IMG/VR virus record: IMGVR_UViG_3300045973_000093
Location: 1-64,000 of that record
Direction: 5' to 3' (one strand)
Length of the DNA: 64,000 nt
Origin: a virus
Positions 1 to 64,000 of this stretch are shown here, one piece after another (positions within the stretch are counted from its first letter, which is position 1; the number at the start of each line of letters is the position of its first letter). A program made the translations under genes and the position numbers. The notes under the pieces are model-generated. The model did no database searches. It was not told the origin of the DNA and saw only the letters and a program-made list of their open reading frames with translations.

Positions 1-74
1 AGGCCGAGCAGCAGGCCTACGCCCAGCGTACGGCGGACGACGGCGACAACGATTCATCAACCACTGGAGAATGA
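1..74 (+). CDS. Portal protein, C-terminal end (partial)
   Basis: An open frame enters from the left edge and stops with TGA at 72-74, giving the polar tail AEQQAYAQRTADDGDNDSSTTGE. Because the right edge of the window opens a portal gene and the next gene here is a scaffold-like protein, I infer that this is the C-terminus of that same portal and that the map is circular. The sequence alone does not identify it. Confidence 0.55.
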   Translation, partial: AEQQAYAQRTADDGDNDSSTTGE

Positions 75-75
75 A

Positions 76-1020
76 ATGGCAGGAGAAGACGACCTGAATA
101 GCATGGACCGAGGTGACAACTTCACCCCAAGCATGGACGACAGCAGCGACGAACTGAGCGTGGACAGCCACGACTCGGGCAAGGTCGAGGCGCAGGACGC
201 AGCCGTCGACAAAGGCGAACAGGCCGCTGACGACAAGACCGAGCAGACCGAGCAGACCGAGCAGGTACGTGACGAAAAGGGGCGCTTTATCCCCAAGGCA
301 CGCTTCGACGAGGCCGTGACGAAAGAGCGCGAGAAGCGCGAGGCCGCTGAGCGCCAGCTCCAAGAGCTGCAGAAGCAGATGCAGGCCGTCAGTCGCACCG
401 CCGACGCCACGAAGCTCGAAGACCAGCTCAAGGAAGTCCGCAAGGCTGAGCGCAAGGCCATCATGGACGGCGACGAAGAAAAGAGCACCGAGCTGGCTGC
501 GCAGGCCGACCGGATAAACCGCCAGATCATGATTGCTGAGAGCCAGACCATGAGCAATCAGGCCGGTGAGGAGGCTCGCGAGGGCATCCGCGTCGAGATG
601 GCTATTGAGAAGCTCGAAGGGATCTACCCAGCCCTCAAGGAAGGCTCTGAGGCCTTCGACCAAGGCCTCGTAGACCTCGTCCTGGCCCAGCAGCAGCAGC
701 TCATGAGCCGCGACCGCATGCCGCCCTCACAAGCACTCACAAAGGCCGCGAACGACATCATGAGCCGCTTCCAGCCGCCCGCCAAGGCCGACGAGAAACC
801 TGCCGGTGGCCTGAAGGACGCCAAGGGCGCAGACCGTGCCGCCCAGAGCAAGCAGAAGAACATCGACGCGGCTATGAAGACACCGCCCGACACCCGCGAC
901 GTGGGCGTGGATACGGACAAGGCCGGTATGCGTGACGGCATGCCCCAGCCGAGCAATGTGGATGACCTCAAGGCCATCCCTGAAGCCACGCTCAAGCGCA
1001 TGCGGGGAGACCTCGTATGA
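76..1020 (+). CDS. Putative capsid scaffolding protein
   Basis: 314 aa, highly charged. The first 75 residues are acidic (Asp/Glu/Ser rich, with a TEQ triplet from a 9-bp tandem repeat), followed by a GRFIPKARFDE segment and a long Glu/Lys/Gln coiled coil (roughly residues 75-190), then a Pro/Ala/Lys-rich tail. That composition and the place between portal and major capsid gene fit an assembly scaffold that shapes the procapsid and then leaves. GGAG lies just upstream of the ATG, and the stop overlaps the next start (ATGA). No protease motif is seen, so it is not a fused protease-scaffold. Assignment is by composition and position. Confidence 0.7.
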   Translation: MAGEDDLNSMDRGDNFTPSMDDSSDELSVDSHDSGKVEAQDAAVDKGEQAADDKTEQTEQTEQVRDEKGRFIPKARFDEAVTKEREKREAAERQLQELQKQMQAVSRTADATKLEDQLKEVRKAERKAIMDGDEEKSTELAAQADRINRQIMIAESQTMSNQAGEEAREGIRVEMAIEKLEGIYPALKEGSEAFDQGLVDLVLAQQQQLMSRDRMPPSQALTKAANDIMSRFQPPAKADEKPAGGLKDAKGADRAAQSKQKNIDAAMKTPPDTRDVGVDTDKAGMRDGMPQPSNVDDLKAIPEATLKRMRGDLV

Positions 1021-1376
1021 GTCGCCTTGCACGCACCGAGATCGCCTGTGTATGCCACGAGGTGAACAAGGCCTACTGCGAGTCGCAGGGCGACACTTCC
1101 CAGCCTAGCTGGGAGGACGCACCGGATTGGCAGAAGAGCAGCGCCCTGATGGGTGTAGACCTGCACTTCACGCAGAACGTCGGGCCGCAGGCCTCGCACG
1201 AGACCTGGATGGCGCAGAAGGTAGGGGAGGGCTGGGTGTATGGCGAGGTGAAAGACCCTGAAGCCAAGACCCACCCCTGCATCGTCCCGTTCGACCAGTT
1301 GCCTGTGGCGCAGCAGGCCAAGGACTTCATTTTCCGTGCGGTGGTCCACGCCCTGCGCGGCGAGAACCCGGTTTGA
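1017..1376 (+). CDS. RyR-domain protein
   Basis: 119 aa, start coupled to the scaffold stop by ATGA. Almost the whole length matches the pattern of the ryanodine-receptor (RyR) domain found in many phages: an ARTEIACVCHEVNKAYC opening, then SQPSWEDAPDWQKSSA, a SHETWMAQK segment and a GWVYGEVKDPE...HPCIVPF block. Phage RyR-domain proteins are proposed to bind nucleotides or nucleic acid, but no reaction is established. It sits in the head module, next to the gp49-like gene. Confidence 0.85.
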   Translation: MSRLARTEIACVCHEVNKAYCESQGDTSQPSWEDAPDWQKSSALMGVDLHFTQNVGPQASHETWMAQKVGEGWVYGEVKDPEAKTHPCIVPFDQLPVAQQAKDFIFRAVVHALRGENPV

Positions 1377-1386
1377 GGTGAACACG

Positions 1387-1773
1387 ATGCACAACATCCA
1401 CTCACCCCGTACCGATGACACCGCTATCGAGCAGGAGATCAAGGCCAAGGGCCTGACCGCCCCTCGTGTCACTCCGCAGGACATCACTGACAACATCGCC
1501 AGCGTCCACTACTTCACCGCCCAGGACGGCGTAATGGCTACGCATGACAGCACCTACCGCGTGGACGACCCGGCTTTCTTTTTGCCGCTCGGTCTCCTCA
1601 CCTTCTGCGTCGTAGTCCTGAAGAACGGCTTCACTGTGACCGGCGAGAGTGCTTGCGCCTCCCCCGAGAACTTCGACGCCGAGATCGGTCGCAAGATCGC
1701 CTTCGAGAACGCGAAGCAGAAGATCTGGCCTCTGATGGGCTACGCCCTGAAGGAACGCTTGTCTGCGTCTTGA
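1387..1773 (+). CDS. N4 gp49 / Sf6 gene 66 family protein
   Basis: 128 aa. I start it at the ATG after GAGGTG (6-nt gap); the longer upstream frame reads through the preceding gene. The core LTFCVVVLKNGFTVTGESAC, followed by ASPENFDAEIGRKIAFENAKQKIWPLMGY, is the hallmark of the family found in N4, Sf6 and many other phages. The function of the family is unknown. It lies immediately before the capsid leader, where it often occurs in N4-capsid-type phages. Confidence 0.88.
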   Translation: MHNIHSPRTDDTAIEQEIKAKGLTAPRVTPQDITDNIASVHYFTAQDGVMATHDSTYRVDDPAFFLPLGLLTFCVVVLKNGFTVTGESACASPENFDAEIGRKIAFENAKQKIWPLMGYALKERLSAS

Positions 1774-1783
1774 TCTCTGACAT

Positions 1784-1800
1784 AATCTAAGGTAATCTCA
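1784..1800 (+). promoter_or_regulatory. Phased TCTAA repeat upstream of capsid gene
   Basis: AATCTAAGGTAATCTCA: TCTAA followed exactly 10 bp later by TCTCA, pointing towards the capsid gene. It is one member of the repeat family described for this window. A CATAAT hexamer overlaps it, with TTGTCT about 16 bp upstream, so a sigma70-type promoter is possible here. Confidence 0.5.
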
Positions 1801-1920
1801 CGATGTCGGTAAGAAATTACCGACATCCCTCGCCCTCCAGTGCGACATCTGGATGAGACACCTGATACCCGATGCGTGAGGCGGCGAAACAGCCTCCGAA
1901 GCGACTCCGTAAGAGCCGAA
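1801..1920 (+). promoter_or_regulatory. Structured 5' leader of the capsid gene
   Basis: The 235 bases between the gp49-like gene and the capsid gene hold no convincing gene but several hairpins. The strongest has 11 perfect base pairs (1802-1812 with 1817-1827) closed by a GAAA tetraloop. Weaker ones are 1837-1852 (CCAG/CTGG), 1878-1896 (GAGGC/GCCTC) and 1905-1915. No U-tract follows the first, so it is not a simple terminator. An RNA stabiliser, processing site or binding site is possible. The capsid RBS AAGGAG follows near 1997. Confidence 0.5.
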
Positions 1921-2008
1921 CAACTCGCAGTCACCGCGACAACGTGGCCTGAGATGAAGCACAGATTGCTTTAGACCTTGTTCGATTTTTAACTTTAAGG
2001 AGCCCATC

Positions 2009-3130
2009 ATGGGTATGACCAATTTTGCGGTGTTGACCACCGAACAAAAGACAGTCTGGTCGCTGGATTTCTGGCGTCAGGCTCGCAACCTCTCGTTCAT
2101 CAACAAGTTCCTCGGTAAAGACGAGAACTCGATGATTCAGCACATTACTGAGCTGAAGAAGACTGAGAAGGGCGCACGCGCAGTCGTCACGTTGCTGACC
2201 GACCTCGAAGGCGACGGTATCGCCGGAGACCGCACTCTGGAAGGCAACGAAGAGCAGCTCAAGTCGTACGACAAAGTGATCCGTATCGACCAACTGCGTA
2301 ACGCCAACCGCAACGAAGGTAAGCTGGCCGACCAGAAGACCGTCGTGAACTTCCGCGAAAACAGCCGCGACAAACTGGCCTACTGGATCTCTGACCGTAT
2401 GGACCAACTGGCGTTCTTGACGCTGGCCGGACTGCAGTACAGCACCCGTAACAGCGCCGTCGGTGCTGTAGGTGGCCGTATCGGCTCTGACCTGCCTTTC
2501 TTGGAATTTGCCCAAGACGTCGCAGCACCCTCATCCAAGCGCTTCGGACGCTGGAACGGCACCACCAAGCTGATGGAGTGGGGCACTGGCACTGGCTCCC
2601 TCGCCGCTGCCGACACCCCCACCTACGCGATGCTGGTTCAAGCCAAGGCCTATGCCAAGGACAACTACATCCGTGGCGTGAAGGAAAAGGGCGGCGAAGA
2701 GGTCTACCACGTGTTCTTCAGCCCCCAGGCGATGGCGAAACTGAAGCTCGACCCTGACTACCTGTCCAACTTGCGTTGGGCGCGTCAGCGTGGCGAAGAC
2801 AACCCAATCTTCACCGGCGACGTGGTGCGTATCGACGGCATGTATCTGCATGAGTTCCGTCACGTGCCAAACACCCGTTTGACACCCTCTGGCTCCAAGT
2901 ACGGCGGCGGCACCATCGACGGTTGCCAAGTGCTGTTCTGCGGCGCTCAGTCACTGGGTATGGCCGACATCGGTATCCCTGAGTGGAACGAGAAGGGCTT
3001 CGACTACGAGAACCAACAAGGTATCTCGATTGGCAAGGTCATGGGTTTCCTGAAGCCCACGTTCTACTCGCAGTACAGCGGCGGCACTACCGAAGACTTC
3101 GGTGTGGTCTCTCTGTACACCGCTCAATAA
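2009..3130 (+). CDS. Major capsid protein, N4 gp56 family (DUF4043)
   Basis: 373 aa, the usual size of this HK97-fold family. The N-terminus LTTEQKTVWSLDFWRQARNLSFINKFLG, the segment ITELKKTEKGARAVVTLLTDLEGDGIAGDRTLEGNEE and the C-terminal half with HEFRHV fit the N4-gp56/DUF4043 capsid family. The gene has a strong RBS (AAGGAG), its own long structured leader, and a head protein gene and terminator downstream, as expected for the most abundant virion protein. No N-terminal delta domain or cleavage site is evident. Confidence 0.9.
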   Translation: MGMTNFAVLTTEQKTVWSLDFWRQARNLSFINKFLGKDENSMIQHITELKKTEKGARAVVTLLTDLEGDGIAGDRTLEGNEEQLKSYDKVIRIDQLRNANRNEGKLADQKTVVNFRENSRDKLAYWISDRMDQLAFLTLAGLQYSTRNSAVGAVGGRIGSDLPFLEFAQDVAAPSSKRFGRWNGTTKLMEWGTGTGSLAAADTPTYAMLVQAKAYAKDNYIRGVKEKGGEEVYHVFFSPQAMAKLKLDPDYLSNLRWARQRGEDNPIFTGDVVRIDGMYLHEFRHVPNTRLTPSGSKYGGGTIDGCQVLFCGAQSLGMADIGIPEWNEKGFDYENQQGISIGKVMGFLKPTFYSQYSGGTTEDFGVVSLYTAQ

Positions 3131-3154
3131 CCCGCTGCTTAGAGGAGAAATATC

Positions 3155-3721
3155 ATGGCAGTTATTCGTCGCACCCGTGGTGCTCAGTACCCCCTGGTCG
3201 CTGAGTACGTATTCAACTACAACGACGGTCAGGCCTACTTGTCGGCCCTGGCTGGCGCAAGCGTTGAGTACAACCTCAAATCTAACGTCACCGACTTCGG
3301 TTCTGGCGTTCAGCCCACCGGCCTGATGTCCGGCATCAGCTACGTCGCCAACACTGGCGGACAGACCTACTACTTCGAAGTCGTGACTCTGCCGATTAAC
3401 TCGCAGATCATCGGCGGCGACGTGCAGGTCGAAGTGGCCTATGCCGGTCCCGCCACAGCGACTCTGTCGCTGGGCGACAGCTCCAACGGCACTTTGTATG
3501 CCTCCGCAGTCAACATCAAGACTGTTGGCCGCACCGCGCTGACCATCCCCGCAGAACTGACTAGCTACGCTGCCAACAGCAACGTAGGTGCGGACGCCGC
3601 TGCTGGTCTGGACGTGCGTGCGACTCTGGCTCTGGGTGCAGGTGCCGCTACCACTGGCCGTGTTCGTGTACGCCTGCTGTACACCATCGACGGGCGCATG
3701 AACGAGTCTGGCACTCAGTAA
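3155..3721 (+). CDS. Probable head decoration or minor capsid protein
   Basis: 188 aa, rich in Ala, Gly, Thr and Val with alternating hydrophobics that suggest a beta-sandwich (VQVEVAYAGPATATLSLGDSS, RVRVRLLYTIDG). It follows the capsid gene by 24 bases with a good RBS (GAGGAG) and is closed by a strong terminator, so capsid and this protein likely share one transcript and are both abundant. The role as decoration protein is inferred from position and composition only. Confidence 0.6.
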   Translation: MAVIRRTRGAQYPLVAEYVFNYNDGQAYLSALAGASVEYNLKSNVTDFGSGVQPTGLMSGISYVANTGGQTYYFEVVTLPINSQIIGGDVQVEVAYAGPATATLSLGDSSNGTLYASAVNIKTVGRTALTIPAELTSYAANSNVGADAAAGLDVRATLALGAGAATTGRVRVRLLYTIDGRMNESGTQ

Positions 3722-3731
3722 GTAGCCCTCT

Positions 3732-3760
3732 GAAGTGGGCTTCGGCCCACTTCTTTATTT
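3732..3760 (+). terminator. Rho-independent terminator after capsid unit
   Basis: Nine perfect pairs, GAAGTGGGC/GCCCACTTC, with a TTCG loop, followed by TTTATTT. Confidence 0.92.
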
Positions 3761-3780
3761 CAACCCACTGGAGAACCACT

Positions 3781-4167
3781 ATGCCTGAATACGTGCTCAA
3801 TCGTACATACACCCACCGCTCGACCCACGGGCACATCGTCAACTTCGTGAAGGGGCAACCGGTCTTTGTGCCGCCCATTCTGGAGCGCGAAGTGGCTCAG
3901 TTCGGGGCGGAACCGGTGGATGGTGAGCGCGTTGACCTGCTGTCGGATATGGACGAGAAGAAAGCACCCGAAGCACCTACTGGTGCCGACCGTCGTGCGA
4001 TTTTGTTGGCCGCGTTCGAGCAGCTCGAAAAGCGTAATCAGCGTGGTGACTTCACTGGTCAGGGCCGACCAAATCTGTCGATCCTGAAGGATCTCGTCGG
4101 CTTCGAGGTAAGTACTCGTGAGCGCGACGAGACGTGGGAAGAAATGAAGAACTTGGCGACACAGTAA
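3781..4167 (+). CDS. Conserved phage head-region protein, unknown
   Basis: 128 aa with GGAG 7 nt before the ATG. The N-terminal half has THGHIVNFVKGQPVFVPPILEREVAQFGA, a pattern I associate with small proteins between capsid and adaptor genes in podoviruses. The C-terminal half (ADRRAILLAAFEQLEKRN...RPNLSILKDLVGFEVS) looks helical. It overlaps the next start by one base. The function is not recognised; a neck or assembly role is suggested by position. Confidence 0.65.
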   Translation: MPEYVLNRTYTHRSTHGHIVNFVKGQPVFVPPILEREVAQFGAEPVDGERVDLLSDMDEKKAPEAPTGADRRAILLAAFEQLEKRNQRGDFTGQGRPNLSILKDLVGFEVSTRERDETWEEMKNLATQ

Positions 4168-4856
4168 TGACCTCCGACGACCTGTACACGCTGTTCCGTA
4201 GCGACGTTGTCGATACGGTGGCTCCGTACCTCTGGACAGATACAGAGGTGTGGAACTACATGAACGACGCGTACAGGACGTTTGTGCGGCTCATCGGCGG
4301 TATCCCCGACTCTATGTCCTCGCTCACTCAGGTGGCGATTAAGACAGGCGGGGCAACGTCCGCTGTGAGTCCACTGATCCTGCGATTCAACAACGCATAC
4401 CTGCTCTCCGACGGCACCAACCTGAAGATCATCAACAGCGCAAATACACCTCAGTTCAACGCTACGGACTATGGCAACACCATGACCTCGCAGCGCAACA
4501 CGACTGCGGGTCCGGTGCGCTACATGATCACGAACGCTGGTCGCAACAAGGACGCAGGTTATGTGCGTTGGGCAAAGATCCCGCAAAAGGACGACACCGT
4601 ACAGCTCGACGTTTACCGTCTGCCGCTCGACGTTGTCACCACGGGGTTCGAGTTCGATGAGGTGGGGGAAGAGCACCACGAGGCATTCCTGTTGTGGATG
4701 AAGGCACGCGCATACGGCAAGGCAGACACGGAGACGTTTGATCGCGGTCGTCGCGACGACAACATGAAGCTGTTCCGGGACTACTGCGCCGATGCCAAGG
4801 CTGAAAACCGTCGCTACAAGAGCCACGTTATGACTGCTGCGTACGGAGGTCTGTAA
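4167..4856 (+). CDS. Putative phage adaptor (head-tail connector) protein
   Basis: 229 aa from the ATG that overlaps the previous stop (TAATG). The N-terminal helix set (DDLYTLFRSDVVDTVAPYLWTDTEVWNYMNDAYRTF) and a following beta-rich part resemble the family annotated as phage adaptor proteins, which form the ring under the portal. A start 33 bases upstream is possible but has no better RBS. The next gene is again translationally coupled. Confidence 0.7.
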   Translation: MTSDDLYTLFRSDVVDTVAPYLWTDTEVWNYMNDAYRTFVRLIGGIPDSMSSLTQVAIKTGGATSAVSPLILRFNNAYLLSDGTNLKIINSANTPQFNATDYGNTMTSQRNTTAGPVRYMITNAGRNKDAGYVRWAKIPQKDDTVQLDVYRLPLDVVTTGFEFDEVGEEHHEAFLLWMKARAYGKADTETFDRGRRDDNMKLFRDYCADAKAENRRYKSHVMTAAYGGL

Positions 4857-5128
4857 TGACTACGTTCAAAAAAGATCCCGACGCTGTGCTGGACTACACG
4901 TTCGATTGGTCGGCGTATCTCGCGCCTATCAGCGACACGATTGCCAGTGCTACTTTTGTCGCCGACACGGGTTTGACCACTACTAACCCCAGCCACACAA
5001 CCACCACTGCAACGGTGTTTGTCTCTGGTGGTACTGCAGGCCAAAGCCTGAACCTCACTTGCCGAATCGTTACGTCCTCTGGGCGCACTGATGACCGGTC
5101 TGTCACCTTAAAAATTGCTAACCGTTAG
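4856..5128 (+). CDS. Small Ig-like protein, fibre-tail adaptor family
   Basis: 90 aa, coupled to the previous stop (TAATG). The pattern KKDPDAVLDYTFDWSAYL...TTTATVFVSGGTAGQSLNLTCRIVTSSGRTDDRSVTLKI is that of small proteins often annotated as phage fibre-tail adaptor, with an Ig-like beta-sandwich. It would join an appendage to the tail. No catalytic residues are seen. Confidence 0.7.
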   Translation: MTTFKKDPDAVLDYTFDWSAYLAPISDTIASATFVADTGLTTTNPSHTTTTATVFVSGGTAGQSLNLTCRIVTSSGRTDDRSVTLKIANR

Positions 5129-5139
5129 GAGTAAACATC

Positions 5140-5805
5140 ATGGCATCCATGACCGACTTTCTGGAGAATAAAGTAGCTGACTTCATGTTTCGCGCCCAGG
5201 CGCTGGGCATCACAGGTGCGACCGCCGCCGCAGGCACTGGCCCTGCCAACGTGTACATGGCGCTGATCCGTGCGACCGCTGGCATCTCGCCGCGCTCCAC
5301 CGCAGTGACCGTGGGCCAGACCACTGTGCCCTCTGCCGGTAACGGTCGCATGTATCGCTGCTCTGTCGCCGGTACCACAGGCGCTGGCGAACCCACATGG
5401 CCCACCACCACCGCAGGCACTGTCGCCGACGGCACTGCGACCTGGGTCGAAATGACCACGGACTTCGAGACGAACAGCGCAGTGCTGATCGCCGCAGAAG
5501 CCACCGGTCTGGGCGGCTACGCTCGCTTCACCTTGGCCTCTTCGTTGGCTAACTGGGTGGACACTCAGGCCAACGGCACTGGCGTGGTCTCTACCGGTTC
5601 GTCCGGCACGATCTCGAACAAGAACCTGATCACCTTCGCCACACCTTCTGCTGGCTGGGGCACCACCGCCGCCATCGTGCTGTACGACGCGATCACCACT
5701 GGTAACGCACTGGTGTACTCCGTGCTGACCACCCCTAAGGTGATCAACAGCGGCGACACAGTGACGATCCCAGCATCGTCCTACACGTTCCAGATCGACA
5801 ACTAA
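5140..5805 (+). CDS. Probable tail/appendage structural protein
   Basis: 221 aa with RBS GGAG. It opens with MASMTDFLENKVADFMFRAQALG, a helix typical of small phage appendage proteins of the 'DFLENK' type, and continues as a Thr/Gly/Ala beta-rich protein with a GGYARF motif (about residue 127) seen in tail-fibre-like proteins of many phages. It sits between the adaptor and the LamG fibre gene and so probably anchors it. Confidence 0.65.
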   Translation: MASMTDFLENKVADFMFRAQALGITGATAAAGTGPANVYMALIRATAGISPRSTAVTVGQTTVPSAGNGRMYRCSVAGTTGAGEPTWPTTTAGTVADGTATWVEMTTDFETNSAVLIAAEATGLGGYARFTLASSLANWVDTQANGTGVVSTGSSGTISNKNLITFATPSAGWGTTAAIVLYDAITTGNALVYSVLTTPKVINSGDTVTIPASSYTFQIDN

Positions 5806-5818
5806 AGTCTGAACGACC

Positions 5819-7513
5819 ATGCCCCAACTCGCTGACCGTGTCAGGGATACCACCAGTACCTCGGGTACTGGTGCGTTCGCGCTCAATGGCACACCACCAC
5901 TGTCGTACCAGTCGTTTGGCACGGCGTTCCCCAATGGGGCACCTTCGATACCGTACTGCTGTGTTGATACGTCTACAGGTGCGTGGGAGGTTGGCAAGGG
6001 GGCGTTAGCTGGCGGCGGTGATGTGAACTTTGCTAACGTGTCTGTTCTGATGCACTTTGAGGGTGCATCGTTTGTGGACAGCAGCCTCGCCCCTCTGACC
6101 CTCGGGTCTGGCGGTGCACCGACAATTTCTTCCGCACAAGCGAAGTTCGGCACATCGTCTGGTTCTTTCAATGGAACAAGCTGGGTGACGATGCCCGTGA
6201 GTTCCACTCCTCTAGCTTTTGGTGCCGGAGACTTCACCATCGAGGCATGGGTATATCCGACTGCCAGCACAACAAACGGCGTTATCTATTGCGGGCAGTG
6301 CAACCAAGACGGAGTCGCAGCCAACAACTCTGTCTACTTTGCTATCAGCAGCTCAGGCGCAGCGAACTCTGGTATGGCAGTGGGGGCCACAGGGTACAAC
6401 GTCAACTGCGCGAACCCCGCACTGAACCAATGGAGTCACGTTGCTCTGGTCCGATACGGTAGCACTCTGACCACATACCTGAATGGCGTAGTCGTGCAGA
6501 GCATTGCTGTAACGGGAACCATGAACGTCGGCAACACGACTTTCGTACCGTCCATCGGAAGTGCTTCAAACGGCGGTGCGCCGTTCACTGGATACATCGA
6601 CGAGTTCCGTATATCGAAAGGGCTTGCCCGGTACACCGCTGCATTTACTCCACCAATCTCGGCATTCCTGTCTAGCGTCGGGGTGTCTGACCAATACTAT
6701 TCAAGCGTCACTTCGCTGCTTGCCATGAATGGTGTCAACGGCTCGACAACCATCACTGATACAGGACCAACTCCACTGACGTGGACAAACGTAAGTAATC
6801 TTGTGACGCTGAACACGGCCACATTCAAGTACGGTACAGCATCCGCATTCTTTAGCGGGGCGTCGACCGGCATTACCGGCGACGGTAGTGCGGCGTTTGC
6901 CTTTGGTACTGGTGACTGGACTGTGGAGATGTGGGTCAAACCATCGGCTACGGGAATGCAGGGCCTATACGTCGACCAAATTTCGAGCGGTGCGGACACT
7001 ACACGCAAAGCGATATATCTGAACGCCACCAACAACGTCCTCTTCGTGACCGGGGCCACGAATCAGATCACCGGGACGACAGTCGTCCCGACCACGTCGT
7101 TCACACATATCGCAGTCTGTCGGGCGGCGGGCGTGACCCGACTATTTGTTAACGGTGCCCAAGAAGGTATTAGCTGGACGGACGCCACGAACTACACGGT
7201 CGGCGCAGCGCGCCCAGTTATCGGAAACGACAGCCCTATAACTACTGCATGGGCATTCATCGGCTACATGGATGATGTTCGCATCTCCAAGGGGTTCGGT
7301 CGATATTCCTCCAACTTCACGCCAGTTCAGTGCGGTGTCGGAGCGGGGGGCACTCTGTACCGAGACGTCATCCGCGCATCGTCCAATGGTGGTGCTGCTG
7401 TGAGCTTCACAGGCAATAGCAAAGACATCTTCCTCACTGCCAACGCAGAACTTTTAGATAACGCAAACATCGGTATGCAGGTCGCAATGTCTCGCGGCCA
7501 AGCCATGCCATAA
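5819..7513 (+). CDS. Tail appendage protein with two LamG domains
   Basis: 564 aa. Two copies of a concanavalin/LamG-like domain are visible, about residues 66-285 and 296-505. Each has the signature order VLMHFEG or LLAMNG, KFGT(S/A)SxxF(N/S)G, FGxGDxTxExWVxP, HxAxxR, LFVNG or YLNG, and YIDEFRISKGLARYTAAFTP or its equivalent. Such domains bind carbohydrate or protein, so this is a receptor-contact candidate. About 65 N-terminal residues would attach it to the tail. The RBS is weak. Related LamG sequence recurs in the 9.3-12.0 kb gene. Confidence 0.85.
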   Translation: MPQLADRVRDTTSTSGTGAFALNGTPPLSYQSFGTAFPNGAPSIPYCCVDTSTGAWEVGKGALAGGGDVNFANVSVLMHFEGASFVDSSLAPLTLGSGGAPTISSAQAKFGTSSGSFNGTSWVTMPVSSTPLAFGAGDFTIEAWVYPTASTTNGVIYCGQCNQDGVAANNSVYFAISSSGAANSGMAVGATGYNVNCANPALNQWSHVALVRYGSTLTTYLNGVVVQSIAVTGTMNVGNTTFVPSIGSASNGGAPFTGYIDEFRISKGLARYTAAFTPPISAFLSSVGVSDQYYSSVTSLLAMNGVNGSTTITDTGPTPLTWTNVSNLVTLNTATFKYGTASAFFSGASTGITGDGSAAFAFGTGDWTVEMWVKPSATGMQGLYVDQISSGADTTRKAIYLNATNNVLFVTGATNQITGTTVVPTTSFTHIAVCRAAGVTRLFVNGAQEGISWTDATNYTVGAARPVIGNDSPITTAWAFIGYMDDVRISKGFGRYSSNFTPVQCGVGAGGTLYRDVIRASSNGGAAVSFTGNSKDIFLTANAELLDNANIGMQVAMSRGQAMP

Positions 7514-7523
7514 GGAGTATTAA

Positions 7524-7988
7524 ATGCCCGGAAATAATGATCCAATTTACACCCGTGTCGCAGACATTCAGACCGACACGCTGGCTGCAACTACATTGCT
7601 CGGCCCTACAGCCAACACCGCGCAGGACGGCACAGGCACGATATACCCAATATGGGTTGCTGATGCCACCAATGGGGGATATTGCCAACGCCTTTTGTTC
7701 CAGAGCATATCGACGGTGTTTGTCACGGTGTGCCGAGTATTTCTATCTGACGCGACCACAACGATTACCTCTGGTGCACTGGTAAGCAACACCTCCGCGA
7801 ATACCCACCTTATCAACGAAATCTCGCTGCCTGCGGTCACGGTATCGCAGACGGCGTCGTCACCGCATTTGGAGCTTCCTATCAACATGCCGATCCCTCC
7901 AGGATTCAAGATTTGCGTGACGTTCAGCAGTTCCACAGGTGCTGGTACAACTGGCTGGAATGTGGTTGCTGTTGGGGGTAAATACTGA
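7524..7988 (+). CDS. Beta-rich appendage protein, unknown
   Basis: 154 aa with RBS AAGGAG. It is Thr/Ser/Val rich with alternating hydrophobicity, a TISLP-type strand pattern and a Gly/Thr C-terminus (SSTGAGTTGWNVVAVGGKY). I recognise no catalytic motif. It lies within the fibre cluster and is coupled to the next gene by TGATG, so a structural or receptor-binding role is likely. Confidence 0.6.
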   Translation: MPGNNDPIYTRVADIQTDTLAATTLLGPTANTAQDGTGTIYPIWVADATNGGYCQRLLFQSISTVFVTVCRVFLSDATTTITSGALVSNTSANTHLINEISLPAVTVSQTASSPHLELPINMPIPPGFKICVTFSSSTGAGTTGWNVVAVGGKY

Positions 7989-8221
7989 TGATTAGCTTAC
8001 CAATCTACTTCGCGGATGGCTCTTACGGGGCACAGGTTACGGATGAGGAATCGGGCGTCACTTACGTCACCGACTCCAACGGAACCACCCTGACGGGGAA
8101 GCTGGAGTATTCGTCTGTTCCACCGGCCCCTGCACCATTGCTGCCTACTGAACAGGTAGTAGTTATTACGACCTCCGACATCCCTGTTCTGACAACCGCG
8201 CAGATTCCTGCACTGGGGTAA
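7988..8221 (+). CDS. Small appendage-cluster protein, unknown
   Basis: 77 aa, ATG overlapping the previous stop. The first half reads as a small beta motif (YFADGSYGAQVTDEESGVTYVTDSNGTTLTG), followed by a Pro-rich linker and a hydrophobic Val/Ile/Thr tail. No family recognised. The coupling to both neighbours supports a real gene. Confidence 0.55.
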   Translation: MISLPIYFADGSYGAQVTDEESGVTYVTDSNGTTLTGKLEYSSVPPAPAPLLPTEQVVVITTSDIPVLTTAQIPALG

Positions 8222-8224
8222 GAC

Positions 8225-9118
8225 ATGCTTGACGCATTCCACACGCCATCACCGACAGTAGGTGATGTTCAGACGTTCATCGGCAACGCTACTGCTGTCG
8301 GAGCCTGCAATATGGTGTGGGCAAAACCTCGTGGCATATCTATGGTGTACATGATGGCACTAGGCTGCGGGGGCAATGGCACAGCGGCGACTGCGGGCGC
8401 TACATCGGCTGGAGGAGTCGGCGGAGGAGGCGGAGCAGCTGGCTCACTACTGATACCTGCAAAGTTTTTGCCAGATGTACTTTACGTAATGGCTGGTGCT
8501 GGTGGCGCTGGGTCTGCTCTCCCGACTCTAATTGCCGTAAAGCCTAACGGCGCAACCTATAACAGCGTCCCAGTAGCAGGGGACATATTCCTATATGCTG
8601 GCGGTGCTATTGGGAATGCCACTACTGCTGGCGTTGCTGGCACAACGTCTACGGCTGCTCTAGCCGCTAGGGGCATTTACGTATTTGTTCCGGGTTCGGC
8701 GGGGGGTGCGGCTGGCGCAGCTACGGGTACAGCGGGTAGCGCAGGGTCTACTAACGGGGTGTTTACCAGCGGCGGTGGCGGTGGTGGTGGCATGTCTGCG
8801 ACTGTTGCAGCCGCTGGGGGAGCAGGCGGCAATCAGACAATATCCCAATACACCATACCTGCTGGCGGTGCTGCTGGCACTTCTGCTGTTGCCGGGGGTG
8901 CTGGTGGGGTTGGCCTTAGCATGCTTGACCTCGCCTACTTTAGTGCTGGCGGTGGGGGCGGAGCCGGGTTCCCAACTGCTACTGCATCTGCTGGTGGCGC
9001 TGGCGGAAATGGCGGTTATGGGTGCGGTGGCGGTGGCGGTGGTGCGGCGGTGACTGGACAGACCGTAGGCGCAGCCGGAAAAGGTGGCCCCGGTCTGGTA
9101 ATCATCACCTGCTGGTGA
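8225..9118 (+). CDS. Glycine-rich tail-fibre tip / adhesin-like protein
   Basis: 297 aa. After a 65-residue N-terminal part it is dominated by runs of Gly and Ala (GGVGGGGGAAG, GGGGGGGMS, AGGGGGAGF, GGNGGYGCGGGGGGAAV), giving about six glycine-rich stretches separated by short variable loops. That is the layout of glycine-rich phage adhesins, in which polyglycine strands pack as a scaffold for receptor-specific loops. It ends with a PGLVIITCW strand also common in glycine-rich phage tip proteins. It sits among LamG fibres, so it is a strong host-range candidate. Confidence 0.75.
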   Translation: MLDAFHTPSPTVGDVQTFIGNATAVGACNMVWAKPRGISMVYMMALGCGGNGTAATAGATSAGGVGGGGGAAGSLLIPAKFLPDVLYVMAGAGGAGSALPTLIAVKPNGATYNSVPVAGDIFLYAGGAIGNATTAGVAGTTSTAALAARGIYVFVPGSAGGAAGAATGTAGSAGSTNGVFTSGGGGGGGMSATVAAAGGAGGNQTISQYTIPAGGAAGTSAVAGGAGGVGLSMLDLAYFSAGGGGGAGFPTATASAGGAGGNGGYGCGGGGGGAAVTGQTVGAAGKGGPGLVIITCW

Positions 9119-9121
9119 ACC

Positions 9122-9283
9122 ATGCGCTTTGTCCTCGCTGCCTTACTCACAGCCTGCTCTGTACCTGCACCTGACTACTGTGTAGCGTACAAGGATGGGC
9201 GCTGTGTGGCGTGGACTATAGGCTCTGACCGACGCCCGAGTGAATCCGATCTCGACTATTTGACGCGCAAGCAGGAGAAGTAA
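9122..9283 (+). CDS. 53-aa putative lipoprotein
   Basis: This short frame fills the only gap in the fibre cluster. It begins MRFVLAALLTACS: a two-residue n-region, hydrophobic core and an LTAC lipobox with the lipidated Cys at 12. The mature part has about 42 residues, with further Cys at 20 and 27, and is charged at the C-terminus (YLTRKQEK). Its start follows the previous stop by 3 bases and its stop is followed directly by the next ATG. In phage T5 a small lipoprotein gene (llp) sits beside the receptor-binding gene and blocks the receptor; that role here is only an analogy from position. Confidence 0.6.
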   Translation: MRFVLAALLTACSVPAPDYCVAYKDGRCVAWTIGSDRRPSESDLDYLTRKQEK

Positions 9284-11968
9284 ATGCTCGGCTTCGACGC
9301 ACTCTCAGCACTGCCCTTAGGCGCAGCAGCCGCGCTGCCAGTCAAGGCGCTCGCGTCCGCAGCTACCTCCGTAGCCTCTGCGACCGTCGCACTGAACTCC
9401 GTAGGTGCTGGCGGTACGACCGTCACATTGGCGTCGGCAGCACTCGTCGTAGCGACCTCTGCGTCCGCAGTCAACAGCGTCGGCGCGGTAACTGATACGC
9501 TGGCCTCCGCAGCCGTCGCTCAGTCGTCGGCCACCTCAGCACTCGTAAGCACAATACCTCTCGCCTCGGCGGCGACGGTCTCTTCGACAGCCACTACCTC
9601 AGTCAACGAAGTCGTGCGCATGCTCAGCGCAGCGAACGTGGTCAGCACGTCCGCTATCACGACCCTCGTCGATACCATACCTCTGGCCTCGGCTGCTGCG
9701 TCTTCTGCATCCTCCGCTTCGGACATAAGCACCAGCGCTTCGGTCGTGGACACTCTGGCCTCCGCTGCGACGGTCCAGGCCACCGCCACCTCGGCTCTGG
9801 TCAGCACGATCCCTCTGGCCTCTGCTGCTACTGCCACAGCGGCCACGACCTCTGCGGTCAGCAAGACCGTGCCTCTGGCCTCCGCTGCTACGGCGCAGGC
9901 TGCGTCCACCTCGGCCACGACCGCGACCGTACCGCTGGCCTCCGCTGCCACAGTCTCCTCGACCGCGAACGTAGCGATCAACGAGGTAGTGCTCATGCTG
10001 AGCGCTGCGAACGTCGTCAGCACGTCCGCGCTCACTGCACTTATCGATACGATCCCGCTGGCCTCCGCTGCGTCTGCGCAAGCCTCCAGCACTATGGCGC
10101 TGAGCGTCGTCACACCCGGCTCTGCGACCCTCGCAGCGAGCGCCACAGTCGCTGCTTCCACGACCTCCGCGCTGCTCGACACGATACCTCTGGCCTCGGC
10201 TGCTACGGTCCAGGCCGGTAGCACTTCCGCACTCACTGATGTCATACCTCTGGCCTCCGCCGCTACGGTGTCGTCTGCTGCGTTTGTAGCGATTAACGAG
10301 GTCGTGCAGATGCTCACCGCTGCGGCGGTGGTCAGCACAGCGAACGCTGGTCAGCTTGTAGACACGATTCCGCTGGCCTCAGCGGCTGCGGCTACGTCCT
10401 CGTCCACGACGGCGCTCACCACCGCTGCGCCCGCAGCCGCGACCCTCGCAGCAACCGCTACAGCCTCGGCATCTGCCACCTCGGCGCTGGTCAACACGGT
10501 CGCGCTGACGAATCTTGCCGACCCATACTTCAGCGCGGTCTCGCTGCTGGTGCATGGAGACGGTGGAATCGCGGATAGCTCGCCCACTCCAAACACATTC
10601 TCAGTGTTCGGGGCGTCGCAGGCGAGCACCACACAGTCGAAGTTTGGCGGATCGTCGATTTCGCTCGATGGCACTACGTCTTACTTCACCACGCCGTCGC
10701 CTGCGGGCGGCGCGTTCGATATAGGCACAGGGGACTTCACGGCGGAAGCGTGGTACTTCACCAATAGCACGTCTGCCGACCAAGCCATCCTCACGGTGGC
10801 CAAACCGACAGTCGCCAACGGGGTGACTGATCTGGCATGGGGCGTTCACCACCTCGGAACTGCGGTGGCAGGGAAAGTACGGGCGTTCATCTACTCTGGC
10901 GCTACGTCGTACACCGTAGACTCCCTGGCCGCGCTTTCTGCCAGCACGTGGTATCACATCGCCATAGTCCGCGCATCCGGGGTGCTGGCTCTGTACATCA
11001 ACGGCGTGCGTCAGGGCACGGTAGCTGCTGCGGGTGCCGCCAGCACGGGCGCGGGATTCGAGTTCCGCGTGGGCCGGTACGACTCCGCAACCACCCGATA
11101 CCTCAATGGATATGTCGACGATATACGGGTAACCAAGAACGTAGCCCGGTACACCGGTGCTACGCTCACGCCACCATTAGCTGCACTACCGGGCGCAGGG
11201 GTGTTCCTAGCTAGCAACGCGACTGCGACCTCCGCGCTGAACTCTGCGGGCATTACGCTGAAGGACTTGGCCTCTGCTGCTGCCGCGCAGTCATCGTCCA
11301 CATCGTCTCTGCTCGATACGATCCCGCTGGCCTCCGCTGCGGCGGCTGCGGCGGCTACTACGTCCGTTGTCTCCACGGCAGGCAACGTCCAACTAGCCTC
11401 GGCGGCTACCGCCTCTGCCACGGCAACTGTGGCCGTCACGACAAGCCGCTCGCTGGCTGCAAGCGCCACTGCTGTCGCCAGCACGACCTCGGCGCTTAAG
11501 AGCACGATACCGCTGGCCGCAGCCGCTACGGCTTCGTCGACCGCCACCTCGAACATCGTCGACACCACGAAGCTAGCAAGTGCTGCGACCGCAGCCTCGA
11601 CCGCAACCTCGCTGATCACGTCCTCCACACCGAAGCCGCTGGCCTCCAGTGCTGCGGCGAACACCGCTGCGAGCGTAAGTCTCTTCATCGCGAAGCAGCT
11701 CTCCGTGGCCGCTGCGGCCCAAGCCTCTGTCACGACGAGCCTCACCCTTGCCAAGCTGATGGCCTCGGTGGCGTCTGCACAGGCGCAGGCATCGGCAGAC
11801 TTGAAGGTGTTCCTGTCGTACGTACCGGACGTGCGCCGTGGCTATCTGATCCCGCCGGAGGTGCGCACGTATTTGATCCCGGCAGAAGCGCGTTATGTAG
11901 CCGTAACGGCAGAGTCCAGGCGGGTATTAGTGGCGCGGGAGACCAGATCATTGGCCTCGCTAATCTAA
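9284..11968 (+). CDS. Repetitive Ala/Ser/Thr fibre protein with one LamG domain
   Basis: 894 aa. Residues 30-410 and 640-830 are built of a 20-residue repeat of the form LASAAT-x5-TSALxxTIP, about 60 bp in DNA, with inserted NEVVxMLSAANVVSTSA units. Residues about 413-635 form a LamG domain (LLVHGDGG, KFGGSSISLDG, FDIGTGDFTAEAWYF, HIAIVRASG, LYINGVRQG, YVDDIRVTKNVARYTG). The C-terminus has a duplicated GYLIPPEVRTYLIPAEAR motif seen at the ends of phage fibre proteins. Probably a long flexible or trimeric fibre. The high-GC repeats create many spurious antisense frames. Confidence 0.8.
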   Translation: MLGFDALSALPLGAAAALPVKALASAATSVASATVALNSVGAGGTTVTLASAALVVATSASAVNSVGAVTDTLASAAVAQSSATSALVSTIPLASAATVSSTATTSVNEVVRMLSAANVVSTSAITTLVDTIPLASAAASSASSASDISTSASVVDTLASAATVQATATSALVSTIPLASAATATAATTSAVSKTVPLASAATAQAASTSATTATVPLASAATVSSTANVAINEVVLMLSAANVVSTSALTALIDTIPLASAASAQASSTMALSVVTPGSATLAASATVAASTTSALLDTIPLASAATVQAGSTSALTDVIPLASAATVSSAAFVAINEVVQMLTAAAVVSTANAGQLVDTIPLASAAAATSSSTTALTTAAPAAATLAATATASASATSALVNTVALTNLADPYFSAVSLLVHGDGGIADSSPTPNTFSVFGASQASTTQSKFGGSSISLDGTTSYFTTPSPAGGAFDIGTGDFTAEAWYFTNSTSADQAILTVAKPTVANGVTDLAWGVHHLGTAVAGKVRAFIYSGATSYTVDSLAALSASTWYHIAIVRASGVLALYINGVRQGTVAAAGAASTGAGFEFRVGRYDSATTRYLNGYVDDIRVTKNVARYTGATLTPPLAALPGAGVFLASNATATSALNSAGITLKDLASAAAAQSSSTSSLLDTIPLASAAAAAAATTSVVSTAGNVQLASAATASATATVAVTTSRSLAASATAVASTTSALKSTIPLAAAATASSTATSNIVDTTKLASAATAASTATSLITSSTPKPLASSAAANTAASVSLFIAKQLSVAAAAQASVTTSLTLAKLMASVASAQAQASADLKVFLSYVPDVRRGYLIPPEVRTYLIPAEARYVAVTAESRRVLVARETRSLASLI

Positions 11969-11990
11969 CGGTCTCTAAGCTAAAATCTAA
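11964..11990 (+). promoter_or_regulatory. Triple phased TCTAA repeat
   Basis: TCTAA occurs at 11964, 11974 and 11986, the first two exactly 10 bp apart. It begins over the stop of the fibre gene and ends 2 bases before the next ATG, which lacks a normal Shine-Dalgarno sequence. TAAAAT (11981-11986) could be a -10 box. Confidence 0.5.
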
Positions 11991-11992
11991 AC

Positions 11993-13228
11993 ATGACTAC
12001 AGCCAAGCCCGTCAAGTTGGGACCGTTCCTCGGGATCAACAACAAACTCCCTGCGGAGAAGCTCAAGCTACCGCAGGAGCAGGGCGCTTTTGTCCGCGAC
12101 GCGGTCAACGTAGATCTAACGTCCTCTGGCACGTTTCAGCGCAGACCCGGCTACGCCAAGGTCGTCACCGGAAGCACGATGCGCTCGCTGTACGCCCCGC
12201 TGAATAGCGAAGTGGGTTTCTACGCTGACGGCTCGACGCTGTTCCGCTACAACGGCGCTTCGGCCACTCCAGTCGGCGTGCTATCAGACGCGCACTCGGA
12301 TGTGACCTACGCAGACACGCCGCTGGGAATTATCTGGTCCGACAACGTCAGCATTCGTCTGGTCTCAGGCACTGTGTCCACTCCCGTAGTGCCGGACGTA
12401 CCGAACCCAGTGCCTGTGGTCACTGTCGCCGACGGCGGCGCGTTAAAGGCCGGTGTGTACTCCGTTGCGTTCGCAGCTACGAACAGCTCTGGGCAGCGCT
12501 CTGCGCTCTCTGGTTTTCAACGCGTAGAGTCGCTGGCCGAGGGGCGTATCCAGATTGCGCTGCCCTCGAACCACGCCCAACTCGCAGTCTTCGTTTCTGA
12601 TGCTGATGGGGCGATCCTCTACAACACCGCGACCATTCCTGCGTCGGCTACGGGCACGTTCACCATCAGCGCCGTGAACCGCGACGGCGAACCAGTGCCA
12701 GCCACCTACGAAGCACCGCTACCTGCTGGCGCACTGGCTTACTACCGTGGGCGGCTGCTCTCTGCCGTCGGCAACTACATCTATTACTCGCAGCCGTATC
12801 AGTACGGTGTATATCGCCCAGCTTCGGACTTCATCGCGCTCGACGGTCCTGTGATGCTGTGCAAGCCCACCCAGACCGGGGTCTATCTAGCCACAGCCAA
12901 CGACACGTGGTTCCTTGACGGCAACGATGTAGCCACCGCAGAGCTGAAGCCGTTGGCCCCGTACGGCGCAATTCCAGGCACTGTGGTCGATGAGCCGAAC
13001 GCGCTCAACGCCTTCTGGATGTCACCTCGCGGCATCGTCCACACGAAGGACGACAACACCATAGAACTCAAGCAGGACGCGAACATCGCGTTCGGCAAGG
13101 CCGACACCGGCGCAACCATGTACCGCGAAGAGAACGGGCTAAGCCAAGTTGTTTCGGTGCTCACCAACGTCGTGCCTAGTGGTGCGGCTTCAGCGTCCAG
13201 CTACATGGATGCAACCACTGTTAATTAG
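11993..13228 (+). CDS. Tail nozzle/stopper-type protein
   Basis: 411 aa. The N-terminal pattern FLGINNKLPAEKL...AVNVDLTSSGTFQRRPGY is common to podovirus tail-tube (nozzle) and DNA-stabilising proteins, which follow the connector and seal packaged DNA. The rest alternates beta strands with repeated 'LYxPLNS/YADGSTLFRYNG' type motifs suggesting a beta-propeller-like body. It has no obvious Shine-Dalgarno sequence but is preceded directly by the phased repeat. A hub or appendage function is the alternative. Confidence 0.6.
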   Translation: MTTAKPVKLGPFLGINNKLPAEKLKLPQEQGAFVRDAVNVDLTSSGTFQRRPGYAKVVTGSTMRSLYAPLNSEVGFYADGSTLFRYNGASATPVGVLSDAHSDVTYADTPLGIIWSDNVSIRLVSGTVSTPVVPDVPNPVPVVTVADGGALKAGVYSVAFAATNSSGQRSALSGFQRVESLAEGRIQIALPSNHAQLAVFVSDADGAILYNTATIPASATGTFTISAVNRDGEPVPATYEAPLPAGALAYYRGRLLSAVGNYIYYSQPYQYGVYRPASDFIALDGPVMLCKPTQTGVYLATANDTWFLDGNDVATAELKPLAPYGAIPGTVVDEPNALNAFWMSPRGIVHTKDDNTIELKQDANIAFGKADTGATMYREENGLSQVVSVLTNVVPSGAASASSYMDATTVN

Positions 13229-13237
13229 GAGTCCATC

Positions 13238-13735
13238 ATGGAGCACGCAACAGCAGGATTCACCTATTTGATCGAGACGGTCAAAGACGGTGTGGTCGTT
13301 GATTCGGAGATCGTTCACAACCTGATCCCAATCGAGGGCATCAACTATCTCATCAGCGCGGGCATGAAGGGCGGTTCGCCCTATTCGAGCTGGTACATCG
13401 GCGTGTACGAGGGCAACTACACGCCTCAGTCACTAGACACCGCAGCGACGTTCACTACTGCTGCTACTGAGAGCGTCGCCTACGTCGAGACTGCGCGTCA
13501 AGCACTCACCCTCGGCACTGTGGCTGGCGGCTCAGTAGATAACACCGCGAACCAAGCTGTCTTCACCGGCAACACGAACGGCAAGGTGATCTATGGCGGC
13601 TTCGTGTCGTCAATCCCCACCAAGAACGCAGCCTCCGGGGTGCTGCTCTCTGCCGTGCGCTTCTCTTCCCCCAAGACCCTTGATGCCGGCACGTTGCTCC
13701 GCGTGACTGCTGGCTTCGCCATCGCTTCCAACTAA
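13238..13735 (+). CDS. Conserved phage appendage protein
   Basis: 165 aa with RBS TAGGAG. The stretch VVDSEIVHNLIPIEGINYLISAGMKGGSPYSSWYIGVYEGNYTPQ is a recurrent pattern in small phage structural proteins near tail genes; its biochemical role is not known. The following 100 residues are Ala/Thr/Gly rich and beta-like. It is likely co-transcribed with the next gene. Confidence 0.65.
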   Translation: MEHATAGFTYLIETVKDGVVVDSEIVHNLIPIEGINYLISAGMKGGSPYSSWYIGVYEGNYTPQSLDTAATFTTAATESVAYVETARQALTLGTVAGGSVDNTANQAVFTGNTNGKVIYGGFVSSIPTKNAASGVLLSAVRFSSPKTLDAGTLLRVTAGFAIASN

Positions 13736-13746
13736 GGAGAACTTCC

Positions 13747-14181
13747 ATGACTGTAAAAACTTCCACCGGCCTGCGCAACGCGATGCTGGACACCGGCTCG
13801 TTCAAGGGCACGATGGCAACCGCCAAGCTGATGATCTACTCAGGCACAGCCCCTGCGGATGCTGACGCAGCCACTACTGGCACGCTGCTCTGCACCGTGA
13901 CCGGCCCCACCGCTGCGGCTCTGGCATGGGACACTTCGGCTCTGGGCGGCGTGATCTCCAAGTCGCCGAGCCAGACATGGTCGGGCACTTGCAGCGCGGG
14001 CACTGCGGGCTACTACCGCGTCGTGAACTCCGCCGACACGGGCGCTTCGAGCACAACCCAGCCCCGCATCCAAGGTACGGTGGACGTAGCCGGTGCCGAC
14101 CTGAACCTGTCCAGCACGACCTTCGCTGGCGGTGCTACGCAGACCATCGACTACTACTCCGTCGCTCTGCCCACGGGTTAA
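13747..14181 (+). CDS. Conserved phage appendage protein
   Basis: 144 aa with RBS AAGGAG. It starts KTSTGLRNAMLDTGSFKGTM, a helix often seen at the start of small phage appendage proteins, followed by a beta-rich, Thr/Gly-rich body ending DYYSVALPTG. It is the last gene before a strong terminator. Function not recognised beyond a probable structural role. Confidence 0.6.
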   Translation: MTVKTSTGLRNAMLDTGSFKGTMATAKLMIYSGTAPADADAATTGTLLCTVTGPTAAALAWDTSALGGVISKSPSQTWSGTCSAGTAGYYRVVNSADTGASSTTQPRIQGTVDVAGADLNLSSTTFAGGATQTIDYYSVALPTG

Positions 14182-14201
14182 TCGCCGGTCGTTGAAACAC
14201 G

Positions 14202-14235
14202 GGTCGGCGTACTCAGTGCGTCGGCCTTTTCTTTT
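14202..14235 (+). terminator. Rho-independent terminator
   Basis: An 11-pair stem (GGTCGGCGTAC with GTGCGTCGGCC, including three G-T wobbles) with a TCA loop, followed by TTTTCTTTT. The T-tract runs straight into the RBS GGAGG of the next gene. Confidence 0.85.
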
Positions 14236-14246
14236 GGAGGTAGGTC

Positions 14247-15275
14247 GTGACAATCGCATTCACCATCGTTGCTAATCAGGACTACCTCGGTGGCGGGACG
14301 TTCAACAACGCCTCGTTCGGTAACGGTGGATACATTTCTGGGTACGGGGTCACGGCATACCCCGGAACCAACACTGGTGGGTCGGGCGGCTCGCTGACGC
14401 TCATAGGTAACTGCACACCCGGCGGCTTCTACATGGGGAGTACAGGTAACACGTTTGTGGCCGCTCTCGGCAGCGGGGTGGGTTATGACGTAGCTATTTA
14501 CAACAACATAGATACTTCCGCCTACGTGAATGACGTGTGGCCGGATGAAAACCAATACTTTGAAATAGTCTCCGGCGGGTCCGCACCAGTCATCACTACG
14601 GCTCTCGGTGTCGTCGTCCACCTGACCCTAGTCCCCGACTCCGCGTTCGTCACGACGTGGGATAGCTCCGGCACGGATGCTGGCAGGCCATTCGGCTTCA
14701 GACTCGCGCAAGCGACGTGGCCCACTGCCCCCGCTGTTTCAGGTGTTGCCGAGGTCGCCGTAGTTATAAGCGACTTCATCGGTGACGCTGGGACTCTCCG
14801 GTTAGGGTTTCGCGACACTGCGACCGGTGCGTGGACGACTGTTAACTACGGCGGGTCGTACGCAGGGCCGGGGTACTACGGTAAAAACTGGAGCATCGGT
14901 GTCACCCAAGGGTACGTTGATCAGTACCCCGACATGCAGACTTGGGGGAGCATGAACGACAACTACTTTGTGCTCGTACTGCACCGGCGAGATGACCTGG
15001 GATTGTTTGATGTCCTCACGTTCGACCTCACCACGCACGCAATAGTCGCCAGCGAGCGAAACTTCGCCGCTGTCCCGACCACGTACGTCAACGCGTTCGG
15101 CTCGTTCGCATTCGACACAGCGATAAATATCGACACCACCGCGCACGTAACCACCGAGCACTACTTCCTGAACGTGGGGCATACCGCAGTATGGCCCCCT
15201 TCCACGAACACTTCCCGCACACCGGTCTCGGTGTACTGGGAGAGCATCTCCAAATGTACTGAGTACAACTTGTAG
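14247..15275 (+). CDS. Tail/appendage protein, first member of a duplicated pair
   Basis: 342 aa with a GTG start 6 nt after GGAGG. It is rich in Gly, Thr, Tyr and Trp and beta-like throughout. It begins MTIAFTIVA and ends TPVSVYWESISKCTEYNL; the next gene begins MTVASIILT and ends TSVYWDCLSRCTEYSV, and the DNA around both starts is nearly the same (GGTCGTGACA(A/G)TCGCAT). The two are therefore related at both ends but differ in the middle. Function unknown. A terminator directly upstream suggests a separately expressed insertion. Confidence 0.65.
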   Translation: MTIAFTIVANQDYLGGGTFNNASFGNGGYISGYGVTAYPGTNTGGSGGSLTLIGNCTPGGFYMGSTGNTFVAALGSGVGYDVAIYNNIDTSAYVNDVWPDENQYFEIVSGGSAPVITTALGVVVHLTLVPDSAFVTTWDSSGTDAGRPFGFRLAQATWPTAPAVSGVAEVAVVISDFIGDAGTLRLGFRDTATGAWTTVNYGGSYAGPGYYGKNWSIGVTQGYVDQYPDMQTWGSMNDNYFVLVLHRRDDLGLFDVLTFDLTTHAIVASERNFAAVPTTYVNAFGSFAFDTAINIDTTAHVTTEHYFLNVGHTAVWPPSTNTSRTPVSVYWESISKCTEYNL

Positions 15276-15287
15276 GAGACCAAGGTC

Positions 15288-15914
15288 GTGACAGTCGCAT
15301 CAATAATACTGACCACCATAGAGAGCGTAGGCACGGATAACATTATCTGGGAGCACTACGAGACGACTGTGGTCGTCAACGGCTCGACCATATACAGCTA
15401 CTACGGACAGACGCCAGTACCTAACCCAGCATACGACGGCTCACTGCGCGGGTTTAGCTGGTCGGAGCCTGTGCCGCCGCCGTACAACACGGGGTACCCA
15501 ACCGGTCCATGCTACCGCTCTGGGAGCCAGATTGCTCGGACAGGCAGTACGGTATGTGTGCAGTTCCCGTCGCTTGGCGACAGCAGCGTGTGGGTGTACG
15601 CAATGTGGGACTACATCGACCTGTTGTTGACCACCGCAATTGATCCTAACGGCAACTACATCCTAGACACGCCCTGTTTGACGGGAACCACTACAGGCCC
15701 AGCCACTACCTTAATGTCCCCAGCGGGCGTTGTAGTTGACTTCTCCAATGCGCTGACCGGGACTTACCATGAGTACGATCTCCGTGCATCCCAGCACGAG
15801 ATGCGATACACCACGTCGTTCACCGTACCGCTTTCGGGTGGGAGCGGTATCGTCGGGAACCCAACCAGCGTGTATTGGGACTGCTTGTCCCGCTGCACCG
15901 AGTACAGCGTATGA
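15288..15914 (+). CDS. Tail/appendage protein, second member of the duplicated pair
   Basis: 208 aa with a GTG start and GGAG upstream. It shares its N-terminal nine-residue pattern and its C-terminal (T)SVYWxxxSxCTEY tag with the preceding gene, while the centre (Pro/Tyr/Thr rich) is different. The last codons overlap the next start (ATGA), tying it to the Asp-box gene. A common attachment or chaperone-recognition tag at the C-terminus is a reasonable inference. Confidence 0.62.
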   Translation: MTVASIILTTIESVGTDNIIWEHYETTVVVNGSTIYSYYGQTPVPNPAYDGSLRGFSWSEPVPPPYNTGYPTGPCYRSGSQIARTGSTVCVQFPSLGDSSVWVYAMWDYIDLLLTTAIDPNGNYILDTPCLTGTTTGPATTLMSPAGVVVDFSNALTGTYHEYDLRASQHEMRYTTSFTVPLSGGSGIVGNPTSVYWDCLSRCTEYSV

Positions 15915-17368
15915 CCGACCAACCCAAGCTCCCCAATGGACCCAGCGCTCAGGGCGCAGCGGGCGTACGGGCGCTTGGTGGCGGCTATCAGGTCCGGTAC
16001 GCAGCCGACTTCGTGGCGAAGACTCGCGGCGAGTTCTCTCGTGTCGAGGCCACGGGTGGCTATCCATATAACTCCAAGGGCGTGTACAAGGCTGGCACTG
16101 CGTCCTCGGCGTTCATTGCATCGAGCTACAAGGCCAAGTTCGTCAAGACGAGCCAGATCATTGCTGTGCTCGACTGCGACTTCGGTAAGACAGCCTCGTG
16201 GAACATATCGTGGAATTACTTCTACACCTACTACACCGCTACCCAGAGGGTCACAGTCAAAGGCGTGGTCATCGACTCTTTCGCTCTGCGCCTCACGGTC
16301 GTCGAGAACAACACTCTGCTGCCGCCTGTGTACTACATCGGGCGTGTCAAGACCTCTGAGGGTACTGCTGCTCTCGTCGGTACGGTCTCGACCAAAGACC
16401 TCGGGCGCACAGACACCAACGGATTCATCTGTGCCGACCCAGTCATACACCGTACGTTCATCTTGCCTGACGGCACCGCAGCATCTGATGAGACGGGTAT
16501 CACGGTGCCCCTGAATGACGAGGCTTACGTCTCTCCACGATGGGCGGCATCCTCAGCGATCATCTACGTGCTGCTGGCCCACTCGCACTATGCGGTCTCC
16601 GGTACGCCCACGGCAACCGCGCCGGTCTACCTGTGCACCTCTCGTGACCTCGGCTACACATGGGAGCACGTCGACATCGCGGCCTACGCATTTGGCGACT
16701 TCCCGCTCACCAGCTACAGCCAAGCCAATGCGGCGGTCGCCAGCGCGTTCATGGCGATGTACGTCGTGATGATGGACAACGACGAGGCCCTGATTGCCTT
16801 CCCCCGCAAAACCGCCGCTGGCACCTACGGCTCCCGTGTGGTAAAGCTCAGCGGCCTGACCGCCACCACGGTGTACGACGGCGCACCCGGCGCTCTCGTG
16901 CCGTACCCTGCGTCGCTCGTCTTCGCTGGCGACAACACCATCGTCATGAAGCGCAACCTCGGGTACGACGGGATCAACTACGACACCGACTTCCTCGTCT
17001 CATTTAACCGAGGCGACACGTGGGACACCTACACGCCGACCGGCCTCGACGCGCCGCTGAAGAACCAATACTTCGGCGACCTCAAAGTGGACATGGCTGC
17101 AAACGGACGTGGTCGCGCTGCTCGCATCCTCATGACCGGGTGGAACCCGAGCGACCTCAGCTATTACGTCTACTCCACTGTGAACTACGGACTATCGTGG
17201 ACCCGTGGAGCCAAGATCACTGAGTCTGACGTGTTCCGTCGGGTGGACACCACTATCTCAGGCGACGGCGGCGGCAACTTCCGCACCCTGAACATTTTCA
17301 GCACACCCAACAGTCCTCGCACTGTGGATGTTTCCGTACCTAAGCGATACACGAGGCACGCTGTATGA
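15911..17368 (+). CDS. Asp-box (BNR-repeat) tail protein
   Basis: 485 aa from the ATG overlapping the previous stop. It contains a perfect Asp-box SRDLGYTW (about residue 243) and two degenerate ones, SFNRGDTW (about 363) and STVNYGLSW (about 422). Asp-boxes mark beta-propellers such as sialidases and other glycan-binding or glycan-cleaving proteins. The N-terminal 60 residues probably attach it. I cannot see a complete sialidase active site (Arg triad), so binding rather than hydrolysis is as likely. The stop overlaps the next start. Confidence 0.7.
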   Translation: MTDQPKLPNGPSAQGAAGVRALGGGYQVRYAADFVAKTRGEFSRVEATGGYPYNSKGVYKAGTASSAFIASSYKAKFVKTSQIIAVLDCDFGKTASWNISWNYFYTYYTATQRVTVKGVVIDSFALRLTVVENNTLLPPVYYIGRVKTSEGTAALVGTVSTKDLGRTDTNGFICADPVIHRTFILPDGTAASDETGITVPLNDEAYVSPRWAASSAIIYVLLAHSHYAVSGTPTATAPVYLCTSRDLGYTWEHVDIAAYAFGDFPLTSYSQANAAVASAFMAMYVVMMDNDEALIAFPRKTAAGTYGSRVVKLSGLTATTVYDGAPGALVPYPASLVFAGDNTIVMKRNLGYDGINYDTDFLVSFNRGDTWDTYTPTGLDAPLKNQYFGDLKVDMAANGRGRAARILMTGWNPSDLSYYVYSTVNYGLSWTRGAKITESDVFRRVDTTISGDGGGNFRTLNIFSTPNSPRTVDVSVPKRYTRHAV

Positions 17369-19575
17369 CGATCCTACTCAAAGACATAACATCCGTTCCC
17401 GGCGTCGCAGGTACCCAAGGTACTGCTGCGAGCACCTTCACGACCACCTCGATGACGAACGTGATGATCTCCCCCGGCTCGCCCCCGGTGCCACCGTCCT
17501 CGCATGTCGTGGCGAGGGAAGTGTGTTCGTGGAGCGCCAGCAGTACGATCATCGTGCCGATCAGCGCCACTCAGGCTCTGGTGGGCGTTGGTACTAGCGG
17601 GCGTGTGGTTACCGACGCACAGGGCAACCCGGTTGGCATCATGCTTACGCCACCACCGACGTACTCCTGCACGACGGTATACGAAACGGTGTACGACCCC
17701 GGTAGCCCCGGCACGCCGCCTGTGTACCAGCAGGTAGCGACGACCTCGGTGACGACTATCCCCGGCACACCCGGAGTGGCTGCGATCCCGGCCATCGCTT
17801 CTGTTCCTGCATGGGACGCAGTAGCGAGTAGCCAGAGCCTCATCTACCCAGCTAGTTGGACGGTGGACTTCGCCGGTACAGAGACGGGCGTGGTGTTCAA
17901 AGTCCCGTCCTCCACGCTCGGGGCCATCGTCGGGCTGAGCAACGACATGTACACCGACGCAAGCATCGGACCCACCGGACTCTTGGGGTTCGCATTTATC
18001 CGGGGGTACGCGCACATCTGGGGTCCAGGCCGAGGCGCGAACTTCGACCAGTCGACACTGCAAGCCATTGACGGCCTGATCATCGGGGCATACACCGACA
18101 CTGACGTGTTCATGATTCAGGCGTCGAACCAGACACGCTCGAACCAGAGCGGTGCAGTGATGCTGTACAAGAACGGGCAGGCTGTTGCGTCCATACCGGC
18201 GAGCGCGTTCGGTCCGTTCCGAGTGTTCGCGTTCCTGTACTCAGACGGCGACAGCGTAGTCGACGCGAACCCACAGTATTCGGGGTGGGATGTGCGCGGG
18301 TACGTCGGGCTGTACAGCGTACCTGCGGTCATCGGCGGGGGTAGCTCAGCCGGAGCGTGGCCTTCCTACTGGTGGCTCCCCGACTTGTTCGCCTCGTCTA
18401 GCTACTCTTACGGAGTACCGACACTCGCTAACCTCGGCGTGAATGGGATGCAGTTCACCAAGCTGTCCTCCGGCATGCAGGCACAGGGCGGAAACTTCGT
18501 CGGAGGTGTGAAGAAGTACGCACGAGGCAGTGCGGTACTGAAGCCGCTCAAGGCTACAGGCGGGCAGAAGGTCCTTGTCGGCAGCAACGCAGTGATGCAG
18601 CCGATGACCGCACTCGGCGGGCGCATGATAGGGCAAGGTACCGCTACCTTCCAACCGATGCGTGCGCACGGCAACAGCGCCATGTCCGTAGCGTTCAGGG
18701 CCTCGACCGCATACACGTCGTTCTCGCCACTCGCCGTCGGCGGGCACGGTCTGACGGGCACAGTCGGTGGGGGCGCAGCCGTGCTACATAACCTTGAAGC
18801 CATCGGCTCGAAGGGTGTTCGTGGTATGGCCCACGCATCCTTCATGCCCCTCGTCGGCTATGCCACGGGCGGTGTGGCCTCGCCTGACGCACAGCTTGTG
18901 AGTCTGGCTAGTGCATCGCTACCGCTGACCGCCGTATCTGAGATCTACGTGGTCATGGACTCGTACGGCGAAGTAGTAGGACTGTTGACGCTGGAAAAGC
19001 TGCTCGTCGCTCTGCTGGAGTCGAACGCCACGATCAACGATACGCAGACCACGACCCAAGTGCTGCAGGCTGCGATGCTGTCCTTGGCCCGTGGCGGCTC
19101 GCTTTCGCTCAACGACACTGGCTACACAGTGTGGGCGATGACCACTACCAACAGCGGTACGACGCGCTACAAGAACTTCGACTTCACGTCGTTCGCCAAG
19201 ATCGGCACGAAGTACTACGGTGTGCGTCGCGACGGGTTGTACCTGCTGGATGGCCCTGCGGACGCTGGCACGCTGATCGACGCCTCTGTGAATTTCGGCA
19301 AGACGGACTTCGACACCACGCTCAAGAAGTCCCTCACCCAGTGCTACGTCGGTGTGGCGTCGAGCAACACCGTAGTGCTCAAAGTTGTGGCCGACGGCAC
19401 GACGTACTACTACACCGCCCGCAACAGCTCGTCTGCGCTCGCAGAACACCGCATCGATCTCGGTCGAGGCTTCCGTGCGAACTACTTCGAGCTGGAGCTG
19501 CAGAACTTGAACGGCAGTGCGTTCGAGCTGGCCGACATCGAGTTCACCCCTATCCCACTCTCTCGGAGAATCTAA
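17365..19575 (+). CDS. Large tail/appendage protein with short internal repeats
   Basis: 736 aa, ATGA-coupled to the Asp-box gene. The N-terminal 170 residues are Thr/Pro/Val rich. The next part includes AYTDTDVFMIQASNQTRSN and resembles a beta-sandwich. Residues about 385-510 carry a repeated motif of the form G-x-A-x-x-x-P-(L/M)-x-A-x-G-(G/N), at least five copies. The C-terminal 200 residues include a helix (LTLEKLLVALLESNATINDTQTTTQVLQ) and end with LELQNLNGSAFELADIEF, typical of phage structural proteins. No enzyme motif seen. Confidence 0.65.
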   Translation: MTILLKDITSVPGVAGTQGTAASTFTTTSMTNVMISPGSPPVPPSSHVVAREVCSWSASSTIIVPISATQALVGVGTSGRVVTDAQGNPVGIMLTPPPTYSCTTVYETVYDPGSPGTPPVYQQVATTSVTTIPGTPGVAAIPAIASVPAWDAVASSQSLIYPASWTVDFAGTETGVVFKVPSSTLGAIVGLSNDMYTDASIGPTGLLGFAFIRGYAHIWGPGRGANFDQSTLQAIDGLIIGAYTDTDVFMIQASNQTRSNQSGAVMLYKNGQAVASIPASAFGPFRVFAFLYSDGDSVVDANPQYSGWDVRGYVGLYSVPAVIGGGSSAGAWPSYWWLPDLFASSSYSYGVPTLANLGVNGMQFTKLSSGMQAQGGNFVGGVKKYARGSAVLKPLKATGGQKVLVGSNAVMQPMTALGGRMIGQGTATFQPMRAHGNSAMSVAFRASTAYTSFSPLAVGGHGLTGTVGGGAAVLHNLEAIGSKGVRGMAHASFMPLVGYATGGVASPDAQLVSLASASLPLTAVSEIYVVMDSYGEVVGLLTLEKLLVALLESNATINDTQTTTQVLQAAMLSLARGGSLSLNDTGYTVWAMTTTNSGTTRYKNFDFTSFAKIGTKYYGVRRDGLYLLDGPADAGTLIDASVNFGKTDFDTTLKKSLTQCYVGVASSNTVVLKVVADGTTYYYTARNSSSALAEHRIDLGRGFRANYFELELQNLNGSAFELADIEFTPIPLSRRI

Positions 19576-20529
19576 ATGACCACCTCAGTAGACGCAATCA
19601 TCGACCGCGCCGTCTCCATCGGCAACGACCGTGCGACGCAGGCCTCGCAGTACGCACAGACTGCGATAGAGGCCTCTATGGGGTCGGTCTCGCTGGTCGC
19701 CCCGCAGATTAACACCGTGATAAAGGTTGTAGAGCCGAAGATCCCAGACCAGACCGACGTGATGAACCAGATCTACAACCCGATAGCGCAGGGGTTGATG
19801 CAGAAGTTTGCGGACGACCTGAACACGTTCTTCACGACTTACTTCCCGCTGGACCGAGAGCTGATGCCTGCGGCTGAGGCCTGGATAAAGAACGCCATCG
19901 TCAACGGCGGCAGTGGCATCAATGCTGCTGTGGAGGATCAGATCTGGCAGCGCGAACGCGAGCGCCAGACGCTCGCTGCTGCTTCGGCTGCGGATCAGGC
20001 TGCGGCGCAGTGGGCCGCTAAGGGCTTCCCGCTGCCGCCCGGTGCTGCGGTCGCTGCCGTCGCGCAGATCCAACGAGACCGTGACCTGCAGATCTCCGAC
20101 AGCAGCCGCACTCGCGCCATCGAGAGCTGGAAGATGGAGTATGAGAACGTCAAGTTCGCCATCACGCAGGCCATCGACTATCAGGTCAAAGCCATCGCGG
20201 CTGCGGGTGAATATCTGAAGCTCATGGCCCTCGGTCCTCAGCTCGGAGCACAGCTTGCCAGTACCGTGGCAAATGCGCAGTCCATGATGACGAATGCTAT
20301 GGCTTCGTTCTTCGGCTCGCGCATCCGGCTGCAGGAGGTCTTGCTTGAGAAAGACAAGACAAATGCAGGCCTGAGCATGACCACTATGTCGAAGCAGTCG
20401 GACGTCTGGGTGGCGGGCATTCAGAACCAGACAAGCGCTGCGGTGGCTGTGGCTCAGAGCCTCGGTCAACAGGCGTCGTCTGCCCTCAACGCAGTGAACG
20501 CCACGGCCCAAAACATCGTCAATTCGTAA
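19576..20529 (+). CDS. Helical virion-associated protein
   Basis: 317 aa and largely alpha-helical, with low Gly/Pro and long Ala/Gln/Glu segments (WQRERERQTLAAASAADQAAAQWAAKGFPLPPGAA). A PLPPGA loop in the middle followed by long amphipathic helices is seen in conserved podovirus proteins preceding the internal-protein genes. It is probably a tail or internal component; the exact role is unknown. GGAG lies before the start, which directly follows the previous stop. Confidence 0.6.
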   Translation: MTTSVDAIIDRAVSIGNDRATQASQYAQTAIEASMGSVSLVAPQINTVIKVVEPKIPDQTDVMNQIYNPIAQGLMQKFADDLNTFFTTYFPLDRELMPAAEAWIKNAIVNGGSGINAAVEDQIWQRERERQTLAAASAADQAAAQWAAKGFPLPPGAAVAAVAQIQRDRDLQISDSSRTRAIESWKMEYENVKFAITQAIDYQVKAIAAAGEYLKLMALGPQLGAQLASTVANAQSMMTNAMASFFGSRIRLQEVLLEKDKTNAGLSMTTMSKQSDVWVAGIQNQTSAAVAVAQSLGQQASSALNAVNATAQNIVNS

Positions 20530-20557
20530 GACTTGACAAGGCCATATAGGACGTAAA

Positions 20558-20989
20558 ATGACGGGCATGTTCAAAGAGATCGCCTTCGACAGCCGCCTGC
20601 TGTGGTTTGGAGCCGCAATGGGTGTCCTGACGTTTGTTCTCAATGCGCTTGACGGTCATGTTTTTCTCGGGCTGCTCACCGGCGCAGCCGTCGGAGTCCT
20701 TGCGCAGATCGCGCTGACCGTCGTCCTCACCCCCATTGCTTACTACCAAATGTGGCGCATTCAGTATGCGCTACCTCTGTGGCAGATCGCCTGCCTGTAT
20801 GCGGTCGGGCTGGCACTCGTAGTCGCGTACTTTTTCGCGGTGTCATCGCTTGAGCGATTTACGGTCGGACGATTGCTGATTGCTTTACTGTTCCCGGTCG
20901 GTCTTATCGCCGCCTACATCGAGTGGCAGGCCCGCAAGAAGCGAACGGTGCTGGATGTAAGCAAGAGCCGCGAACTACAGTTGAAATAG
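20558..20989 (+). CDS. Membrane protein, about four helices
   Basis: 143 aa with hydrophobic segments at about 14-32, 36-58, 73-92 and 104-120, and a basic cytoplasmic-type tail (RKKRTVLDVSKSRELQLK). A TTGACA box (20533-20538) precedes it, but the -10 region is poor. It is followed by a terminator. It could be a superinfection-exclusion or host-envelope protein; no family recognised. Confidence 0.6.
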   Translation: MTGMFKEIAFDSRLLWFGAAMGVLTFVLNALDGHVFLGLLTGAAVGVLAQIALTVVLTPIAYYQMWRIQYALPLWQIACLYAVGLALVVAYFFAVSSLERFTVGRLLIALLFPVGLIAAYIEWQARKKRTVLDVSKSRELQLK

Positions 20990-20994
20990 GAATC

Positions 20995-21018
20995 AGCGCC
21001 TTCGGGCGCTTTGCTTTA
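20995..21018 (+). terminator. Rho-independent terminator
   Basis: AGCGCC/GGCGCT with a TTCG loop, then TTGCTTTACTTT. The stem is short (6 bp) but the loop is of the stable type. Confidence 0.75.
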
Positions 21019-21024
21019 CTTTGA

Positions 21025-21041
21025 AATCTAACGGAGTCTGA
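21025..21041 (+). promoter_or_regulatory. Phased TCTAA repeat before the ejection-protein genes
   Basis: AATCTAACGGAGTCTGA: TCTAA and TCTGA exactly 10 bp apart, starting 6 bases after the terminator T-tract and ending next to the ATG. The GGAG inside it also serves as RBS for the 806-aa gene, so a role at the DNA or at the RNA level cannot be told apart. Confidence 0.5.
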
Positions 21042-21042
21042 C

Positions 21043-23463
21043 ATGAGAGAAACACAGATACTGCGAGGACTACACAAGGCCCGCAATGCAGCCTCCGCAA
21101 AAGGTTTCAGCGGGAAGTCACCTATCCACAGTCTTCGCAGTGGTAGTGCCTCGCTCCAAGGACCGGGTACGACTACGTCAGACTCCATCTACGCGAACCT
21201 GTCTAAAGGCGAGGCCGTGCTGCCAGCCAAGACTGTCCAGGCGCTAGGTGTTCAGAACGTAGCGGCCATGATCAAGCACACAACCGGCACGGCCCCGTCC
21301 CAAGGACTGCGTGCAGGCGGTCACTACAGCGGGGGTGCGCTGCCGCAGATCGACCCGAACATGCTGCCGCAGAGCAAGGCAGTGCCTCCTGTCGGAGCGC
21401 CTGCCGCGTCGCCTCAGTACCTCGACCCCAGCTTAAAGGCACCCGCTACCGGCGCACCCAGCGGCGCACAACCCAGTGCTGCGTACGAAGAACAAGTGCG
21501 CAACTGGTCGAAGCCACAGCCTAAGATCCCGGTGCAGCCCACGCCAATGAGTACCGGCCCGACGATTGACGGCGCGTCTGGAGCGCCGAAGCCAGTCGAA
21601 CCCGCAGCCCCGCAGAGCGCTTGGCAGAAGGCCAAGAGCTTCGTTACTGGCGGTGGCGAAGCCGCAGCCGAAGCCTCCGCTGCACCGAAGGGGCTCGGTG
21701 CTCGTGCGCTCGGGGTAGGGGGCAAGTTGGCGAGCGGCGCAGGCAGGTTGGCTATGGCCGCAACACCAATCGTCGGCGCAGTGCAAGCGGCCAACGATAG
21801 CGACGAGAACGTGAAGAACCTAGCCGGTAGCGTCGGTCTGGACTACAACACAGATAGCGGTCGCGTCGGGGCCAACGTGGTGAATTTCCTCGACAAGACT
21901 GGTAACGCAGCTACGTTCGGCTTGGCAGGCGCTGCAGGTCGTGCAATCAGCAACAAGTTAAATCGCGGGTCTTGGTTTGCGGACGCCGCCGCGCCAGCCC
22001 CAGCCGGACAGCCAGCGGACGCCGCCGCGCCAGCACCATCAGCCCCGGCTAACCAGACCGCAGATACATTCAAACGTCTTGGCATGTTGAACAGCCCTCA
22101 GCAGGGCGCAGGACAAGGACCGCGTGGCGACGGTGGAACTGATCTGACGGCAGCACTCAGAGACGTGCCTCGTGATCTGCCCGCGAATATGGCCGACGGC
22201 GCAATCTACAAGACCGTCGGTGCGCATGGTGAGCCGGTCTACAGCGGGCGTAACGTCGGACTCAATCCGACGTTCCTCAACGGTAAGGGTGAGAGCTTCA
22301 CGCCGCGTGGCAGTGTCGTGGACGCAGCCGCAGGTGCGCCGGTCGCTATGGGGCCAAATGGTAGCTACGCTGTCACGCCGTCGACGAAGGGCGCAGCGGC
22401 CCCGACCGCGCCCCAAGCACAGGGCGCGGCGGACCAGCCCCAAGCACCGGGTGCGCAGTACGCAGCACCACGTGGCGGTCTTGGCGCAGCCGCTGGCTCA
22501 CCCGCTGTGTCGGCAGCACTTCAAGCGGCAGCACAGCGTGGCGACTGGGACTCCATACGCGAGCACTACCAGCAGAATGGCGGCACGTTTGCTGGTCAGA
22601 ATGCACAGCAGACGCAACAGGCTCAAGGTGGCGGCGGCAACGGTGCGGGCGACCTGCTGCTCAACACGATCCGTGGCGGTCTCGCCAAAGGCCAGACCAT
22701 GACACGCGCAAGTGCCGAGGCGCTGGGCAACCTCAACCACTCAGACAAGACATACCGTTCGTCGATGTACGGCCACGACCGTGCGTACGACTCGTCGATG
22801 TACGGACATGACGTCGCCCGCGAAGGCAACCAGCTCAGCTATCAGAGCAACATGGCTCTGCGCAAGTTGGAGCTGGCGAAGATGAACCATCAGTTCTCTA
22901 AGGAAGGCGCTGAGGGCTTCGATGCAGACAACAAGAAGTCCACATTCGCCACCCTCAAGGACGACAAGGGCGTGCCGCAAGCAAACGAGGCGATGGCGAA
23001 CGAGCTGGGTCAGTTCATGAAATCCAATGCTGGTACTGATGAGAATGGCGTGCCGCTGGAGACGTTGAAGTCAATGAACCCACACAAGTACAACGCTATC
23101 CGTTCTGCGGCTGAGACTCAGTACGGCATTGGTAAGGTCTTTAACAAGTATGCGGGCACCACGATGTTCGGTGAACCTAACGGCTGGGCCGCACCAAAGA
23201 TCACCGACATCCGCGAAGGACGTATGTCCGACTTCCCCAAGGGTGTCGGCATCGGCCAGTCGCTCGTGAACAGTACCGGCGTGCTGGGCGGGACCAAGTA
23301 CGGCAAGGTCGTTGAAGTGAATGTCAACGGTACCAAGAAAGCAGTTCCGCTGAATGAATTTCTGAGCGATCAGAACGGCGGACAGTACAAGGCCTACTTG
23401 AACCAGTGGCTGCGACAGAACAACAGAAAACAGCTAGGCGACGACATCACCTCCGGGAGCTAA
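21043..23463 (+). CDS. Internal virion / ejection protein (806 aa)
   Basis: 806 aa, rich in Ala, Gly, Gln and Pro. Near the N-terminus, TTSDSIYANLSKGEAVLPAKTVQALG matches the 'SNGEYVLPADTVRALG' motif seen in several phage internal and tape-measure-type proteins. Residues 110-500 are low-complexity Pro/Ala segments with a Gly/Ala hydrophobic stretch (about 215-300). The C-terminal 280 residues are more regular (YRSSMYGHDRAYDSSMYGHD is a short tandem repeat). Position before the giant protein and after the tail genes suggests that it is stored in the capsid and ejected with DNA. Confidence 0.65.
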   Translation: MRETQILRGLHKARNAASAKGFSGKSPIHSLRSGSASLQGPGTTTSDSIYANLSKGEAVLPAKTVQALGVQNVAAMIKHTTGTAPSQGLRAGGHYSGGALPQIDPNMLPQSKAVPPVGAPAASPQYLDPSLKAPATGAPSGAQPSAAYEEQVRNWSKPQPKIPVQPTPMSTGPTIDGASGAPKPVEPAAPQSAWQKAKSFVTGGGEAAAEASAAPKGLGARALGVGGKLASGAGRLAMAATPIVGAVQAANDSDENVKNLAGSVGLDYNTDSGRVGANVVNFLDKTGNAATFGLAGAAGRAISNKLNRGSWFADAAAPAPAGQPADAAAPAPSAPANQTADTFKRLGMLNSPQQGAGQGPRGDGGTDLTAALRDVPRDLPANMADGAIYKTVGAHGEPVYSGRNVGLNPTFLNGKGESFTPRGSVVDAAAGAPVAMGPNGSYAVTPSTKGAAAPTAPQAQGAADQPQAPGAQYAAPRGGLGAAAGSPAVSAALQAAAQRGDWDSIREHYQQNGGTFAGQNAQQTQQAQGGGGNGAGDLLLNTIRGGLAKGQTMTRASAEALGNLNHSDKTYRSSMYGHDRAYDSSMYGHDVAREGNQLSYQSNMALRKLELAKMNHQFSKEGAEGFDADNKKSTFATLKDDKGVPQANEAMANELGQFMKSNAGTDENGVPLETLKSMNPHKYNAIRSAAETQYGIGKVFNKYAGTTMFGEPNGWAAPKITDIREGRMSDFPKGVGIGQSLVNSTGVLGGTKYGKVVEVNVNGTKKAVPLNEFLSDQNGGQYKAYLNQWLRQNNRKQLGDDITSGS

Positions 23464-23466
23464 GAC

Positions 23467-26400
23467 ATGGCCGTAATCACTCCACTGGGCGGCAACACGG
23501 CTCTCACCCCGGTCACCCAAGCACCGGACGGATACCCGGTTGAGAACGAACAGGGTGGGGCGCTCAATCAGGCCGCACGCAGTCTGAAGTCCTCACTGCT
23601 GAGCGGTGACGCCAACAGCGCCGCACACGATTACTTCGACGCGCTATCAAAGGGCGACAGGAAGAAAGCCAAGCAGCATGGTCTGCGTGCTCAGCAGCTC
23701 ATGCAAGAGGCTTCGGACGCAGCACCGCGTGTGCAGTCCTTGGGCGACGTGCATGGTGCGGGCGATGCGGGCGACTGGCTGGCAGCGCAGGCCGGTGCGG
23801 CACCGATGGCTGTCGCCAAGCCTGTGCTCGGCGGTCTGGCTGGCGCAGCGGTAGGTGCTTTCCACGGTGGCGCGTCCGGCGCAGCAGTAGGCGGCACGCT
23901 CGGCGGTCTGGGTGCGATGTACCCAGACATGCGCAACGCTGCAATGATGGAACACATGCAGGCGCTTGACGGGCAAGACCCGACACAAACGCAGGCACAG
24001 GAGGCTCTGAACCAAGGATCGTGGCAAGCAGTGGGGCAGACGCTGCCCTACGCCATTGCTCCTGAGATCGGAGCCGCAGGGCGGGTGTTCGGCGGTAAAG
24101 CCGTGCTACCCGCCGCAAAGAGTCTCACTGGGAGCTTAACTCGTGGCGCTGTTCTCCAGGGCGGTGCGGGAGCGGCTTCCAGTGAGATCGGTCATAAGTT
24201 CCAAGACCAGTACAACCCCAACCGCGACAAGTCTCACGACGCGATGGCGAACATCGACGCAGCGGCTGGCAATGCTCTGATCGGCGTGCCCTTCGAGGCC
24301 GTCGGTCATGCGGGGCAGGCTGTACACGGTACTCTGGACGCAGGACTCGATCTCGGTGCCAAGGGCGCAAAGGTGGCGGGCAAAGCCGCGATGGCGCTCG
24401 GTGGCAAAGGTGCAGAGGCAGCTAAGCAGGCGTGGGACAACCGCCCCAAGGATCTGACCGAAGCAGCAGTGCGTACGGGTGAGGCCGCAGCCGACGCCCA
24501 CACCGCTGTGGAAGACGCATTCACACGCTTCACTCAGCGCGGCAAGGACGCCGACGTGGACACACTCCTCAAGCCTCAAGGCAAGGACATGGACCAAGCT
24601 ACTTGGCGTGTCGACACCGCTGATAAACATAAAGCGACCTCTAACGTAGTCGATAAGATCTCGCGAGATCCAGGCTCGTACCCAGACTTCGTGCGGCAAG
24701 CCGCCGAGGACTATGCCAACAGCTCGAAGATGGGCGAGTCGTGGCGTCCTGTGCGCGATGCCATCAACGATTGGAAGCGCTCTGTAGACATCGCTGACTC
24801 CATCACTGAACTGTCGAATCACGTCGCCGACAAAGGCGGCAAGCTCGCAGCCGATGTAGCCAAGGCCGGTGAAGCGGTGAAGGACGCCTACCAAGGTCGT
24901 CGCGACACGCGCAGCAACGCGCAAGCACCTGATGACAAGTTCATCCCTATCTTGGCTGACGCCATTGCCCCGCACTTAGGACTGCGTACTGAGGCTGTGC
25001 AGCAACGTGTTGCGCCTGTAGCAGCACGCGCTCTGCACGACTGGATCGCCGGAGGCATGGCTGACCGCGACGGCAGCATAGCGGCACCCCGCAGTCTCTT
25101 GCGCCTGCTACCCAAAGACCCAATCAACGGTCTGTCAAAGGTCATCGACCTGATGCACCGCCAGGGCGTGATAGACGCCGTTGACTACAAGAACAAAGCC
25201 GCTGTGCTGAAAGACGCGCAGCAGCAGATCCACACCACCAGCAAAGTGGTGGGCCTGTTGAAAGACCGCCTGCTGCCGACTGAAGAAGCGACGATGGACC
25301 CAACGCAGCGCCGCAGTCTGATCGATGCGATGGCGACCGGCAAGCTCGACGAGAAGACGGCCGACAAGTGGTTCGGCCCCAACGCTGGCAACGTGCTCGA
25401 CGACCTGAGCAACATGGGGCTGTACAAGCGCCAGAAAGACATCGTCGGCACTACCGCCGAGCACGTCCCCGGCGAAGAACCCAACACGGTGGTCGAGCGC
25501 CACGAATACCACCACTACCGTGAGGCACGCGGCGATAGTCCTGCCGAGCCGTACCGCCGCAAGGGCTTCTCAACGCCCGATCCTGAGACCGGCGAGATGA
25601 CGTCGCATGACGAGCACGCCGCAGCCAGACAGCAGAAGCTGCAAGACGTGAATAAGTCCGCCGTGCAGAAAGTCGGCTACCTCGACTACCTGCGTGAGCA
25701 GTACGGTCACGACCCAGAAACCCTGATGGGGCACGCCACGGAGTTCATGTCTCGCAAGCAGGACGAGATCATGAAGATCAAGGGCAAGGGTTCGCCGGAC
25801 GAGAAGGCCAACGCCAACTGGTACGTGCTGCGCGAGACACTGGCTGGTGACCGTGGCGAGGCCACGAACATCGACCCCAAAGAGTTCGCTACGCTGGGCA
25901 AGACCAGCAAGTGGGCCGAGCAGGTAAACCATGACGAGTACGGCACCATCAAGAAGGGCCGTATCTGGCTGGAGCGCAAGAACGCCGACGGCACTGTGTC
26001 GCAGTTCGCTACCTCCACCCACAAGATCATCCAGAACATGCTCTCACGCAGCAAGGCTGAGGGCGGCGGCAGCGAGATGAGTGGTCTGGCCGGGCAGCAT
26101 CGACTGCTCATGCAGGGCTTGTCGGGGCTGGCCGAGAACGAGGCGCTGACAGGGCGCATCGGCTACAAACTGCGCGACAACCAGAAAGAACCGACGTGGC
26201 TCGGCAAGAACGGCAAGCTGCCGCCTGAGCTGCCCATGCTGGGCAACAAGGGCACGCTGGGTGCTGCAGAGAAGCTGGCGCACAACGCACTCAAACGCGA
26301 GATAGTGCGCTCGACCGAGACACAGGAGCGCCAGGAAGCAGCACAGGTCGCCGAGCAGCCCAAGCCCGCGACGGCACGTGACAAAGCCGCTGTAGCTGCT

Positions 26401-29400
26401 ACCGAGGGCGCTGCACTGCGTGCTTCGAGCGTCGTGCGTAGTGGCGTGGCGAACGCTGCGGCGTTCCTACGCAACACAGCCAAGGGCAGCATCGAACGCG
26501 CAGCTTTGATCGACGGACTGCGCACCATAGAGCGCACAGCGCACCGCGACGGCCTGTGGGACAAGCTGGTGCCGACAGAGCGCGGGCAGGCCAACGACTT
26601 GCAGGCTCGCAACGAGATGATCAACACCATCCAGAAGCGTGCCCGCAAGCTGCTGGAGTTGTTCGACGACGCGACGCACGTCGGCAAAGGTGCTGAGAAA
26701 CAGAGCGAGCGTGCCTCTGTTGATCTGCGCCGCAGCAAGTACCCACCTGCCGAGACACCAGCCGGTGAGATCGAGCAGATGAGCAAGCAGAAATCCAAGA
26801 CGACCGCGCCTGAAGATGGCGGCACTGAGAAGCCTCGCACTCACGACGAGCACACCGGCAATCGGGTCGGCGAAGAAGGTCGCCAGATGCAGCGCAAGGA
26901 TCAGGTCGCATCGCAGGATGCTGCACGCGTCTTCGGCGACGCCCACAAAGACTTGAAGTTCCGCCCGCTCTCGGGTGCTGAGAACGAAGCAGTCAAACAA
27001 CACCTCGATGAGCTTCGTGATCGGCTCGGCGATGCTATGCCAGAAATCGCTGGCGTCGCAGTTACGGACCACAACGGCTGGGCCGGTGAAGCGCACACGC
27101 CCACTGAAGGCAAGCACTACATCGCGCTATCTAGCAGCGTGTTCGACGACAAGACGCCGATGCTAGGTTCGACTGAAGGTAAGGTCGAACGTGCCATGCT
27201 GCACGAAGTGGCGCACGCGTACGACCGCAACGACGATAGTATTTCAAATCAGTCCGCGCACTTTCAAGACAGCGGGAAGTTTCGCAAAGAGATGCGCGAC
27301 GCGATGGCGCGACGCGAAGATCTGCACGATTGGTACTCGTACGTCGACGGCGCTAAGGACGCCGCTCGCGAACTGTACGCGCAGGCATTTACACTCTATC
27401 ACTACGCACCGGAGGTGATGCAGCATGAGCAACCAGAAGCCTACAAATTCTTCAAAGCACACGACAACGCCGTATGGAAACCAGTTGCCGATGGGCGGGC
27501 CAGCGAAGAAATACGTGCTCAAGCCGGGACAGAAACCGATCTACGGTCGGACACCCGCCAAAGCGCCCAAGACCCAGCCCGCGCATTCGGCAACGACACC
27601 CAAGTAGCGGCGTCGAAAGAGGAACAGGCCAAGTTCCACGAAGACATCGCCCGCCGCCTCGGCCCGGGCATGCAGTCTGCGCTTGAGCAGAACCTGTACG
27701 GCAAGAACGCCATCGGCAAGAAGATCCCAATCTCAGGCGAGTGGTCGCAAGGTCTGATTAAGGCCTCTGTGTTCGCCAAGAACCTGGGGCAGATCGGTGC
27801 GCACGAGTCGTTCCATGAGTTCTTCAACCGTTTGAAGGACCAGCCCCAAGCCGCCAAGGTGATGGACATCTTGAACAAGGCTGCGGACTCTCCCTACATC
27901 CAGCGCCAGCTCGAACGCTTGCTGGACGGCGAGATGGAAGCACTCAAGCAGATCAAGAAGGGCGCACCGCACTACCTCGAAGAGCGTCAGGCCTACATGT
28001 TTCAGTTTCACCAAGCTGGTCTCTTGAAGATTGGCCCTGAGACAGAGACCACATTCCAGAAGATCGCCCGTGTCTTCCGCACTATCACCGGCATGCTCAC
28101 CAACGACCAGAAGGCCGACCGCATCCTGCGCTCCTTCGACCGTGGTGAGATGCGCGGCGCCGACGCTGCTGCGCGTGTGCTGCACAACAACATCGAAGCA
28201 CGCGAGAACATGTACAAGGCCGTGAACTCAGCACTGAGTCCTGCGCTCACAAAACTCAGCCGCGTCGTGAACACCGCCGAGACGAACCTGCGTGCCAACG
28301 GCTACGACGACGTGCGCCGCATGTTCAAACGCAGCGTGGGTGAGTCTGGGCCTCAAGGGTTTCTGGACGCCAAAGACCATCAGATGAAGCAGTGGTCTAA
28401 CAAGGTCGCACAGATTTTCGACGGACTCCATCCGAAGGACTTAGAGCTGGCCGCACCCTACCTGCACTCAGGTGAACGTGCTACGGACCCAGCAGTCATG
28501 CGCCTCAATGCTCTACTCAAGGGCGGTAAGGTGGGTGGCAAGCAGGTCGAGGGTCTGCTGCCAGCCATGCACAAGTACCTGAACGAAGCAGGTGTGAAGC
28601 TGTGGGTGCCTGACAAGCTCGACCCGACGAAAGGTTCTTGGGAGCCGATGGGCCACGTAAAGAACTACTTCCCGCGTGTGCTCGACACGTCCCAACTCGT
28701 GCAGCGCGGCGATGAGTTCGCCACCGACCTCATGAAGCACAACAGCGCAGAGCTGAACAAGATGGCCGCAAGCATCAACGCTGAGACCAAGGACAAAGAA
28801 GGATTCGTGCCGACCACTGGTGAAGCACTGGCGAAGGCGATCACGAACCGCATGATTCAAGGTTTTGGTCAGGCCGACCTCAGCGAGACCAGCAGCGCCG
28901 TAGGCTTCAGCCCGTTCATGCAGGCTGTGAACCGCCGCACGTTGGAGTGGCTGCACCCAGAGGTCTTGAAAAAGTGGGGCGAGAAGGATGTGGCGAAGAT
29001 CCTGAACTCCTACGTGGCTCAGGGCGTCAAGCGTGCCGAGTACGTGCGCCGCTTTGGTAACGGTGGTGAGAATCTGAAGGCGGCACTCGAAGCAAAGTAT
29101 GAAGACCACGTGCAGAAGCTGGTCGACGGCGGCATGAAGAAAGAGGAAGCCGAAGCCAGAGCACTCAAGGTCGCAGCCAACGCAGCCAAGGACGTGATGG
29201 CGATGGAGGGCACGCTGGGCTACAACATCAGCAACGGCATGCGCCGGTTCCAGAACTCAGCGATGGTGTACGAGAACATGCGCACGCTCTCGATGAGCTT
29301 GTTCTCTCAGTTCATCGACCCTATGAACATGGTGGTGCGCGGCAGCACGATGGGCGACGCATGGAGCGCATACAAGCGCGGCATGCGTGAAGTCGCAGCC

Positions 29401-30276
29401 TCCATCAAGGGCGAGCACATCAAGGATCTGGACAGCATGATTGCTGACCAAGTGGGTACGACCGACGCAGGCGGCATGCTCGCGGCCTACGGTCAGCTCT
29501 ACAGCTCGCAGTACATGGGTGCAGGTTTCCGCAAGGCCAACGACATGCTGTTCAAGTACAACGGTATGGAGGGCTTCAACCGTGGCATGCAGGTCGCAGG
29601 TACTCGCGCTGCGATCAACTTCATCAAGCGTCACGTGGAGAAGCCCAACGAGCGCAGCAAGGACTATCTGGCCGAGCTGAACCTCAAGGCTCGCGACGTG
29701 AAGATCGACAAAGATGGCGAGCTGGACTACACCGATCCGAAGATTCAGCAGGCGATTCATCAGTGGGTAAACGGCTCTGTTATGCGCCCCAACGCAGCAC
29801 AGCGTCCGGCCTGGGGCAGCGACCCGCACTACATGGTCTTGTGGCACATGAAGCAGTTCGCTTACACGTTTCACGACGTGATCATGAAGCGTGCCATGCA
29901 CGACTACAAGAAGTACGGCGACATGGGTCCGGCTGGCGTGCTGGCCGCGACATACGCACCAATCATGATCGCCAGCGACGCCATGAAGAGCATGCTGGTG
30001 ACAGGACAAGAACCCGGCTGGATGAAGGCAGGACTGGGTTCTGAGATCGAGCACGGCGTCATGCGTGCCGGTCTTGCAGGCAAGTTCCAGCCTCTGGCTG
30101 ACGTGGCCCTCACACCGGGCCGAAGCATGCTGGGTCTGGGTGGTCCGCTCGTAGAGCAGATCACTCAACTCGCAGATCAAACCCCCCACGACGCGGCTGT
30201 GAATGCGCTCCCAGGTGCAAACCTGTGGAACATGCTCGGCGGTCACAACCACATCGAAGTTCAAGGAGAAGACTGA
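23467..30276 (+). CDS. Giant polyvalent internal virion protein with zincin motifs (2269 aa)
   Basis: The largest gene of the window. The N-terminal 200 residues include Gly/Ala hydrophobic segments (PMAVAKPVLGGLAGAAVGAF) that could insert in a membrane. Two HExxH zinc-protease motifs are visible: HEVAHAYD at residue 1246 and HESFHEFF at 1446. In between and after are long charged helical regions. The C-terminal 600 residues (with KQFAYTFHDVIMKRAM and PIMIASDAM) resemble the terminal domain of large polyvalent phage proteins. I see no RNA-polymerase motifs. It is probably ejected into the cell, where it may cut the cell envelope or host proteins. The domain naming is inference; motifs are seen directly. 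Confidence 0.75.
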   Translation: MAVITPLGGNTALTPVTQAPDGYPVENEQGGALNQAARSLKSSLLSGDANSAAHDYFDALSKGDRKKAKQHGLRAQQLMQEASDAAPRVQSLGDVHGAGDAGDWLAAQAGAAPMAVAKPVLGGLAGAAVGAFHGGASGAAVGGTLGGLGAMYPDMRNAAMMEHMQALDGQDPTQTQAQEALNQGSWQAVGQTLPYAIAPEIGAAGRVFGGKAVLPAAKSLTGSLTRGAVLQGGAGAASSEIGHKFQDQYNPNRDKSHDAMANIDAAAGNALIGVPFEAVGHAGQAVHGTLDAGLDLGAKGAKVAGKAAMALGGKGAEAAKQAWDNRPKDLTEAAVRTGEAAADAHTAVEDAFTRFTQRGKDADVDTLLKPQGKDMDQATWRVDTADKHKATSNVVDKISRDPGSYPDFVRQAAEDYANSSKMGESWRPVRDAINDWKRSVDIADSITELSNHVADKGGKLAADVAKAGEAVKDAYQGRRDTRSNAQAPDDKFIPILADAIAPHLGLRTEAVQQRVAPVAARALHDWIAGGMADRDGSIAAPRSLLRLLPKDPINGLSKVIDLMHRQGVIDAVDYKNKAAVLKDAQQQIHTTSKVVGLLKDRLLPTEEATMDPTQRRSLIDAMATGKLDEKTADKWFGPNAGNVLDDLSNMGLYKRQKDIVGTTAEHVPGEEPNTVVERHEYHHYREARGDSPAEPYRRKGFSTPDPETGEMTSHDEHAAARQQKLQDVNKSAVQKVGYLDYLREQYGHDPETLMGHATEFMSRKQDEIMKIKGKGSPDEKANANWYVLRETLAGDRGEATNIDPKEFATLGKTSKWAEQVNHDEYGTIKKGRIWLERKNADGTVSQFATSTHKIIQNMLSRSKAEGGGSEMSGLAGQHRLLMQGLSGLAENEALTGRIGYKLRDNQKEPTWLGKNGKLPPELPMLGNKGTLGAAEKLAHNALKREIVRSTETQERQEAAQVAEQPKPATARDKAAVAATEGAALRASSVVRSGVANAAAFLRNTAKGSIERAALIDGLRTIERTAHRDGLWDKLVPTERGQANDLQARNEMINTIQKRARKLLELFDDATHVGKGAEKQSERASVDLRRSKYPPAETPAGEIEQMSKQKSKTTAPEDGGTEKPRTHDEHTGNRVGEEGRQMQRKDQVASQDAARVFGDAHKDLKFRPLSGAENEAVKQHLDELRDRLGDAMPEIAGVAVTDHNGWAGEAHTPTEGKHYIALSSSVFDDKTPMLGSTEGKVERAMLHEVAHAYDRNDDSISNQSAHFQDSGKFRKEMRDAMARREDLHDWYSYVDGAKDAARELYAQAFTLYHYAPEVMQHEQPEAYKFFKAHDNAVWKPVADGRASEEIRAQAGTETDLRSDTRQSAQDPARAFGNDTQVAASKEEQAKFHEDIARRLGPGMQSALEQNLYGKNAIGKKIPISGEWSQGLIKASVFAKNLGQIGAHESFHEFFNRLKDQPQAAKVMDILNKAADSPYIQRQLERLLDGEMEALKQIKKGAPHYLEERQAYMFQFHQAGLLKIGPETETTFQKIARVFRTITGMLTNDQKADRILRSFDRGEMRGADAAARVLHNNIEARENMYKAVNSALSPALTKLSRVVNTAETNLRANGYDDVRRMFKRSVGESGPQGFLDAKDHQMKQWSNKVAQIFDGLHPKDLELAAPYLHSGERATDPAVMRLNALLKGGKVGGKQVEGLLPAMHKYLNEAGVKLWVPDKLDPTKGSWEPMGHVKNYFPRVLDTSQLVQRGDEFATDLMKHNSAELNKMAASINAETKDKEGFVPTTGEALAKAITNRMIQGFGQADLSETSSAVGFSPFMQAVNRRTLEWLHPEVLKKWGEKDVAKILNSYVAQGVKRAEYVRRFGNGGENLKAALEAKYEDHVQKLVDGGMKKEEAEARALKVAANAAKDVMAMEGTLGYNISNGMRRFQNSAMVYENMRTLSMSLFSQFIDPMNMVVRGSTMGDAWSAYKRGMREVAASIKGEHIKDLDSMIADQVGTTDAGGMLAAYGQLYSSQYMGAGFRKANDMLFKYNGMEGFNRGMQVAGTRAAINFIKRHVEKPNERSKDYLAELNLKARDVKIDKDGELDYTDPKIQQAIHQWVNGSVMRPNAAQRPAWGSDPHYMVLWHMKQFAYTFHDVIMKRAMHDYKKYGDMGPAGVLAATYAPIMIASDAMKSMLVTGQEPGWMKAGLGSEIEHGVMRAGLAGKFQPLADVALTPGRSMLGLGGPLVEQITQLADQTPHDAAVNALPGANLWNMLGGHNHIEVQGED
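24640..24656 (+). repeat. Intragenic copy of the TCTAACG motif
   Basis: TCTAACGTAGTCGATAA lies inside the giant gene and matches the best intergenic copies at most positions, including AACGTAGTC and GATAA. It could be an internal promoter or operator, or chance coding sequence (encodes SNVVDK). Confidence 0.3.
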
Positions 30277-30698
30277 TGACGCCGCCGACCCCGACGCCAC
30301 CGGATGACGGTTTTTTAGAGTTCACGAACAGCGAGTTTCGCGAGCGCCGCAGCGACCCGAGTTCGCAGACTTACTACCTGCTGTTTCGCCAGATGGCCGA
30401 CAAGATTGAAGAGCTGTCGCACGACATCAAGGACGTGAAGGCGAAAGTCAACCTCAACCACGCGACGTACATGGAGCACACCGAACGTGCTGTGACCACA
30501 GCGCTCAACGCTGCGTTCCCCGAGGGAGACCCGGAGGGGCACCGCAAGCACCACGAGATCGTGATCGAGCGCGAATCAGAGCGGCTTGCGTTTTGGAAAA
30601 AGATGCGCGAGGAGGTGGGTAAGTGGGGCATCACCGGTGTGCTCGGCCTGATCGGCCTTGCTGTGTGGAAGTTTTTATTGGGAGGACCTGTGAAATGA
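30276..30698 (+). CDS. Membrane-anchored protein of the lysis region
   Basis: 140 aa from the ATG overlapping the giant gene's stop (AAGGAG 7 nt upstream). A soluble charged part (residues 1-115, with HRKHHEIVIERESERLAFWKKM) is followed by one C-terminal transmembrane segment (WGITGVLGLIGLAVWKFLL). This C-tail-anchored layout recurs next to phage lysis genes. It might be a holin accessory protein or antiholin, but no family function is known. Its stop overlaps the next start (ATGA). Confidence 0.6.
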   Translation: MTPPTPTPPDDGFLEFTNSEFRERRSDPSSQTYYLLFRQMADKIEELSHDIKDVKAKVNLNHATYMEHTERAVTTALNAAFPEGDPEGHRKHHEIVIERESERLAFWKKMREEVGKWGITGVLGLIGLAVWKFLLGGPVK

Positions 30699-31099
30699 AG
30701 ATCGAAGTAATCAGACCAGAAACCTGCGGCGCTAGCTGCACCATCGGAGAAATGTATGTCGACGGAGTATTCAAGTGCTACACGCTGGAGGACGTTGTTC
30801 GCCCAGCGGGTGAGAAAGTTTTTGGGGAGACTGCTATCCCTTTCGGCACCTACCGTGTCGACATCACTCACTCCCCTCACTTTGATAGAGACCTTCCACT
30901 CCTTCTGGAAGTGCCGGACTTCTCCGGGGTCAGAATTCATCCAGGGAACACAGCAGCCGACACGGAAGGCTGCATCTTGGTCGGACTCGGCAAAACAGAA
31001 GACACCATCACCCAGTCAAGACTTGCCTTTGATGGACTGTTCACTGAAATTAGGGATGCCATCGAGCATGGTGAAGAAGTCTGGGTCGAGGTGAAATGA
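30695..31099 (+). CDS. DUF5675 family protein, candidate endolysin
   Basis: 134 aa from the ATG after GGAGG. The order CYTLEDVVRP, KVFGETAIPFGTYRV, SPHFDRDLPLLLEVPDFSGVRIHPGN and DTEGCILVG is characteristic of DUF5675. His82 and Cys93 in the IHPGN-x6-EGC block recall the His/Cys pair of L,D-transpeptidase-like folds, suggesting a peptidoglycan-active enzyme. It sits between membrane-protein genes and the holin/spanin set, and no classical lysozyme or amidase is visible in the window, so it is the best endolysin candidate. It has no signal peptide, so it would need a holin. Confidence 0.75.
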   Translation: MKIEVIRPETCGASCTIGEMYVDGVFKCYTLEDVVRPAGEKVFGETAIPFGTYRVDITHSPHFDRDLPLLLEVPDFSGVRIHPGNTAADTEGCILVGLGKTEDTITQSRLAFDGLFTEIRDAIEHGEEVWVEVK

Positions 31100-31305
31100 T
31101 GTCGATGCTCGACGAAGTCAACCCGCTGGACGTGCGCCTGTCATCCGAGGAAGCGCTCGCTCTGTATCGAATGATTCAGAAGCGCGAGCAGTACGTCGGT
31201 CAAGGGCGCAGTCGTGAGGCCCACGGACTCGGTACTGGGATTCACATCATGTGGCGCACGCTGACAGGCGAGGTGCCGAAATCAACCATGCTGGGGGACA
31301 TATGA
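31096..31305 (+). CDS. Small lysis-region protein, unknown
   Basis: 69 aa, coupled to the DUF5675 stop by ATGA and to the next start. It is mixed charge and helical (LDVRLSSEEALALYRMIQKREQYVGQG), with no membrane segment or catalytic motif that I can recognise. Its place in a tightly overlapping lysis operon supports translation. Confidence 0.55.
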   Translation: MMSMLDEVNPLDVRLSSEEALALYRMIQKREQYVGQGRSREAHGLGTGIHIMWRTLTGEVPKSTMLGDI

Positions 31306-31604
31306 GCTACACCGCCTACATCTACGCAGCATGCGTGTTCGTCTTCGCCTTGGTACTCATTTACTGGACGCGCAAGCACCCAGAGTTCACGCTGACAGAC
31401 CTCATCACTGGGGACAACGGCAAGGTCAGCCTGCGCAAGTTCGGCGCTCTGGTCGCTCTGTTTTCCAGCACGTGGGTGTTCGTCACGTTGACGGAGCAGG
31501 GGAAGCTGACCGAGTGGTTCTTCACTGGTTACATAGCGGTGTGGGCTGCGCAGAAGGTCGTCACCGACGTGGCGGCATCAATGAACAGCGGAGGTAAATC
31601 ATGA
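31302..31604 (+). CDS. Candidate holin, three membrane helices
   Basis: 100 aa. Hydrophobic segments at about 3-21, 45-63 and 70-87 separated by short charged loops, plus a polar C-terminus (NSGGKS). Size, helix number and position between the endolysin candidate and the spanins fit a class I-like holin. The middle region LRKFGALVALFSSTWVF is distinctive. The start overlaps the previous stop (ATGA type) and the end overlaps Rz. The assignment is by topology and context. Confidence 0.65.
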   Translation: MSYTAYIYAACVFVFALVLIYWTRKHPEFTLTDLITGDNGKVSLRKFGALVALFSSTWVFVTLTEQGKLTEWFFTGYIAVWAAQKVVTDVAASMNSGGKS

Positions 31605-32101
31605 ACTTTTTAGGACCGTATAAATATGTGGTGGATTTCTTGGTTATTGCCGTTCTGGTTGGTGCTGCCGCTCTCGGAGTACACAAGTACAACACGTACC
31701 AGCAGGACATTGGAGCTGCCCGAGTTCAGGCCCAGTGGGACAGAGAGAAAGCCGCAGACGCAGTGGCGAAAGCCCAAATGATTCAGGATCAGAAAGCCAA
31801 GGGTGAAGACCTGCAACACGCGATGGACACACAAAGGAGTCAGACAAATGCGCAAATCACTTTACTTAATTCTTCTCTTGCCTCTGCTATTACTGGGCTG
31901 CGCGAGCGCCCCTCGCGTGATAGTTCAGGCGGTGTGCCCCGCGATCCCGCAACTGGAGCAGCCGTCGGCGGAACAGGAGCCACTCTTCTCCGACAGGATT
32001 CAGAATTTCTTGTCAGGGAAAGTGCCCGCGCAGATAAGCTACGACTTGAACTCGTCGACTGCCAAGCTGCCTACGGTCGGGCACGCGCCGCAGTAAATTG
32101 A
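31601..32101 (+). CDS. Rz: Rz-like inner-membrane spanin
   Basis: 166 aa. One N-terminal membrane anchor (about 10-27, VVDFLVIAVLVGAAALGV), then a long periplasmic coiled coil rich in Gln/Ala/Asp, then the C-terminal TLLRQDSEFLVRESARADKLRLELVDCQAAY block typical of Rz proteins. It spans the periplasm and, with Rz1, disrupts the outer membrane in the last step of lysis. The companion Rz1 gene is embedded within it in another frame, a classic arrangement. Confidence 0.88.
   Translation: MNFLGPYKYVVDFLVIAVLVGAAALGVHKYNTYQQDIGAARVQAQWDREKAADAVAKAQMIQDQKAKGEDLQHAMDTQRSQTNAQITLLNSSLASAITGLRERPSRDSSGGVPRDPATGAAVGGTGATLLRQDSEFLVRESARADKLRLELVDCQAAYGRARAAVN
31848..32096 (+). CDS. Rz1: Rz1-like outer-membrane spanin lipoprotein, embedded in Rz
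   Basis: 82 aa in a different frame, lying wholly within Rz, from the ATG after a GGAG-type site. MRKSLYLILLLPLLLLGC is a lipoprotein signal with an LLGC lipobox and Cys18. The mature part is about 65 residues with several Pro and Gln, as usual for o-spanins. A longer reading upstream is possible, but this start gives the proper signal peptide. Confidence 0.88.
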   Translation: MRKSLYLILLLPLLLLGCASAPRVIVQAVCPAIPQLEQPSAEQEPLFSDRIQNFLSGKVPAQISYDLNSSTAKLPTVGHAPQ

Positions 32102-32134
32102 ACGCAGCCGCATGGCCCATGCAAGGAGAAAATA

Positions 32135-32500
32135 ATGACCGCAAAATGTGCTGAATTGGTGATGCGCTGTTTCGAGGCCAGGACTCAGGCCCACGTCGCG
32201 CACCTGACGACGAACTCGTATGCAGAACACAAGGCGTTGGACGAGTTCTACAACGGGATAGTGGATCTGGCCGACAGCTTCGCCGAGGCCGCTCAAGGTC
32301 GATACGGACTGTTAAAGTACCCGGCGTCCAGCCCGAAGGTCGGAGACCGCAGCCACCCAGAATCGATCCCGACGGAGCTGCGCCAGTGGATCGATGGTCA
32401 CCGCGACGAATGCACAAAGCACCGCGAGCTGCAGAACCTAATCGACGAGATTCTGCACTTATGCGACAGCACGATCTACAAGTTGCAGCAGCTCTCGTAG
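32135..32500 (+). CDS. DUF5856 family protein (Dps/ferritin-like helices)
   Basis: 121 aa with RBS AAGGAG. The HVAHLTTNSYAEHKALDEFYNGIVDLADSFAEAAQG stretch fits DUF5856, a helical phage family that recalls Dps-type bundles in its spaced His/Asp/Glu residues. A later CDSTIYKLQQL helix closes the protein. The biological role is unknown. It is the last rightward gene before attP, a place where lysogenic-conversion genes often sit. Confidence 0.75.
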   Translation: MTAKCAELVMRCFEARTQAHVAHLTTNSYAEHKALDEFYNGIVDLADSFAEAAQGRYGLLKYPASSPKVGDRSHPESIPTELRQWIDGHRDECTKHRELQNLIDEILHLCDSTIYKLQQLS

Positions 32501-32514
32501 GGTAATTTCTGGGT
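32500..32514 (+). repeat. Candidate integrase arm site, left
   Basis: GGGTAATTTCTGGGT. The first 14 bases recur exactly 240 bp away on the other side of the attP core. Such paired short repeats are typical of tyrosine-integrase arm sites. Confidence 0.65.
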
Positions 32515-32522
32515 AATCGAAT

Positions 32523-32539
32523 GACGTCTACAGGACGTC
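32523..32539. repeat. Paired GACGTC palindromes
   Basis: GACGTC at 32523-32528 and again at 32534-32539 (11-bp period) between the left arm site and the attP core. Possible binding site of an accessory factor such as an excisionase; only the repeat itself is seen. Confidence 0.35.
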
Positions 32540-32570
32540 GTACGAAGTCTCAAAGCGTCACGCCACTGGT

Positions 32571-32586
32571 AAACCTAACGTAGTCA
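32571..32586 (+). promoter_or_regulatory. Degenerate TCTAACG motif near attP
   Basis: AACCTAACGTAGTCAA is a weaker relative of the phased motif (CCTAA then TCAAC 10 bp later), directly before the tRNA core. Confidence 0.3.
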
Positions 32587-32596
32587 ACGGCATTTA

Positions 32597-32646
32597 CTGC
32601 ATTCACACTGCAGGGGTCGCAAGTTCGAAACTTGCACTGCCCACCA
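32597..32646 (+). other. attP core: 3' half of tRNA-Val(CAC)
   Basis: The sequence folds as the anticodon arm (5-bp stem 32597-32601/32609-32613, loop TTCACAC, anticodon CAC), variable loop, T arm (GCAAG/CTTGC with TTCGAAA loop, 32619-32635), acceptor 3' strand ACTGCCC, discriminator A and CCA (32644-32646). The D arm and 5' acceptor strand are missing, so it is not a functional tRNA gene. It is the identity segment that restores the host tRNA-Val after integration. Confidence 0.9.
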
Positions 32647-32654
32647 TAACGAAC

Positions 32655-32694
32655 AGCCCCGAAACCCACTATCCATGCGGGTTTCGGGGCTTTT
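32655..32694 (+). terminator. Rho-independent terminator beyond attP core
   Basis: A 13-bp perfect stem (32655-32667 with 32679-32691, AGCCCCGAAACCC arm) followed by TTTT. It may stop late transcription before it enters the leftward integrase gene, or be part of the host-derived tRNA downstream sequence. Confidence 0.85.
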
Positions 32695-33738
32695 CTACTT
32701 CTTGGGAGGCTCCACAGATGTCTGCGGTGTTTGACCCTCGGGTAATTTCTGGGGTAAGACTACATGGGAAAGTTTATCGAGCGCAGCGCGTTGTTCAGCG
32801 ACCTGCAGATGAGCGTAACGCTGTGTTGTGTTGGTGTGCGCGTGGCCGAGTATGCGTCCGATGGTGTAGAGGTCAACACCGTGGGCGAGCAGGATGCTGG
32901 CGCAGCTATGCCGAAGGTCATGAAAATTAACATGCTCAAGGCTGGCCTTTTCTCTGGCACGACGCCACGCACTTTTCACGCCCTCGAAGTTGACGCTGAC
33001 GGGGAAGTACTGCAGCCACGGACGTAGTGCAGGGACGATAGGCACGACACGGGTGCGCTTCGTCTTCGTTGTCTGTGAGGTTAGGGTGATCGTGTCGTCG
33101 CTGATGTAGACGGCCTCCAGCTTGAGCAGCTCACCGCGACGTGCGCCAGTCAAGAGTGCGGCCCAGATGATGGCCTGAATCTGCGGCGTGCAGTGCTGCG
33201 CAATACTACGGACCTGCTCCACGCTGAGAAACACTTCGCGTTTGTTGTTCACTGCCAAGGGCTTAATCCTCAGTCCGTAGTTCTCAGGAATGAGGTTTTG
33301 GTCCCAGGCCAGTGACAAGCCCTTCTTGATTGTTGCGAGCGACCGGTTGATAGTGGCGGCTGCGTACGCAGGCCGAAGCTCGCCGGTCTTCTCGTCTTTG
33401 ATTTTCTTGCACATGTCTTTAACCACGTGGGCCGCGAACTCCCGTGCCTCACTCGCACGGTACTTCTTCGCCCACGGGACCATGCGCAATGCAGCGTAGT
33501 CTTCGCCGTCGTGACTCAGACCGTAGTGCTGCGTGTACAGCTCCACGATCTTCGCCATCGGCGGGTCGCCGGGGATGCTCACCTGCTTGGCGTCTTTGCC
33601 GACCGCCAGCCGTAGTTGAGCCTCTACGCGCTTGGCATCACCCTGAGTCGCACCTGCTTTAAGGGTGCGGTGGATGCGCTTGCCTTCGACCATGATCTGG
33701 ACGTGCAGACGTCCGCGCTCGTCCGAGTAGATAGACAT
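32695..33738 (-). CDS. int: Tyrosine integrase
   Basis: 347 aa. I choose the ATG at 33738 because AGGAG lies 6 nt upstream on the minus strand; a TTG 18 bases earlier has no such site. The N-terminal arm-binding/SAM-like part is followed by the catalytic domain: Arg in TGARRGELLKLE (about residue 195), HDLRH with HxxR (about 272), LGHAHTNTTQRYAHL with the nucleophile Tyr at about 308. It catalyses recombination between attP, which lies just past its 3' end, and a host tRNA-Val gene. One candidate arm site lies inside its 3' coding end (VLPQKLPEG). Confidence 0.95.
   Translation of the reverse strand: MSIYSDERGRLHVQIMVEGKRIHRTLKAGATQGDAKRVEAQLRLAVGKDAKQVSIPGDPPMAKIVELYTQHYGLSHDGEDYAALRMVPWAKKYRASEAREFAAHVVKDMCKKIKDEKTGELRPAYAAATINRSLATIKKGLSLAWDQNLIPENYGLRIKPLAVNNKREVFLSVEQVRSIAQHCTPQIQAIIWAALLTGARRGELLKLEAVYISDDTITLTSQTTKTKRTRVVPIVPALRPWLQYFPVSVNFEGVKSAWRRAREKASLEHVNFHDLRHSCASILLAHGVDLYTIGRILGHAHTNTTQRYAHLQVAEQRAALDKLSHVVLPQKLPEGQTPQTSVEPPKK
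32740..32754 (+). repeat. Candidate integrase arm site, right (inside int)
   Basis: GGGTAATTTCTGGGG, sharing 14 bases with the site at 32500, followed by GTAA as in the left copy (TAA after one base less). It lies within the integrase C-terminal codons. Confidence 0.6.
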
Positions 33739-33893
33739 TCTCTTGCTCCTAGCCAAGTTTTGACATCGGCAAGATCGTACCTGTGGGTGCGCACGCCGAC
33801 ACTGAGATACGGGAGTCCCTGCTGCTCAAGGCGGCGTACTGTGGACTCAGAAATGTTGAGCGCAGCACAGAGCTGCTGTCGAGTGAGATTCAT
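33624..33893 (-). CDS. Excisionase-like helix-turn-helix protein
   Basis: 89 aa from the ATG preceded by TAGGAC. The first 50 residues, MNLTRQQLCAALNISESTVRRLEQQGLPYLSVGVRTHRYDLADVKTWL, form a winged helix-turn-helix of the MerR/Xis type. It overlaps the integrase start by about 115 bases and is coupled to the upstream gene by ATGA. The basic, Ser-rich tail (KASASTAPLKQVRLRVMPSA) lies within the integrase frame and may be less conserved. Function as recombination directionality factor is inferred from fold and position. Confidence 0.75.
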   Translation of the reverse strand: MNLTRQQLCAALNISESTVRRLEQQGLPYLSVGVRTHRYDLADVKTWLGARECLSTRTSADVCTSRSWSKASASTAPLKQVRLRVMPSA

Positions 33894-34096
33894 ATCAGTC
33901 CTATGAGTTTCTCTTTCTCTTTGTTGCGTTTGGGCAGCGGGAGCCACGCGACGTAGAAACCGTCTTCTGCCCACGGTCCCGTCATGTGGACGCCGCCCCG
34001 CGTGAGTAGCTGCACTTTTGCACCCGGACGTGGGGCTGGGTCGCCCGCAGCCGGATACAAATAGACGCCTGCGCTTTCGTCAGCAAGGTATGACAT
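33890..34096 (-). CDS. Small accessory protein, unknown
   Basis: 68 aa, preceded by AAGGG and ending in an ATGA overlap with the excisionase-like gene. The sequence (SYLADESAGVYLYPAAGDPAPRPGAKVQLLTRGG) looks like a compact beta-type protein. No family recognised. Confidence 0.55.
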   Translation of the reverse strand: MSYLADESAGVYLYPAAGDPAPRPGAKVQLLTRGGVHMTGPWAEDGFYVAWLPLPKRNKEKEKLIGLI

Positions 34097-34316
34097 CGCT
34101 GCCCTTCGATGCGCGATAGGCCTGGAGTGCGGCCTTGGCGACGACGGCAGGGACCGAAGCGTGATAACTGATTGACACAGTCACCAGCTCGTCGTCACGT
34201 GCGTCATGCACCTTGCGCTGCATATCCCAATCTTCCGCGAAGCAGCGCACCAAGGCGTCAGCTACGGTGGTCCGCTCGATCAACGTGACGTTGAGGTCTT
34301 TAACGCAGTCGGTCAT
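34080..34316 (-). CDS. Small accessory protein, unknown
   Basis: 78 aa. MTDCVKDLNVTLIERTTVADALVRCFAEDWDMQRKV begins with a strand and helix. It overlaps both neighbours, and its start lies within the 3' end of a small membrane gene. No catalytic motif recognised. Confidence 0.55.
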   Translation of the reverse strand: MTDCVKDLNVTLIERTTVADALVRCFAEDWDMQRKVHDARDDELVTVSISYHASVPAVVAKAALQAYRASKGSDVIPC

Positions 34317-34449
34317 GCTGGCGCTCCTTTCGTGCCTTCATGAAGTCGTAGACGCCGACACCCACGACGATGGCAAAGCCCACGGCTGTCACGCTCTTGT
34401 TGATCGCAATGGTGGTGCGCGTCAAACCAGTGAGGATTTTCCAAAACAC
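34300..34449 (-). CDS. 49-aa membrane protein, GTG start
   Basis: A frame too short to be called easily: GTG with GGGAGT 6 nt upstream, immediately after the previous stop. The product has one transmembrane segment (TTIAINKSVTAVGFAIVVGVGVYDF) and a basic tail (KARKERQHDRLR). Single-pass small phage proteins often act on the host envelope, but nothing specific is visible. Confidence 0.5.
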   Translation of the reverse strand: MFWKILTGLTRTTIAINKSVTAVGFAIVVGVGVYDFMKARKERQHDRLR

Positions 34450-34450
34450 G

Positions 34451-34699
34451 TCAGACTCCCAGCTTATCAAAGTGCTTGTTCAGTTCTCGCTGTAGCCAGT
34501 CGCCAGTGGCCTTCCATGCTTCACCACTGATGAGTGGGGAGCTGATTTCCTCGGGCGTAGCAGCGGCCACCATGCGGCAGTACGTCTCGATGCCTTGGAG
34601 GATGAACGGCTGAACGAGCGCACCTGTGGGGCACCCGTACTGCATGAGGCGGTCGAGTAGTTGTACGTTGGACTCTGGTTTGTTTGGTGTGAGCTTCAT
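34451..34699 (-). CDS. Accessory protein, unknown
   Basis: 82 aa with a very strong RBS (TAGGAGGAACC before ATG). Mostly helical: PESNVQLLDRLMQYGCPTGALVQPFILQGIETYCRMVAAATPEE then GEAWKATGDWLQRELNKHF. The pattern suggests a soluble helical protein; no family recognised. Confidence 0.65.
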   Translation of the reverse strand: MKLTPNKPESNVQLLDRLMQYGCPTGALVQPFILQGIETYCRMVAAATPEEISSPLISGEAWKATGDWLQRELNKHFDKLGV

Positions 34700-34707
34700 G
34701 GTTCCTC

Positions 34708-34881
34708 CTAATAAATAACAAAGTGCGGCGTACGCAGTTCTGCGACGCCAGGGTCTTCGATGGGGTCCGCACCACCCGTCTCGATGTTGTCGAAGTCACG
34801 CACGATGACTTCAGCGCCTTCGGGTTGTTCGCACCACACGGTCTCAACGATGCCGCCACGGACTTCAATGAGGATCTTCAT
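34708..34881 (-). CDS. 57-aa acidic protein, unknown
   Basis: Start chosen at the ATG that overlaps the previous stop (ATGA) and follows GAGGAG. MKILIEVRGGIVETVWCEQPEGAEVIVRDFDNIE is a small beta-type motif often seen in short phage proteins. It is acidic, with a net negative tail. Function unknown. Confidence 0.6.
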   Translation of the reverse strand: MKILIEVRGGIVETVWCEQPEGAEVIVRDFDNIETGGADPIEDPGVAELRTPHFVIY

Positions 34882-35126
34882 ACGCACTCCTCGCGCTCGT
34901 ACTGCACGTAGTCGAATACAGTGCAATCGCGGTTGTCCGCTACTTCGAGCGCCCAGTTCAGTGCGTCGGTGTAGGAATCGAAGTCCGCCGCCCACGTCAA
35001 GTCGCCGGGTGTCCCGATGTAGACACCGAAGTAGTCGGCTTCAGATTCTTTGCACTGAACTACTTCGCCGTCTTCGATGTCCATGCACGGGCGCACCTGC
35101 ACAAATTCTTCGTGTGGCTCTTTCAC
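34878..35126 (-). CDS. Acidic accessory protein, unknown
   Basis: 82 aa, strongly acidic (many Asp/Glu), four Cys. It contains ADYFGVYIGTPGDLTWAADFDSYTDALNWALEVA, a strand-helix pattern common among small phage early proteins. Both ends overlap neighbours by four bases, which argues for one operon. Confidence 0.6.
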   Translation of the reverse strand: MKEPHEEFVQVRPCMDIEDGEVVQCKESEADYFGVYIGTPGDLTWAADFDSYTDALNWALEVADNRDCTVFDYVQYEREECV

Positions 35127-35593
35127 AGCATGTCCCCCGCAGATCCATAGTCTTCGTCCGTGCCGTGCCCGGCAGAGGCCAGTGCTTCGGCGTCGGCGCT
35201 CCCGTCACACGCATCGTGCGGGTCTCCGTACGCAGCCTCAATTCGTTGGTTGCAGTGGTCGCAAAACAAGTCGATGTCTTCGTAATTGACGTCAGCGGCC
35301 ACGAGCTTCCAGTCGTCGGCTGCATCGGGGTCAATCGTCAACTTGATGTTTTCGTTGGCACACACAGGGCACATGACGCCGCTGTCCTTGCAGATATAGA
35401 AGAGCGGATAACCACCGGGCCACGCCCAGCTCTCCCACTCCTTGCGTTCGATGCGCGGCTCGATGAAGCCGTCATCTATGAAGGACTGCACCACGGCTTC
35501 GTCAGAGACTTCGACGCGGCAGTAACGGTCGAGTTCCACCCGACCGGAGATCGCAGCCACTGAGACTACGACACGCAGCTTCGGCGCACTCAC
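35123..35593 (-). CDS. Zinc-ribbon-type accessory protein
   Basis: 156 aa. Two CxxC knuckles, CPVCAN (about residue 74) and CDHCNQ (about 110), predict a four-Cys zinc site. It also has GGYPLFYICKDSGVMCPVCANENIK and DVNYEDIDLFCDHCNQRIEAAYGD, patterns shared by many unnamed phage proteins. The tail is low complexity and acidic. Possibly a nucleic-acid or protein adaptor; no enzyme motif. Confidence 0.65.
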   Translation of the reverse strand: MSAPKLRVVVSVAAISGRVELDRYCRVEVSDEAVVQSFIDDGFIEPRIERKEWESWAWPGGYPLFYICKDSGVMCPVCANENIKLTIDPDAADDWKLVAADVNYEDIDLFCDHCNQRIEAAYGDPHDACDGSADAEALASAGHGTDEDYGSAGDML

Positions 35594-36051
35594 GACACGC
35601 TCACTTCGAAGGTGAGGTTGCCAGCAGCGTCGCGCACCTTGTCGTCGAGGTTATTGTCTAACCACGACTCGACAGTAGATTCGATGACGCTGCTGTCGTT
35701 GATTGCAGACTCCACGTCGTCTTCGATCAGACTATACAAAGAGCTAGCATCGAGCCAGTCGTGAATGTCGCGCTTTTCGAAATACTCGCCAACGCGCTCG
35801 TCGATCCGCTCGTCGATCTTCTCCCACAGCGTGTCGTCAGGCTTCTCACCGTCAGTAGCCCTCACGCGTTCGCTGAGGTTGGTGAGACGCTCCACCAGCA
35901 CAGTGTTGAGTTGGTCGAGCGCGTCCAGGCGCGACATCAAGCCGCTGACGCTCAGATTGATGCGTCCCTGCAGCCAGTGCTCAAACGCATCGGCAGCACT
36001 CGTAGCGGGTTGTGGTGTTTGGACAGGTATGTCGTTGATTGGGTTGTTCAT
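35590..36051 (-). CDS. Acidic helical protein, unknown
   Basis: 153 aa, rich in Asp, Glu, Ser and Leu. A coiled-coil-like part (LMSRLDALDQLNTVLVERLTNLSERV) leads into an acidic segment (KIDERIDERVGEYFEKRDIHDW) and ends beta-like. It is preceded by AGGAGG and overlaps the next gene by ATGA. The charge pattern would suit a DNA mimic or coiled-coil scaffold, but this is not tested. Confidence 0.6.
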   Translation of the reverse strand: MNNPINDIPVQTPQPATSAADAFEHWLQGRINLSVSGLMSRLDALDQLNTVLVERLTNLSERVRATDGEKPDDTLWEKIDERIDERVGEYFEKRDIHDWLDASSLYSLIEDDVESAINDSSVIESTVESWLDNNLDDKVRDAAGNLTFEVSVS

Positions 36052-36060
36052 GGTTTCCTC

Positions 36061-36516
36061 CTATAAATGAGATTGATCCCGCCAGTCGGCAGGCACGTCG
36101 TATCCTTCGTAACCACCTGCGCGATCCAAGTCGCAGCAGTTAGGCACGCACGGTGAACACAGGCCAAATGCGCCTGTGAACGGAGACTCAAAGATCCACA
36201 CGCACAGTCCTGAGACCCAAGTCGTACGTCCTTTGACACGCCCGTAGCCGGGACAGTCAATGTCGAACTCATGCACGGGTTCGTCGTCGTAGAAGCAGTC
36301 GCTCTCACGCTCGATCCGCATCTCGATCTCGTCCTCGCGATCCTCTGGGTCCACAGACTCGTCGTCCTCGACCTCAGCACGAATCTCGGCAACCCGCGCT
36401 TCCCAGTGAACGTCGCGGCCCTCCATCTGGATCTGCATCACGACCTCTTGGTCTAGGCTGTTTGCCGAAATGATCCCGTAGCGGATGCCTGTCTCGGGGT
36501 TGGTGTTTGGTGTCAT
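36061..36516 (-). CDS. Conserved phage protein with Cys-rich motif
   Basis: 151 aa. Begins NPETGIRYGIISANSLDQEVV and later has SPFTGAFGLCSPCVPNCCDLDRAGGYEGYDVPADW, a pattern present in many unrelated phages. The centre is very acidic (EVEDDESVDPEDREDEIEM). The Cys cluster may bind metal. Function of the family is unknown. Confidence 0.7.
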   Translation of the reverse strand: MTPNTNPETGIRYGIISANSLDQEVVMQIQMEGRDVHWEARVAEIRAEVEDDESVDPEDREDEIEMRIERESDCFYDDEPVHEFDIDCPGYGRVKGRTTWVSGLCVWIFESPFTGAFGLCSPCVPNCCDLDRAGGYEGYDVPADWRDQSHL

Positions 36517-36638
36517 GGGTATTTCTCCGCGAACGCAATCGCGTCGTCGTAGTCGTAAAACTTCATATGTGTGAACGTGTACTCGTCGAGCCAGTACCAG
36601 ACCACGTACCAGCCCGCCTTCATTTCAATTCGGTCCAT
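36513..36638 (-). CDS. 41-aa protein, unknown
   Basis: A short frame with GGAAGAAGC before its ATG, ending in an ATGA overlap with the next gene. MDRIEMKAGWYVVWYWLDEYTFTHMKFYDYDDAIAFAEKYP is aromatic-rich and forms a likely strand-strand-helix. No homologue recognised. Confidence 0.5.
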   Translation of the reverse strand: MDRIEMKAGWYVVWYWLDEYTFTHMKFYDYDDAIAFAEKYP

Positions 36639-37624
36639 GCTTCTTCCTCCTCGGGTGTCCAGGCGATCTCCACCTGCTTGCCGTCCTGCGTATGCACTGC
36701 CGCGTCGTACTCGGTCTGCAGTGTCTTGATGCGCCAGTCGAACCCGCCTTTCAACGACTCCTCGGCGTAGCTGCTACCGACGTGGCCCCAGCACTCGTCG
36801 GACTCAATCGGTGTACCGTGTTCGTCGAACCACTCAACGATGACCCCGAACACGTTGCCGTTGATCACGTCGTTGTAGTTGTCAAGAAACTGCCGGCAGT
36901 AGACCTTGCGGCGGCTGGCGCGGTCCAGGCCTTTTGCCTCGTCCGCGTCGAGCTGCTCGCTGAGATATTTGTCCGGTGCCCATACTCCTGCGCCACGAGC
37001 TGTATCCCAGCCGCACTGCATACCGCGTCCTGAGATCGACCAGCACTGACCGCTGTGTTCGTACACATCGAGTAGCACTGCGTCTTTGTTGCCGGGGAAG
37101 TAGGTGATGTCTTCCCACATCGTCTGCAGCACAGACTCGGCTGTGTCGTAGAACATGAGGTCGCCCCAGCACTCGTAGTTCGTCTCGTAGGCCAGAGCGC
37201 GTCGGGCGTAGTCGTCATCTAACTCGCCTTCGCTACGCTCGAACTCTTCCTCGTCAGCACGTGCGACGATCTCGTCCAGCGGGTGCTTCTCAGTGACCAG
37301 CTCGATGTAGCGACGGACAAACTCGGCGGTGTGGCGCTCATACACGATGTCCAGATTCCGCTCACCGTTGCGGTCCAGGCCAAGCGCTTCGTACCCGACC
37401 ATGTGCTGGTCGTGTGAGGCGTAGCGATGAAAGCTGTACAGCCCACCCATGCAGTCGCCGATCAGGTCGTCTACGTCGCAGCCCGTGTCGTCTCGCACCA
37501 GATAGCCAAGCACTATCTTGTCGCCGACACGCGCCGTGTGGGATTCAAGCCAGTCGAGTTTTTCATACGACAGCCTGCAGTCCACACCATCAAACTCTTC
37601 AACGTACAGAGTCACTCGTCTCAT
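36620..37624 (-). CDS. Large accessory protein, unknown (334 aa)
   Basis: Start chosen at MRRVTLYVEEFDG, which follows GGAGG; upstream in-frame sequence is the 3' end of another gene. The protein is acidic with many Asp/Glu/Tyr/Trp. It contains VYERHTAEFVRRYIELVTEKHPLDEIVARADEEEFE and GVWAPDKYLSEQLDADEAKGLDRASRRKVYCRQFLDNYN, patterns typical of unnamed large phage accessory proteins. No catalytic motif was recognised. It is the longest unknown in the accessory block. Confidence 0.65.
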   Translation of the reverse strand: MRRVTLYVEEFDGVDCRLSYEKLDWLESHTARVGDKIVLGYLVRDDTGCDVDDLIGDCMGGLYSFHRYASHDQHMVGYEALGLDRNGERNLDIVYERHTAEFVRRYIELVTEKHPLDEIVARADEEEFERSEGELDDDYARRALAYETNYECWGDLMFYDTAESVLQTMWEDITYFPGNKDAVLLDVYEHSGQCWSISGRGMQCGWDTARGAGVWAPDKYLSEQLDADEAKGLDRASRRKVYCRQFLDNYNDVINGNVFGVIVEWFDEHGTPIESDECWGHVGSSYAEESLKGGFDWRIKTLQTEYDAAVHTQDGKQVEIAWTPEEEEAWTELK

Positions 37625-37817
37625 GTTCTCGCCTCCAGTTCTTTGGTTGAAAGCGCTCCACCATGTCGGGGAAGGCTTCAGCAATGCGGCGCTCGTTGTC
37701 TGCGTCGGCGAACATCCACGCGTAACCGAGGTTGCCCGCGAAGTGACCACCAAACTCGCGCATGTTGGTCTTGACCAAGAAGCGGTCCTGCTCTGAGAGT
37801 TCGTTCCACAGGCTCAT
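37599..37817 (-). CDS. Small accessory protein, unknown
   Basis: 72 aa, GGAG upstream, overlapping both neighbours. MSLWNELSEQDRFLVKTNMREFGGHFAGNLGYAWMFADADNERRIAEAFPDMVERF looks helical and resembles short phage proteins of unknown role. Confidence 0.55.
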   Translation of the reverse strand: MSLWNELSEQDRFLVKTNMREFGGHFAGNLGYAWMFADADNERRIAEAFPDMVERFQPKNWRREHETSDSVR

Positions 37818-37978
37818 GGCGCAGCTCCGCAGGCTTTGAGGAAGCGGGCCTTGTCGAACGTGGCACTGTGTCCTATGAGCGCAGAGGCAATCGCCAGTGC
37901 TGCGGGTGTGCGTGCCTCGGGAGGCAGCTCTTTGATAGTTCGAGCCAGCAGCTCGAAGTCTTTTCTACTCATGCTCAT
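37814..37978 (-). CDS. 54-aa helical protein, unknown
   Basis: MSMSRKDFELLARTIKELPPEARTPAALAIASALIGHSATFDKARFLKACGAAP, a compact helical protein of a type common in phages (the 'FxxLAxxIxxLPxxxR' pattern). A second ATG six bases in is possible. Its RBS, AAGGAAC, lies inside a phased TCTAA repeat. Confidence 0.6.
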   Translation of the reverse strand: MSMSRKDFELLARTIKELPPEARTPAALAIASALIGHSATFDKARFLKACGAAP

Positions 37979-37999
37979 ATTAGAGTTCCTTAGAGTTCA
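37979..37999 (-). promoter_or_regulatory. Phased TCTAA repeat (coding overlap)
   Basis: On the minus strand TCTAAGGAACTCTAA: TCTAA repeated after 10 bp, ending just before the next ATG. It also encodes the last residues of the upstream gene and contains an AAGGAA Shine-Dalgarno, so chance similarity is possible. Confidence 0.3.
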
Positions 38000-38723
38000 A
38001 CTTGTTGTAACGCTCGACGTAGTCAGGTGTGTCCTCGAACGCGACAGGGAAGCGACGACCGTCGTCACTTTCTTCTTCCTGCTCTTCCAGCAGTTCCTTC
38101 TTCCCAACGAGCTTGCCGACGTCGACCATCAGGTCTTCGTTGTCCAGTCCTCTGAACAGAGCTTCTGAGAACGTGCCGTTGCCGCTGAGGTCTTCGAGCA
38201 GTCCAAACTCGTAGTCCTCTTCGTCGATCACATCGACCGCAGCCGTAAGGAGGCAGTAGAGCTGGTTGTGGTCCCAGCCCCGCAGCCGTCCCCACTCGGC
38301 AGGGTCGTTGCGGTAGAAGCTGATGAAGCCGTCTCGGCTGGTAAACATCTGCTTTGCAGCTTTACGCAGTGCGTTGCGCCCAACACGTCGGGCCAGGATC
38401 AACGCGTCTGAGTACTCAATGGAGGCGATGATCTGATCAGTCTCGAAGTTGTAGTACTTAGGGCTGTCCAGCGACACATAAGTCAATACGATCTTCGTGC
38501 CCAGCTTGTCGTTGATAAAGCTCTCGAACACATCGACGTACTCAGCAGCAATGTGCCGGTGGGCCAGCCCGTAGGAGCAGTGCTGGAATATCAGCGCAGT
38601 GACTTCGTCTTGTTTGATGTCGTGCTTTTCGGCGAGGCTCATTGCGTACTGCTCTTCTTCGTCGTCCAGACTGCTAGACCAGACAGACTCGTAGAACCCG
38701 GCAAAAGGTATGCGTGCTTCCAT
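37980..38723 (-). CDS. Accessory protein, unknown (247 aa)
   Basis: Begins MEARIPFAGFYESVWSSSLDDEEEQYAMSLAE, a start shared by a family of unnamed phage proteins. Further on YVDVFESFINDKLGTKIVLTYVSLDSPKYYNFETDQI and FRGLDNEDLMVDVGKLVGKKELLEEQEEESDD. Acidic and soluble. It is translated immediately after ArdA (start overlaps its stop), so it may belong to the same counter-defence unit; no function is known. Confidence 0.65.
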   Translation of the reverse strand: MEARIPFAGFYESVWSSSLDDEEEQYAMSLAEKHDIKQDEVTALIFQHCSYGLAHRHIAAEYVDVFESFINDKLGTKIVLTYVSLDSPKYYNFETDQIIASIEYSDALILARRVGRNALRKAAKQMFTSRDGFISFYRNDPAEWGRLRGWDHNQLYCLLTAAVDVIDEEDYEFGLLEDLSGNGTFSEALFRGLDNEDLMVDVGKLVGKKELLEEQEEESDDGRRFPVAFEDTPDYVERYNKLNSKEL

Positions 38724-39223
38724 CAGTTTCTCCTGAAGACGTAACCGTCGTTGAAATAGAAATCGTTGACAAAGAGATCGCGAGCTAGAGCCTCATAGTC
38801 GATGTAGCCCTCCAAGTGCTCTGGTATGTCCATGTACTCTTCGCCATACTGCTCGGCAAACTTCTTCTCGCTATCGGCCTCGCCCCAGTACGCTTCCTCG
38901 AAGTCGTTCTTGCTCCATGTACCGGCGTAGTCGAGGTACGCAGAGATAGCCTCAGCGGTCACATGACGTGGTGCTTCGTCGCGCACCTCTTGCCAGTCGG
39001 ACAGGTCGAAGCTGCCGTAGCGCGAGAGGAAGTGGTGAGCGACTGTGCCGTCCACGTCTGCGACCAGCAGGTCACCGTCGTAGTCCTCAGCACAGAGTTC
39101 TGCCTCATGCAGTGCTTCGATCACATCGTCGGTGTCTGTTATCGAGTCCAGGTCGATCCACAAGCCCTTGGTCGGGATGCCATCGACGTAGTAGAACGCT
39201 CGCTCATCGCTTAGGTCGGCCAT
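38723..39223 (-). CDS. ardA: ArdA-family antirestriction protein
   Basis: 166 aa, the usual ArdA length, strongly acidic. Diagnostic stretches are GLWIDLDSITDTDDVIEALHEAE near the N-terminus, an acidic central domain with FLSRYGSFDLSDW, then EEAYWGEADSEKKFAEQYGEEYMDIPEHLEGYIDYEALARDLF. ArdA dimers mimic bent B-form DNA and block type I restriction-modification enzymes early in infection. Here it sits among small early-type genes on the minus strand and shares a stop/start with the 247-aa gene. Confidence 0.92.
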   Translation of the reverse strand: MADLSDERAFYYVDGIPTKGLWIDLDSITDTDDVIEALHEAELCAEDYDGDLLVADVDGTVAHHFLSRYGSFDLSDWQEVRDEAPRHVTAEAISAYLDYAGTWSKNDFEEAYWGEADSEKKFAEQYGEEYMDIPEHLEGYIDYEALARDLFVNDFYFNDGYVFRRN

Positions 39224-39410
39224 AGAATTTCCCCTTACTGTGTTGACTTCCTACGTGGTAGTACCCGCAGTGCGGGCATTTGTAGGGACGGATAGATTCC
39301 TCGCGCCGGGAGGACATACGCTTTGCGATCTCTGCTGCCAGAGACATAGACTTGTGTTTGTCTTTCCCAATGCAGTTCACTTCCGGCGCGGCCACGATGG
39401 GTTTAGTCAT
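39204..39410 (-). CDS. Small zinc-ribbon protein
   Basis: 68 aa, basic. YKCPHCGYYHVGSQHSKGK (from about residue 43) is a CxxC-x3-H-x4-H type zinc knuckle resembling short phage and transposon zinc proteins. Overlaps the previous gene by 8 bases. Possible nucleic-acid binding; nothing more can be said. Confidence 0.6.
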   Translation of the reverse strand: MTKPIVAAPEVNCIGKDKHKSMSLAAEIAKRMSSRREESIRPYKCPHCGYYHVGSQHSKGKFYGRPKR

Positions 39411-39618
39411 TGGCGCGTGCGTTAAGGAACGCGAGCAGCCCGGTCTTGTCAGTGGGCACGTCCACTTCGCGGTCAGTGATGTGCTTGCGCGGAATGCCAG
39501 CTTGGTTCAGCTCCTTGCGCTTGGCGCTCACGTCGGCTTTTGTCCCGACCCAGAAGTGTTTTTCTACAGGCTTGTTGTCGTCGTCCAACTCAACAGCGAA
39601 GATTTCATAGAGGCGCAT
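39403..39618 (-). CDS. Small conserved phage protein, unknown
   Basis: 71 aa with AAGGAG before the ATG. MRLYEIFAVELDDDNKPVEKHFWVGTKADVSAKRKELNQAGIPRKHITDREVDVPTDKTGLLAFLN has a strand-turn-strand start and a likely helix in the middle. Its form suggests a small DNA- or protein-binding fold; unknown. Confidence 0.6.
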   Translation of the reverse strand: MRLYEIFAVELDDDNKPVEKHFWVGTKADVSAKRKELNQAGIPRKHITDREVDVPTDKTGLLAFLNARAND

Positions 39619-39628
39619 GGTGTTCTCC

Positions 39629-40489
39629 TTAAAGGTCGATGGGGTTACGGAATCCGAGGAATACGGGATGGCGAGGCAGGTCTTTAGCGCCCACCTCGAA
39701 GTGCTTGACTTTCACAAGAGCACCCAAGTACTTACTTCGATTGGCCCAGATCTCGGTCCGTAGCGCGTCGTCGAAACCAGTACCGCAGTTGAACGATCCC
39801 GCTGGATGCTTGAGAACAAGAGCGCCAAGGTCTCCTCGGCCCGTCTTGTTTTCCTTGTGAGAGCTACGCTTTGTGCGGCCGAGTTCGTTCGTCGTTGCCT
39901 CATTCCCATTGTGTTGGCGCTCCTCAAAACCGATGATCTCGAACTCGCTATCGGTAAACCGCTTAAGCTTCAGGAGCAGTCCTTCCTTCGCAGTACTGCG
40001 TCCGAACTTGTAGCGACCCTGTGGATCGCGCAGGATCAGGCCTTCGTAGCCTTCGGTCAGGCAGAGCTGCTCGTAGTCCAGCAGTTCTTCAGCCGTGTGA
40101 ATGGGGCGCTGATGCAGGAACTCCCAGAACAGGTTGATGCTCCCGCGAAGTTTGTTCGTACGTTCTAGGTACGGACTGATCGGGTGCTCTACGTGATCGA
40201 ACACATAAAAATGCACATCAGGCTCACCACTCGCACGCATGACGCCGGACACCGTGTCGGTGTAGCAGGTCTTGCTGGTAGGGTGCCCAACGATCAGCTC
40301 CCCGTCGAAGTTCTCCAGGCCGCAGAACAGCCTCTGAACATACTCGTTCGGAATCTGCTTTAGAGAGCGTGAGAGTACGACGCCACCTTTAACAATGGCG
40401 CGTACGCCATCGAGCTTCGGGCTTGCGAGTACGGGATATTTCAGTGTTGCCATATCCACTGGATTGGCGAGCATAGGTTTGAATGTCAT
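39629..40489 (-). CDS. lig: ATP-dependent DNA ligase
   Basis: 286 aa. Motif I is KLDGVRA (Lys about 30) with the adenylated lysine; also FDGELIVG (motif III), EGLILRDP (motif IV) and LLLKLKRF (motif V). It is in the range of small T7-type phage ligases. It seals nicks during replication and repair. The start overlaps the stop of a 48-aa gene (ATGA). With the polymerase and primase-helicase it completes a replication set. Confidence 0.93.
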   Translation of the reverse strand: MTFKPMLANPVDMATLKYPVLASPKLDGVRAIVKGGVVLSRSLKQIPNEYVQRLFCGLENFDGELIVGHPTSKTCYTDTVSGVMRASGEPDVHFYVFDHVEHPISPYLERTNKLRGSINLFWEFLHQRPIHTAEELLDYEQLCLTEGYEGLILRDPQGRYKFGRSTAKEGLLLKLKRFTDSEFEIIGFEERQHNGNEATTNELGRTKRSSHKENKTGRGDLGALVLKHPAGSFNCGTGFDDALRTEIWANRSKYLGALVKVKHFEVGAKDLPRHPVFLGFRNPIDL

Positions 40490-40632
40490 GTCTCAAACTT
40501 TCTAATAGTAAATCTGTGTGCAAACTCTCGACCTGAGTCATAGGAGTTCATCAACTCCCAGTCGTCAAAGTGCGTTGTGTACGAAGAGCGAAACTCCCAC
40601 ACACCCAATAAAAATGCTTTGATGATCTTCAT
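40486..40632 (-). CDS. 48-aa protein, unknown
   Basis: Short frame, ATG two bases after the previous stop, stop overlapping ligase. MKIIKAFLLGVWEFRSSYTTHFDDWELMNSYDSGREFAHRFTIRKFET is aromatic and basic; homologous-looking short proteins occur beside phage ligases but have no known role. Confidence 0.5.
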   Translation of the reverse strand: MKIIKAFLLGVWEFRSSYTTHFDDWELMNSYDSGREFAHRFTIRKFET

Positions 40633-40633
40633 G

Positions 40634-40819
40634 TCAGTGCCTCGGTTCATTCTTGGGTACATCACTGGCGATGCGCTCTACGAGCTTTGTCGCCTCCTCA
40701 TCCAGCGCTCGCATCTGGACCTCTGTGGCCTTGCGCATCATCAGCGAGATGATCTTGCCTTTGTGCTTGTCTTCGTAGTACTGACGCCAATGGACGTCGT
40801 TCTTCCATCCGGGTTTCAT
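40634..40819 (-). CDS. 61-aa charged helical protein, unknown
   Basis: MKPGWKNDVHWRQYYEDKHKGKIISLMMRKATEVQMRALDEEATKLVERIASDVPKNEPRH: Lys/Glu-rich, probably one long helix. It starts directly after a phased TCTAA repeat and is the first gene of the ligase unit, consistent with a transcription start there. Confidence 0.6.
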   Translation of the reverse strand: MKPGWKNDVHWRQYYEDKHKGKIISLMMRKATEVQMRALDEEATKLVERIASDVPKNEPRH

Positions 40820-40821
40820 AA

Positions 40822-40834
40822 GACACCGTTAGAG
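40822..40834 (-). promoter_or_regulatory. Phased TCTAA repeat before ligase unit
   Basis: Minus-strand TCTAACGGTGTCT, second TCT exactly 10 bp after the first, ending 2 bases before the ATG of the 61-aa gene. Confidence 0.5.
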
Positions 40835-40863
40835 TTGAAGGTATGTCGCATTTCGCGACGGGA

Positions 40864-41241
40864 TTATTTGCGAACTACTGTGATCGTGAACTCTGGAAAG
40901 TCCAGAACTACAGAGCCGTCATTTTCTGTGACGGTGACGTTCGGTTTCTTTGTGCCGCGCACGACAGTGAGACGGTCTATCGGCTGTGGCTCAGTCTCTT
41001 CGGCCTCCAGCCATGTGTACGCATAGCGCGAGCGGGTCTGGTTGTTCTTGGCGGCATACCAGCGCTGCAGCACACCTCTGCGCCACATGTGGCCCAGGTA
41101 ATCCGAGACGCGGTTAGCAGACTCAGATAGCTCTTTTACTCGCGGATCGTCGTACAGGTCCGCGCATGTCTGGGGCGTGTCGCCCGCTTTTTTGAGCAAC
41201 CCCTCCAGCACCTGATAAATTTCTGCTTCGCTCTTGATCAT
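40864..41241 (-). CDS. Winged-helix-like DNA-binding candidate
   Basis: 125 aa. SEAEIYQVLEGLLKKAGDTPQTCADLYDDPRVKELSESANRVSDYLGHMWRRGVLQRWYAA reads as a winged helix that pairs a recognition helix (SANRVSDYLGHMWRRG) with a wing. Its first 40 codons overlap the nuclease gene upstream in another frame (118 bases). It may regulate the nuclease or replication genes; no direct evidence. Confidence 0.6.
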   Translation of the reverse strand: MIKSEAEIYQVLEGLLKKAGDTPQTCADLYDDPRVKELSESANRVSDYLGHMWRRGVLQRWYAAKNNQTRSRYAYTWLEAEETEPQPIDRLTVVRGTKKPNVTVTENDGSVVLDFPEFTITVVRK

Positions 41242-41635
41242 TAGGCTCTCCGGTTTCGCTCAGTATCCACGACGCGATATTTTCACGCGTTTGGATCATG
41301 GTTTTGTATTCTAAAGTAGACATGTTGTTCTCCCACGTGAGGTCACGCAGGACAACACCGCCCTCTTTACAACCAACTATCACCGCGACATTGCGGCCCT
41401 CCCCGTAGCGCCCACGCAGCCACAAAACCTGAAGGGCTGACAAGTCAACCTTTACGTCTGCGGTCACGGGGACGCGTTCGAGGTACTTAAACTCAATCCA
41501 GAGATCGCCCTTCATACCGCTATACCAACAGTCGGCTGTTCCGCCCCGGTAGGGGTTGTTCATCTTCTCCCTATGGAGCTTTGTTGGCAAGTGCTTATGC
41601 ACGCTGCCGATGAACGTGTTCTCGGGCTTTCTCAT
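41123..41635 (-). CDS. PD-(D/E)xK (VRR-NUC-like) nuclease
   Basis: 170 aa. The catalytic pattern is visible at residues 33-50: GTADCWYSGMKGDLWIEFK with Asp35, Asp44 (alternatives), Glu48 and Lys50, followed by LSALQVLWLRGRYGEGRNVAVIVGCKEGG, where Gln and the basic patch complete the fold. Such small nucleases cut recombination intermediates or branched DNA. The last 40 residues overlap the winged-helix gene and look unconstrained (RNLSGAGGVAQKSGRHAPDM), so the functional protein may effectively end near residue 130. Confidence 0.8.
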   Translation of the reverse strand: MRKPENTFIGSVHKHLPTKLHREKMNNPYRGGTADCWYSGMKGDLWIEFKYLERVPVTADVKVDLSALQVLWLRGRYGEGRNVAVIVGCKEGGVVLRDLTWENNMSTLEYKTMIQTRENIASWILSETGEPNDQERSRNLSGAGGVAQKSGRHAPDMRGPVRRSASKRAI

Positions 41636-41988
41636 TTGATCTGACCGTTGAGTTCCTTAACGATCAGTTCTGAATAACCGCCGATGTCGCGCCACGAGTC
41701 ATCATAGTTAGGGTCACCGTTGAGGATGCGTCCAATCTTGTGGGCGATCATCTCCAGCGCTTCGACCTGCGTCGCAGACAGGCGCTGCCAACCTGCTGTG
41801 CGCTTCATCGTGTTCTTCATATCCTGCGTGATGCGGGCGTGCCCGACGAAGGAACCGTAGCGCTTACCGCGCTCGTCGAGCGTCGCATCTATCCCCATCG
41901 GTTTATCTTGTATGTCCGGTCCTGGCTGCGTGGCCGGATTTGTATGGTCTTTGACCCATTGTTCTTTATCTTGTGCAGCACTGTGCAT
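41632..41988 (-). CDS. DUF6378 family protein
   Basis: 118 aa. LDERGKRYGSFVGHARITQDMKNTMKRTAGWQRLSATQVEALEMIAHKIGRILNGDPNYDDSWRDIGGY is the family signature, nearly the whole length. The fold is helical and resembles nucleotide-pyrophosphohydrolase-like phage proteins in its spacing of acidic residues, but no activity is established. Its stop overlaps the nuclease start (ATGA). Confidence 0.8.
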   Translation of the reverse strand: MHSAAQDKEQWVKDHTNPATQPGPDIQDKPMGIDATLDERGKRYGSFVGHARITQDMKNTMKRTAGWQRLSATQVEALEMIAHKIGRILNGDPNYDDSWRDIGGYSELIVKELNGQIK

Positions 41989-42016
41989 ACGGTCCCTTCC
42001 TTCGGTTTATAGATAC

Positions 42017-42072
42017 TCCTGATGAGCGCCCTGCGTTCAAGACACTCATGAGGAGTACCGGTGCTCCGGTAC
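42017..42072. other. Intergenic hairpins
   Basis: A perfect 7-bp stem GTACCGG/CCGGTAC with loop TGCT (42055-42072) is preceded by an imperfect inverted repeat CTCCTGATGAG/CTCATGAGGAG (42017-42055). No T-tract follows on either strand, so these are more likely RNA-processing or attenuation structures than terminators. Confidence 0.5.
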
Positions 42073-42095
42073 TTCTTCGCTTGACTTCGCGCTAC

Positions 42096-42335
42096 TTACG
42101 CAGCGACGACAGTCAGTTTTTCCAGCTCAGCAGCGGCCTTGGCAGCAGCCTTGCTCAGCTTGTCAATTTCTTTAGCGGCGGAAGCTTGGGCCTTCTCGAA
42201 AGCCTTAGCAGCCACAGCCTTCGCTTTTTCTGCATTCTTCAGATCAGCAGCGGTGGTTTTGACAGCAGCCTTAGCTGCGGTGATGACGGCCTTTTTGTCG
42301 GCTGCGGAAAGAACGGCGGATTTAGCACGTGCCAT
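42096..42335 (-). CDS. Ala/Lys-rich histone-H1-like protein
   Basis: 79 aa, almost only Ala, Lys, Glu, Val and Thr: AADKKAVITAAKAAVKTTAADLKNAEKAKAVAAKAFEKAQASAAKEIDKLSKAAAKAAAELEKL. It should form one long helix or coiled coil. The composition recalls bacterial H1-like proteins, but Glu is abundant so net charge is modest. RBS GGAG. It has an unusually complex upstream region with repeated TCTGA elements, suggesting tight control. Confidence 0.65.
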   Translation of the reverse strand: MARAKSAVLSAADKKAVITAAKAAVKTTAADLKNAEKAKAVAAKAFEKAQASAAKEIDKLSKAAAKAAAELEKLTVVAA

Positions 42336-42459
42336 TTGAAAACTCCAGTAAGTTTGGTTCGTTAAAAATAAAGATTTTGATCGTCTGATTCCGATCTGTC
42401 ATCAGATTGTGCGCAGACCCTGTTAGAAATCTGCATGCAGTCTGATCTGCATCAACCGC
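42336..42459 (-). promoter_or_regulatory. Repeat-dense control region upstream of the Ala/Lys-rich gene
   Basis: In 124 bases there are about seven copies of ATCTG/TCTGA or their complements, including the inverted ATCTG-ATGA-CAGAT (42393-42406). On the minus strand TCTAACAGGGTCT (42415-42427) fits the phased TCTAA-N5-TCT motif. It looks like an operator array. Confidence 0.55.
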
Positions 42460-43245
42460 TTAACGGCGTGCCACTTTCTTGGCCGCAGGACGACGGGAGT
42501 CGTTCGCAGCCGTAGAAGCGGACACATCGGGTTCAGTCAGCAGACGCTGCAAGGAAGATTCCTTGTTCGCGTACGCCACCGCCAGCAGAGGGTCTTTGAC
42601 GGACAGAGCCTCGATCACCTCGAAGCGCAGAGAGGGGTACTCTTCGTCGCTCAGGGTAATCTTGGTCGTCACGCCACGCACAGGCTTGCCGTATTTAGAA
42701 GCCACGTTTGCGACGTGACTGTCGAAATACCGGGTTGCCGTGGACGAGACCTTCAGGATCTGGATCGGCGTGTCCTGATCAGCGTCCAGAGGCAAGAGTG
42801 CCAAGAGACGTGTGTTGGAGCACGCTTTGCCGCGTCCGTTGGCCGCAGACTTGAACTGGTTGGCCCAGCAGCCCGTGCATGCCTCGCACTGCTTGTCGGG
42901 GCTGTTGCCCGAGGGGATAAGCCCTGCGGGTTCCATGCCGATAGCAAAGCACTTGGGGGGCACGATGTTGCTGCGGTCGAACTGCTTGTCGTAGTAGTAG
43001 TTCGCAGCAACGAACTCCACGATCACGCACTCCACTTCATCGACCTCCAAGCCGTTTGCCAGCTTGATGGTCTTGCCTTGGGTCACAGTGATGCGGTCAC
43101 CGGACGGAGCACTGATACGCTTTTGGAGCGCAGCAATTTCCGCTTGCATTTCTGCTTCGATGTTCGCTGGGAGGTTGATTTTCGCTTTGGCGATTGCGGT
43201 GCTCGTTGATTTCGCGGCGGGTTTGGTTGCAGCTTTAGTAGCCAT
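42460..43245 (-). CDS. Replication-associated DNA-binding-like protein with Cys cluster
   Basis: 261 aa. Basic Ala/Lys-rich N- and C-terminal tails flank a beta-type core. The core has VEFVAANYYYDKQFDRSNIVPPKCFAIGMEP and a CEACTGCWANQF...GKACSNTR segment whose four Cys (about residues 120-143) may bind zinc. The position just before the DNA polymerase and the basic tails suggest a single-stranded-DNA-binding or recombination accessory protein. I do not recognise the family with certainty. The start AUG is preceded by AAGGAAA. Confidence 0.6.
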   Translation of the reverse strand: MATKAATKPAAKSTSTAIAKAKINLPANIEAEMQAEIAALQKRISAPSGDRITVTQGKTIKLANGLEVDEVECVIVEFVAANYYYDKQFDRSNIVPPKCFAIGMEPAGLIPSGNSPDKQCEACTGCWANQFKSAANGRGKACSNTRLLALLPLDADQDTPIQILKVSSTATRYFDSHVANVASKYGKPVRGVTTKITLSDEEYPSLRFEVIEALSVKDPLLAVAYANKESSLQRLLTEPDVSASTAANDSRRPAAKKVARR

Positions 43246-43277
43246 TTGGTTTTCCTTAGTTGGTTCGCGTTGCAGGC

Positions 43278-43676
43278 TTAGAGGTCTCGCAGGGAGATCT
43301 CACGTTTTGTGTACTGCGACAGCCCAGGCACAGCACCTTTCTTGTCCCACAGTTCACGAACTGCGGGCGCAGAAATACGACGTTGAATAAGATGGAACTG
43401 TTTCGTCTTTGCCATGAAGGCGACGAACGTGTCCCAGTCATCGTTGTTGAATTGGCGGCTCTCGGACACAGACGCTGTGCAGAGCTTGCCAGTAGATTTT
43501 GAGATGCCTTCAGAGTCCATCAGATCGAGCAGTTGCGCTTCGAGAGCGTCCATCTGCCCGTTGATGGTCTTGACTTCGGCCTCCAGTGCTCGCTTCTTAG
43601 AGCGAAGATCGGACATTGAGTCGATGAGAGAGCCGACGGTGATTTTGGGTTTTCGCATTGCAGTTACGGTCGCCAT
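43278..43676 (-). CDS. Conserved phage coiled-coil protein, replication region
   Basis: 132 aa. Residues 17-55 form a coiled coil (LIDSMSDLRSKKRALEAEVKTINGQMDALEAQLLDLMDSEG), followed by a compact C-terminal part with NNDDWDTFVAFMAKTKQFHLIQRRISAPAVRELWDKKGAVPGLSQYTKREISLRDL. That C-terminal pattern recurs beside DNA polymerase genes in podoviruses, but its function is not known. A phased TCTAA repeat lies 25-41 nt upstream of the start. Confidence 0.65.
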   Translation of the reverse strand: MATVTAMRKPKITVGSLIDSMSDLRSKKRALEAEVKTINGQMDALEAQLLDLMDSEGISKSTGKLCTASVSESRQFNNDDWDTFVAFMAKTKQFHLIQRRISAPAVRELWDKKGAVPGLSQYTKREISLRDL

Positions 43677-43700
43677 GATTTTCCTTGGAGGTTGAGAGAA

Positions 43701-43717
43701 TATCAGATTACGTTAGA
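43701..43717 (-). promoter_or_regulatory. Phased TCTAA repeat, best-conserved minus copy
   Basis: Minus-strand TCTAACGTAATCTGATA, nearly identical to the plus-strand copy at 63443. It sits between the DNA polymerase stop and the start of the coiled-coil gene, in an otherwise AT-rich gap. Confidence 0.6.
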
Positions 43718-43747
43718 GCACAACGATAAAAAATATCTATCAGTTGT

Positions 43748-45598
43748 TTATTTGCTGTAGCAGGTGTCGTACCCGCCGTCAGCATTGAAGGGCATCGTCG
43801 GGCACCACGGACGCGGCGTACGCATGCACTTGAGCTGTGTGCCCATGAACTTTTCTGCGAGGCGCTCAGGTGCTGTCGTCACGACTTCATCGTGGGTCAG
43901 CATGCTGATCGCAGTCACTTCATTCTTTTTCAGCTTGATCTTTTCCAGTTCGTCAGAGATCAGCAGAGCCTGCTCGCCCACAGCAATACGTGCGATGGCC
44001 TGGACGATGTTTTCGACCACTAGCCCGCCATACACATACTTGTAGACGTCAAACGACTTGTACTTGAACGCGCCAGACTCACTGATGTGCAGGCCGGGGT
44101 AGTTGATCGGCATCCCGTTCGGTAGCCAGATCGTGTCGCCATCGAACTCAATCACACCACCGAAGGCTGCGCCGCTTTCGCCGCGAGCCATACGGTGCAG
44201 CATCTGCTCGGCTTCCTTCCACGCGACCGGGATCTTGTGGTTGCGCTTGCGGTACAGGTTCACGACGCGCTTGGCCTCGGTCGCTGTGATCATCATTGGT
44301 GGTCCCATCGCGCCCAGCTCCAGAGTTGTCTGGAACTTCTTAGCACCCATGCCGTAGCCAAGGCCCAGCACGGCGACCTTGCCCACAAAGCGTTCGTCCT
44401 TGGTAACTGAGTCCAGTGGCTTGCCGTAGATTGCGCTCGCCATGATTTTGTAGACGTCCTCGCCAGCCGCGAACGCGTCCAGCACGTCCTGCTGACCAGC
44501 CAGCCACGCCAGCATGCGGGCTTCGATCTGGGCGCTGTCTGACACGATCAGCACGTGGCCTTTGGGGGCTGCGATGGAGCGGCGCAGTTCAGATCCACGC
44601 GGCAGGTTCTGCAGGTTGAGCTTGTTTGTTCCACCCCAGCGTCCTGTCTTGGCCGCGTAGTAGTTGTAGCCAGCAGGCAGCTTCATGCCGTTCTCGCCCG
44701 CCTGGATCAGACGGTTCGCACGGGTCTCGACCTGTGTGCTCTTGGCCGCGAGCCGACCTTGCGCCAGCAGCACTACGCGCTTGTCTTCGTGGTCGAGCAG
44801 CTCCAAGAACTCAGGGTCAGTCTGAGCGAACGCAAAGTTTTCATGCCCAGTCTTGAGGCTGATCTTGGTGGGCGGTTCTACCCCGAGCTTGCGCAGTTGG
44901 GCTGCGAACTTGGGGTTACTCATCAGATCTTCTTCGCTGCACTTGGACTTCATGATCGACGCACGACGAGCAAGCATCTCTTCCTGCAGCGCCTGTTGCG
45001 CACGTGGTATGTCCACTTCGAGCTTGGAGTCGCAGAACATACGGATCGTGATGTCGATCAGGCGCAGCTCATCCATCGGGTAGACCGCAAGCTGCTTGAG
45101 GAAGACGTTGAAGCACAGGCCCACGTCGATCTTGCAGCCGTCCATCAGGCCCTTGAGCACGTCCTTCGGTAGATCGCGTAGACCTTTGGTCGGAGTCAGG
45201 TAGGTCTCGCTCTTGGCGCCGATTCCATAGAGCTTGGCAATCGTGTCCAGCTTCGCACGACTCAGATCAGCGTGCAGACCACGAGTCATGCTTAGCGTAT
45301 CGAGATAGAAGTGCGGAACGATGCCGTGATGATGAGCCAGGATGAAGCCGTCAAACGCGGTGTTGTGAGCCAGAAGATAGTGGGTCTTCCAGTCGATGCC
45401 CTTGAGGATCTTGATGCCCTCGGCAGCGGTGTAGCACTTGGCTGGCTTCTTGCCGATCTTGATACCCCAGCAGTGTTCTTTGAACTGTTCATCGCGGATG
45501 TAGGACGACGTATTGAGTTCTTTCTTCGTCAGACTGAACTCGGTGGAGTAGAAGGTTTCGGCGTCGACGGTGACGACTTTGTTGATGTCAATTTTCAT
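43748..45598 (-). CDS. Family A DNA polymerase
   Basis: 616 aa from the ATG that overlaps the previous stop (the frame upstream belongs to the neighbour). N-terminal 3'-5' exonuclease domain begins VTVDAETFYS (DxE, about residue 10) with HNTAFDG and later DGCKIDVGLCF. Polymerase: AAKTGRWGG...NLQNLPRGS, motif A VSDSAQIEARMLAW (about 350), motif B KVAVLGLGYGMG, motif C LTHDEVVT (about 569). This is the replicative enzyme. The motif A start (SDSAQIEAR rather than DYSQIELR) is a variant of the usual. Confidence 0.94.
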   Translation of the reverse strand: MKIDINKVVTVDAETFYSTEFSLTKKELNTSSYIRDEQFKEHCWGIKIGKKPAKCYTAAEGIKILKGIDWKTHYLLAHNTAFDGFILAHHHGIVPHFYLDTLSMTRGLHADLSRAKLDTIAKLYGIGAKSETYLTPTKGLRDLPKDVLKGLMDGCKIDVGLCFNVFLKQLAVYPMDELRLIDITIRMFCDSKLEVDIPRAQQALQEEMLARRASIMKSKCSEEDLMSNPKFAAQLRKLGVEPPTKISLKTGHENFAFAQTDPEFLELLDHEDKRVVLLAQGRLAAKSTQVETRANRLIQAGENGMKLPAGYNYYAAKTGRWGGTNKLNLQNLPRGSELRRSIAAPKGHVLIVSDSAQIEARMLAWLAGQQDVLDAFAAGEDVYKIMASAIYGKPLDSVTKDERFVGKVAVLGLGYGMGAKKFQTTLELGAMGPPMMITATEAKRVVNLYRKRNHKIPVAWKEAEQMLHRMARGESGAAFGGVIEFDGDTIWLPNGMPINYPGLHISESGAFKYKSFDVYKYVYGGLVVENIVQAIARIAVGEQALLISDELEKIKLKKNEVTAISMLTHDEVVTTAPERLAEKFMGTQLKCMRTPRPWCPTMPFNADGGYDTCYSK

Positions 45599-46167
45599 GC
45601 TGCAGCCGGGGCGGGGAGGGCAGGGAGGAAGCGTGCGAGCAGGGACTCGAACGGGATAACGAAGTCGTTCGGTTGCGCCATGCCGAGGTGGTCGTCGATA
45701 AATCCAGCCACTTCGGGCCAAGCCTTCTTTACTGCAGCCGGTGTCTTGCCGTCGATCTGTCTGTGTACCGAGGTCTGCAGCGCACTGATGCTCTCCAAGG
45801 TACTGGAATATGCGGGCCAGAGAGTTTTGAACTTAGCGATGAAGTCTTCGTTCTTTATGATGAGTTCTTGCGTCACATAGAGTGCAGGATCTTCGCTGCC
45901 GTAGTCGCTGTTGCCCAGCATGAATCCAACACCGTTGTCGGGGTCGAAGTTAACCGTGCAGTGCTTACTCATCTTGATGATGTCAAGCGCGCACAGATCC
46001 TTGATGTGTTTCTTAGTCATGCCCACAGACTGCAGCGCGTCGTTGTACGCCTCCACGGTCAACGCACGAATCACTTCCTTCTGAGGATTGAGCAGGTGCT
46101 CAAATGCTTTTTCTGCTATGCGCGTTGCGATGGCGCGAGCGTCCCAATAACCAATCTTTTTAGCCAT
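45595..46167 (-). CDS. Phage replication-region protein, unknown
   Basis: 190 aa with AAGGAG before the start. A helical N-terminus (ARAIATRIAEKAFEHLLNPQKEVIRALTVEAYNDAL) is followed by a mixed domain (HCTVNFDPDNGVGFMLGNSDYGSEDP). It vaguely resembles small nucleotide-modification-associated phage proteins in order of helix and strand, but I cannot support that. It is coupled to the polymerase by ATGA, so it probably acts in replication or nucleotide metabolism. Confidence 0.55.
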   Translation of the reverse strand: MAKKIGYWDARAIATRIAEKAFEHLLNPQKEVIRALTVEAYNDALQSVGMTKKHIKDLCALDIIKMSKHCTVNFDPDNGVGFMLGNSDYGSEDPALYVTQELIIKNEDFIAKFKTLWPAYSSTLESISALQTSVHRQIDGKTPAAVKKAWPEVAGFIDDHLGMAQPNDFVIPFESLLARFLPALPAPAAA

Positions 46168-46177
46168 GTCTTACTCC

Positions 46178-47551
46178 TTACAAAATGTATTTTTTGAGCA
46201 TCGCCGTGAACTCGTCACTACGAAGTGCTTTTCCAGTGAGGCGTTCGTACGCAATCTCGTCGTAGGTGCCACGGGCTACGACGGTGATAGTCTCAGTGCG
46301 CTTTGTCTGACCGATACGGTAGATACGACGAAGGCCCTGCTTGTACCACTCAAGGTTGTCAGTGGGGCTGGCCCAGATCGTGCGCGTACCACGCACCCAC
46401 GTCAGTCCGTGTGCGGCGCTCTTGGGGTGAGCGAAGATGACTCGGTAGGCACCCTTTTGGTAGTGTTCGGTAATTTCCTTGCGCTCTTTGTCGGATGTCT
46501 TGCCGTCGTAAACAGCAAACGACACTCCGCGTCTTTCGGCTTCTTTGACCAGCTCAGCCTTCTGATGCTCCCACTGAAAAAACACAACAGAGTGTTCGCA
46601 CTCTTCAACGAGATCCAGAACATACTCATAGCGGTCAGTATCAAAACGGCTGTAGCCAGTTTCTTCGCTGTTGTAAACCGCACCCGAAGCAATTTGTAGG
46701 AGCTTGACGCGAAGCACAGCTTTATTGACAGCATTAAGAACTTTGTCCTTAACCACCGTGACCATCTCGTCTTGCATCTGCGCATAGTGTTTCGCATGTT
46801 TGGGCTGTAGGTTCAGAGCACGCAGGTACTCGGTGTTGGGCGGCATGTCCACGCACTCGGTAAGTAAGTGCTTGACGGTGATGTCTTTGACGAGAGCGGC
46901 GACGATGTTTGCTATCCCCGGCTTCTCGTTCCACTTCACCATGTTCGACATCGGCCCTACCTGTTCGGGAGTACACACGGCAGAACGGAAGGCAAAGAAT
47001 GACTTACCAAGACGCTTCCCGTCGTCAAGGATGAGATATTGATGCCAGAGGTCAAGTACTCCGTTGGGATCAGCCAAGCCGGACATGTTTCGACGGTGCT
47101 CGAAGTGCTGTGCAATCTTGAGCATGTTCTTGGAACGCTGGCTCGTGGCGTGCTTGAACGCAGTCGACTCGTCGTTGATGAGCGTGCCGCCTTCGAACTT
47201 CTTCCAAAACGGCTTGCCCTGCTTGGCGAGCCAATTAACAGCGTCGTGGTTCGTGATGTAGACATCTGCATCTGATGCAAATGCTTTCTCGCGGTTGTTA
47301 GCGTACGCCACTGCCACTTTGATGTCGGGGGCGTATTGAGCAAAATCATCTGCCCACGCACTCTCCAATGTGGATCGTGTGGCGGTGACGATTGCTGGCC
47401 TGCCACCTTTAGCACGGCGTGCAGCAAAGTCTTCGATTTCAACACGGGTCTTCCCCGTTCCCGGCTCCGACTGATCGAAGAAGCGAGTCTCCTTCTTCAG
47501 CTTCGCCAGTGTCTGTTTCTGATGCTTGAATAGAGGTTTGTCTGTTTTCAT
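46178..47551 (-). CDS. SNF2-family (SF2) DNA helicase/translocase
   Basis: 457 aa. Walker A EPGTGKT (about residues 29-35), motif Ia (TATRSTLESAW), motif II INDEST, motif III (NMSGLADPNG), and in lobe 2 FAHPKSAAHGLTW and the motif VI QGLRRIYRIGQTKRT. That set marks SNF2-type ATPases, which move along duplex DNA. In phages such proteins sit in replication modules beside polymerase and nucleases, as here. Start ATG overlaps the upstream stop. Confidence 0.93.
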   Translation of the reverse strand: MKTDKPLFKHQKQTLAKLKKETRFFDQSEPGTGKTRVEIEDFAARRAKGGRPAIVTATRSTLESAWADDFAQYAPDIKVAVAYANNREKAFASDADVYITNHDAVNWLAKQGKPFWKKFEGGTLINDESTAFKHATSQRSKNMLKIAQHFEHRRNMSGLADPNGVLDLWHQYLILDDGKRLGKSFFAFRSAVCTPEQVGPMSNMVKWNEKPGIANIVAALVKDITVKHLLTECVDMPPNTEYLRALNLQPKHAKHYAQMQDEMVTVVKDKVLNAVNKAVLRVKLLQIASGAVYNSEETGYSRFDTDRYEYVLDLVEECEHSVVFFQWEHQKAELVKEAERRGVSFAVYDGKTSDKERKEITEHYQKGAYRVIFAHPKSAAHGLTWVRGTRTIWASPTDNLEWYKQGLRRIYRIGQTKRTETITVVARGTYDEIAYERLTGKALRSDEFTAMLKKYIL

Positions 47552-47663
47552 TTTTCAGATCGTTTATTGCTCGACGAAGTGTTAGCTCTTGTACGAGCTG
47601 GTTGCGCCTTCTGTAGTAGTTCGCCTTGCGTATAAGGATGTTGATTGCTTGTTCCATAGGCAT
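47439..47663 (-). CDS. 74-aa basic helical protein (overlapping reading)
   Basis: MPMEQAINILIRKANYYRRRNQLVQELTLRRAINDLKNENRQTSIQASE resembles short phage DNA-binding helices ('RKANYYRRRNQ...TLRRAI'). It overlaps the 71-aa gene upstream by 116 bases and the helicase by 113. The RBS is poor. Either it or the overlapping membrane protein may be the real gene, or both. Confidence 0.45.
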   Translation of the reverse strand: MPMEQAINILIRKANYYRRRNQLVQELTLRRAINDLKNENRQTSIQASETDTGEAEEGDSLLRSVGAGNGEDPC

Positions 47664-47763
47664 AACCGAGTGCTGCTAATAATGAGACGAAGCCCACGCC
47701 TGTGAGCATCCACCACAGGGCGTTAGCTACACGCTGCAGCCTTGCTCTGCGGCTGCGCTTCAT
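47548..47763 (-). CDS. Small membrane protein, unknown
   Basis: 71 aa: basic start (MKRSRRARLQRVANAL), one hydrophobic segment (WWMLTGVGFVSLLAALGYAYG), then a polar tail. It begins with ATGA overlap to the upstream gene and ends ATGA into the helicase, which favours translation. It overlaps the 74-aa frame. Confidence 0.55.
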   Translation of the reverse strand: MKRSRRARLQRVANALWWMLTGVGFVSLLAALGYAYGTSNQHPYTQGELLQKAQPARTRANTSSSNKRSEK

Positions 47764-48029
47764 GTGCTGAGTCCTTTCGATGGGTACTTCTTGAAGTCCA
47801 TTGCGCCTGGACGGTCGTCAAACGGCCTGAGTTCTGCGCCGTCGTACGTGCCGGTGAACTCGACCACACGTGGCGGCACGATCCTCGGATCACGGTGCTT
47901 GGGCACAAACTTCTCACCCTTGCGCACTTGCTTCTGAGCCTTGTTACTCTCGTATTCAAGGCGATGCGACGGGCTATCTTTGTTTTCGCGCAGGGCCTTC
48001 GCCTTCATGCGCTCTTTCGTTGGAATCAT
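47760..48029 (-). CDS. Basic replication-region protein, unknown
   Basis: 89 aa, rich in Lys/Arg/Glu (TKERMKAKALRENKDSPSHRLEYESNKAQKQVRKGEKFVPKHRDPRIVPPRVVEFTGTYDGAELRPFDD). The first 55 residues are probably disordered or helical; the rest forms a strand pair. Overlaps neighbours at both ends by four bases. Confidence 0.6.
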   Translation of the reverse strand: MIPTKERMKAKALRENKDSPSHRLEYESNKAQKQVRKGEKFVPKHRDPRIVPPRVVEFTGTYDGAELRPFDDRPGAMDFKKYPSKGLST

Positions 48030-48337
48030 TCAAAATCTTTCGGGACGATGATGTTGTTCTTGCGAAGCAGTTCGATGGCCTGGATCGGCAGACTGAAGCC
48101 ACCGTCGTAATCGACTAGCTCCTGCTTGCCGTCTGAGTTGGTTTCAGTCCAGATCCCGTACTCCATGAACTCTTCGATTGCAGTGAGATCCCACTCGATG
48201 TAAAAGCGAGAGTCATTTACCTTGAACAGTTCCATCGTGGTGGTGTGAGTGCCAAGCTGGACTGGAGTAGGCGTAGAGCTGAACTCACGCACGAGCGGTG
48301 ACTCGAACGTGATGCTGTCAAGTTTTTGTGCGGTCAT
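48026..48337 (-). CDS. Small acidic protein, unknown
   Basis: 103 aa. Mixed strand/helix pattern with DSRFYIEWDLTAIEEFMEYGIWTETNSDGKQELVDYDGGFSLPIQAIELLRKNN. This resembles small phage proteins in DNA-metabolism operons. Start precedes the next gene's stop by one base. Confidence 0.6.
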   Translation of the reverse strand: MTAQKLDSITFESPLVREFSSTPTPVQLGTHTTTMELFKVNDSRFYIEWDLTAIEEFMEYGIWTETNSDGKQELVDYDGGFSLPIQAIELLRKNNIIVPKDFE

Positions 48338-48338
48338 T

Positions 48339-49247
48339 TCAACCTCCGAGGAAGTGGAGTAGCTGGGTTACAGAGATTTCGGCACCGGCAGCGTTCTTGT
48401 GCCCGCCACCACCGAAGTGCTTGGCGAGCTTGCTGACGTCATAGGCCCCGTTACTGCGGAACGAGCACTTCACAGTCAGTTCTGAGCCGATGTAATAGAC
48501 CAGACCGAAGGTGCCGGTTTCTTTAGCCAGTTCGTGCCCGACGTCGCTTGCCATATCAGGACCAGCGTTTACTGCCGCGCCCGCGTAGATACTGTCGGCG
48601 GTTGGGATAATGCAGGCACGCTTGGACTTCAGGGCGTTCTTGACGCGGTTGCTGTGGTCGTCCAGCAGTGCCTGACCTAGCTCGATAATTTCCAGGTAGG
48701 TCTCGCCGTGTTCGGCCCAGTTGAGTTTGTTTTCCCACTGATCAAATGACCACGGCTCCATAGCACGCAGGGCGCGACCAAAGGCCTTGGTGTTCGAGTT
48801 CTTGAACTGCCAGCGGTCGTAGTCATCGATGTGCATGATCAGACGCGGGACTTCATCACCTACGAAGTGGTCCCAAGCAATACGTGCGCCGCTGCGGGAG
48901 TTGTCCAGCAGGATGTATGAGGTCGGGGTTTTGAACTCATAGAACGAGTCGTCGGCGAATGGTTTCTCTGGCACCCACATCTCAAAGGCTGTTTTGTGAT
49001 GGTCGAGCCACGTGACGTGCCGTGCGCTTCCGAGGATGTAGTTCATGACTTCCAGAGGGAAGCTGAAGTCAAGAATGAACACGTCGCGGCCTTCGAGTTT
49101 GCCGAGTAGGTCGACGTCGTTGAGCGAGTTGATCTGTCCGTACTTGATAGGTATGTACTCAGCGTTTTGTTTGAGTACTTTCCATGCGGAGAAGGCAGCA
49201 CCGAAACCGTCGGTGCAGTTGGCGTGATAGAAGACGACAGCGGTCAT
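48339..49247 (-). CDS. DHH-family phosphoesterase
   Basis: 302 aa. N-terminal HANCTDGFGAAFSAW (the first metal-binding block), LDFSFPLE, WLDHHKTAFE with the DHH motif, and a C-terminal DHHA1-type domain ending LAKHFGGGGHKNAAG. DHH/DHHA1 proteins are nanoRNases or RecJ-type exonucleases that remove short nucleic acids. It lies in the replication and recombination block, coupled to the Cas4-like nuclease (ATGA). Confidence 0.93.
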   Translation of the reverse strand: MTAVVFYHANCTDGFGAAFSAWKVLKQNAEYIPIKYGQINSLNDVDLLGKLEGRDVFILDFSFPLEVMNYILGSARHVTWLDHHKTAFEMWVPEKPFADDSFYEFKTPTSYILLDNSRSGARIAWDHFVGDEVPRLIMHIDDYDRWQFKNSNTKAFGRALRAMEPWSFDQWENKLNWAEHGETYLEIIELGQALLDDHSNRVKNALKSKRACIIPTADSIYAGAAVNAGPDMASDVGHELAKETGTFGLVYYIGSELTVKCSFRSNGAYDVSKLAKHFGGGGHKNAAGAEISVTQLLHFLGG

Positions 49248-49963
49248 GAGAATTTCTTTCTATATTCGGAGATGGACATGGAGGAAGTAATGCCGTGCGG
49301 GCACTGGTTGCCCTTGTTGGGTCCGTACGGGCACCACTGACAGGAGAACGCGTTGGGGTTAGGCTCGAACTGATTCTTTTCGTGAGCGCGATCAATCTTT
49401 GCTGCACGAGCTGAGAACGGTTTGATAAAGCTGATGGCGTGTTCGCGTGTGTAGTCCACAGGCGTGAGGTCATCCTTGTCCAGATACCACAGCTCGACGC
49501 GTATGCTCTTTACGGTTGGGACGCGGATCGCAGTCGCCAATGCGTAGAGCTGCACCTGTTCACCGTGCTTGATCTCGTTGCCCCATTTCTTGCCGGTCTT
49601 GTAGTCGATGACGACGGCTTCAGTGCGTTTCTTGTTGAATGCGACGGCGTCGGCCTTCATACGCAGCCATGCTTTTTTGTACTCAGCAGGTTGCCACTCA
49701 GTGTCGAAGCCCCACTCACCTTCGAGCGAGACGTTGCCTTCTTTGTATCGATCACGAAGCGCTAAGAAGTCGTCAGAGAACTTCAGAAGTTCGGTCGGCA
49801 ACGATTTTGTATTACCGAGTACGAAGTTCTCAGCCATCGTGTGAATTGCTGTACCGCGATCAGCAGCTTCATGCTTCTCCTCTGGTACACGATCAATGTG
49901 CTTGAGGCGATAGCGGTATTTACACTGCTCAAAGTCGAGCAGTTTGGAGTATGACCAGCTCAT
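49244..49963 (-). CDS. PD-(D/E)xK exonuclease with Fe-S cluster (Cas4/RecB-like)
   Basis: 239 aa. Visible motifs are YSKLLDFEQCKYRYRL at the start, GTAIHTMAENF, RMKADAV, AVVIDYKTGKKWGNE (Asp/Lys catalytic), then QVQLYALA. Cys14, 208, 211 and 221 form the cluster pattern FEQC...CQWCPY...QCPHG of AddB/Cas4-type nucleases. It probably resects or processes DNA ends during recombination. It is the first gene of the polymerase-nuclease block below a phased repeat. Confidence 0.92.
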   Translation of the reverse strand: MSWSYSKLLDFEQCKYRYRLKHIDRVPEEKHEAADRGTAIHTMAENFVLGNTKSLPTELLKFSDDFLALRDRYKEGNVSLEGEWGFDTEWQPAEYKKAWLRMKADAVAFNKKRTEAVVIDYKTGKKWGNEIKHGEQVQLYALATAIRVPTVKSIRVELWYLDKDDLTPVDYTREHAISFIKPFSARAAKIDRAHEKNQFEPNPNAFSCQWCPYGPNKGNQCPHGITSSMSISEYRKKFS

Positions 49964-49973
49964 ATTGATTCGC

Positions 49974-49988
49974 TAAGAGTTAGTTAGA
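49974..49988 (-). promoter_or_regulatory. Phased TCTAA repeat before the nuclease-helicase unit
   Basis: Minus-strand TCTAACTAACTCTTA: 10-bp spacing kept, core more diverged. It overlaps the last codons of a 42-aa gene and lies 11 bp before the nuclease ATG. Confidence 0.4.
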
Positions 49989-50108
49989 GGACGTGAGATT
50001 ATCAAGGAAATGACCAAGCTCGCTATCGGGATTATCTAAAGCGCCAGCCACACCATAGAGCAGCACTATCAGCAGTACCAGTGTCCAGGTCGTAAGTTTT
50101 TCTATCAT
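49980..50108 (-). CDS. 42-aa membrane protein
   Basis: AGGAG 8 nt before the ATG. MIEKLTTWTLVLLIVLLYGVAGALDNPDSELGHFLDNLTSSN has a hydrophobic segment from about 8 to 24, either a signal peptide with AxA-like site (VAGA) or a membrane anchor, followed by an acidic tail. Unknown function. Its 3' end overlaps the phased repeat. Confidence 0.5.
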   Translation of the reverse strand: MIEKLTTWTLVLLIVLLYGVAGALDNPDSELGHFLDNLTSSN

Positions 50109-50479
50109 GTCCGTGCTCCTAATCCTGCCCAGATTGATTTGGTTGTGCCTCGGCGCACTCGCGCTTTGGTTGAGATGATCGCCGCTCTGCGTTTGTTGTA
50201 ACGCTGGTTGATCACCTTGCGGGAGATCTGTTCAGGTTCTGGCACGTCTGGACCTTCACCTAGTGCATAGAACGGAGTACTTCGTCCTCCAGTGCCTACT
50301 TGTCTCTCATAGCGACTGATGTAGACTTTCTTGCGATTTCGTAAGAGTCTGAGTGAGCCGCGAATAGAACAGGGTGTGCGGTTCGTCATCCTGGCCAGAT
50401 CTACTGTGGACGCAGAACCGAGGTCGTCTACGAGCTGCAGTACTGCGTCTGCCATTGCTCTGGAGTACGAGCGGTTCAT
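50105..50479 (-). CDS. Winged helix-turn-helix regulator candidate
   Basis: 124 aa; start at MNRSYSRAM after GGAGG. The DNA-binding domain is AVLQLVDDLGSASTVDLARMTNRTPCSIRGSLRLLRNRKKVYISRYER, a winged helix with a clear recognition helix (TPCSIRGSLRLLRNR) and a wing (VYISRYERQVGTGGRSTPFYALG). The C-terminus is basic (KRRAAIISTKARVRRGTTK). It is one of the best candidates in the window for reading the phased repeats, though that link is not shown. Confidence 0.7.
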   Translation of the reverse strand: MNRSYSRAMADAVLQLVDDLGSASTVDLARMTNRTPCSIRGSLRLLRNRKKVYISRYERQVGTGGRSTPFYALGEGPDVPEPEQISRKVINQRYNKRRAAIISTKARVRRGTTKSIWAGLGART

Positions 50480-50604
50480 TCGTCCTCCAGCTCGAAATAA
50501 ACGATCTTGATCCACTGGCCGTGGTCCCAGCCGTCTAGAGTCTTTTTGAACTCCCAGGTCTTGTACTCTTCGTCGTACTTGATGTATCCGGTCTTAGCTT
50601 TCAT
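50476..50604 (-). CDS. 42-aa protein, unknown
   Basis: GGAGAG before ATG; stop overlaps the regulator start (ATGA). MKAKTGYIKYDEEYKTWEFKKTLDGWDHGQWIKIVYFELEDE, aromatic and acidic, probably a small beta hairpin domain. No match recognised. Confidence 0.5.
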   Translation of the reverse strand: MKAKTGYIKYDEEYKTWEFKKTLDGWDHGQWIKIVYFELEDE

Positions 50605-50861
50605 CCTTGCTCTCCTGAAAACTGAACGTGGATGTGGATGCTTGGTGCGTCAAGCGACATAGTGTCTTGCTTCTGCATGTAGTTGAACACCGCAAACTTC
50701 GCCAGTGAGTTCACCGTCTTTTCTGCCAAGCGCTTGATGTCGGGCTCGATGGATTCGCGCAGGGACTTCTCGACTTGTTTGAGAAGCTCTGACTTCATGT
50801 TATCCCTGATCATCCGCATTGCCCTGTCTAGCGGGATGACTGATGTTGTATTGACGCTCAT
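50601..50861 (-). CDS. Small helical protein, unknown
   Basis: 86 aa: MSVNTTSVIPLDRAMRMIRDNMKSELLKQVEKSLRESIEPDIKRLAEKTVNSLAKFAVFNYMQ then a strand (SIHIHVQFSG). The helical region has alternating charge as in a coiled coil. Preceded by GGAGG-type site. Unknown function. Confidence 0.55.
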   Translation of the reverse strand: MSVNTTSVIPLDRAMRMIRDNMKSELLKQVEKSLRESIEPDIKRLAEKTVNSLAKFAVFNYMQKQDTMSLDAPSIHIHVQFSGEQG

Positions 50862-50876
50862 CTCTGTGCCTCCAAC

Positions 50877-51629
50877 TTAATAGTTTCTGGTGTGCTTATC
50901 CGTCAGCGGCTTGCGCCCCGCATAAGCATCACTCAGGTACTCCACATGGGCAATCGCATCTTCGTGCGTCATGCTCTCACTACCACCGTCCGTAGCTTGG
51001 CGCAGTTCTTCGTACCACTTGCTGTAGGGTTGCAGGGCGTTCATCCGTATGGTGTGCAGTTCGCGCAGATCGGTCATGTGCTTGCTCAGACGGTCGTTCT
51101 CTGCTTCCAACTCTGTGATGCGCTGATTCCGCACATCTACACGATGATTGGCAGATTCGACGCCAGCAGTGCGCTCTTTCAACAACAATTCAACCTGCGC
51201 TTCCAACTCTGCGATGCGCTTTGTTTGTACGTAGTAACCATACTTTTCCAGTACACGCTCAACTACGTCAGCGGCAGGCGTAACAAAGTCCTTGCGTAGC
51301 ACTTCGTTAGTTGCTTCCAACTCTGCGATGCGCTCACCAGCAACCCGCACTGCTTCAAGCGTCTTATTTGTTTCCTCCTCCGCACCCTGTAACCGTGCTG
51401 CTGCAAGCTGGGTGGCGGTGTAGAGTGGAATGCAGTTTGGTTTCTGTGAGAACGACAGGGCCTCCATATCACCAAGACCTACGTGGCGCTTTGTGTAGCT
51501 GTACGCCACAGGCTCCATGTCCACACCCACAAGCTGCTGCATGTGCCACTCGACTGCGCGTTGGGCTGTTTGGGTATACCCACTGCCTTCTTTTATCCAC
51601 TGCTCAATAAGTTCTTTTGGGATGTTCAT
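50877..51629 (-). CDS. Coiled-coil accessory protein, unknown
   Basis: 250 aa. The N-terminal 80 residues contain EPVAYSYTKRHVG...PLYTATQLAAARLQG, a pattern found in short phage proteins of enteric and related phages. Residues 95-210 are a long coiled coil (several AELEA/ELEAEN heptads, e.g. ERIAELEATNEVLRK, KRIAELEAQVELLLK, QRITELEAENDRLSK). A structural or binding role is likely; no enzyme motif. Confidence 0.6.
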   Translation of the reverse strand: MNIPKELIEQWIKEGSGYTQTAQRAVEWHMQQLVGVDMEPVAYSYTKRHVGLGDMEALSFSQKPNCIPLYTATQLAAARLQGAEEETNKTLEAVRVAGERIAELEATNEVLRKDFVTPAADVVERVLEKYGYYVQTKRIAELEAQVELLLKERTAGVESANHRVDVRNQRITELEAENDRLSKHMTDLRELHTIRMNALQPYSKWYEELRQATDGGSESMTHEDAIAHVEYLSDAYAGRKPLTDKHTRNY

Positions 51630-51805
51630 TTCGACGCCTCCAACAAATCCTGTTTAAGAATCTCAAGCACACCAAGCGTTGCCGCCAGAGACACACGACC
51701 TGAGTAGCTATACACAACTTTCTCCAGTTCATCACGCATGAGTTGGAGTTCTGTATATGGGTTAGCCCACGCACCTTTAAGTGGGGTGACGATGTTTTCG
51801 TTCAT
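51626..51805 (-). CDS. 59-aa protein, unknown
   Basis: [59 protein letters not shown]. Two helices, no membrane segment. It overlaps both neighbours by four bases, and GGAGAAA precedes the ATG. Confidence 0.55.
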   Translation of the reverse strand: MNENIVTPLKGAWANPYTELQLMRDELEKVVYSYSGRVSLAATLGVLEILKQDLLEASK

Positions 51806-52041
51806 GCTTGTTTCTCCTTGAGCGAGCGAATTTCAGTTGCTAACCGTGACCCGGGAGTAGCATTCCACTGGTCACACACCTTCGCAGCCTCTTCCAACGC
51901 ACTATCACGCGACTGTGCAATCAGTTTGCGTACTGTGTCTGCGGTGTATCCATCAACGTACTCAACCAATCGCCCGAGGCCATCTGGATACGGGCCACAA
52001 TCAACTTCAATTTCGCCATCTGGCTCTGGTAGTTCAGTCAT
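51802..52041 (-). CDS. Small phage accessory protein, unknown
   Basis: 79 aa. The second half, [47 protein letters not shown], matches the '[14 protein letters not shown]' type tail of many phage proteins. Gly/Pro-rich N-terminus. Stop overlaps next start. Confidence 0.6.
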
Positions 52042-52646
52042 TCTGTGTCTCCAAAAATAGCAGCATGTGCTTCGATCATCAACACAGCCATTGCGTACTC
52101 TTTACCGTGGTCCGTATCACTGTGGGTTTTCTCAACCGCTACTATGAATTCATCCAAGAACCCAGTGAAGCAACCCGCTTTAATTACGATTCCTTTATCG
52201 GTAATGAATGACACTAAGTAGTCATAGCGTGAACCGATTGGACCGCACTGGAAGAATGGTCGCTTACCGACAAGCTTTCCTAACTTTTCACCCAAGTTCG
52301 CGCCACGCAAGTTCGCGCCACGCAAGTCCGCGCCACGCAAGTTCACGCCATACAAGTTCGCGCCACCCAAGTTCGCGCCACGCAAGTTCGCGCCATACAA
52401 GTCCGCGCCACGCAAGTTCGCGCCACGCAAGTCCGCGCCATACAAGTCCGCGCCACGCAAGTTCGCGCCACCCAAGTCCGCGCCATACAAGTCCGCGCCA
52501 CGCAAGTTCGCGCCACCCAAGTCCGCGCCACGCAAGTTCTCCCTGCTAAAAGTTGCTTTCTCAAGCATCTGACGCGTTGTCATTCCTGCTTCGCCTTCAA
52601 ACATTACTGCGCGTGTGTAACCATGTCTAATTTGTGGATTAGTCAT
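52038..52646 (-). CDS. Pentapeptide-repeat protein
   Basis: 202 aa. About 16 consecutive pentapeptides of the form A(D/N)LxG occupy residues 37-120 ([19 protein letters not shown] and so on), predicting a right-handed square beta-helix. Such proteins (Qnr/MfpA type) can mimic DNA and bind topoisomerases. A separate C-terminal domain ([59 protein letters not shown]) is typical of phage pentapeptide proteins. The exact target is unknown. DNA of the repeat part is a 15-bp minisatellite. Confidence 0.9.
52283..52538 (-). repeat. 15-bp tandem repeat encoding the pentapeptides
   Basis: Roughly 17 copies of a 15-bp unit, on the plus strand near CGCGCCACGCAAGTT or CGCGCCATACAAGTC. It keeps frame, so changes in copy number alter helix length only. 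Confidence 0.9.
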
Positions 52647-52782
52647 TCTGTTTCTCCTTATTGATCAGTTCGACCATCTCCACCCTGAATCGCTCAATGT
52701 ATAGAGGCTCTCCGTTCTCCAAAGCGCAAATTGCAGCGTATGCTAGGCGCTCAAATAACACCAAGATTTCGACGGTGTTCAT
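52639..52782 (-). CDS. 47-aa protein, unknown
   Basis: [47 protein letters not shown], mostly helical. It ends inside the start region of the pentapeptide gene and begins 2 bases after the next gene's stop. No function recognised. Confidence 0.5.
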
Positions 52783-52783
52783 T

Positions 52784-53140
52784 TCAAAGTCCTTCATCTG
52801 CGAGTGCCTCGCTTAGGATTAACAGGAACAGCGCCTTCACATTGCCGGAAGACATGGCGTACTCAAGCTGCTGTTCTTTCGTGTCACAGCAAACGTTAAA
52901 GCCGAGGTGTGGTGGCAAAAGCATGTTGTCCGGGTAGCCAGTGATCCACGGTGTCTCTGCCATAAGACGTACCGACGTACTGATAGGCCCGTACTGTAAG
53001 TGAGCGTCATCGGGGTGGATGCGGTAGTCGTGGCTATGCCGTTTACTAAAGTCTTGTGTGTTCCACCAAAACTCATGGATGTTTTTTCCAAGCACTTGAA
53101 TCCGCGCACCACGCGCTGCTGCAAAAAGTAGGCGGCTCAT
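52784..53140 (-). CDS. Phage accessory protein, unknown
   Basis: 118 aa. SRLLFAAARGARIQVLGKNIHEFWW at the start resembles the 'AAxGKxIQ' motif of many small phage proteins. Then HPDDAHLQYGP and a Cys pair (VCCDTKEQQ). Probably soluble; role unknown. Overlaps neighbours. Confidence 0.55.
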   Translation of the reverse strand: MSRLLFAAARGARIQVLGKNIHEFWWNTQDFSKRHSHDYRIHPDDAHLQYGPISTSVRLMAETPWITGYPDNMLLPPHLGFNVCCDTKEQQLEYAMSSGNVKALFLLILSEALADEGL

Positions 53141-53319
53141 TTCTTCGCTCCAATCACTGCGAGGTCAGTTGCATACGCATCACGCCAACGGCCATCAATC
53201 CATGCAGGGAGGCCATAACAGTCGGGTGGTCCATCCCCGTCCTCCCACACTTGCAGCACCAAGTAGTGTCGGCGGTTGAACCACCAGCCTTCGCAAACCA
53301 TGCGGTGTCGTGTTTTCAT
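53137..53319 (-). CDS. 60-aa aromatic protein, unknown
   Basis: MKTRHRMVCEGWWFNRRHYLVLQVWEDGDGPPDCYGLPAWIDGRWRDAYATDLAVIGAKK: Trp/Tyr/Arg-rich, likely beta. The C-terminal DLAVIGAKK recurs in the next gene as ALAVIQGAKK, suggesting relatedness or a shared tag. Preceded by GGAGCG. Confidence 0.5.
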   Translation of the reverse strand: MKTRHRMVCEGWWFNRRHYLVLQVWEDGDGPPDCYGLPAWIDGRWRDAYATDLAVIGAKK

Positions 53320-53612
53320 TTCTTCGCTCCTTGAATCACGGCCAACGCAATAGCTTTTTGCGGGGTGTCTGTGTAGTGAGCGTTCCAGTTGCTAGTACGC
53401 CATTGCAACCCATTTGACATGGGGAAACATTCAAACTTCTCAGCAATCGGGCCGATTACTCGCCAGTCGCGGTAGTCGAACAATTTCCAGTCGCGTACTG
53501 ATCTGTCACAAACCAGCAGGTGGCTAGGCCACCAATGCATTGATGTGTATTGTTCTTCGTGCCCAATGGCAAGCGCGAGGGCTTTGGAAATTTCTAGATC
53601 AGATAAGCTCAT
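53316..53612 (-). CDS. Phage protein of the ALALAIG/DYRDWRVIGPIAE type
   Basis: 98 aa from the ATG after GGAGG. MSLSDLEISKALALAIG followed by LFDYRDWRVIGPIAEKFECFPMSNG and TPQKAIALAVIQGAKK is a pattern shared by many phage accessory proteins, usually beside NinX, as here. No biochemical role is known. Confidence 0.65.
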   Translation of the reverse strand: MSLSDLEISKALALAIGHEEQYTSMHWWPSHLLVCDRSVRDWKLFDYRDWRVIGPIAEKFECFPMSNGLQWRTSNWNAHYTDTPQKAIALAVIQGAKK

Positions 53613-53943
53613 CCGGCACCTCCATGTCATCACCCAGCTTGCTTGCAACAAAGCAGCGCATGGCTGCAATCAGTGGGGTGGGGCCAGTGAACTCGTAAGG
53701 TTCGCCTTCATTGGTGGTGTATGCAGTCCACGTCCCTGCATATTCATCGGGTGTCAGTTGGATTGCGTTGTCCTCAATGATCGGGCCACCTTGTGCCCAG
53801 TCGGTTGAGTAGTTGTGCATACCGCAAGAGTGGTTGTCTTTGAACGTCTGCCCGATGAAGTATGCTTTTGGCTTGCGGTTCAGTGAGACTTCCACCGCCC
53901 AATCAAGGGTAGCGCCTGTCAGGTCAGATGTTTTGATTTTCAT
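53599..53943 (-). CDS. ninX: NinX-like protein (DUF2591)
   Basis: 114 aa. The order MKIKTSDLTGATLDWAVEVS, NYSTDWAQGGPIIEDNAIQLTPDE, WTAY and GPTPLIAAMRCFVASKLGDD is the DUF2591/NinX signature. The family is frequent in temperate phage early regions; its function is unknown. It overlaps the next gene's RBS region. Confidence 0.85.
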   Translation of the reverse strand: MKIKTSDLTGATLDWAVEVSLNRKPKAYFIGQTFKDNHSCGMHNYSTDWAQGGPIIEDNAIQLTPDEYAGTWTAYTTNEGEPYEFTGPTPLIAAMRCFVASKLGDDMEVPDELI

Positions 53944-54146
53944 GACTGCTCTCCCACAAAATAATGAAGCACAGGTTTCTTGATGGTCGGGCGATCAGTC
54001 ACCCAGATTGATTCAGCACGGATAACGCCATCCTTGTGCAGTCGTGAACAGGTGCCCGACACTGGTACGCCGAGCGCTTCGTGCAGTTCCCCTGCTGTGG
54101 TCATTGGGTTCGACTTTAGGTAGTCGAGGATTCGGTGTTGGGTCAT
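53940..54146 (-). CDS. Winged-helix protein
   Basis: 68 aa. MTQHRILDYLKSNPMTTAGELHEALGVPVSGTCSRLHKDGVIRAESIWVTDRPTIKKPVLHYFVGEQS is a single winged-helix domain with recognition helix VSGTCSRLHKDG. The start directly follows the previous stop; an upstream in-frame stretch belongs to another gene. Candidate transcription regulator, or anti-repressor-like. Confidence 0.65.
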   Translation of the reverse strand: MTQHRILDYLKSNPMTTAGELHEALGVPVSGTCSRLHKDGVIRAESIWVTDRPTIKKPVLHYFVGEQS

Positions 54147-54147
54147 A

Positions 54148-54408
54148 TCAATACCAATCTTCCGAAGCATCTGGGTACTTAATACGCAGCTCCAGCACCG
54201 CTTGGTCCCGAGCTTCTTCAGTGTGGAAGTCTTCGTCATAGACTTCATTCCATTCGTCGTTGTAGACGTACTCACGCACATACACAGTCCAGCCAGTCTC
54301 TACTGGCGGGTCTACGGGCGGGTCGGCATACGTGAACCCATCGATGTGTTCGTGGTCGCCGTTTTCTCTCGTGCCGTACTGATAGACACAGATTTCATAC
54401 TGCTTCAT
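54148..54408 (-). CDS. Acidic accessory protein, unknown
   Basis: 86 aa, very acidic: MKQYEICVYQYGTRENGDHEHIDGFTYADPPVDPPVETGWTVYVREYVYNDEWNEVYDEDFHTEEARDQAVLELRIKYPDASEDWY. Compact strand-rich protein with negative charge that may be a DNA mimic, not supported by homology. RBS AGGAG. Confidence 0.6.
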   Translation of the reverse strand: MKQYEICVYQYGTRENGDHEHIDGFTYADPPVDPPVETGWTVYVREYVYNDEWNEVYDEDFHTEEARDQAVLELRIKYPDASEDWY

Positions 54409-54417
54409 GTTCAGCTC

Positions 54418-54567
54418 CTACAGCTCCATAGTGCATTTCTTGTTGTCGAACTCGAACACCAAGCGGCTATGTTCAACATAGACTTTGACCTGCTCTTTGT
54501 CGCTCCAGCTCAGGCCGAAGTAACGCAGCACGTCCTTAAATTCTTCATAGAAATCTTCACCGTTCAT
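54418..54567 (-). CDS. 49-aa protein, unknown
   Basis: MNGEDFYEEFKDVLRYFGLSWSDKEQVKVYVEHSRLVFEFDNKKCTMEL, helix then strand pair. GGAGCTG lies before the ATG; the start overlaps the stop of the putative lipoprotein gene. Confidence 0.5.
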   Translation of the reverse strand: MNGEDFYEEFKDVLRYFGLSWSDKEQVKVYVEHSRLVFEFDNKKCTMEL

Positions 54568-54737
54568 CTGCAGCTCCAGGCGATGATCCGCACGCCGTCA
54601 GTCGCGCTGCAGATCTGTTTGTTGTCCACGAACACGATGTAGTCCTCAAGCGCCAGCGGCTTGGGCGGCGGTACGTACGTGGCGCACCCTGTAAGCGTGA
54701 GCAGCGCCAGCTCAACTGGCGTGCGCTTGCTACCCAC
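54564..54737 (-). CDS. 57-aa putative lipoprotein
   Basis: GTG start overlapping the previous gene's 3' end. GSKRTPVELALLTLTGCATY: basic n-region, short hydrophobic core and LTGC lipobox with Cys18. Mature part contains PPPKPLALEDYIVFVDNKQICS and two more Cys. No good Shine-Dalgarno, so start is uncertain, but the lipobox supports the frame. Could act at the host outer membrane. Confidence 0.5.
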   Translation of the reverse strand: MGSKRTPVELALLTLTGCATYVPPPKPLALEDYIVFVDNKQICSATDGVRIIAWSCR

Positions 54738-55125
54738 GGAGATTCGCCATCACGGCCTGTACGACCTTGTTGATATTTTCGATTCCGTTAGAGATGAACG
54801 GATGTGCGACCTTGACTTCTTTTTCAGTCATGTACATCTTCATCACTGCGGCGGGCAGAGTTTTGGCGTGTACAGATAGCTGTAGCAGGTCCAACAGCAC
54901 TCGGCTGTCGTTGGTAACCTCGTTGTCAGCGCGTGCGTAGAGCGAAGCAATAGTCACGATCATCTCGGACTCGTGCTTGGCGAGCGCCATGATCATCTCG
55001 GCCTTGTCGGCCAGAGCGTCTCCGTGCTGAGAACGCAGGCTCTCAAGCATCTCGACGTTCTTGTCGATCTGTTGGTTTGCGAACGCCATAAATTGTTCTG
55101 CGGTTTCTATCATTTGCTGCTCCAT
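54730..55125 (-). CDS. Helical protein, unknown
   Basis: 131 aa, long helices (MIETAEQFMAFANQQIDKNVEMLESLRSQHGDALADKAEMIMALAKHESEMIVTIASLYARADNEVTNDSRVLLDLLQLS), then a mixed tail. Resembles small phage proteins of coiled-coil type. RBS GGAG-type, overlapping the upstream membrane gene. Confidence 0.6.
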   Translation of the reverse strand: MEQQMIETAEQFMAFANQQIDKNVEMLESLRSQHGDALADKAEMIMALAKHESEMIVTIASLYARADNEVTNDSRVLLDLLQLSVHAKTLPAAVMKMYMTEKEVKVAHPFISNGIENINKVVQAVMANLRG

Positions 55126-55358
55126 TTAACAAACAGTTTGAAAAATACGCCGACGATGAGCGCACAGATTGCTGCACTCATACCTCCGGTCAATGTGCCC
55201 TTGTGCATGCTGAATACGACGTAAAACACGACGATCTCAACAGTCAGTGTGAAGAAATCAAATGTCAGTGCTTTGCGCAGCATGCTGAAGATTCCTATCG
55301 CCAGCAGCACGCCGTAGAACAGCGGTGCTGCGTCTATGTGCCCGAAGAATGCACCCAT
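55110..55358 (-). CDS. Membrane protein, about three helices
   Basis: 82 aa with hydrophobic segments about 9-27, 32-50 and 58-76 and a basic end (KLFVKWSSK). AGGAGCCAC precedes the start. Could be an exclusion factor or second holin-like protein. Overlaps the next gene by 16 bases. Confidence 0.6.
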   Translation of the reverse strand: MGAFFGHIDAAPLFYGVLLAIGIFSMLRKALTFDFFTLTVEIVVFYVVFSMHKGTLTGGMSAAICALIVGVFFKLFVKWSSK

Positions 55359-55384
55359 GATGTGGCTCCTTGTGTTAGTGCTGG

Positions 55385-55579
55385 TTACGTTTCCAGTGAC
55401 TCAGCGACAGAGTCCGCGAGATACCGCCTATAGCGGATAACACCCTGGTGCCTAGCCAGTAGCGACTGCACATTCACGCTTGCAGTTACGGCATGCTTAT
55501 TACCGAGCATGCTTCCGGCCCACGGCCAGTGGTCAAAGCAGGAGGTTGTTCGTCCTGCTGGCTTAACTCCATGTTTCAT
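55385..55579 (-). CDS. 64-aa protein, weakly supported
   Basis: MKHGVKPAGRTTSCFDHWPWAGSMLGNKHAVTASVNVQSLLARHQGVIRYRRYLADSVAESLET. It fills the 200-base gap below the primase region, overlaps the previous gene by 17 bases and has no clear RBS, but the second half reads as a regular helix. May instead be non-coding. Confidence 0.4.
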   Translation of the reverse strand: MKHGVKPAGRTTSCFDHWPWAGSMLGNKHAVTASVNVQSLLARHQGVIRYRRYLADSVAESLET

Positions 55580-55982
55580 GTGCTTCGGCGATCCACTCCA
55601 GACCGTCGTACTCTTCGATAAACCACTCGACGTCGTCCGGGATCTCGACTACTTTCAGATTTGCATAGCGGTCGTTGGCCATAGCACCCAGTGCTTCGAC
55701 CGCAGCCACGAGGTCTGGATCGTCGCGATCGAAGCTGCTGGCGCTGACGGTCGCGTTGCGGTATGCAGCGTTGTACGCTGTGCGTTCTGTCTGTGACATG
55801 TTCTCCCATGTCTTGTAGTCCCACTTAGCAGCGTGCTGCTCAGGTGGCACGGTCCAGTACGTTGTGTACAGCCCTTTGTTCTCTGGATAGAGCGTGAGGC
55901 CACGGCGCTTGGCTATGAAGTCGATGGCCGCAGCACTGAGACCGAAGCCTCCGTGACATTTGTTGATTACGATTTTTTTCAT
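55563..55982 (-). CDS. Conserved phage protein, unknown
   Basis: 139 aa. MKKIVINKCHGGFGLSAAAIDF at the start and FDRDDPDLVAAVEALGAMANDRYANLKVVEIPDDVEWFIEEYDGLEWIAEAHETW at the end match a family present in many phages (often called KIVINxCxGGFGLS). It is cytosolic with unknown function. ATGA coupled to the primase-helicase. Confidence 0.75.
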   Translation of the reverse strand: MKKIVINKCHGGFGLSAAAIDFIAKRRGLTLYPENKGLYTTYWTVPPEQHAAKWDYKTWENMSQTERTAYNAAYRNATVSASSFDRDDPDLVAAVEALGAMANDRYANLKVVEIPDDVEWFIEEYDGLEWIAEAHETWS

Positions 55983-58438
55983 TTCACCCTCTTCAGTTGT
56001 TTAGGTTCTTGTGCTGTGAACTGAGCTGCCATTTCTTTGAGCCACGAGGCTGGTGCCCGCCACTCAACACGCAGCCCGTAGGTCAGCTCGTTGCCGATGC
56101 GGATACGTTCAGTCTTGATGCCACGGTGTTTGAGCATGCTGGTGAACTTGTTAGGTGTCTTAGGCATATTTCCTACGCAGTGCTCGAATATGACGAGCAG
56201 CTCGTCGCGTGTCAGCTTGCTCTCGGTTGTCACCATAGAGTCCTTGCCGTTTTTGAGCAGCACGCTTGTTTTGTAGCTGCCAGTGCCAGGACTCTCGATC
56301 ATGGTCTTGATCTCACGCTTCATCATGTCGTGGTACAGGTGTGCATAGCCTGCGTTGCCGCCACTGAGCTGTAGCGCCATGTTCAGGTCCATGCGCAGTC
56401 CCCACAGGGCCATGATGTCGCCGTTGGCGAGCTGGTTCGTGGTTACGTCGATGCTGGTCTTGTTGTTCTCAACTAGCTCGGCGTGTGCTGCGTTCTTGAT
56501 AGCTGTGGCAGCGACCTGTACGTCGGCCTTGCGCGTCATGATGTACTGCATGAAGTGCTCCAGCTCTTTGGGCAGGGCCTCATCGATCTCACGCTGTGTG
56601 ATCTGCAGCCGCTCGGTTTGGAAGTGACCTACGTTGTAACGACGGTCGTTGCCTTTGATCTGCACGGGGTCTGGTTCGTTGGAGCTGAACAGCAGGCCTG
56701 TGTAGTTCCTGATCTGAGCCGCTGCGCGGTTCATACCACGGATAGTCACATAGTCCTCAGTGATGAAGTTACGCAGGTCGCCGCTGATGATGTCTTTGCG
56801 GACTGATGCTGAGACCTTGATCTCATCGATGAAAGCTATGAGCGCTTTTTCCATCCAGCCATTGAATTTTTCTTCAAGTTCGCTTGCTCGTTTGGACTGC
56901 ACATAGTCGCGCCCGAGTAGCGGTGCCAGGATGTTATTGACAATCAGTCCTTTGCCTGTGCCCTCAGTTCCATGCAGTACCCACGCCGTCTTGGGTTTGA
57001 TACGGTGCTGGAAGATGACTGCCAGCCAGTTGAGCCATGTCTCGAATGTCTCGTCGTCTTTGCCGCCGCTGATGGCATGCATCATGATTCGCTTGATTAG
57101 CGGGCACTTGGACAGTAAGCCTTTGGTTGTGAAGTCCTGGTGGAAGTAGGGGCTGGGCACATAGGTGTTGATCACACGTGCTGTTTCGTCAATGATGACT
57201 GTGTTTTGAGGATTGAATTGCAAGTCCCATACGGGTATGACATCGAACGGAGGCAGGTTGTGGTTCTGCATCCAGTGATTGAGCTGCAGCTCTGACTTCG
57301 CAGGATGCAGCTCTAAGTACTTTGTGTCTTCGCGCCAGATTCCATTCCAGTATTGCGCCGTGCGCTTGTCACGGAATGCCAGCACCAGCTCGCCACCTTC
57401 GATGGGCTGGGATTGCTGGATCTTTTGCTGAGTCTTGATGTCTTTGTAATAGTCAGGCAGTAGCTCTTTGGTGAGGTAGCTTGGTTCGCCTTTGAAGTTA
57501 TGGATGAGTTCAGGGTCATTGGCGTGATGCCAATAGCCCCAGCTATCGCCACCATTGAGATTGAAGTAAACGTATCCACGATCTTCCTTGCGTCCAGTGA
57601 TGATGGCCTGTCCGGGCTTGGGTTGCACCTCATGCTCGCCGACCCACTTGGTTGCGGCCTTGATGGGTGGTAGCTTGGATTCTTTACGCAGTTCGTTGCG
57701 CAGCTCACGAGCTTCTTCCTTGGTCTGCTCCATCGTTCGCTCTGGGAGTACGAGCTTGGCACGTAGGAACTGGTTCTTACCGGCTACGAATTGGATTCGC
57801 TCAGAGTTCTTTAGAGTGCAAGGCACGCCTTTGCCTATGGATGGCGGTGCTATGTACAGGAGCTTGTCGTTCTGACATGCGGTGATGTCAATGGGCCAGT
57901 GCAGTGCTGCGCCCGTGCGACTGAGTGTGATGCCCTTCTTGAGTGTGGGATCTGTGAGGTTCTTGTCCATGAGCCATGTCTTGACGTGCGAGGCACTGAC
58001 CTTGGCGTCCATCATGATGAACACGTGAGCAGATAGTTTGGTGTTGCCGTCCACTCCACTCGATGCTGAGTACTGGACGATGTGTGCCACGTCTTTGAAC
58101 TCAGTGATGGAGGACATGAAGTCCTTCACTGAAGTGTAGGGCGCTCCATCCAAGTCCAGACACAGCCAAGATGACGCATCGTCACTCTTTGTTGCCCCAG
58201 CACGTGACTCGCCATTGAGATCTTTGTGAAGCTGTCCTTTGACAAGACAGTGTCCGAGAGATGCGTGCTTGACGAGGGCGGTGTGGAAGTCTTTGAGCGA
58301 AGCACATTGGACTGAGTGCGAGGTGAAGTCTTTGACATTTGGGTAGCTCGATTTCTGTAGTTCGCCGCCCGCATCAAGCCAGAAGGACTTGGTGAGTGGC
58401 GTATCGGCGGAGAGGAAATAGATGGTGGTGGCGGCCAT
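55979..58438 (-). CDS. Primase-helicase (DUF5906 / SF3-like)
   Basis: 819 aa. The N-terminal 300 residues carry a primase-like core (SSWLCLDLDGAPYTSVKDFM, VQYSASSGVDG, SAHVFIMMD). Residues about 480-640 form a DUF5906/SF3-like helicase: Walker A HGTEGTGKG (about 488), ALIAFIDEIK (Walker B, about 520), and FSSNEPDPVQIKGNDRRYNV (sensor and arginine finger). It would start and unwind replication forks. It lies next to the putative origin, transcribed away from it, with a phased TCTAA repeat about 70 bp upstream of its start. Confidence 0.92.
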   Translation of the reverse strand: MAATTIYFLSADTPLTKSFWLDAGGELQKSSYPNVKDFTSHSVQCASLKDFHTALVKHASLGHCLVKGQLHKDLNGESRAGATKSDDASSWLCLDLDGAPYTSVKDFMSSITEFKDVAHIVQYSASSGVDGNTKLSAHVFIMMDAKVSASHVKTWLMDKNLTDPTLKKGITLSRTGAALHWPIDITACQNDKLLYIAPPSIGKGVPCTLKNSERIQFVAGKNQFLRAKLVLPERTMEQTKEEARELRNELRKESKLPPIKAATKWVGEHEVQPKPGQAIITGRKEDRGYVYFNLNGGDSWGYWHHANDPELIHNFKGEPSYLTKELLPDYYKDIKTQQKIQQSQPIEGGELVLAFRDKRTAQYWNGIWREDTKYLELHPAKSELQLNHWMQNHNLPPFDVIPVWDLQFNPQNTVIIDETARVINTYVPSPYFHQDFTTKGLLSKCPLIKRIMMHAISGGKDDETFETWLNWLAVIFQHRIKPKTAWVLHGTEGTGKGLIVNNILAPLLGRDYVQSKRASELEEKFNGWMEKALIAFIDEIKVSASVRKDIISGDLRNFITEDYVTIRGMNRAAAQIRNYTGLLFSSNEPDPVQIKGNDRRYNVGHFQTERLQITQREIDEALPKELEHFMQYIMTRKADVQVAATAIKNAAHAELVENNKTSIDVTTNQLANGDIMALWGLRMDLNMALQLSGGNAGYAHLYHDMMKREIKTMIESPGTGSYKTSVLLKNGKDSMVTTESKLTRDELLVIFEHCVGNMPKTPNKFTSMLKHRGIKTERIRIGNELTYGLRVEWRAPASWLKEMAAQFTAQEPKQLKRVK

Positions 58439-58506
58439 TTTGAGTTCCGTTTTTGTTTTTCTCTGTTCCGAGTTTTGGTACAGGGAACTGAGAACTGGGC
58501 GAGAGC

Positions 58507-58524
58507 AGATTAGATCACGTTAGA
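58507..58524 (-). promoter_or_regulatory. Phased TCTAA repeat before primase-helicase
   Basis: Minus-strand TCTAACGTGATCTAATCT, about 70 bases before the primase-helicase ATG. A plausible early or middle promoter. Confidence 0.5.
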
Positions 58525-58640
58525 GTTGAACGAGTAATAGTCATTTTTTATTGATCTTTCACGACTCATTGGCACACAGACGGAACATGCTTTGGAACGC
58601 TATAGCTTCCCTCTGAGCCACCCTCTCTTTGTTCCATTGT

Positions 58641-58702
58641 TCTAATATATTATTATTATTAATAGAGAGAGAGAGTAGAGAAGAGAGTGTGTATATATAT
58701 AC
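58641..58702. repeat. AT-rich and GA microsatellite (putative unwinding element)
   Basis: Successive (TAT)n, (GA)n and (TA)n runs within 62 bases, the most AT-rich part of the gene-free region and a candidate DNA unwinding element. Confidence 0.55.
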
Positions 58703-58790
58703 TGTGGGGAGAGTGAAACACGTTTCGGAACGGAACAAGCCCTGTCCGACGTCCCACGTGCTCAGTCCCATGTTCGATGTTCTCAAACTG

Positions 58791-58849
58791 TATAAACTGT
58801 TTATATCAATGCGGTTCTTTGCTCATTGATATAAACTGTTTATATCAAT
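58791..58849. promoter_or_regulatory. Two copies of a TATAAACTGTTTATATCAAT operator-like element
   Basis: Copies at 58791-58810 and 58830-58849, 39 bp apart. The second is part of a perfect inverted repeat, ATTGATATAAAC and GTTTATATCAAT around a single T (58825-58849). This is a strong candidate binding site for a dimeric repressor or an initiator. Confidence 0.65.
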
Positions 58850-58875
58850 ACAGTCACATAGCTCCCTGGTTGTTC

Positions 58876-58898
58876 AAAAATGTGCGACGCACATTTTT
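58876..58898. terminator. Bidirectional terminator-like hairpin
   Basis: AAAAATGTGC / GCACATTTTT with a GAC loop; A- and T-tracts on both sides. Confidence 0.65.
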
Positions 58899-58933
58899 TA
58901 TTTCTTCGTACGCAGTACGACGCGCTGAGTTTG

Positions 58934-58969
58934 AAAAACAAAACGCCCACACGCGTGTGCGTGTGAGCG
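58934..58969 (-). terminator. Rho-independent terminator (leftward unit end)
   Basis: Minus strand: 11-bp stem CGCTCACACGC/GCGTGTGGGCG (one G-T) with ACAC loop, then TTTTGTTTTT. Ends the 59.0-60.6 kb unit. Confidence 0.85.
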
Positions 58970-58975
58970 AGTTGG

Positions 58976-59881
58976 TTACGCGGCGGTTGTGACTTTGATG
59001 CCGTTGTCCAGAGTCGTTGTCACTTTCTCAGTTTGGACTGGGCGCGGAGCACGTTGCACTTTCTTCGCTGCAACTTTCTTGACGCGCTTTGCCTTTGGTG
59101 CTTTGGGCGCAGACATCTGTTCGATGAGGTCAGGCATGAGGCGCTGGATGATGATGTGATCACCAACACCGAGCACTGTGTCCCCAGACCGACCGAACAA
59201 CGTGTTGTTGATGCAGGTCTGGAGTGCGCGGTTGAGTGAAGCCATCAGCTTGTTCGCCAAATATTCTTTGACGTCCGAATCCAGTTGGCTGTAGTTCTCA
59301 TCGTCCTCGTCGTCCATCGCGACTGCGAACACGTTGTCGATCACGTATTCGACTGCACCGGCGCGTTGCTTGCGCAGATTGGCGAAGTGGTTGTCCGAGT
59401 TGAGTCGCTCCTTCTTTGCAGCAGCGATCATGTCGGCAGTGACGGTGATGCCCAGACTTGCAAGCATGGGCACAGCTTCCTTGTTGATGTCACGTTCGCG
59501 CTGCGGCCCTGTCATCATCGTGATGGTGGACTGGATAGAGCCGAGGTCGTCGTCTGCCTTGCGGCCAGTCGTGACCATCGTGCTGTGCAGCAACTCGTAG
59601 CGCCATTCAACATGCAGCTTGAAGAGCTTCTTGTTGGCAGCGATCACGTCCTTGCCAGCGCCAGTCTCAGGTCCTGAGATCAGAGCAGCGAACTCACGAC
59701 GATCCAGTTCCTTGAACTCGTGGTAGCCAGCAGCCTGCAGCTTCTGAACGATAGCGTCAGCCGCAGCAAACAGCGAAGCGTTGACCGAGCCAACCATCGA
59801 CAGCCAGACTTGCTTGCGGATCGCAGCGCTGGGGATGTCCTTGACGAATTGGGTGAGATTGAAAGATTTGTTGAAAGACAT
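58976..59881 (-). CDS. Large leftward-unit protein, unknown (301 aa)
   Basis: MSFNKSFNLTQFVKDIPSAAIRKQVWLSMVGSVNASLFAAADAIVQKLQ is a helical start; FAVAMDDEDDENYSQLDSDVKEYLANKLMASLNRALQTCINNTLFGRSGDTV is the centre. The last 60 residues are basic (PKAPKAKRVKKVAAKKVQRAPRP), a likely nucleic-acid-binding tail. It is the last and largest gene of the unit next to the origin region. I do not recognise a family; a DNA-binding or replication-control role is a guess from the tail and position. Confidence 0.65.
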   Translation of the reverse strand: MSFNKSFNLTQFVKDIPSAAIRKQVWLSMVGSVNASLFAAADAIVQKLQAAGYHEFKELDRREFAALISGPETGAGKDVIAANKKLFKLHVEWRYELLHSTMVTTGRKADDDLGSIQSTITMMTGPQRERDINKEAVPMLASLGITVTADMIAAAKKERLNSDNHFANLRKQRAGAVEYVIDNVFAVAMDDEDDENYSQLDSDVKEYLANKLMASLNRALQTCINNTLFGRSGDTVLGVGDHIIIQRLMPDLIEQMSAPKAPKAKRVKKVAAKKVQRAPRPVQTEKVTTTLDNGIKVTTAA

Positions 59882-59884
59882 AAC

Positions 59885-60061
59885 TTACTCCTTAGCGGTA
59901 TTGATTGAGGTTTTGCGGGTTGCAGCAAGTACGAAGGTCTCGTGTTGTTCAAACAACGACTCAACCTCGCACTCATCTTCTACGGTCTCGCACTCTGCAC
60001 GCAGCAGTACGAGCAACGGGTCGGTGTCAGACGTAAAGCCTTCACCGGATCTCAGGTGCAT
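59885..60061 (-). CDS. 58-aa acidic protein, unknown
   Basis: MHLRSGEGFTSDTDPLLVLLRAECETVEDECEVESLFEQHETFVLAATRKTSINTAKE. AAGGAG precedes the ATG, and the stop overlaps the RBS of the 301-aa gene. Acidic helical; function unknown. Its leader is a hairpin element shared with two other genes of the unit. Confidence 0.6.
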   Translation of the reverse strand: MHLRSGEGFTSDTDPLLVLLRAECETVEDECEVESLFEQHETFVLAATRKTSINTAKE

Positions 60062-60080
60062 AAGAACTCCTTGTTAATGC

Positions 60081-60144
60081 GTAGCCACGTCGGCTACAAA
60101 ACAAAAACTCGATGCGCCGAGCCCGCGAGGCCCGACGCACCGAG
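60081..60144 (-). promoter_or_regulatory. Leader element B: terminator-like stem plus small hairpin
   Basis: Minus strand, in order: a 16-bp stem with three G-U pairs (60108-60123 with 60129-60144) followed by TTTTTGTTTTG, then GTAGCC/GGCTAC with a 5-nt loop (60081-60097), then 19 bases to the ATG of the 58-aa gene. The first part is an efficient terminator or attenuator. Confidence 0.65.
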
Positions 60145-60147
60145 TGC

Positions 60148-60333
60148 TTAGTTCAACGCCAGCTCCATGAGCCAAGGGCAGCTTGGGTTGCCGTCCACCA
60201 GCCGACGCACCAGAGCAAGGTCTTCCTTGTCTAGTGTGCTGAGTGGTGTCCAGCCGCTTTCGGCTAAGACCGAGACACCAAAGATCAAGTCCTTGGTGAG
60301 CGCAATAGCGCCGTTTGTCCATGTGATGTTCAT
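60148..60333 (-). CDS. 61-aa protein, unknown
   Basis: From the ATG after GGAGAAAG. MNITWTNGAIALTKDLIFGVSVLAESGWTPLSTLDKEDLALVRRLVDGNPSCPWLMELALN: strand then helices. No family recognised. Confidence 0.6.
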   Translation of the reverse strand: MNITWTNGAIALTKDLIFGVSVLAESGWTPLSTLDKEDLALVRRLVDGNPSCPWLMELALN

Positions 60334-60349
60334 AGCTTTCTCCTGTTCC

Positions 60350-60398
60350 CCACGCCCCATGCGTGGTGTTCAACGCCGCTAGAGGGCCGAAGCCCTCT
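60350..60398 (-). promoter_or_regulatory. Leader element C: two hairpins before the 61-aa gene
   Basis: Minus strand: AGAGGGC/GCCCTCT with TTCG loop (60381-60398) and CCACGC/GCGTGG with a 5-nt loop (60350-60366), 16 bases before the ATG. Same order as leader B. Confidence 0.6.
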
Positions 60399-60403
60399 GT
60401 TCT

Positions 60404-60604
60404 TTAGTACTGGTTGCGGTGATAGCGATACGCAGCCATGAAGTTCTCTCCGAACTTGGGGACACCGGCTGCGAGCTTTGCTGCTGATTCAGCCAACGAT
60501 GTGTCAGCTTGAGCAGCAGGTTTGGCTTGCTTGTTAGCCTCGCGATAGAACGCAAGACGTTGTGCTGCGGACATAGTGCTGAGGTCGAGGGACTTTGTTG
60601 CCAT
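60404..60604 (-). CDS. 66-aa protein, first gene of the leftward unit
   Basis: MATKSLDLSTMSAAQRLAFYREANKQAKPAAQADTSLAESAAKLAAGVPKFGENFMAAYRYHRNQY. Strong RBS (AAGGAG). Helical, mildly basic. No family recognised. Confidence 0.65.
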   Translation of the reverse strand: MATKSLDLSTMSAAQRLAFYREANKQAKPAAQADTSLAESAAKLAAGVPKFGENFMAAYRYHRNQY

Positions 60605-60937
60605 GATTAACTCCTTAAGGTTGAATAGCTTGGCTAGCTACACAATCAACACTCGATGGGCGAGCCTGCGAGCCTGAATTGATTAAGGGACTCCAAGTAC
60701 CAGGGGTGATACGAATCCGAAGTGGGGGCACCGAATTCAGCACCCCTGGAGGGGTGGAGCCGCGACTAGATCTACGGGTTTTCACAGAACTCAGTCCTCC
60801 GTCCCGAGCACTTCGTTCCCAGTTCGAAAAACTTTTCCGCACCCACCCCCGTCATTTTTCTAAACGGACTTCTCCATAAAAATTTATAAAATTTTTGGGA
60901 CTCTTCTACAATCTCACGAAATCTGGAGGGATCTAAC
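60605..60937. promoter_or_regulatory. Divergent control region
   Basis: 333 gene-free bases between the first leftward gene and the first rightward gene. Leader A (minus): TAGCT/AGCTA hairpin with a 5-nt loop (60626-60640), 21 bases before the leftward ATG. Also CACCCC/GGGGTG hairpin (60741-60756), and an AT-rich stretch (60877-60895) before TACAAT (60907-60912), a likely -10 box of the rightward promoter. No regulator gene lies in it. Confidence 0.6.
60911..60936 (+). promoter_or_regulatory. Triple phased ATCT repeat before the terminase unit
   Basis: ATCT at 60911, 60921 and 60931 (ATCTCACGAA, ATCTGGAGGG, ATCTAAC), three exact 10-bp steps, the last just before the ATG at 60938. It overlaps the -10 box at its left end and contains the GGAGG ribosome site. 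Confidence 0.5.
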
Positions 60938-61165
60938 ATGGCCGAGCAGCTCAGCATCGTCAAGCGAATAGCGAAGTTCATCGAGGGCATTCACGAGGCG
61001 ACGGGCGAAAGACCAAGGGCCATCGTTATTAACGAGCGCCAACTTCATGAGCTTGCGTGGGAGACCGGCGTGATCGTGGAGGAGGGCACTGAAGCAGCGT
61101 TCTGGGGCATCCCTCTCATCATTGACAGGAGCGAACATGGCGCGTCGACCATCGAAAATCACTGA
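60938..61165 (+). CDS. Small protein preceding terminase, unknown
   Basis: 75 aa with GGAGG before the ATG. MAEQLSIVKRIAKFIEGIHEATGERPRAIVINERQLHELAWETGVIVEEGTEAAFWGIPLIIDRSEHG has a helix, a strand and another helix, a small mixed fold seen beside terminase genes. Overlaps terS by 29 bases. No function known. Confidence 0.65.
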   Translation: MAEQLSIVKRIAKFIEGIHEATGERPRAIVINERQLHELAWETGVIVEEGTEAAFWGIPLIIDRSEHGASTIENH

Positions 61166-61580
61166 GAAGCAGCAGACCTACGTGGACAGCATCATGGAGG
61201 GCAAATCCAAAGATGCGTCGGCAAAGGCTGCGGGCTATCCACACGCGCAGCACTTGGAGAGATCAGAGACGGTGCGCCAAGAGATTGCACTGGCTCGCGA
61301 AAAACTCACGGACCTCACGCAGATCAGGCGTCTTGATGTGGTGGACGGCATCATGGACGGTATCTCACTTGCGCGTATGCAGGGTGATGCGGGCAATGTG
61401 ATCAAGGGCTGGACCGAAGTGGGCAAGATGTTGGGCCACTACGCACCAGAAGTGAAGACCTTGAACCTGAACCTGAACCAGCAGCGGCTGCGTTCTAAGT
61501 TCGAAGCCCTCAGTGATGAGGAGCTGCTTGCAATTCAGAATGGGGCCGTGATCGATGTCGATTCAAAAACCATCAACTAG
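61137..61580 (+). CDS. terS: Terminase small subunit
   Basis: 147 aa from the ATG after GACAGGAGCG. The start KITEKQQTYVDSIMEGKSKDASAKAAGYPHAQHLERSETVRQEIALAREKLTDLTQIRRLDVVDGI is the terS helix-turn-helix that recognises the packaging site (KDASAKAAGY is the recognition helix type). A coiled-coil or assembly part follows. It overlaps the large-subunit start, as usual. Confidence 0.85.
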   Translation: MARRPSKITEKQQTYVDSIMEGKSKDASAKAAGYPHAQHLERSETVRQEIALAREKLTDLTQIRRLDVVDGIMDGISLARMQGDAGNVIKGWTEVGKMLGHYAPEVKTLNLNLNQQRLRSKFEALSDEELLAIQNGAVIDVDSKTIN

Positions 61581-63435
61581 CACCCGCAAGGTCAAGTATT
61601 TCTGCCGGAGCTGCAATCAGAAGCGCCCGCCAACGCTGTTTTTGCGTGATGACCCGTACCACTGCACGGATTGCATGGCGAAGGCCGCTGCGGACCTGCA
61701 AAACACGGAAGAAGACCTGCCTCCTGTGCCCAAGAAGCGCACACCCAGTCTCAAAATCACTGCACTGCCTCCTGAAGCAGCCATAGACCACGCAAGTCAG
61801 GCCGCGCAAGAAGACCCAGTCGACCTGCCCACACCCTCGGGCGACGTTTTCATCTCCCCGAACCAGCCTGTAGACCCCGGTCATCAGGAGATGGCCGCAC
61901 GGACCTTGGCCCGACGCCGTCTGCTGTCGTTTATCAAGCGCTTCAAGCCGAAATACGACGCTGGATGGGTCCATGAGGACATTTGCCGTCGTCTGGAGCG
62001 GTTTGTGGAGCAGGTGGAGGCTGGTTTGGAGCCGCGTCTGCTGCTCATGATGCCTGTGCGGCACGGTAAGAGCGAGATTGGCTCGCGGCACTTTGCTCCG
62101 TGGGTACTCGGTAAGCACCCGGACTGGGAAATTATTGCGGCCTCCGGCGCTCAGTCCCTCGCCATGTCCTTCAGTCGCTACATCCGCGACCTCGTGCGAG
62201 ATCCTGCGTACCAGAGCGTGTTTCCTAATATGAAGCTCGATGCCTCCAGTCAGAGTGTGGAGAACTGGAATACGACGTACGGCGGTGGCTACCTCGCAGC
62301 CGGTATCGGCACCATGATTACGGGTCGCGGTGCGCACATTCTGCTCATCGATGACCCGGTGAAGGACGCCGAAGCTGCGGACTCGGCCGTCATCCGCGAC
62401 GGTACGTGGGAGTGGTACATGTCCACCGCCTACACCCGCTTGGCCCCGGGCGGCGGCGTGCTGGGTATCATGACTTGGTGGAACGAAGACGACTGGGCCG
62501 GTCGGATTCAGCAGGTGATGGCGACGGGCGACGGTGACAAGTTCGAGATCGTGAAGTACCCAGCTATCAACGAGATCGGCGACGAGTACATACTGCCAGA
62601 CGACACCATTGAGCAGGTCCCCGAGGGCATCAAGCCGCCTGAAGGCTCGCGGCTCACACGCCTGAAGAACACGGCGCTGCACCCAGCTCGCTATACGTTG
62701 GAGATGCTGCTCAGGCGTAAGAGTAACTACTACGCGCTGGGTCAGCAGCGCTGGTGGTCAGCTCTCTTCCAGCAGAACCCAGCCCCCGAGGAGGGCGCGT
62801 TCTTCACGAAGGACATGTTCATAGAGTACGTCACAGCCCCTCGGCGCGACGGCCTCAACGTCTTCCAGGCATGGGACTTTGCTATTACAGAGAAGCAGAA
62901 GAGCGACTACACGGTGGCTATTACGGGGCTGATCGACGAGAGCGACAACATGTACGTGCTTGACGTCTGGCGGTTCAGGACTGAGGACGGCATAGAGCTG
63001 GGTACTGCGATCATGACCTACGCCCGCACGTGGCAGGCAGACCAGATTGCGGTCGAGGACGGACAGATCTGGAAGTCAATCAAGGCGAACTTCGAGAAGG
63101 CCTGCGAGGTCGCGAAGTACTACCCGTCGTACGAGGTGATCGTGCCGCTCACAGACAAGCGCACCCGTGCCCAGCCTGCACGCGGTCGGATGCAGCAGGG
63201 CAAGATTCAGTTCCCCGTACGCGCACCGTGGTACGCGCTCTTTCAGCACGAGCTGCTGCGCTTTGAGGCTGGCGGCAAGCACGACGACCAAGTGGACGCC
63301 CTGGCCCACCTCGTGCGTCTGGTGACGACGAAGGCCGCTCCCAAGGGGCCGAAGAAGGCCAAGCCGCTACCGAGCTGGAAGGACAAGCTGCGTCAGCACT
63401 TGCGCGGCGGCAGCGGCTCGTCGATGGCGGCGTGA
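61555..63435 (+). CDS. terL: Terminase large subunit
   Basis: 626 aa. Residues 17-40 form an unusual N-terminal zinc finger (Cys17, 20, 37, 40). ATPase: Walker A-like MPVRHGKSE (about residue 165), Walker B HILLIDDP, then the nuclease RNase-H fold with WDFAITEKQKSDY and HDDQVDAL near the C-terminus. It translocates DNA into the prohead and cuts concatemers. The ATPase type is that of headful phages, though the cutting mode is not visible from sequence. Confidence 0.95.
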   Translation: MSIQKPSTSTRKVKYFCRSCNQKRPPTLFLRDDPYHCTDCMAKAAADLQNTEEDLPPVPKKRTPSLKITALPPEAAIDHASQAAQEDPVDLPTPSGDVFISPNQPVDPGHQEMAARTLARRRLLSFIKRFKPKYDAGWVHEDICRRLERFVEQVEAGLEPRLLLMMPVRHGKSEIGSRHFAPWVLGKHPDWEIIAASGAQSLAMSFSRYIRDLVRDPAYQSVFPNMKLDASSQSVENWNTTYGGGYLAAGIGTMITGRGAHILLIDDPVKDAEAADSAVIRDGTWEWYMSTAYTRLAPGGGVLGIMTWWNEDDWAGRIQQVMATGDGDKFEIVKYPAINEIGDEYILPDDTIEQVPEGIKPPEGSRLTRLKNTALHPARYTLEMLLRRKSNYYALGQQRWWSALFQQNPAPEEGAFFTKDMFIEYVTAPRRDGLNVFQAWDFAITEKQKSDYTVAITGLIDESDNMYVLDVWRFRTEDGIELGTAIMTYARTWQADQIAVEDGQIWKSIKANFEKACEVAKYYPSYEVIVPLTDKRTRAQPARGRMQQGKIQFPVRAPWYALFQHELLRFEAGGKHDDQVDALAHLVRLVTTKAAPKGPKKAKPLPSWKDKLRQHLRGGSGSSMAA

Positions 63436-63440
63436 TTGAT

Positions 63441-63478
63441 AATCTAACGTAGTCTGATAAACTCGGCGCGAATCTAAC
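63441..63478 (+). promoter_or_regulatory. Triple phased TCTAA repeat
   Basis: TCTAA at 63443, TCTGA at 63453 and TCTAA at 63473 (10 and 20 bp steps). The first two form TCTAACGTAGTCTGATAA, nearly the minus copy at 43701. It follows the terL stop and precedes the RBS of the next gene. Confidence 0.6.
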
Positions 63479-63492
63479 CCCGGAGCTGACAT

Positions 63493-63777
63493 ATGCAGCA
63501 GTCATACAACCTCACCCTCGTCACAGGGGCTACTGAGGTACTTATCTCTCCAAGCGCACGCCTCATAGCGATCATCCCGCAGGGCGCGACGACCGGCACA
63601 GTGACTGTGCGCGAGGCCACGGCCATCGGCAGCGGCAACCCCGCACGATGGACGGCACCCTCCGCTGGTACGAACTTCGGCGGCGGTGACGCAGGCGTGA
63701 AGTTCGCAGGCGGTTTGACAGTTCAGCTCAGCGTAGGCGCGGACACCTTCGGGATCGTCTGGGGTCCAGCACTCTAG
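63493..63777 (+). CDS. Small structural protein, unknown
   Basis: 94 aa with CCGGAG before the ATG. MQQSYNLTLVTGATEVLISPSARLIAIIPQGATTGTVTVREATAIG...VKFAGGLTVQLSVGADTFGIVWGPAL is a small beta protein rich in Thr/Gly/Val, like minor head or decoration proteins. It is alone between terminase and portal and is terminated directly after, so it has its own promoter element upstream. Confidence 0.6.
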   Translation: MQQSYNLTLVTGATEVLISPSARLIAIIPQGATTGTVTVREATAIGSGNPARWTAPSAGTNFGGGDAGVKFAGGLTVQLSVGADTFGIVWGPAL

Positions 63778-63782
63778 GCACC

Positions 63783-63810
63783 GAGACCGCAGCAGCGGTC
63801 TCTTTCATTT
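63783..63810 (+). terminator. Rho-independent terminator
   Basis: GAGACCGC/GCGGTCTC, 8 bp, AGCA loop, then TTTCATTT. Confidence 0.85.
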
Positions 63811-63824
63811 CAAGGTAGCCCACT

Positions 63825-64000
63825 ATGGCAGTCAACGACTCACTCGCCTCGGACATGTGGTACCGGTTTCGCTGGTGCCTGGAACGCGGTCACTATGACT
63901 TCTTGGCGAAGGCCGACAAGTGCGACAAATTCTTCGCGGGCGACCAGTGGGACGAGCAGGACTTGAACGCCTTGAAGCTGGCCCGACGTCCGGCGCTCAC
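63825..64000 (+). CDS. Portal protein, N-terminal part (partial)
   Basis: AAGGTAG precedes the ATG. MAVNDSLASDMWYRFRWCLERGHYDFLAKADKCDKFFAGDQWDEQDLNALKLARRPALT matches the N-terminus of P22-like portal proteins, which carry a helix then FxxGDQW and RPALT. The frame runs off the right edge. It would form the dodecameric DNA entry ring. The C-terminus of the same gene is probably at bases 1-74. Confidence 0.85.
   Translation, partial: MAVNDSLASDMWYRFRWCLERGHYDFLAKADKCDKFFAGDQWDEQDLNALKLARRPAL

Follow-up and report, generated by a model that had tools for sequence, protein, structure and literature searches.

A candidate replication origin in an environmental phage whose iteron word covaries with two residues of the adjoining primase-helicase

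The intergenic region and its neighbouring genes

The DNA analysed here, referred to as the window, comprises positions 1 to 64,000 of IMGVR_UViG_3300045973_000093, a virus contig of 66,056 bp. Two leftward genes leave between them a gap of 537 bp, which is bounded exactly by the ATG of a primase-helicase and the stop codon of a 301-aa protein, p301 (Table 1). A first-pass annotation, made from the sequence alone, had described this gene-free stretch of about 540 bp beside the primase-helicase gene as a probable origin. The eight (C/T/G)GGAAC hexamers that it reported were all recovered: GGAAC occurs at 58484, 58582, 58594, 58727 and 58732, GTTCC occurs at 58444, 58465 and 58631, and the base 5' of GGAAC is C at five sites, T at two and G at one. 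The sites were correctly identified, but the unit that proved to be conserved is the pentamer and not the hexamer.

An iteron-type origin is expected to hold a cluster of short repeats beyond chance and an adjacent AT-rich unwinding element, and the gap meets both criteria. With eight GGAAC sites it is the maximum of the window, where the mean is 0.83 per 537 bp and every 400-bp stretch outside the gap has at most three GGAAC/GTTCC sites. None of 2000 first-order Markov simulations with the dinucleotide make-up of the gap reached eight sites (mean 0.80). The previously described TAT/GA/TA microsatellite forms the least stable 60-bp window in the 64 kb (z 5.5), and the gap also contains the windows of 100 bp and 200 bp with the lowest stability. 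The cumulative GC skew, proposed earlier as a check, has its minimum at 55709; this is near the gap, but it is confounded by gene strand and not decisive. No DnaA boxes were found in the 64-kb window and no IHF consensus in the gap. Searches of Rfam and of genome contigs gave no match, and the search for similar DNA in phage records returned a single match, a coding one of 62 bp to KPP25-like phages.

The other structures noted in the first reading are real, but lie outside the conserved core. These are the perfect 25-bp palindrome ATTGATATAAACTGTTTATATCAAT (58825-58849), with 12-bp arms and a 1-nt centre, and two terminator-like hairpins with T tracts. The palindrome has a second, partial copy. 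One copy of the TATAAACTGTTTATA palindrome occurs at the same place in the related contig L008, just after the p301 homologue, and these palindromes are possibly the operator of some regulator.

Table 1. Features in and around the gap, with positions in the window.
Feature	Position	Strand	Basis or remark
Putative replication origin, whole intergenic region	58439..58975	-	Gene-free; position between p301 and primase kept in L006-L009; layout kept in dozens of relatives
Primase-helicase, 819 aa, proposed initiator	55979..58438	-	phrog_24712, DUF5906 and NrS-1 structure matches
C-terminal predicted winged helix (residues about 740-794), proposed iteron reader	56057..56221	-	Top covarying residues lie here
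Codons of the putative specificity residues Arg778 (56105-56107) and Arg780 (56099-56101)	56099..56107	-	Covariation scan
p301, 301 aa, function unassigned	58976..59881	-	Not a general iteron reader
Left iteron cluster TTGTTCCGTTCCGAAAC, two forward sites (58732-58736, 58727-58731)	58722..58738	-	Alignment
Putative DNA unwinding element, TAT/GA/TA tract	about 58641..58704	.	Least stable 60-bp window, z 5.5
Middle array TTAGAACAATGGAACAAAG of reverse iterons, AGAAC and GGAAC at 8-bp spacing	58627..58645	-	Homologous 8-bp-spaced arrays in relatives
Block GAGGGTGGCTCAGAGGGAAGC between middle and right iterons	58605..58625	-	Conserved in near relatives (alignment)
Right iteron pair CGTTCCAAAGCATGTTCCG (58594-58598, 58582-58586)	58581..58599	-	Alignment
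Conserved element CTCTAACGTGATCTAATCTG	58506..58525	-	Conserved in near relatives
Three extra GGAAC/GTTCC sites (58444, 58465, 58484) adjoining the primase start	58444..58488	.	
Two TATAAACTGTTTATA palindromes, 39 bp apart	58788..58849	.	Not an iteron
Terminator-like hairpin AAAAATGTGCGACGCACATTTTT	58876..58898	.	With T tract
Terminator hairpin of the p301 transcript	58944..58969	-	With T tail

The primase-helicase matches phrog_24712 over residues 6-803 (E 4.6e-193), which satisfies the criterion of full-length family membership, and DUF5906 with E 8.6e-19, above the cut-off. DUF5906 and a VapE-like domain were matched in 8/8 aligned family primases, and the helicase part of the family matches the NrS-1 primase structures 6k9c/6k9e (E 7e-51). 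One feature expected of a self-loading initiator helicase of the D5/SF3 type, a D5/VapE-like helicase domain that is either fused to a primase or linked with one, is present. The primase of Pseudomonas phage KPP25 (ORF056 in the Kochitakasuvirus phages KPP25 and phiR18) belongs to the same family and is 40% identical to that of the window. The C-terminal domain was modelled as a helix-turn-helix with a beta hairpin at low confidence (mean pLDDT 34). A PDB search with the profile of this domain matched no solved structure by sequence, and AlphaFold models of p301 and the primase were too uncertain for fold searches. In three related primases (L088, L093, L131), inserts of 276 aa interrupt the Walker A motif (GTEG|TGKG); they start with CLAGDT or CLAPET, end with HN or KN, and are probable inteins.

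Layout and iteron words in related phages

Four IMG/VR contigs with p301 (L006-L009; 57-70% identity in the best segment) were taken as near relatives. All have p301, the gap and the primase in the same order, although the L009 contig ends early in the primase. In their aligned gaps, forward sites are followed by a tract rich in TA and pyrimidines, then by reverse sites, a block of purines and more forward sites; a CTCTAA element precedes the primase gene. At the same aligned positions, the window and L009 carry GTTCC, L007 and L008 carry CTTCC with ATTCC, and L006 carries GTACC; at the place of the left cluster, for instance, CTTCC stands in L007/L008 and GTACC in L006. The aligned sites change word together in the five near relatives. 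The absence of the hexamers from close relatives had been named in advance as an observation that would refute an origin, and taken literally this is what L006-L008 show, as they lack GGAAC at the aligned positions. It does not refute the origin, because the sites are kept with another word and the primase residues change too (see below).

Searched against IMG/VR as a single query, the primase gave no match, whereas an alignment including the KPP25 and phiA008 proteins gave 80 loci. The phages are environmental and related to KPP25, and most of the 80 primases are preceded by the same layout with other words: forward iterons, a stretch of AT and pyrimidines, reverse iterons at 8-bp spacing, frequently an IHF consensus, forward iterons and the primase. 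When read in the direction of the middle array, most words follow NNWA(C/G); they include GGAAC, GGAAG, AGAAG, CGAAG, GGTAC, GCTAG, GTAAG, GTAAC, ATAAG, CTAAC and ATGAG. The IHF consensus WATCAANNNNTTR was found in 18/56 gaps, against a mean of 1.3 and a maximum of 5 in shuffles, and mostly lies 11-26 bp past the last iteron site. In about a third of the other relatives it stands at the place of the block GAGGGTGGCTCAGAGGGAAGC. The element CTCTAACGTGATCTAATCTG, the equivalent of which in L028 is TTGACC-17-TAGAAT, is probably the promoter of the primase gene, an inference from sequence.

Some relatives had no array in the DNA examined (e.g. L030, L064, L077, L089 and L092, and also L023 and L079), and no clear array was seen in L080, L085 and L161. 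A GCTAC cluster in L058 was rejected as an array, being a repetitive stretch without the conserved layout. A small gene resembling XRE/Cro-type helix-turn-helix proteins lies directly upstream of the primase gene in L023, L027, L079, L090 and L171, in some cases between primase and array.

Both p301 and the primase-helicase had been suggested as proteins that read the repeats. The gene of p301 adjoins the gap and is conserved with it in L006-L009, and the protein has a basic tail, so that it could be an iteron-binding initiator or a partition-type protein acting there. However, its homologues were found only in L006-L009, L022 and weakly L021, it is missing beside most arrays that keep the layout, and the word is predicted by residues of the primase instead. 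On its distribution, p301 was rejected as the iteron reader, and we regard such a role as very unlikely indeed. The primase-helicase is supported as the reader by the covariation described in the following section.

Primase residues 778 and 780 and the iteron word

For 49 phages with a complete primase a word was assigned by eye and then checked with an automated caller, and every column of the primase alignment was scored against it. The caller is imperfect: compared with reading by eye, it had base 5 correct in 42/46 calls. Residue 780 was the top column for base 5 and explained all of its entropy (z 30; next column 10.7), and it remained so in an enlarged set of 63 phages (z 46). Residue 778 was the best column for base 2 (z 14 in the 49 phages) and for bases 2-3. 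Among the 49 phages, Trp780 occurs with G5 in 37/37 cases and Arg, Lys or Ser780 with C5 in 12/12; among the 63, the corresponding counts are 41/41 and 22/22, a total of 63/63. The difference at residue 780 had first been noticed in four phages before the scan, and without these the agreement is 59/59. When the automated calls alone were used, residues 780 and 778 were still the top columns for bases 5 and 2, with two Arg-G cases and one Trp-C case in the output. In L034, L128 and L165 base 5 is T or mixed C/T and residue 780 is Ser, Phe and Asn, respectively. These phages fall outside a two-state code rather than against it, and are not among the 63.

The second position is less strict. Bases 2-3 are GA where residue 778 is Lys or Arg, base 3 is T where it is Gln, and with T at base 2 the residue is mainly Pro, Val, Ala, His or Tyr. 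The rule that Lys/Arg778 accompanies G at base 2 holds in 58/63 phages; the five that break it include three with GGTAC and Gln778. Exceptions at residue 778 also include L131 (Arg, GTAAG) and L083 (Ala, CGAAG). The strand after the predicted recognition helix carries residues 778 and 780 two positions apart, and if this low-confidence model is right, their side chains would therefore point the same way.

Word and residues could have been inherited together without any physical recognition, in particular since array and gene are linked in most genomes and the permutation z scores are not corrected for the tree. The independent-pairs test does make this correction. On a tree of the 63 primases from which the C-terminal domain was left out, the minimum number of changes was 9 for base 5, 13 for base 2 and 25 for the whole word, and Trp780 and G5 agreed in 8/8 independent pairs (sign test p 0.008). 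Among the many columns that share this tree, it is 780 that ranks first for base 5 and 778 for base 2, and arrays displaced from the gene still match the residues. Shared ancestry alone is thus an explanation to which we give almost no credence, and recognition of the word by the primase-helicase remains the preferred reading. Close relatives illustrate the switches: at 87% identity, L059 has GGAAG with Arg778 and L054 has GTAAG with Tyr778; at 82% identity, L006 has GGTAC with Gln-Arg and L008 has GGAAG with Arg-Trp. Word and residue also differ between the sisters L036/L123 and L025/L028.

A second scan gave new contigs, the words of which were typed by the automated caller before the residues were read. 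Residue 780 agreed with the word in L123, L131, L151, L157, L162 and L165, and also in L080, where the word is doubtful. Residue 778 agreed in L123, L151, L157 and L162 but not in L131 or L080. L166 was left unscored owing to its broken primase frame.

In the reverse test, the residues of phages without an array next to the primase were used to seek arrays elsewhere. GCTAG was found as indicated in L046 (nine sites in 400 bp, 4.7 kb upstream) and, by reading the sequence, in L171; GGTAC in L052 and L093 (nine sites each); and GGAAC in L061 (ten sites, the top cluster over all words tried). In L060/L063, where xTAAC was expected, the top cluster over all words was GAAAC, with base 5 right and base 2 wrong. 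For KPP25 (Ser778, Arg780) a word ending in AC was predicted, and GTAAC was found eight times in 400 bp around an AT-rich tract. This array occupies an unannotated 676-bp gap of AB910393 (L172; 26219-26894) with GTAAC/GTGAC repeats, and the primase gene lies about 12 kb away. Conserved to 97-100% among related isolates, this gap is a candidate for the unannotated origin of this cultured phage. The displaced arrays were found with the prediction known, and as evidence they are weaker than the set typed before the residues were read. Beside the iterons of L052 (640-1200) and L093 (2620-3180) lie three to four perfect copies of the DnaA box TGTGGATAA, and some phages of this type may use the host initiator too.

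Proposed mechanism and comparison with known systems

We propose, with a probability of roughly 0.83, that the gap is the replication origin and that the primase-helicase binds its GGAAC iterons, opens the tract and primes, origin activity and binding being inferred. Computation shows the sites and the unwinding element, a layout that is conserved, and near-complete covariation of the word with residues 778 and 780. The iterons would be bound directly by the predicted C-terminal winged helix, in which residue 780 would recognise base 5 of the pentamer and residue 778 would recognise bases 2-3. Occupation of iterons on either flank of the AT/pyrimidine tract may then open that DNA, and the same protein could load itself at the opened tract as the helicase and make the first primer, so that replication would start within the gap. 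The earlier suggestion of initiator-binding iterons with an unwinding element beside the primase-helicase gene is the best-supported reading on the grounds of sites, stability and covariation, though the evidence that the primase-helicase recognises the repeats, while strong, is indirect.

Alternatively, the iterons could be operators through which the primase-helicase or its C-terminal domain controls its own operon, with the true origin elsewhere. Most relatives have the array immediately upstream of the primase gene, separated from it by a promoter-like element, and three sites of the window adjoin the primase start. However, the cognate word and the AT-rich tract persist in arrays that lie 1-12 kb away from the primase, some of which are accompanied by DnaA boxes and IHF sites, and no part of the window has a weaker duplex than the gap. 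We consider a purely regulatory function improbable, and favour an origin because the word is apparently read by the primase-helicase itself, because nowhere in the window should DNA melt more easily than in the gap, because elements whose initiators are comparable have origins with a matching layout, and because displaced arrays keep their cognate word and AT-rich DNA. Autoregulation of the primase may well coexist with the origin role.

Among the comparable initiators, SaPI Rep and SCCmec Cch2 are helicases of staphylococcal elements with a C-terminal domain that binds iterons near their own gene, and Cch2 needs a 5-base AAGTG iteron for unwinding (PMC7581432). Their origin lies downstream of the helicase gene, whereas in the window family it is usually upstream of the primase gene. 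Cch2 uses three iterons, while in the window family the word varies with two residues, and, unlike SaPI Rep and Cch2, this family has primase and helicase in one chain. The latter is also the case for the alpha protein of satellite phage P4, which has a bacterial-type primase domain and a winged helix that binds 8-base repeats, after which the protein unwinds and primes (PMC4234260); the type 1 repeats of P4 ori/crr are annotated in NC_001609. For the window protein, a winged helix that binds the repeats is only predicted, at low confidence. By hhalign the C-terminal domain showed no similarity to the P4 alpha C-terminus (probability 0.4%), so that the criterion of homology to the P4 origin-binding domain is not met, nor was any relation detectable with the C-terminus of the NrS-1 phage primase, whose solved structures (6k9c, 6k9e, 6lrb) are those nearest to the helicase part. 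As sequence does not unite this domain with P4 or NrS-1, the protein may be said to work like SaPI Rep, Cch2 and P4 alpha, but membership of the P4 family is not shown. In KPP25 the family resemblance includes the GTAAC array with its AT-rich tract, base 5 being as Arg780 predicts, although that array is far from the primase gene.

Covariation of initiators and iterons has precedents, one being the iterons and the iteron-related domain of geminivirus Rep. According to Arguello-Astorga and Ruiz-Medrano (2001), as cited in PMC12548392, the 5-6-base iterons of geminiviruses vary even among close relatives, and matching residues are found in Rep, an initiator of rolling-circle replication in single-stranded DNA viruses that is unrelated to the window primase in protein and mechanism. 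In the PLE satellites of Vibrio cholerae, the DNA-binding domain of RepA covaries with the origin and has been swapped more than once (PMC8263062). PLE, however, has a RepA_N initiator, iterons of about 30 bp and swapping of modules by recombination, whereas the window family changes single residues and single bases.

How the specificities of initiator and origin can change together without loss of replication is an old question. As inferred from these genomes, putative origin and initiator have changed together many times, a natural experiment run dozens of times in one phage family, close sister pairs included. As far as the open-access literature was searched, a residue-level code in a helicase-type initiator and this number of natural switches are new. 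We are evenly divided on whether residues 778 and 780 form a natural recognition code that acts much like a lookup table, by which array and residues were re-specified together at least 25 times, perhaps through origin-targeting nucleases or word-copying satellites (compare Odn versus PLE origins). The code gives concrete predictions for binding assays and allows the origin word to be deduced in part from the primase sequence; it also located the candidate origin of KPP25.

Two further repeats were seen in the window. The short tandem repeat TTAGAGTTCC (37980-37998; 1.9 copies) includes the GTTCC word away from the gap, probably by chance. A 15-bp repeat with 16.7 copies (52289-52539) lies within a 202-aa gene, the product of which resembles a pentapeptide-repeat protein.
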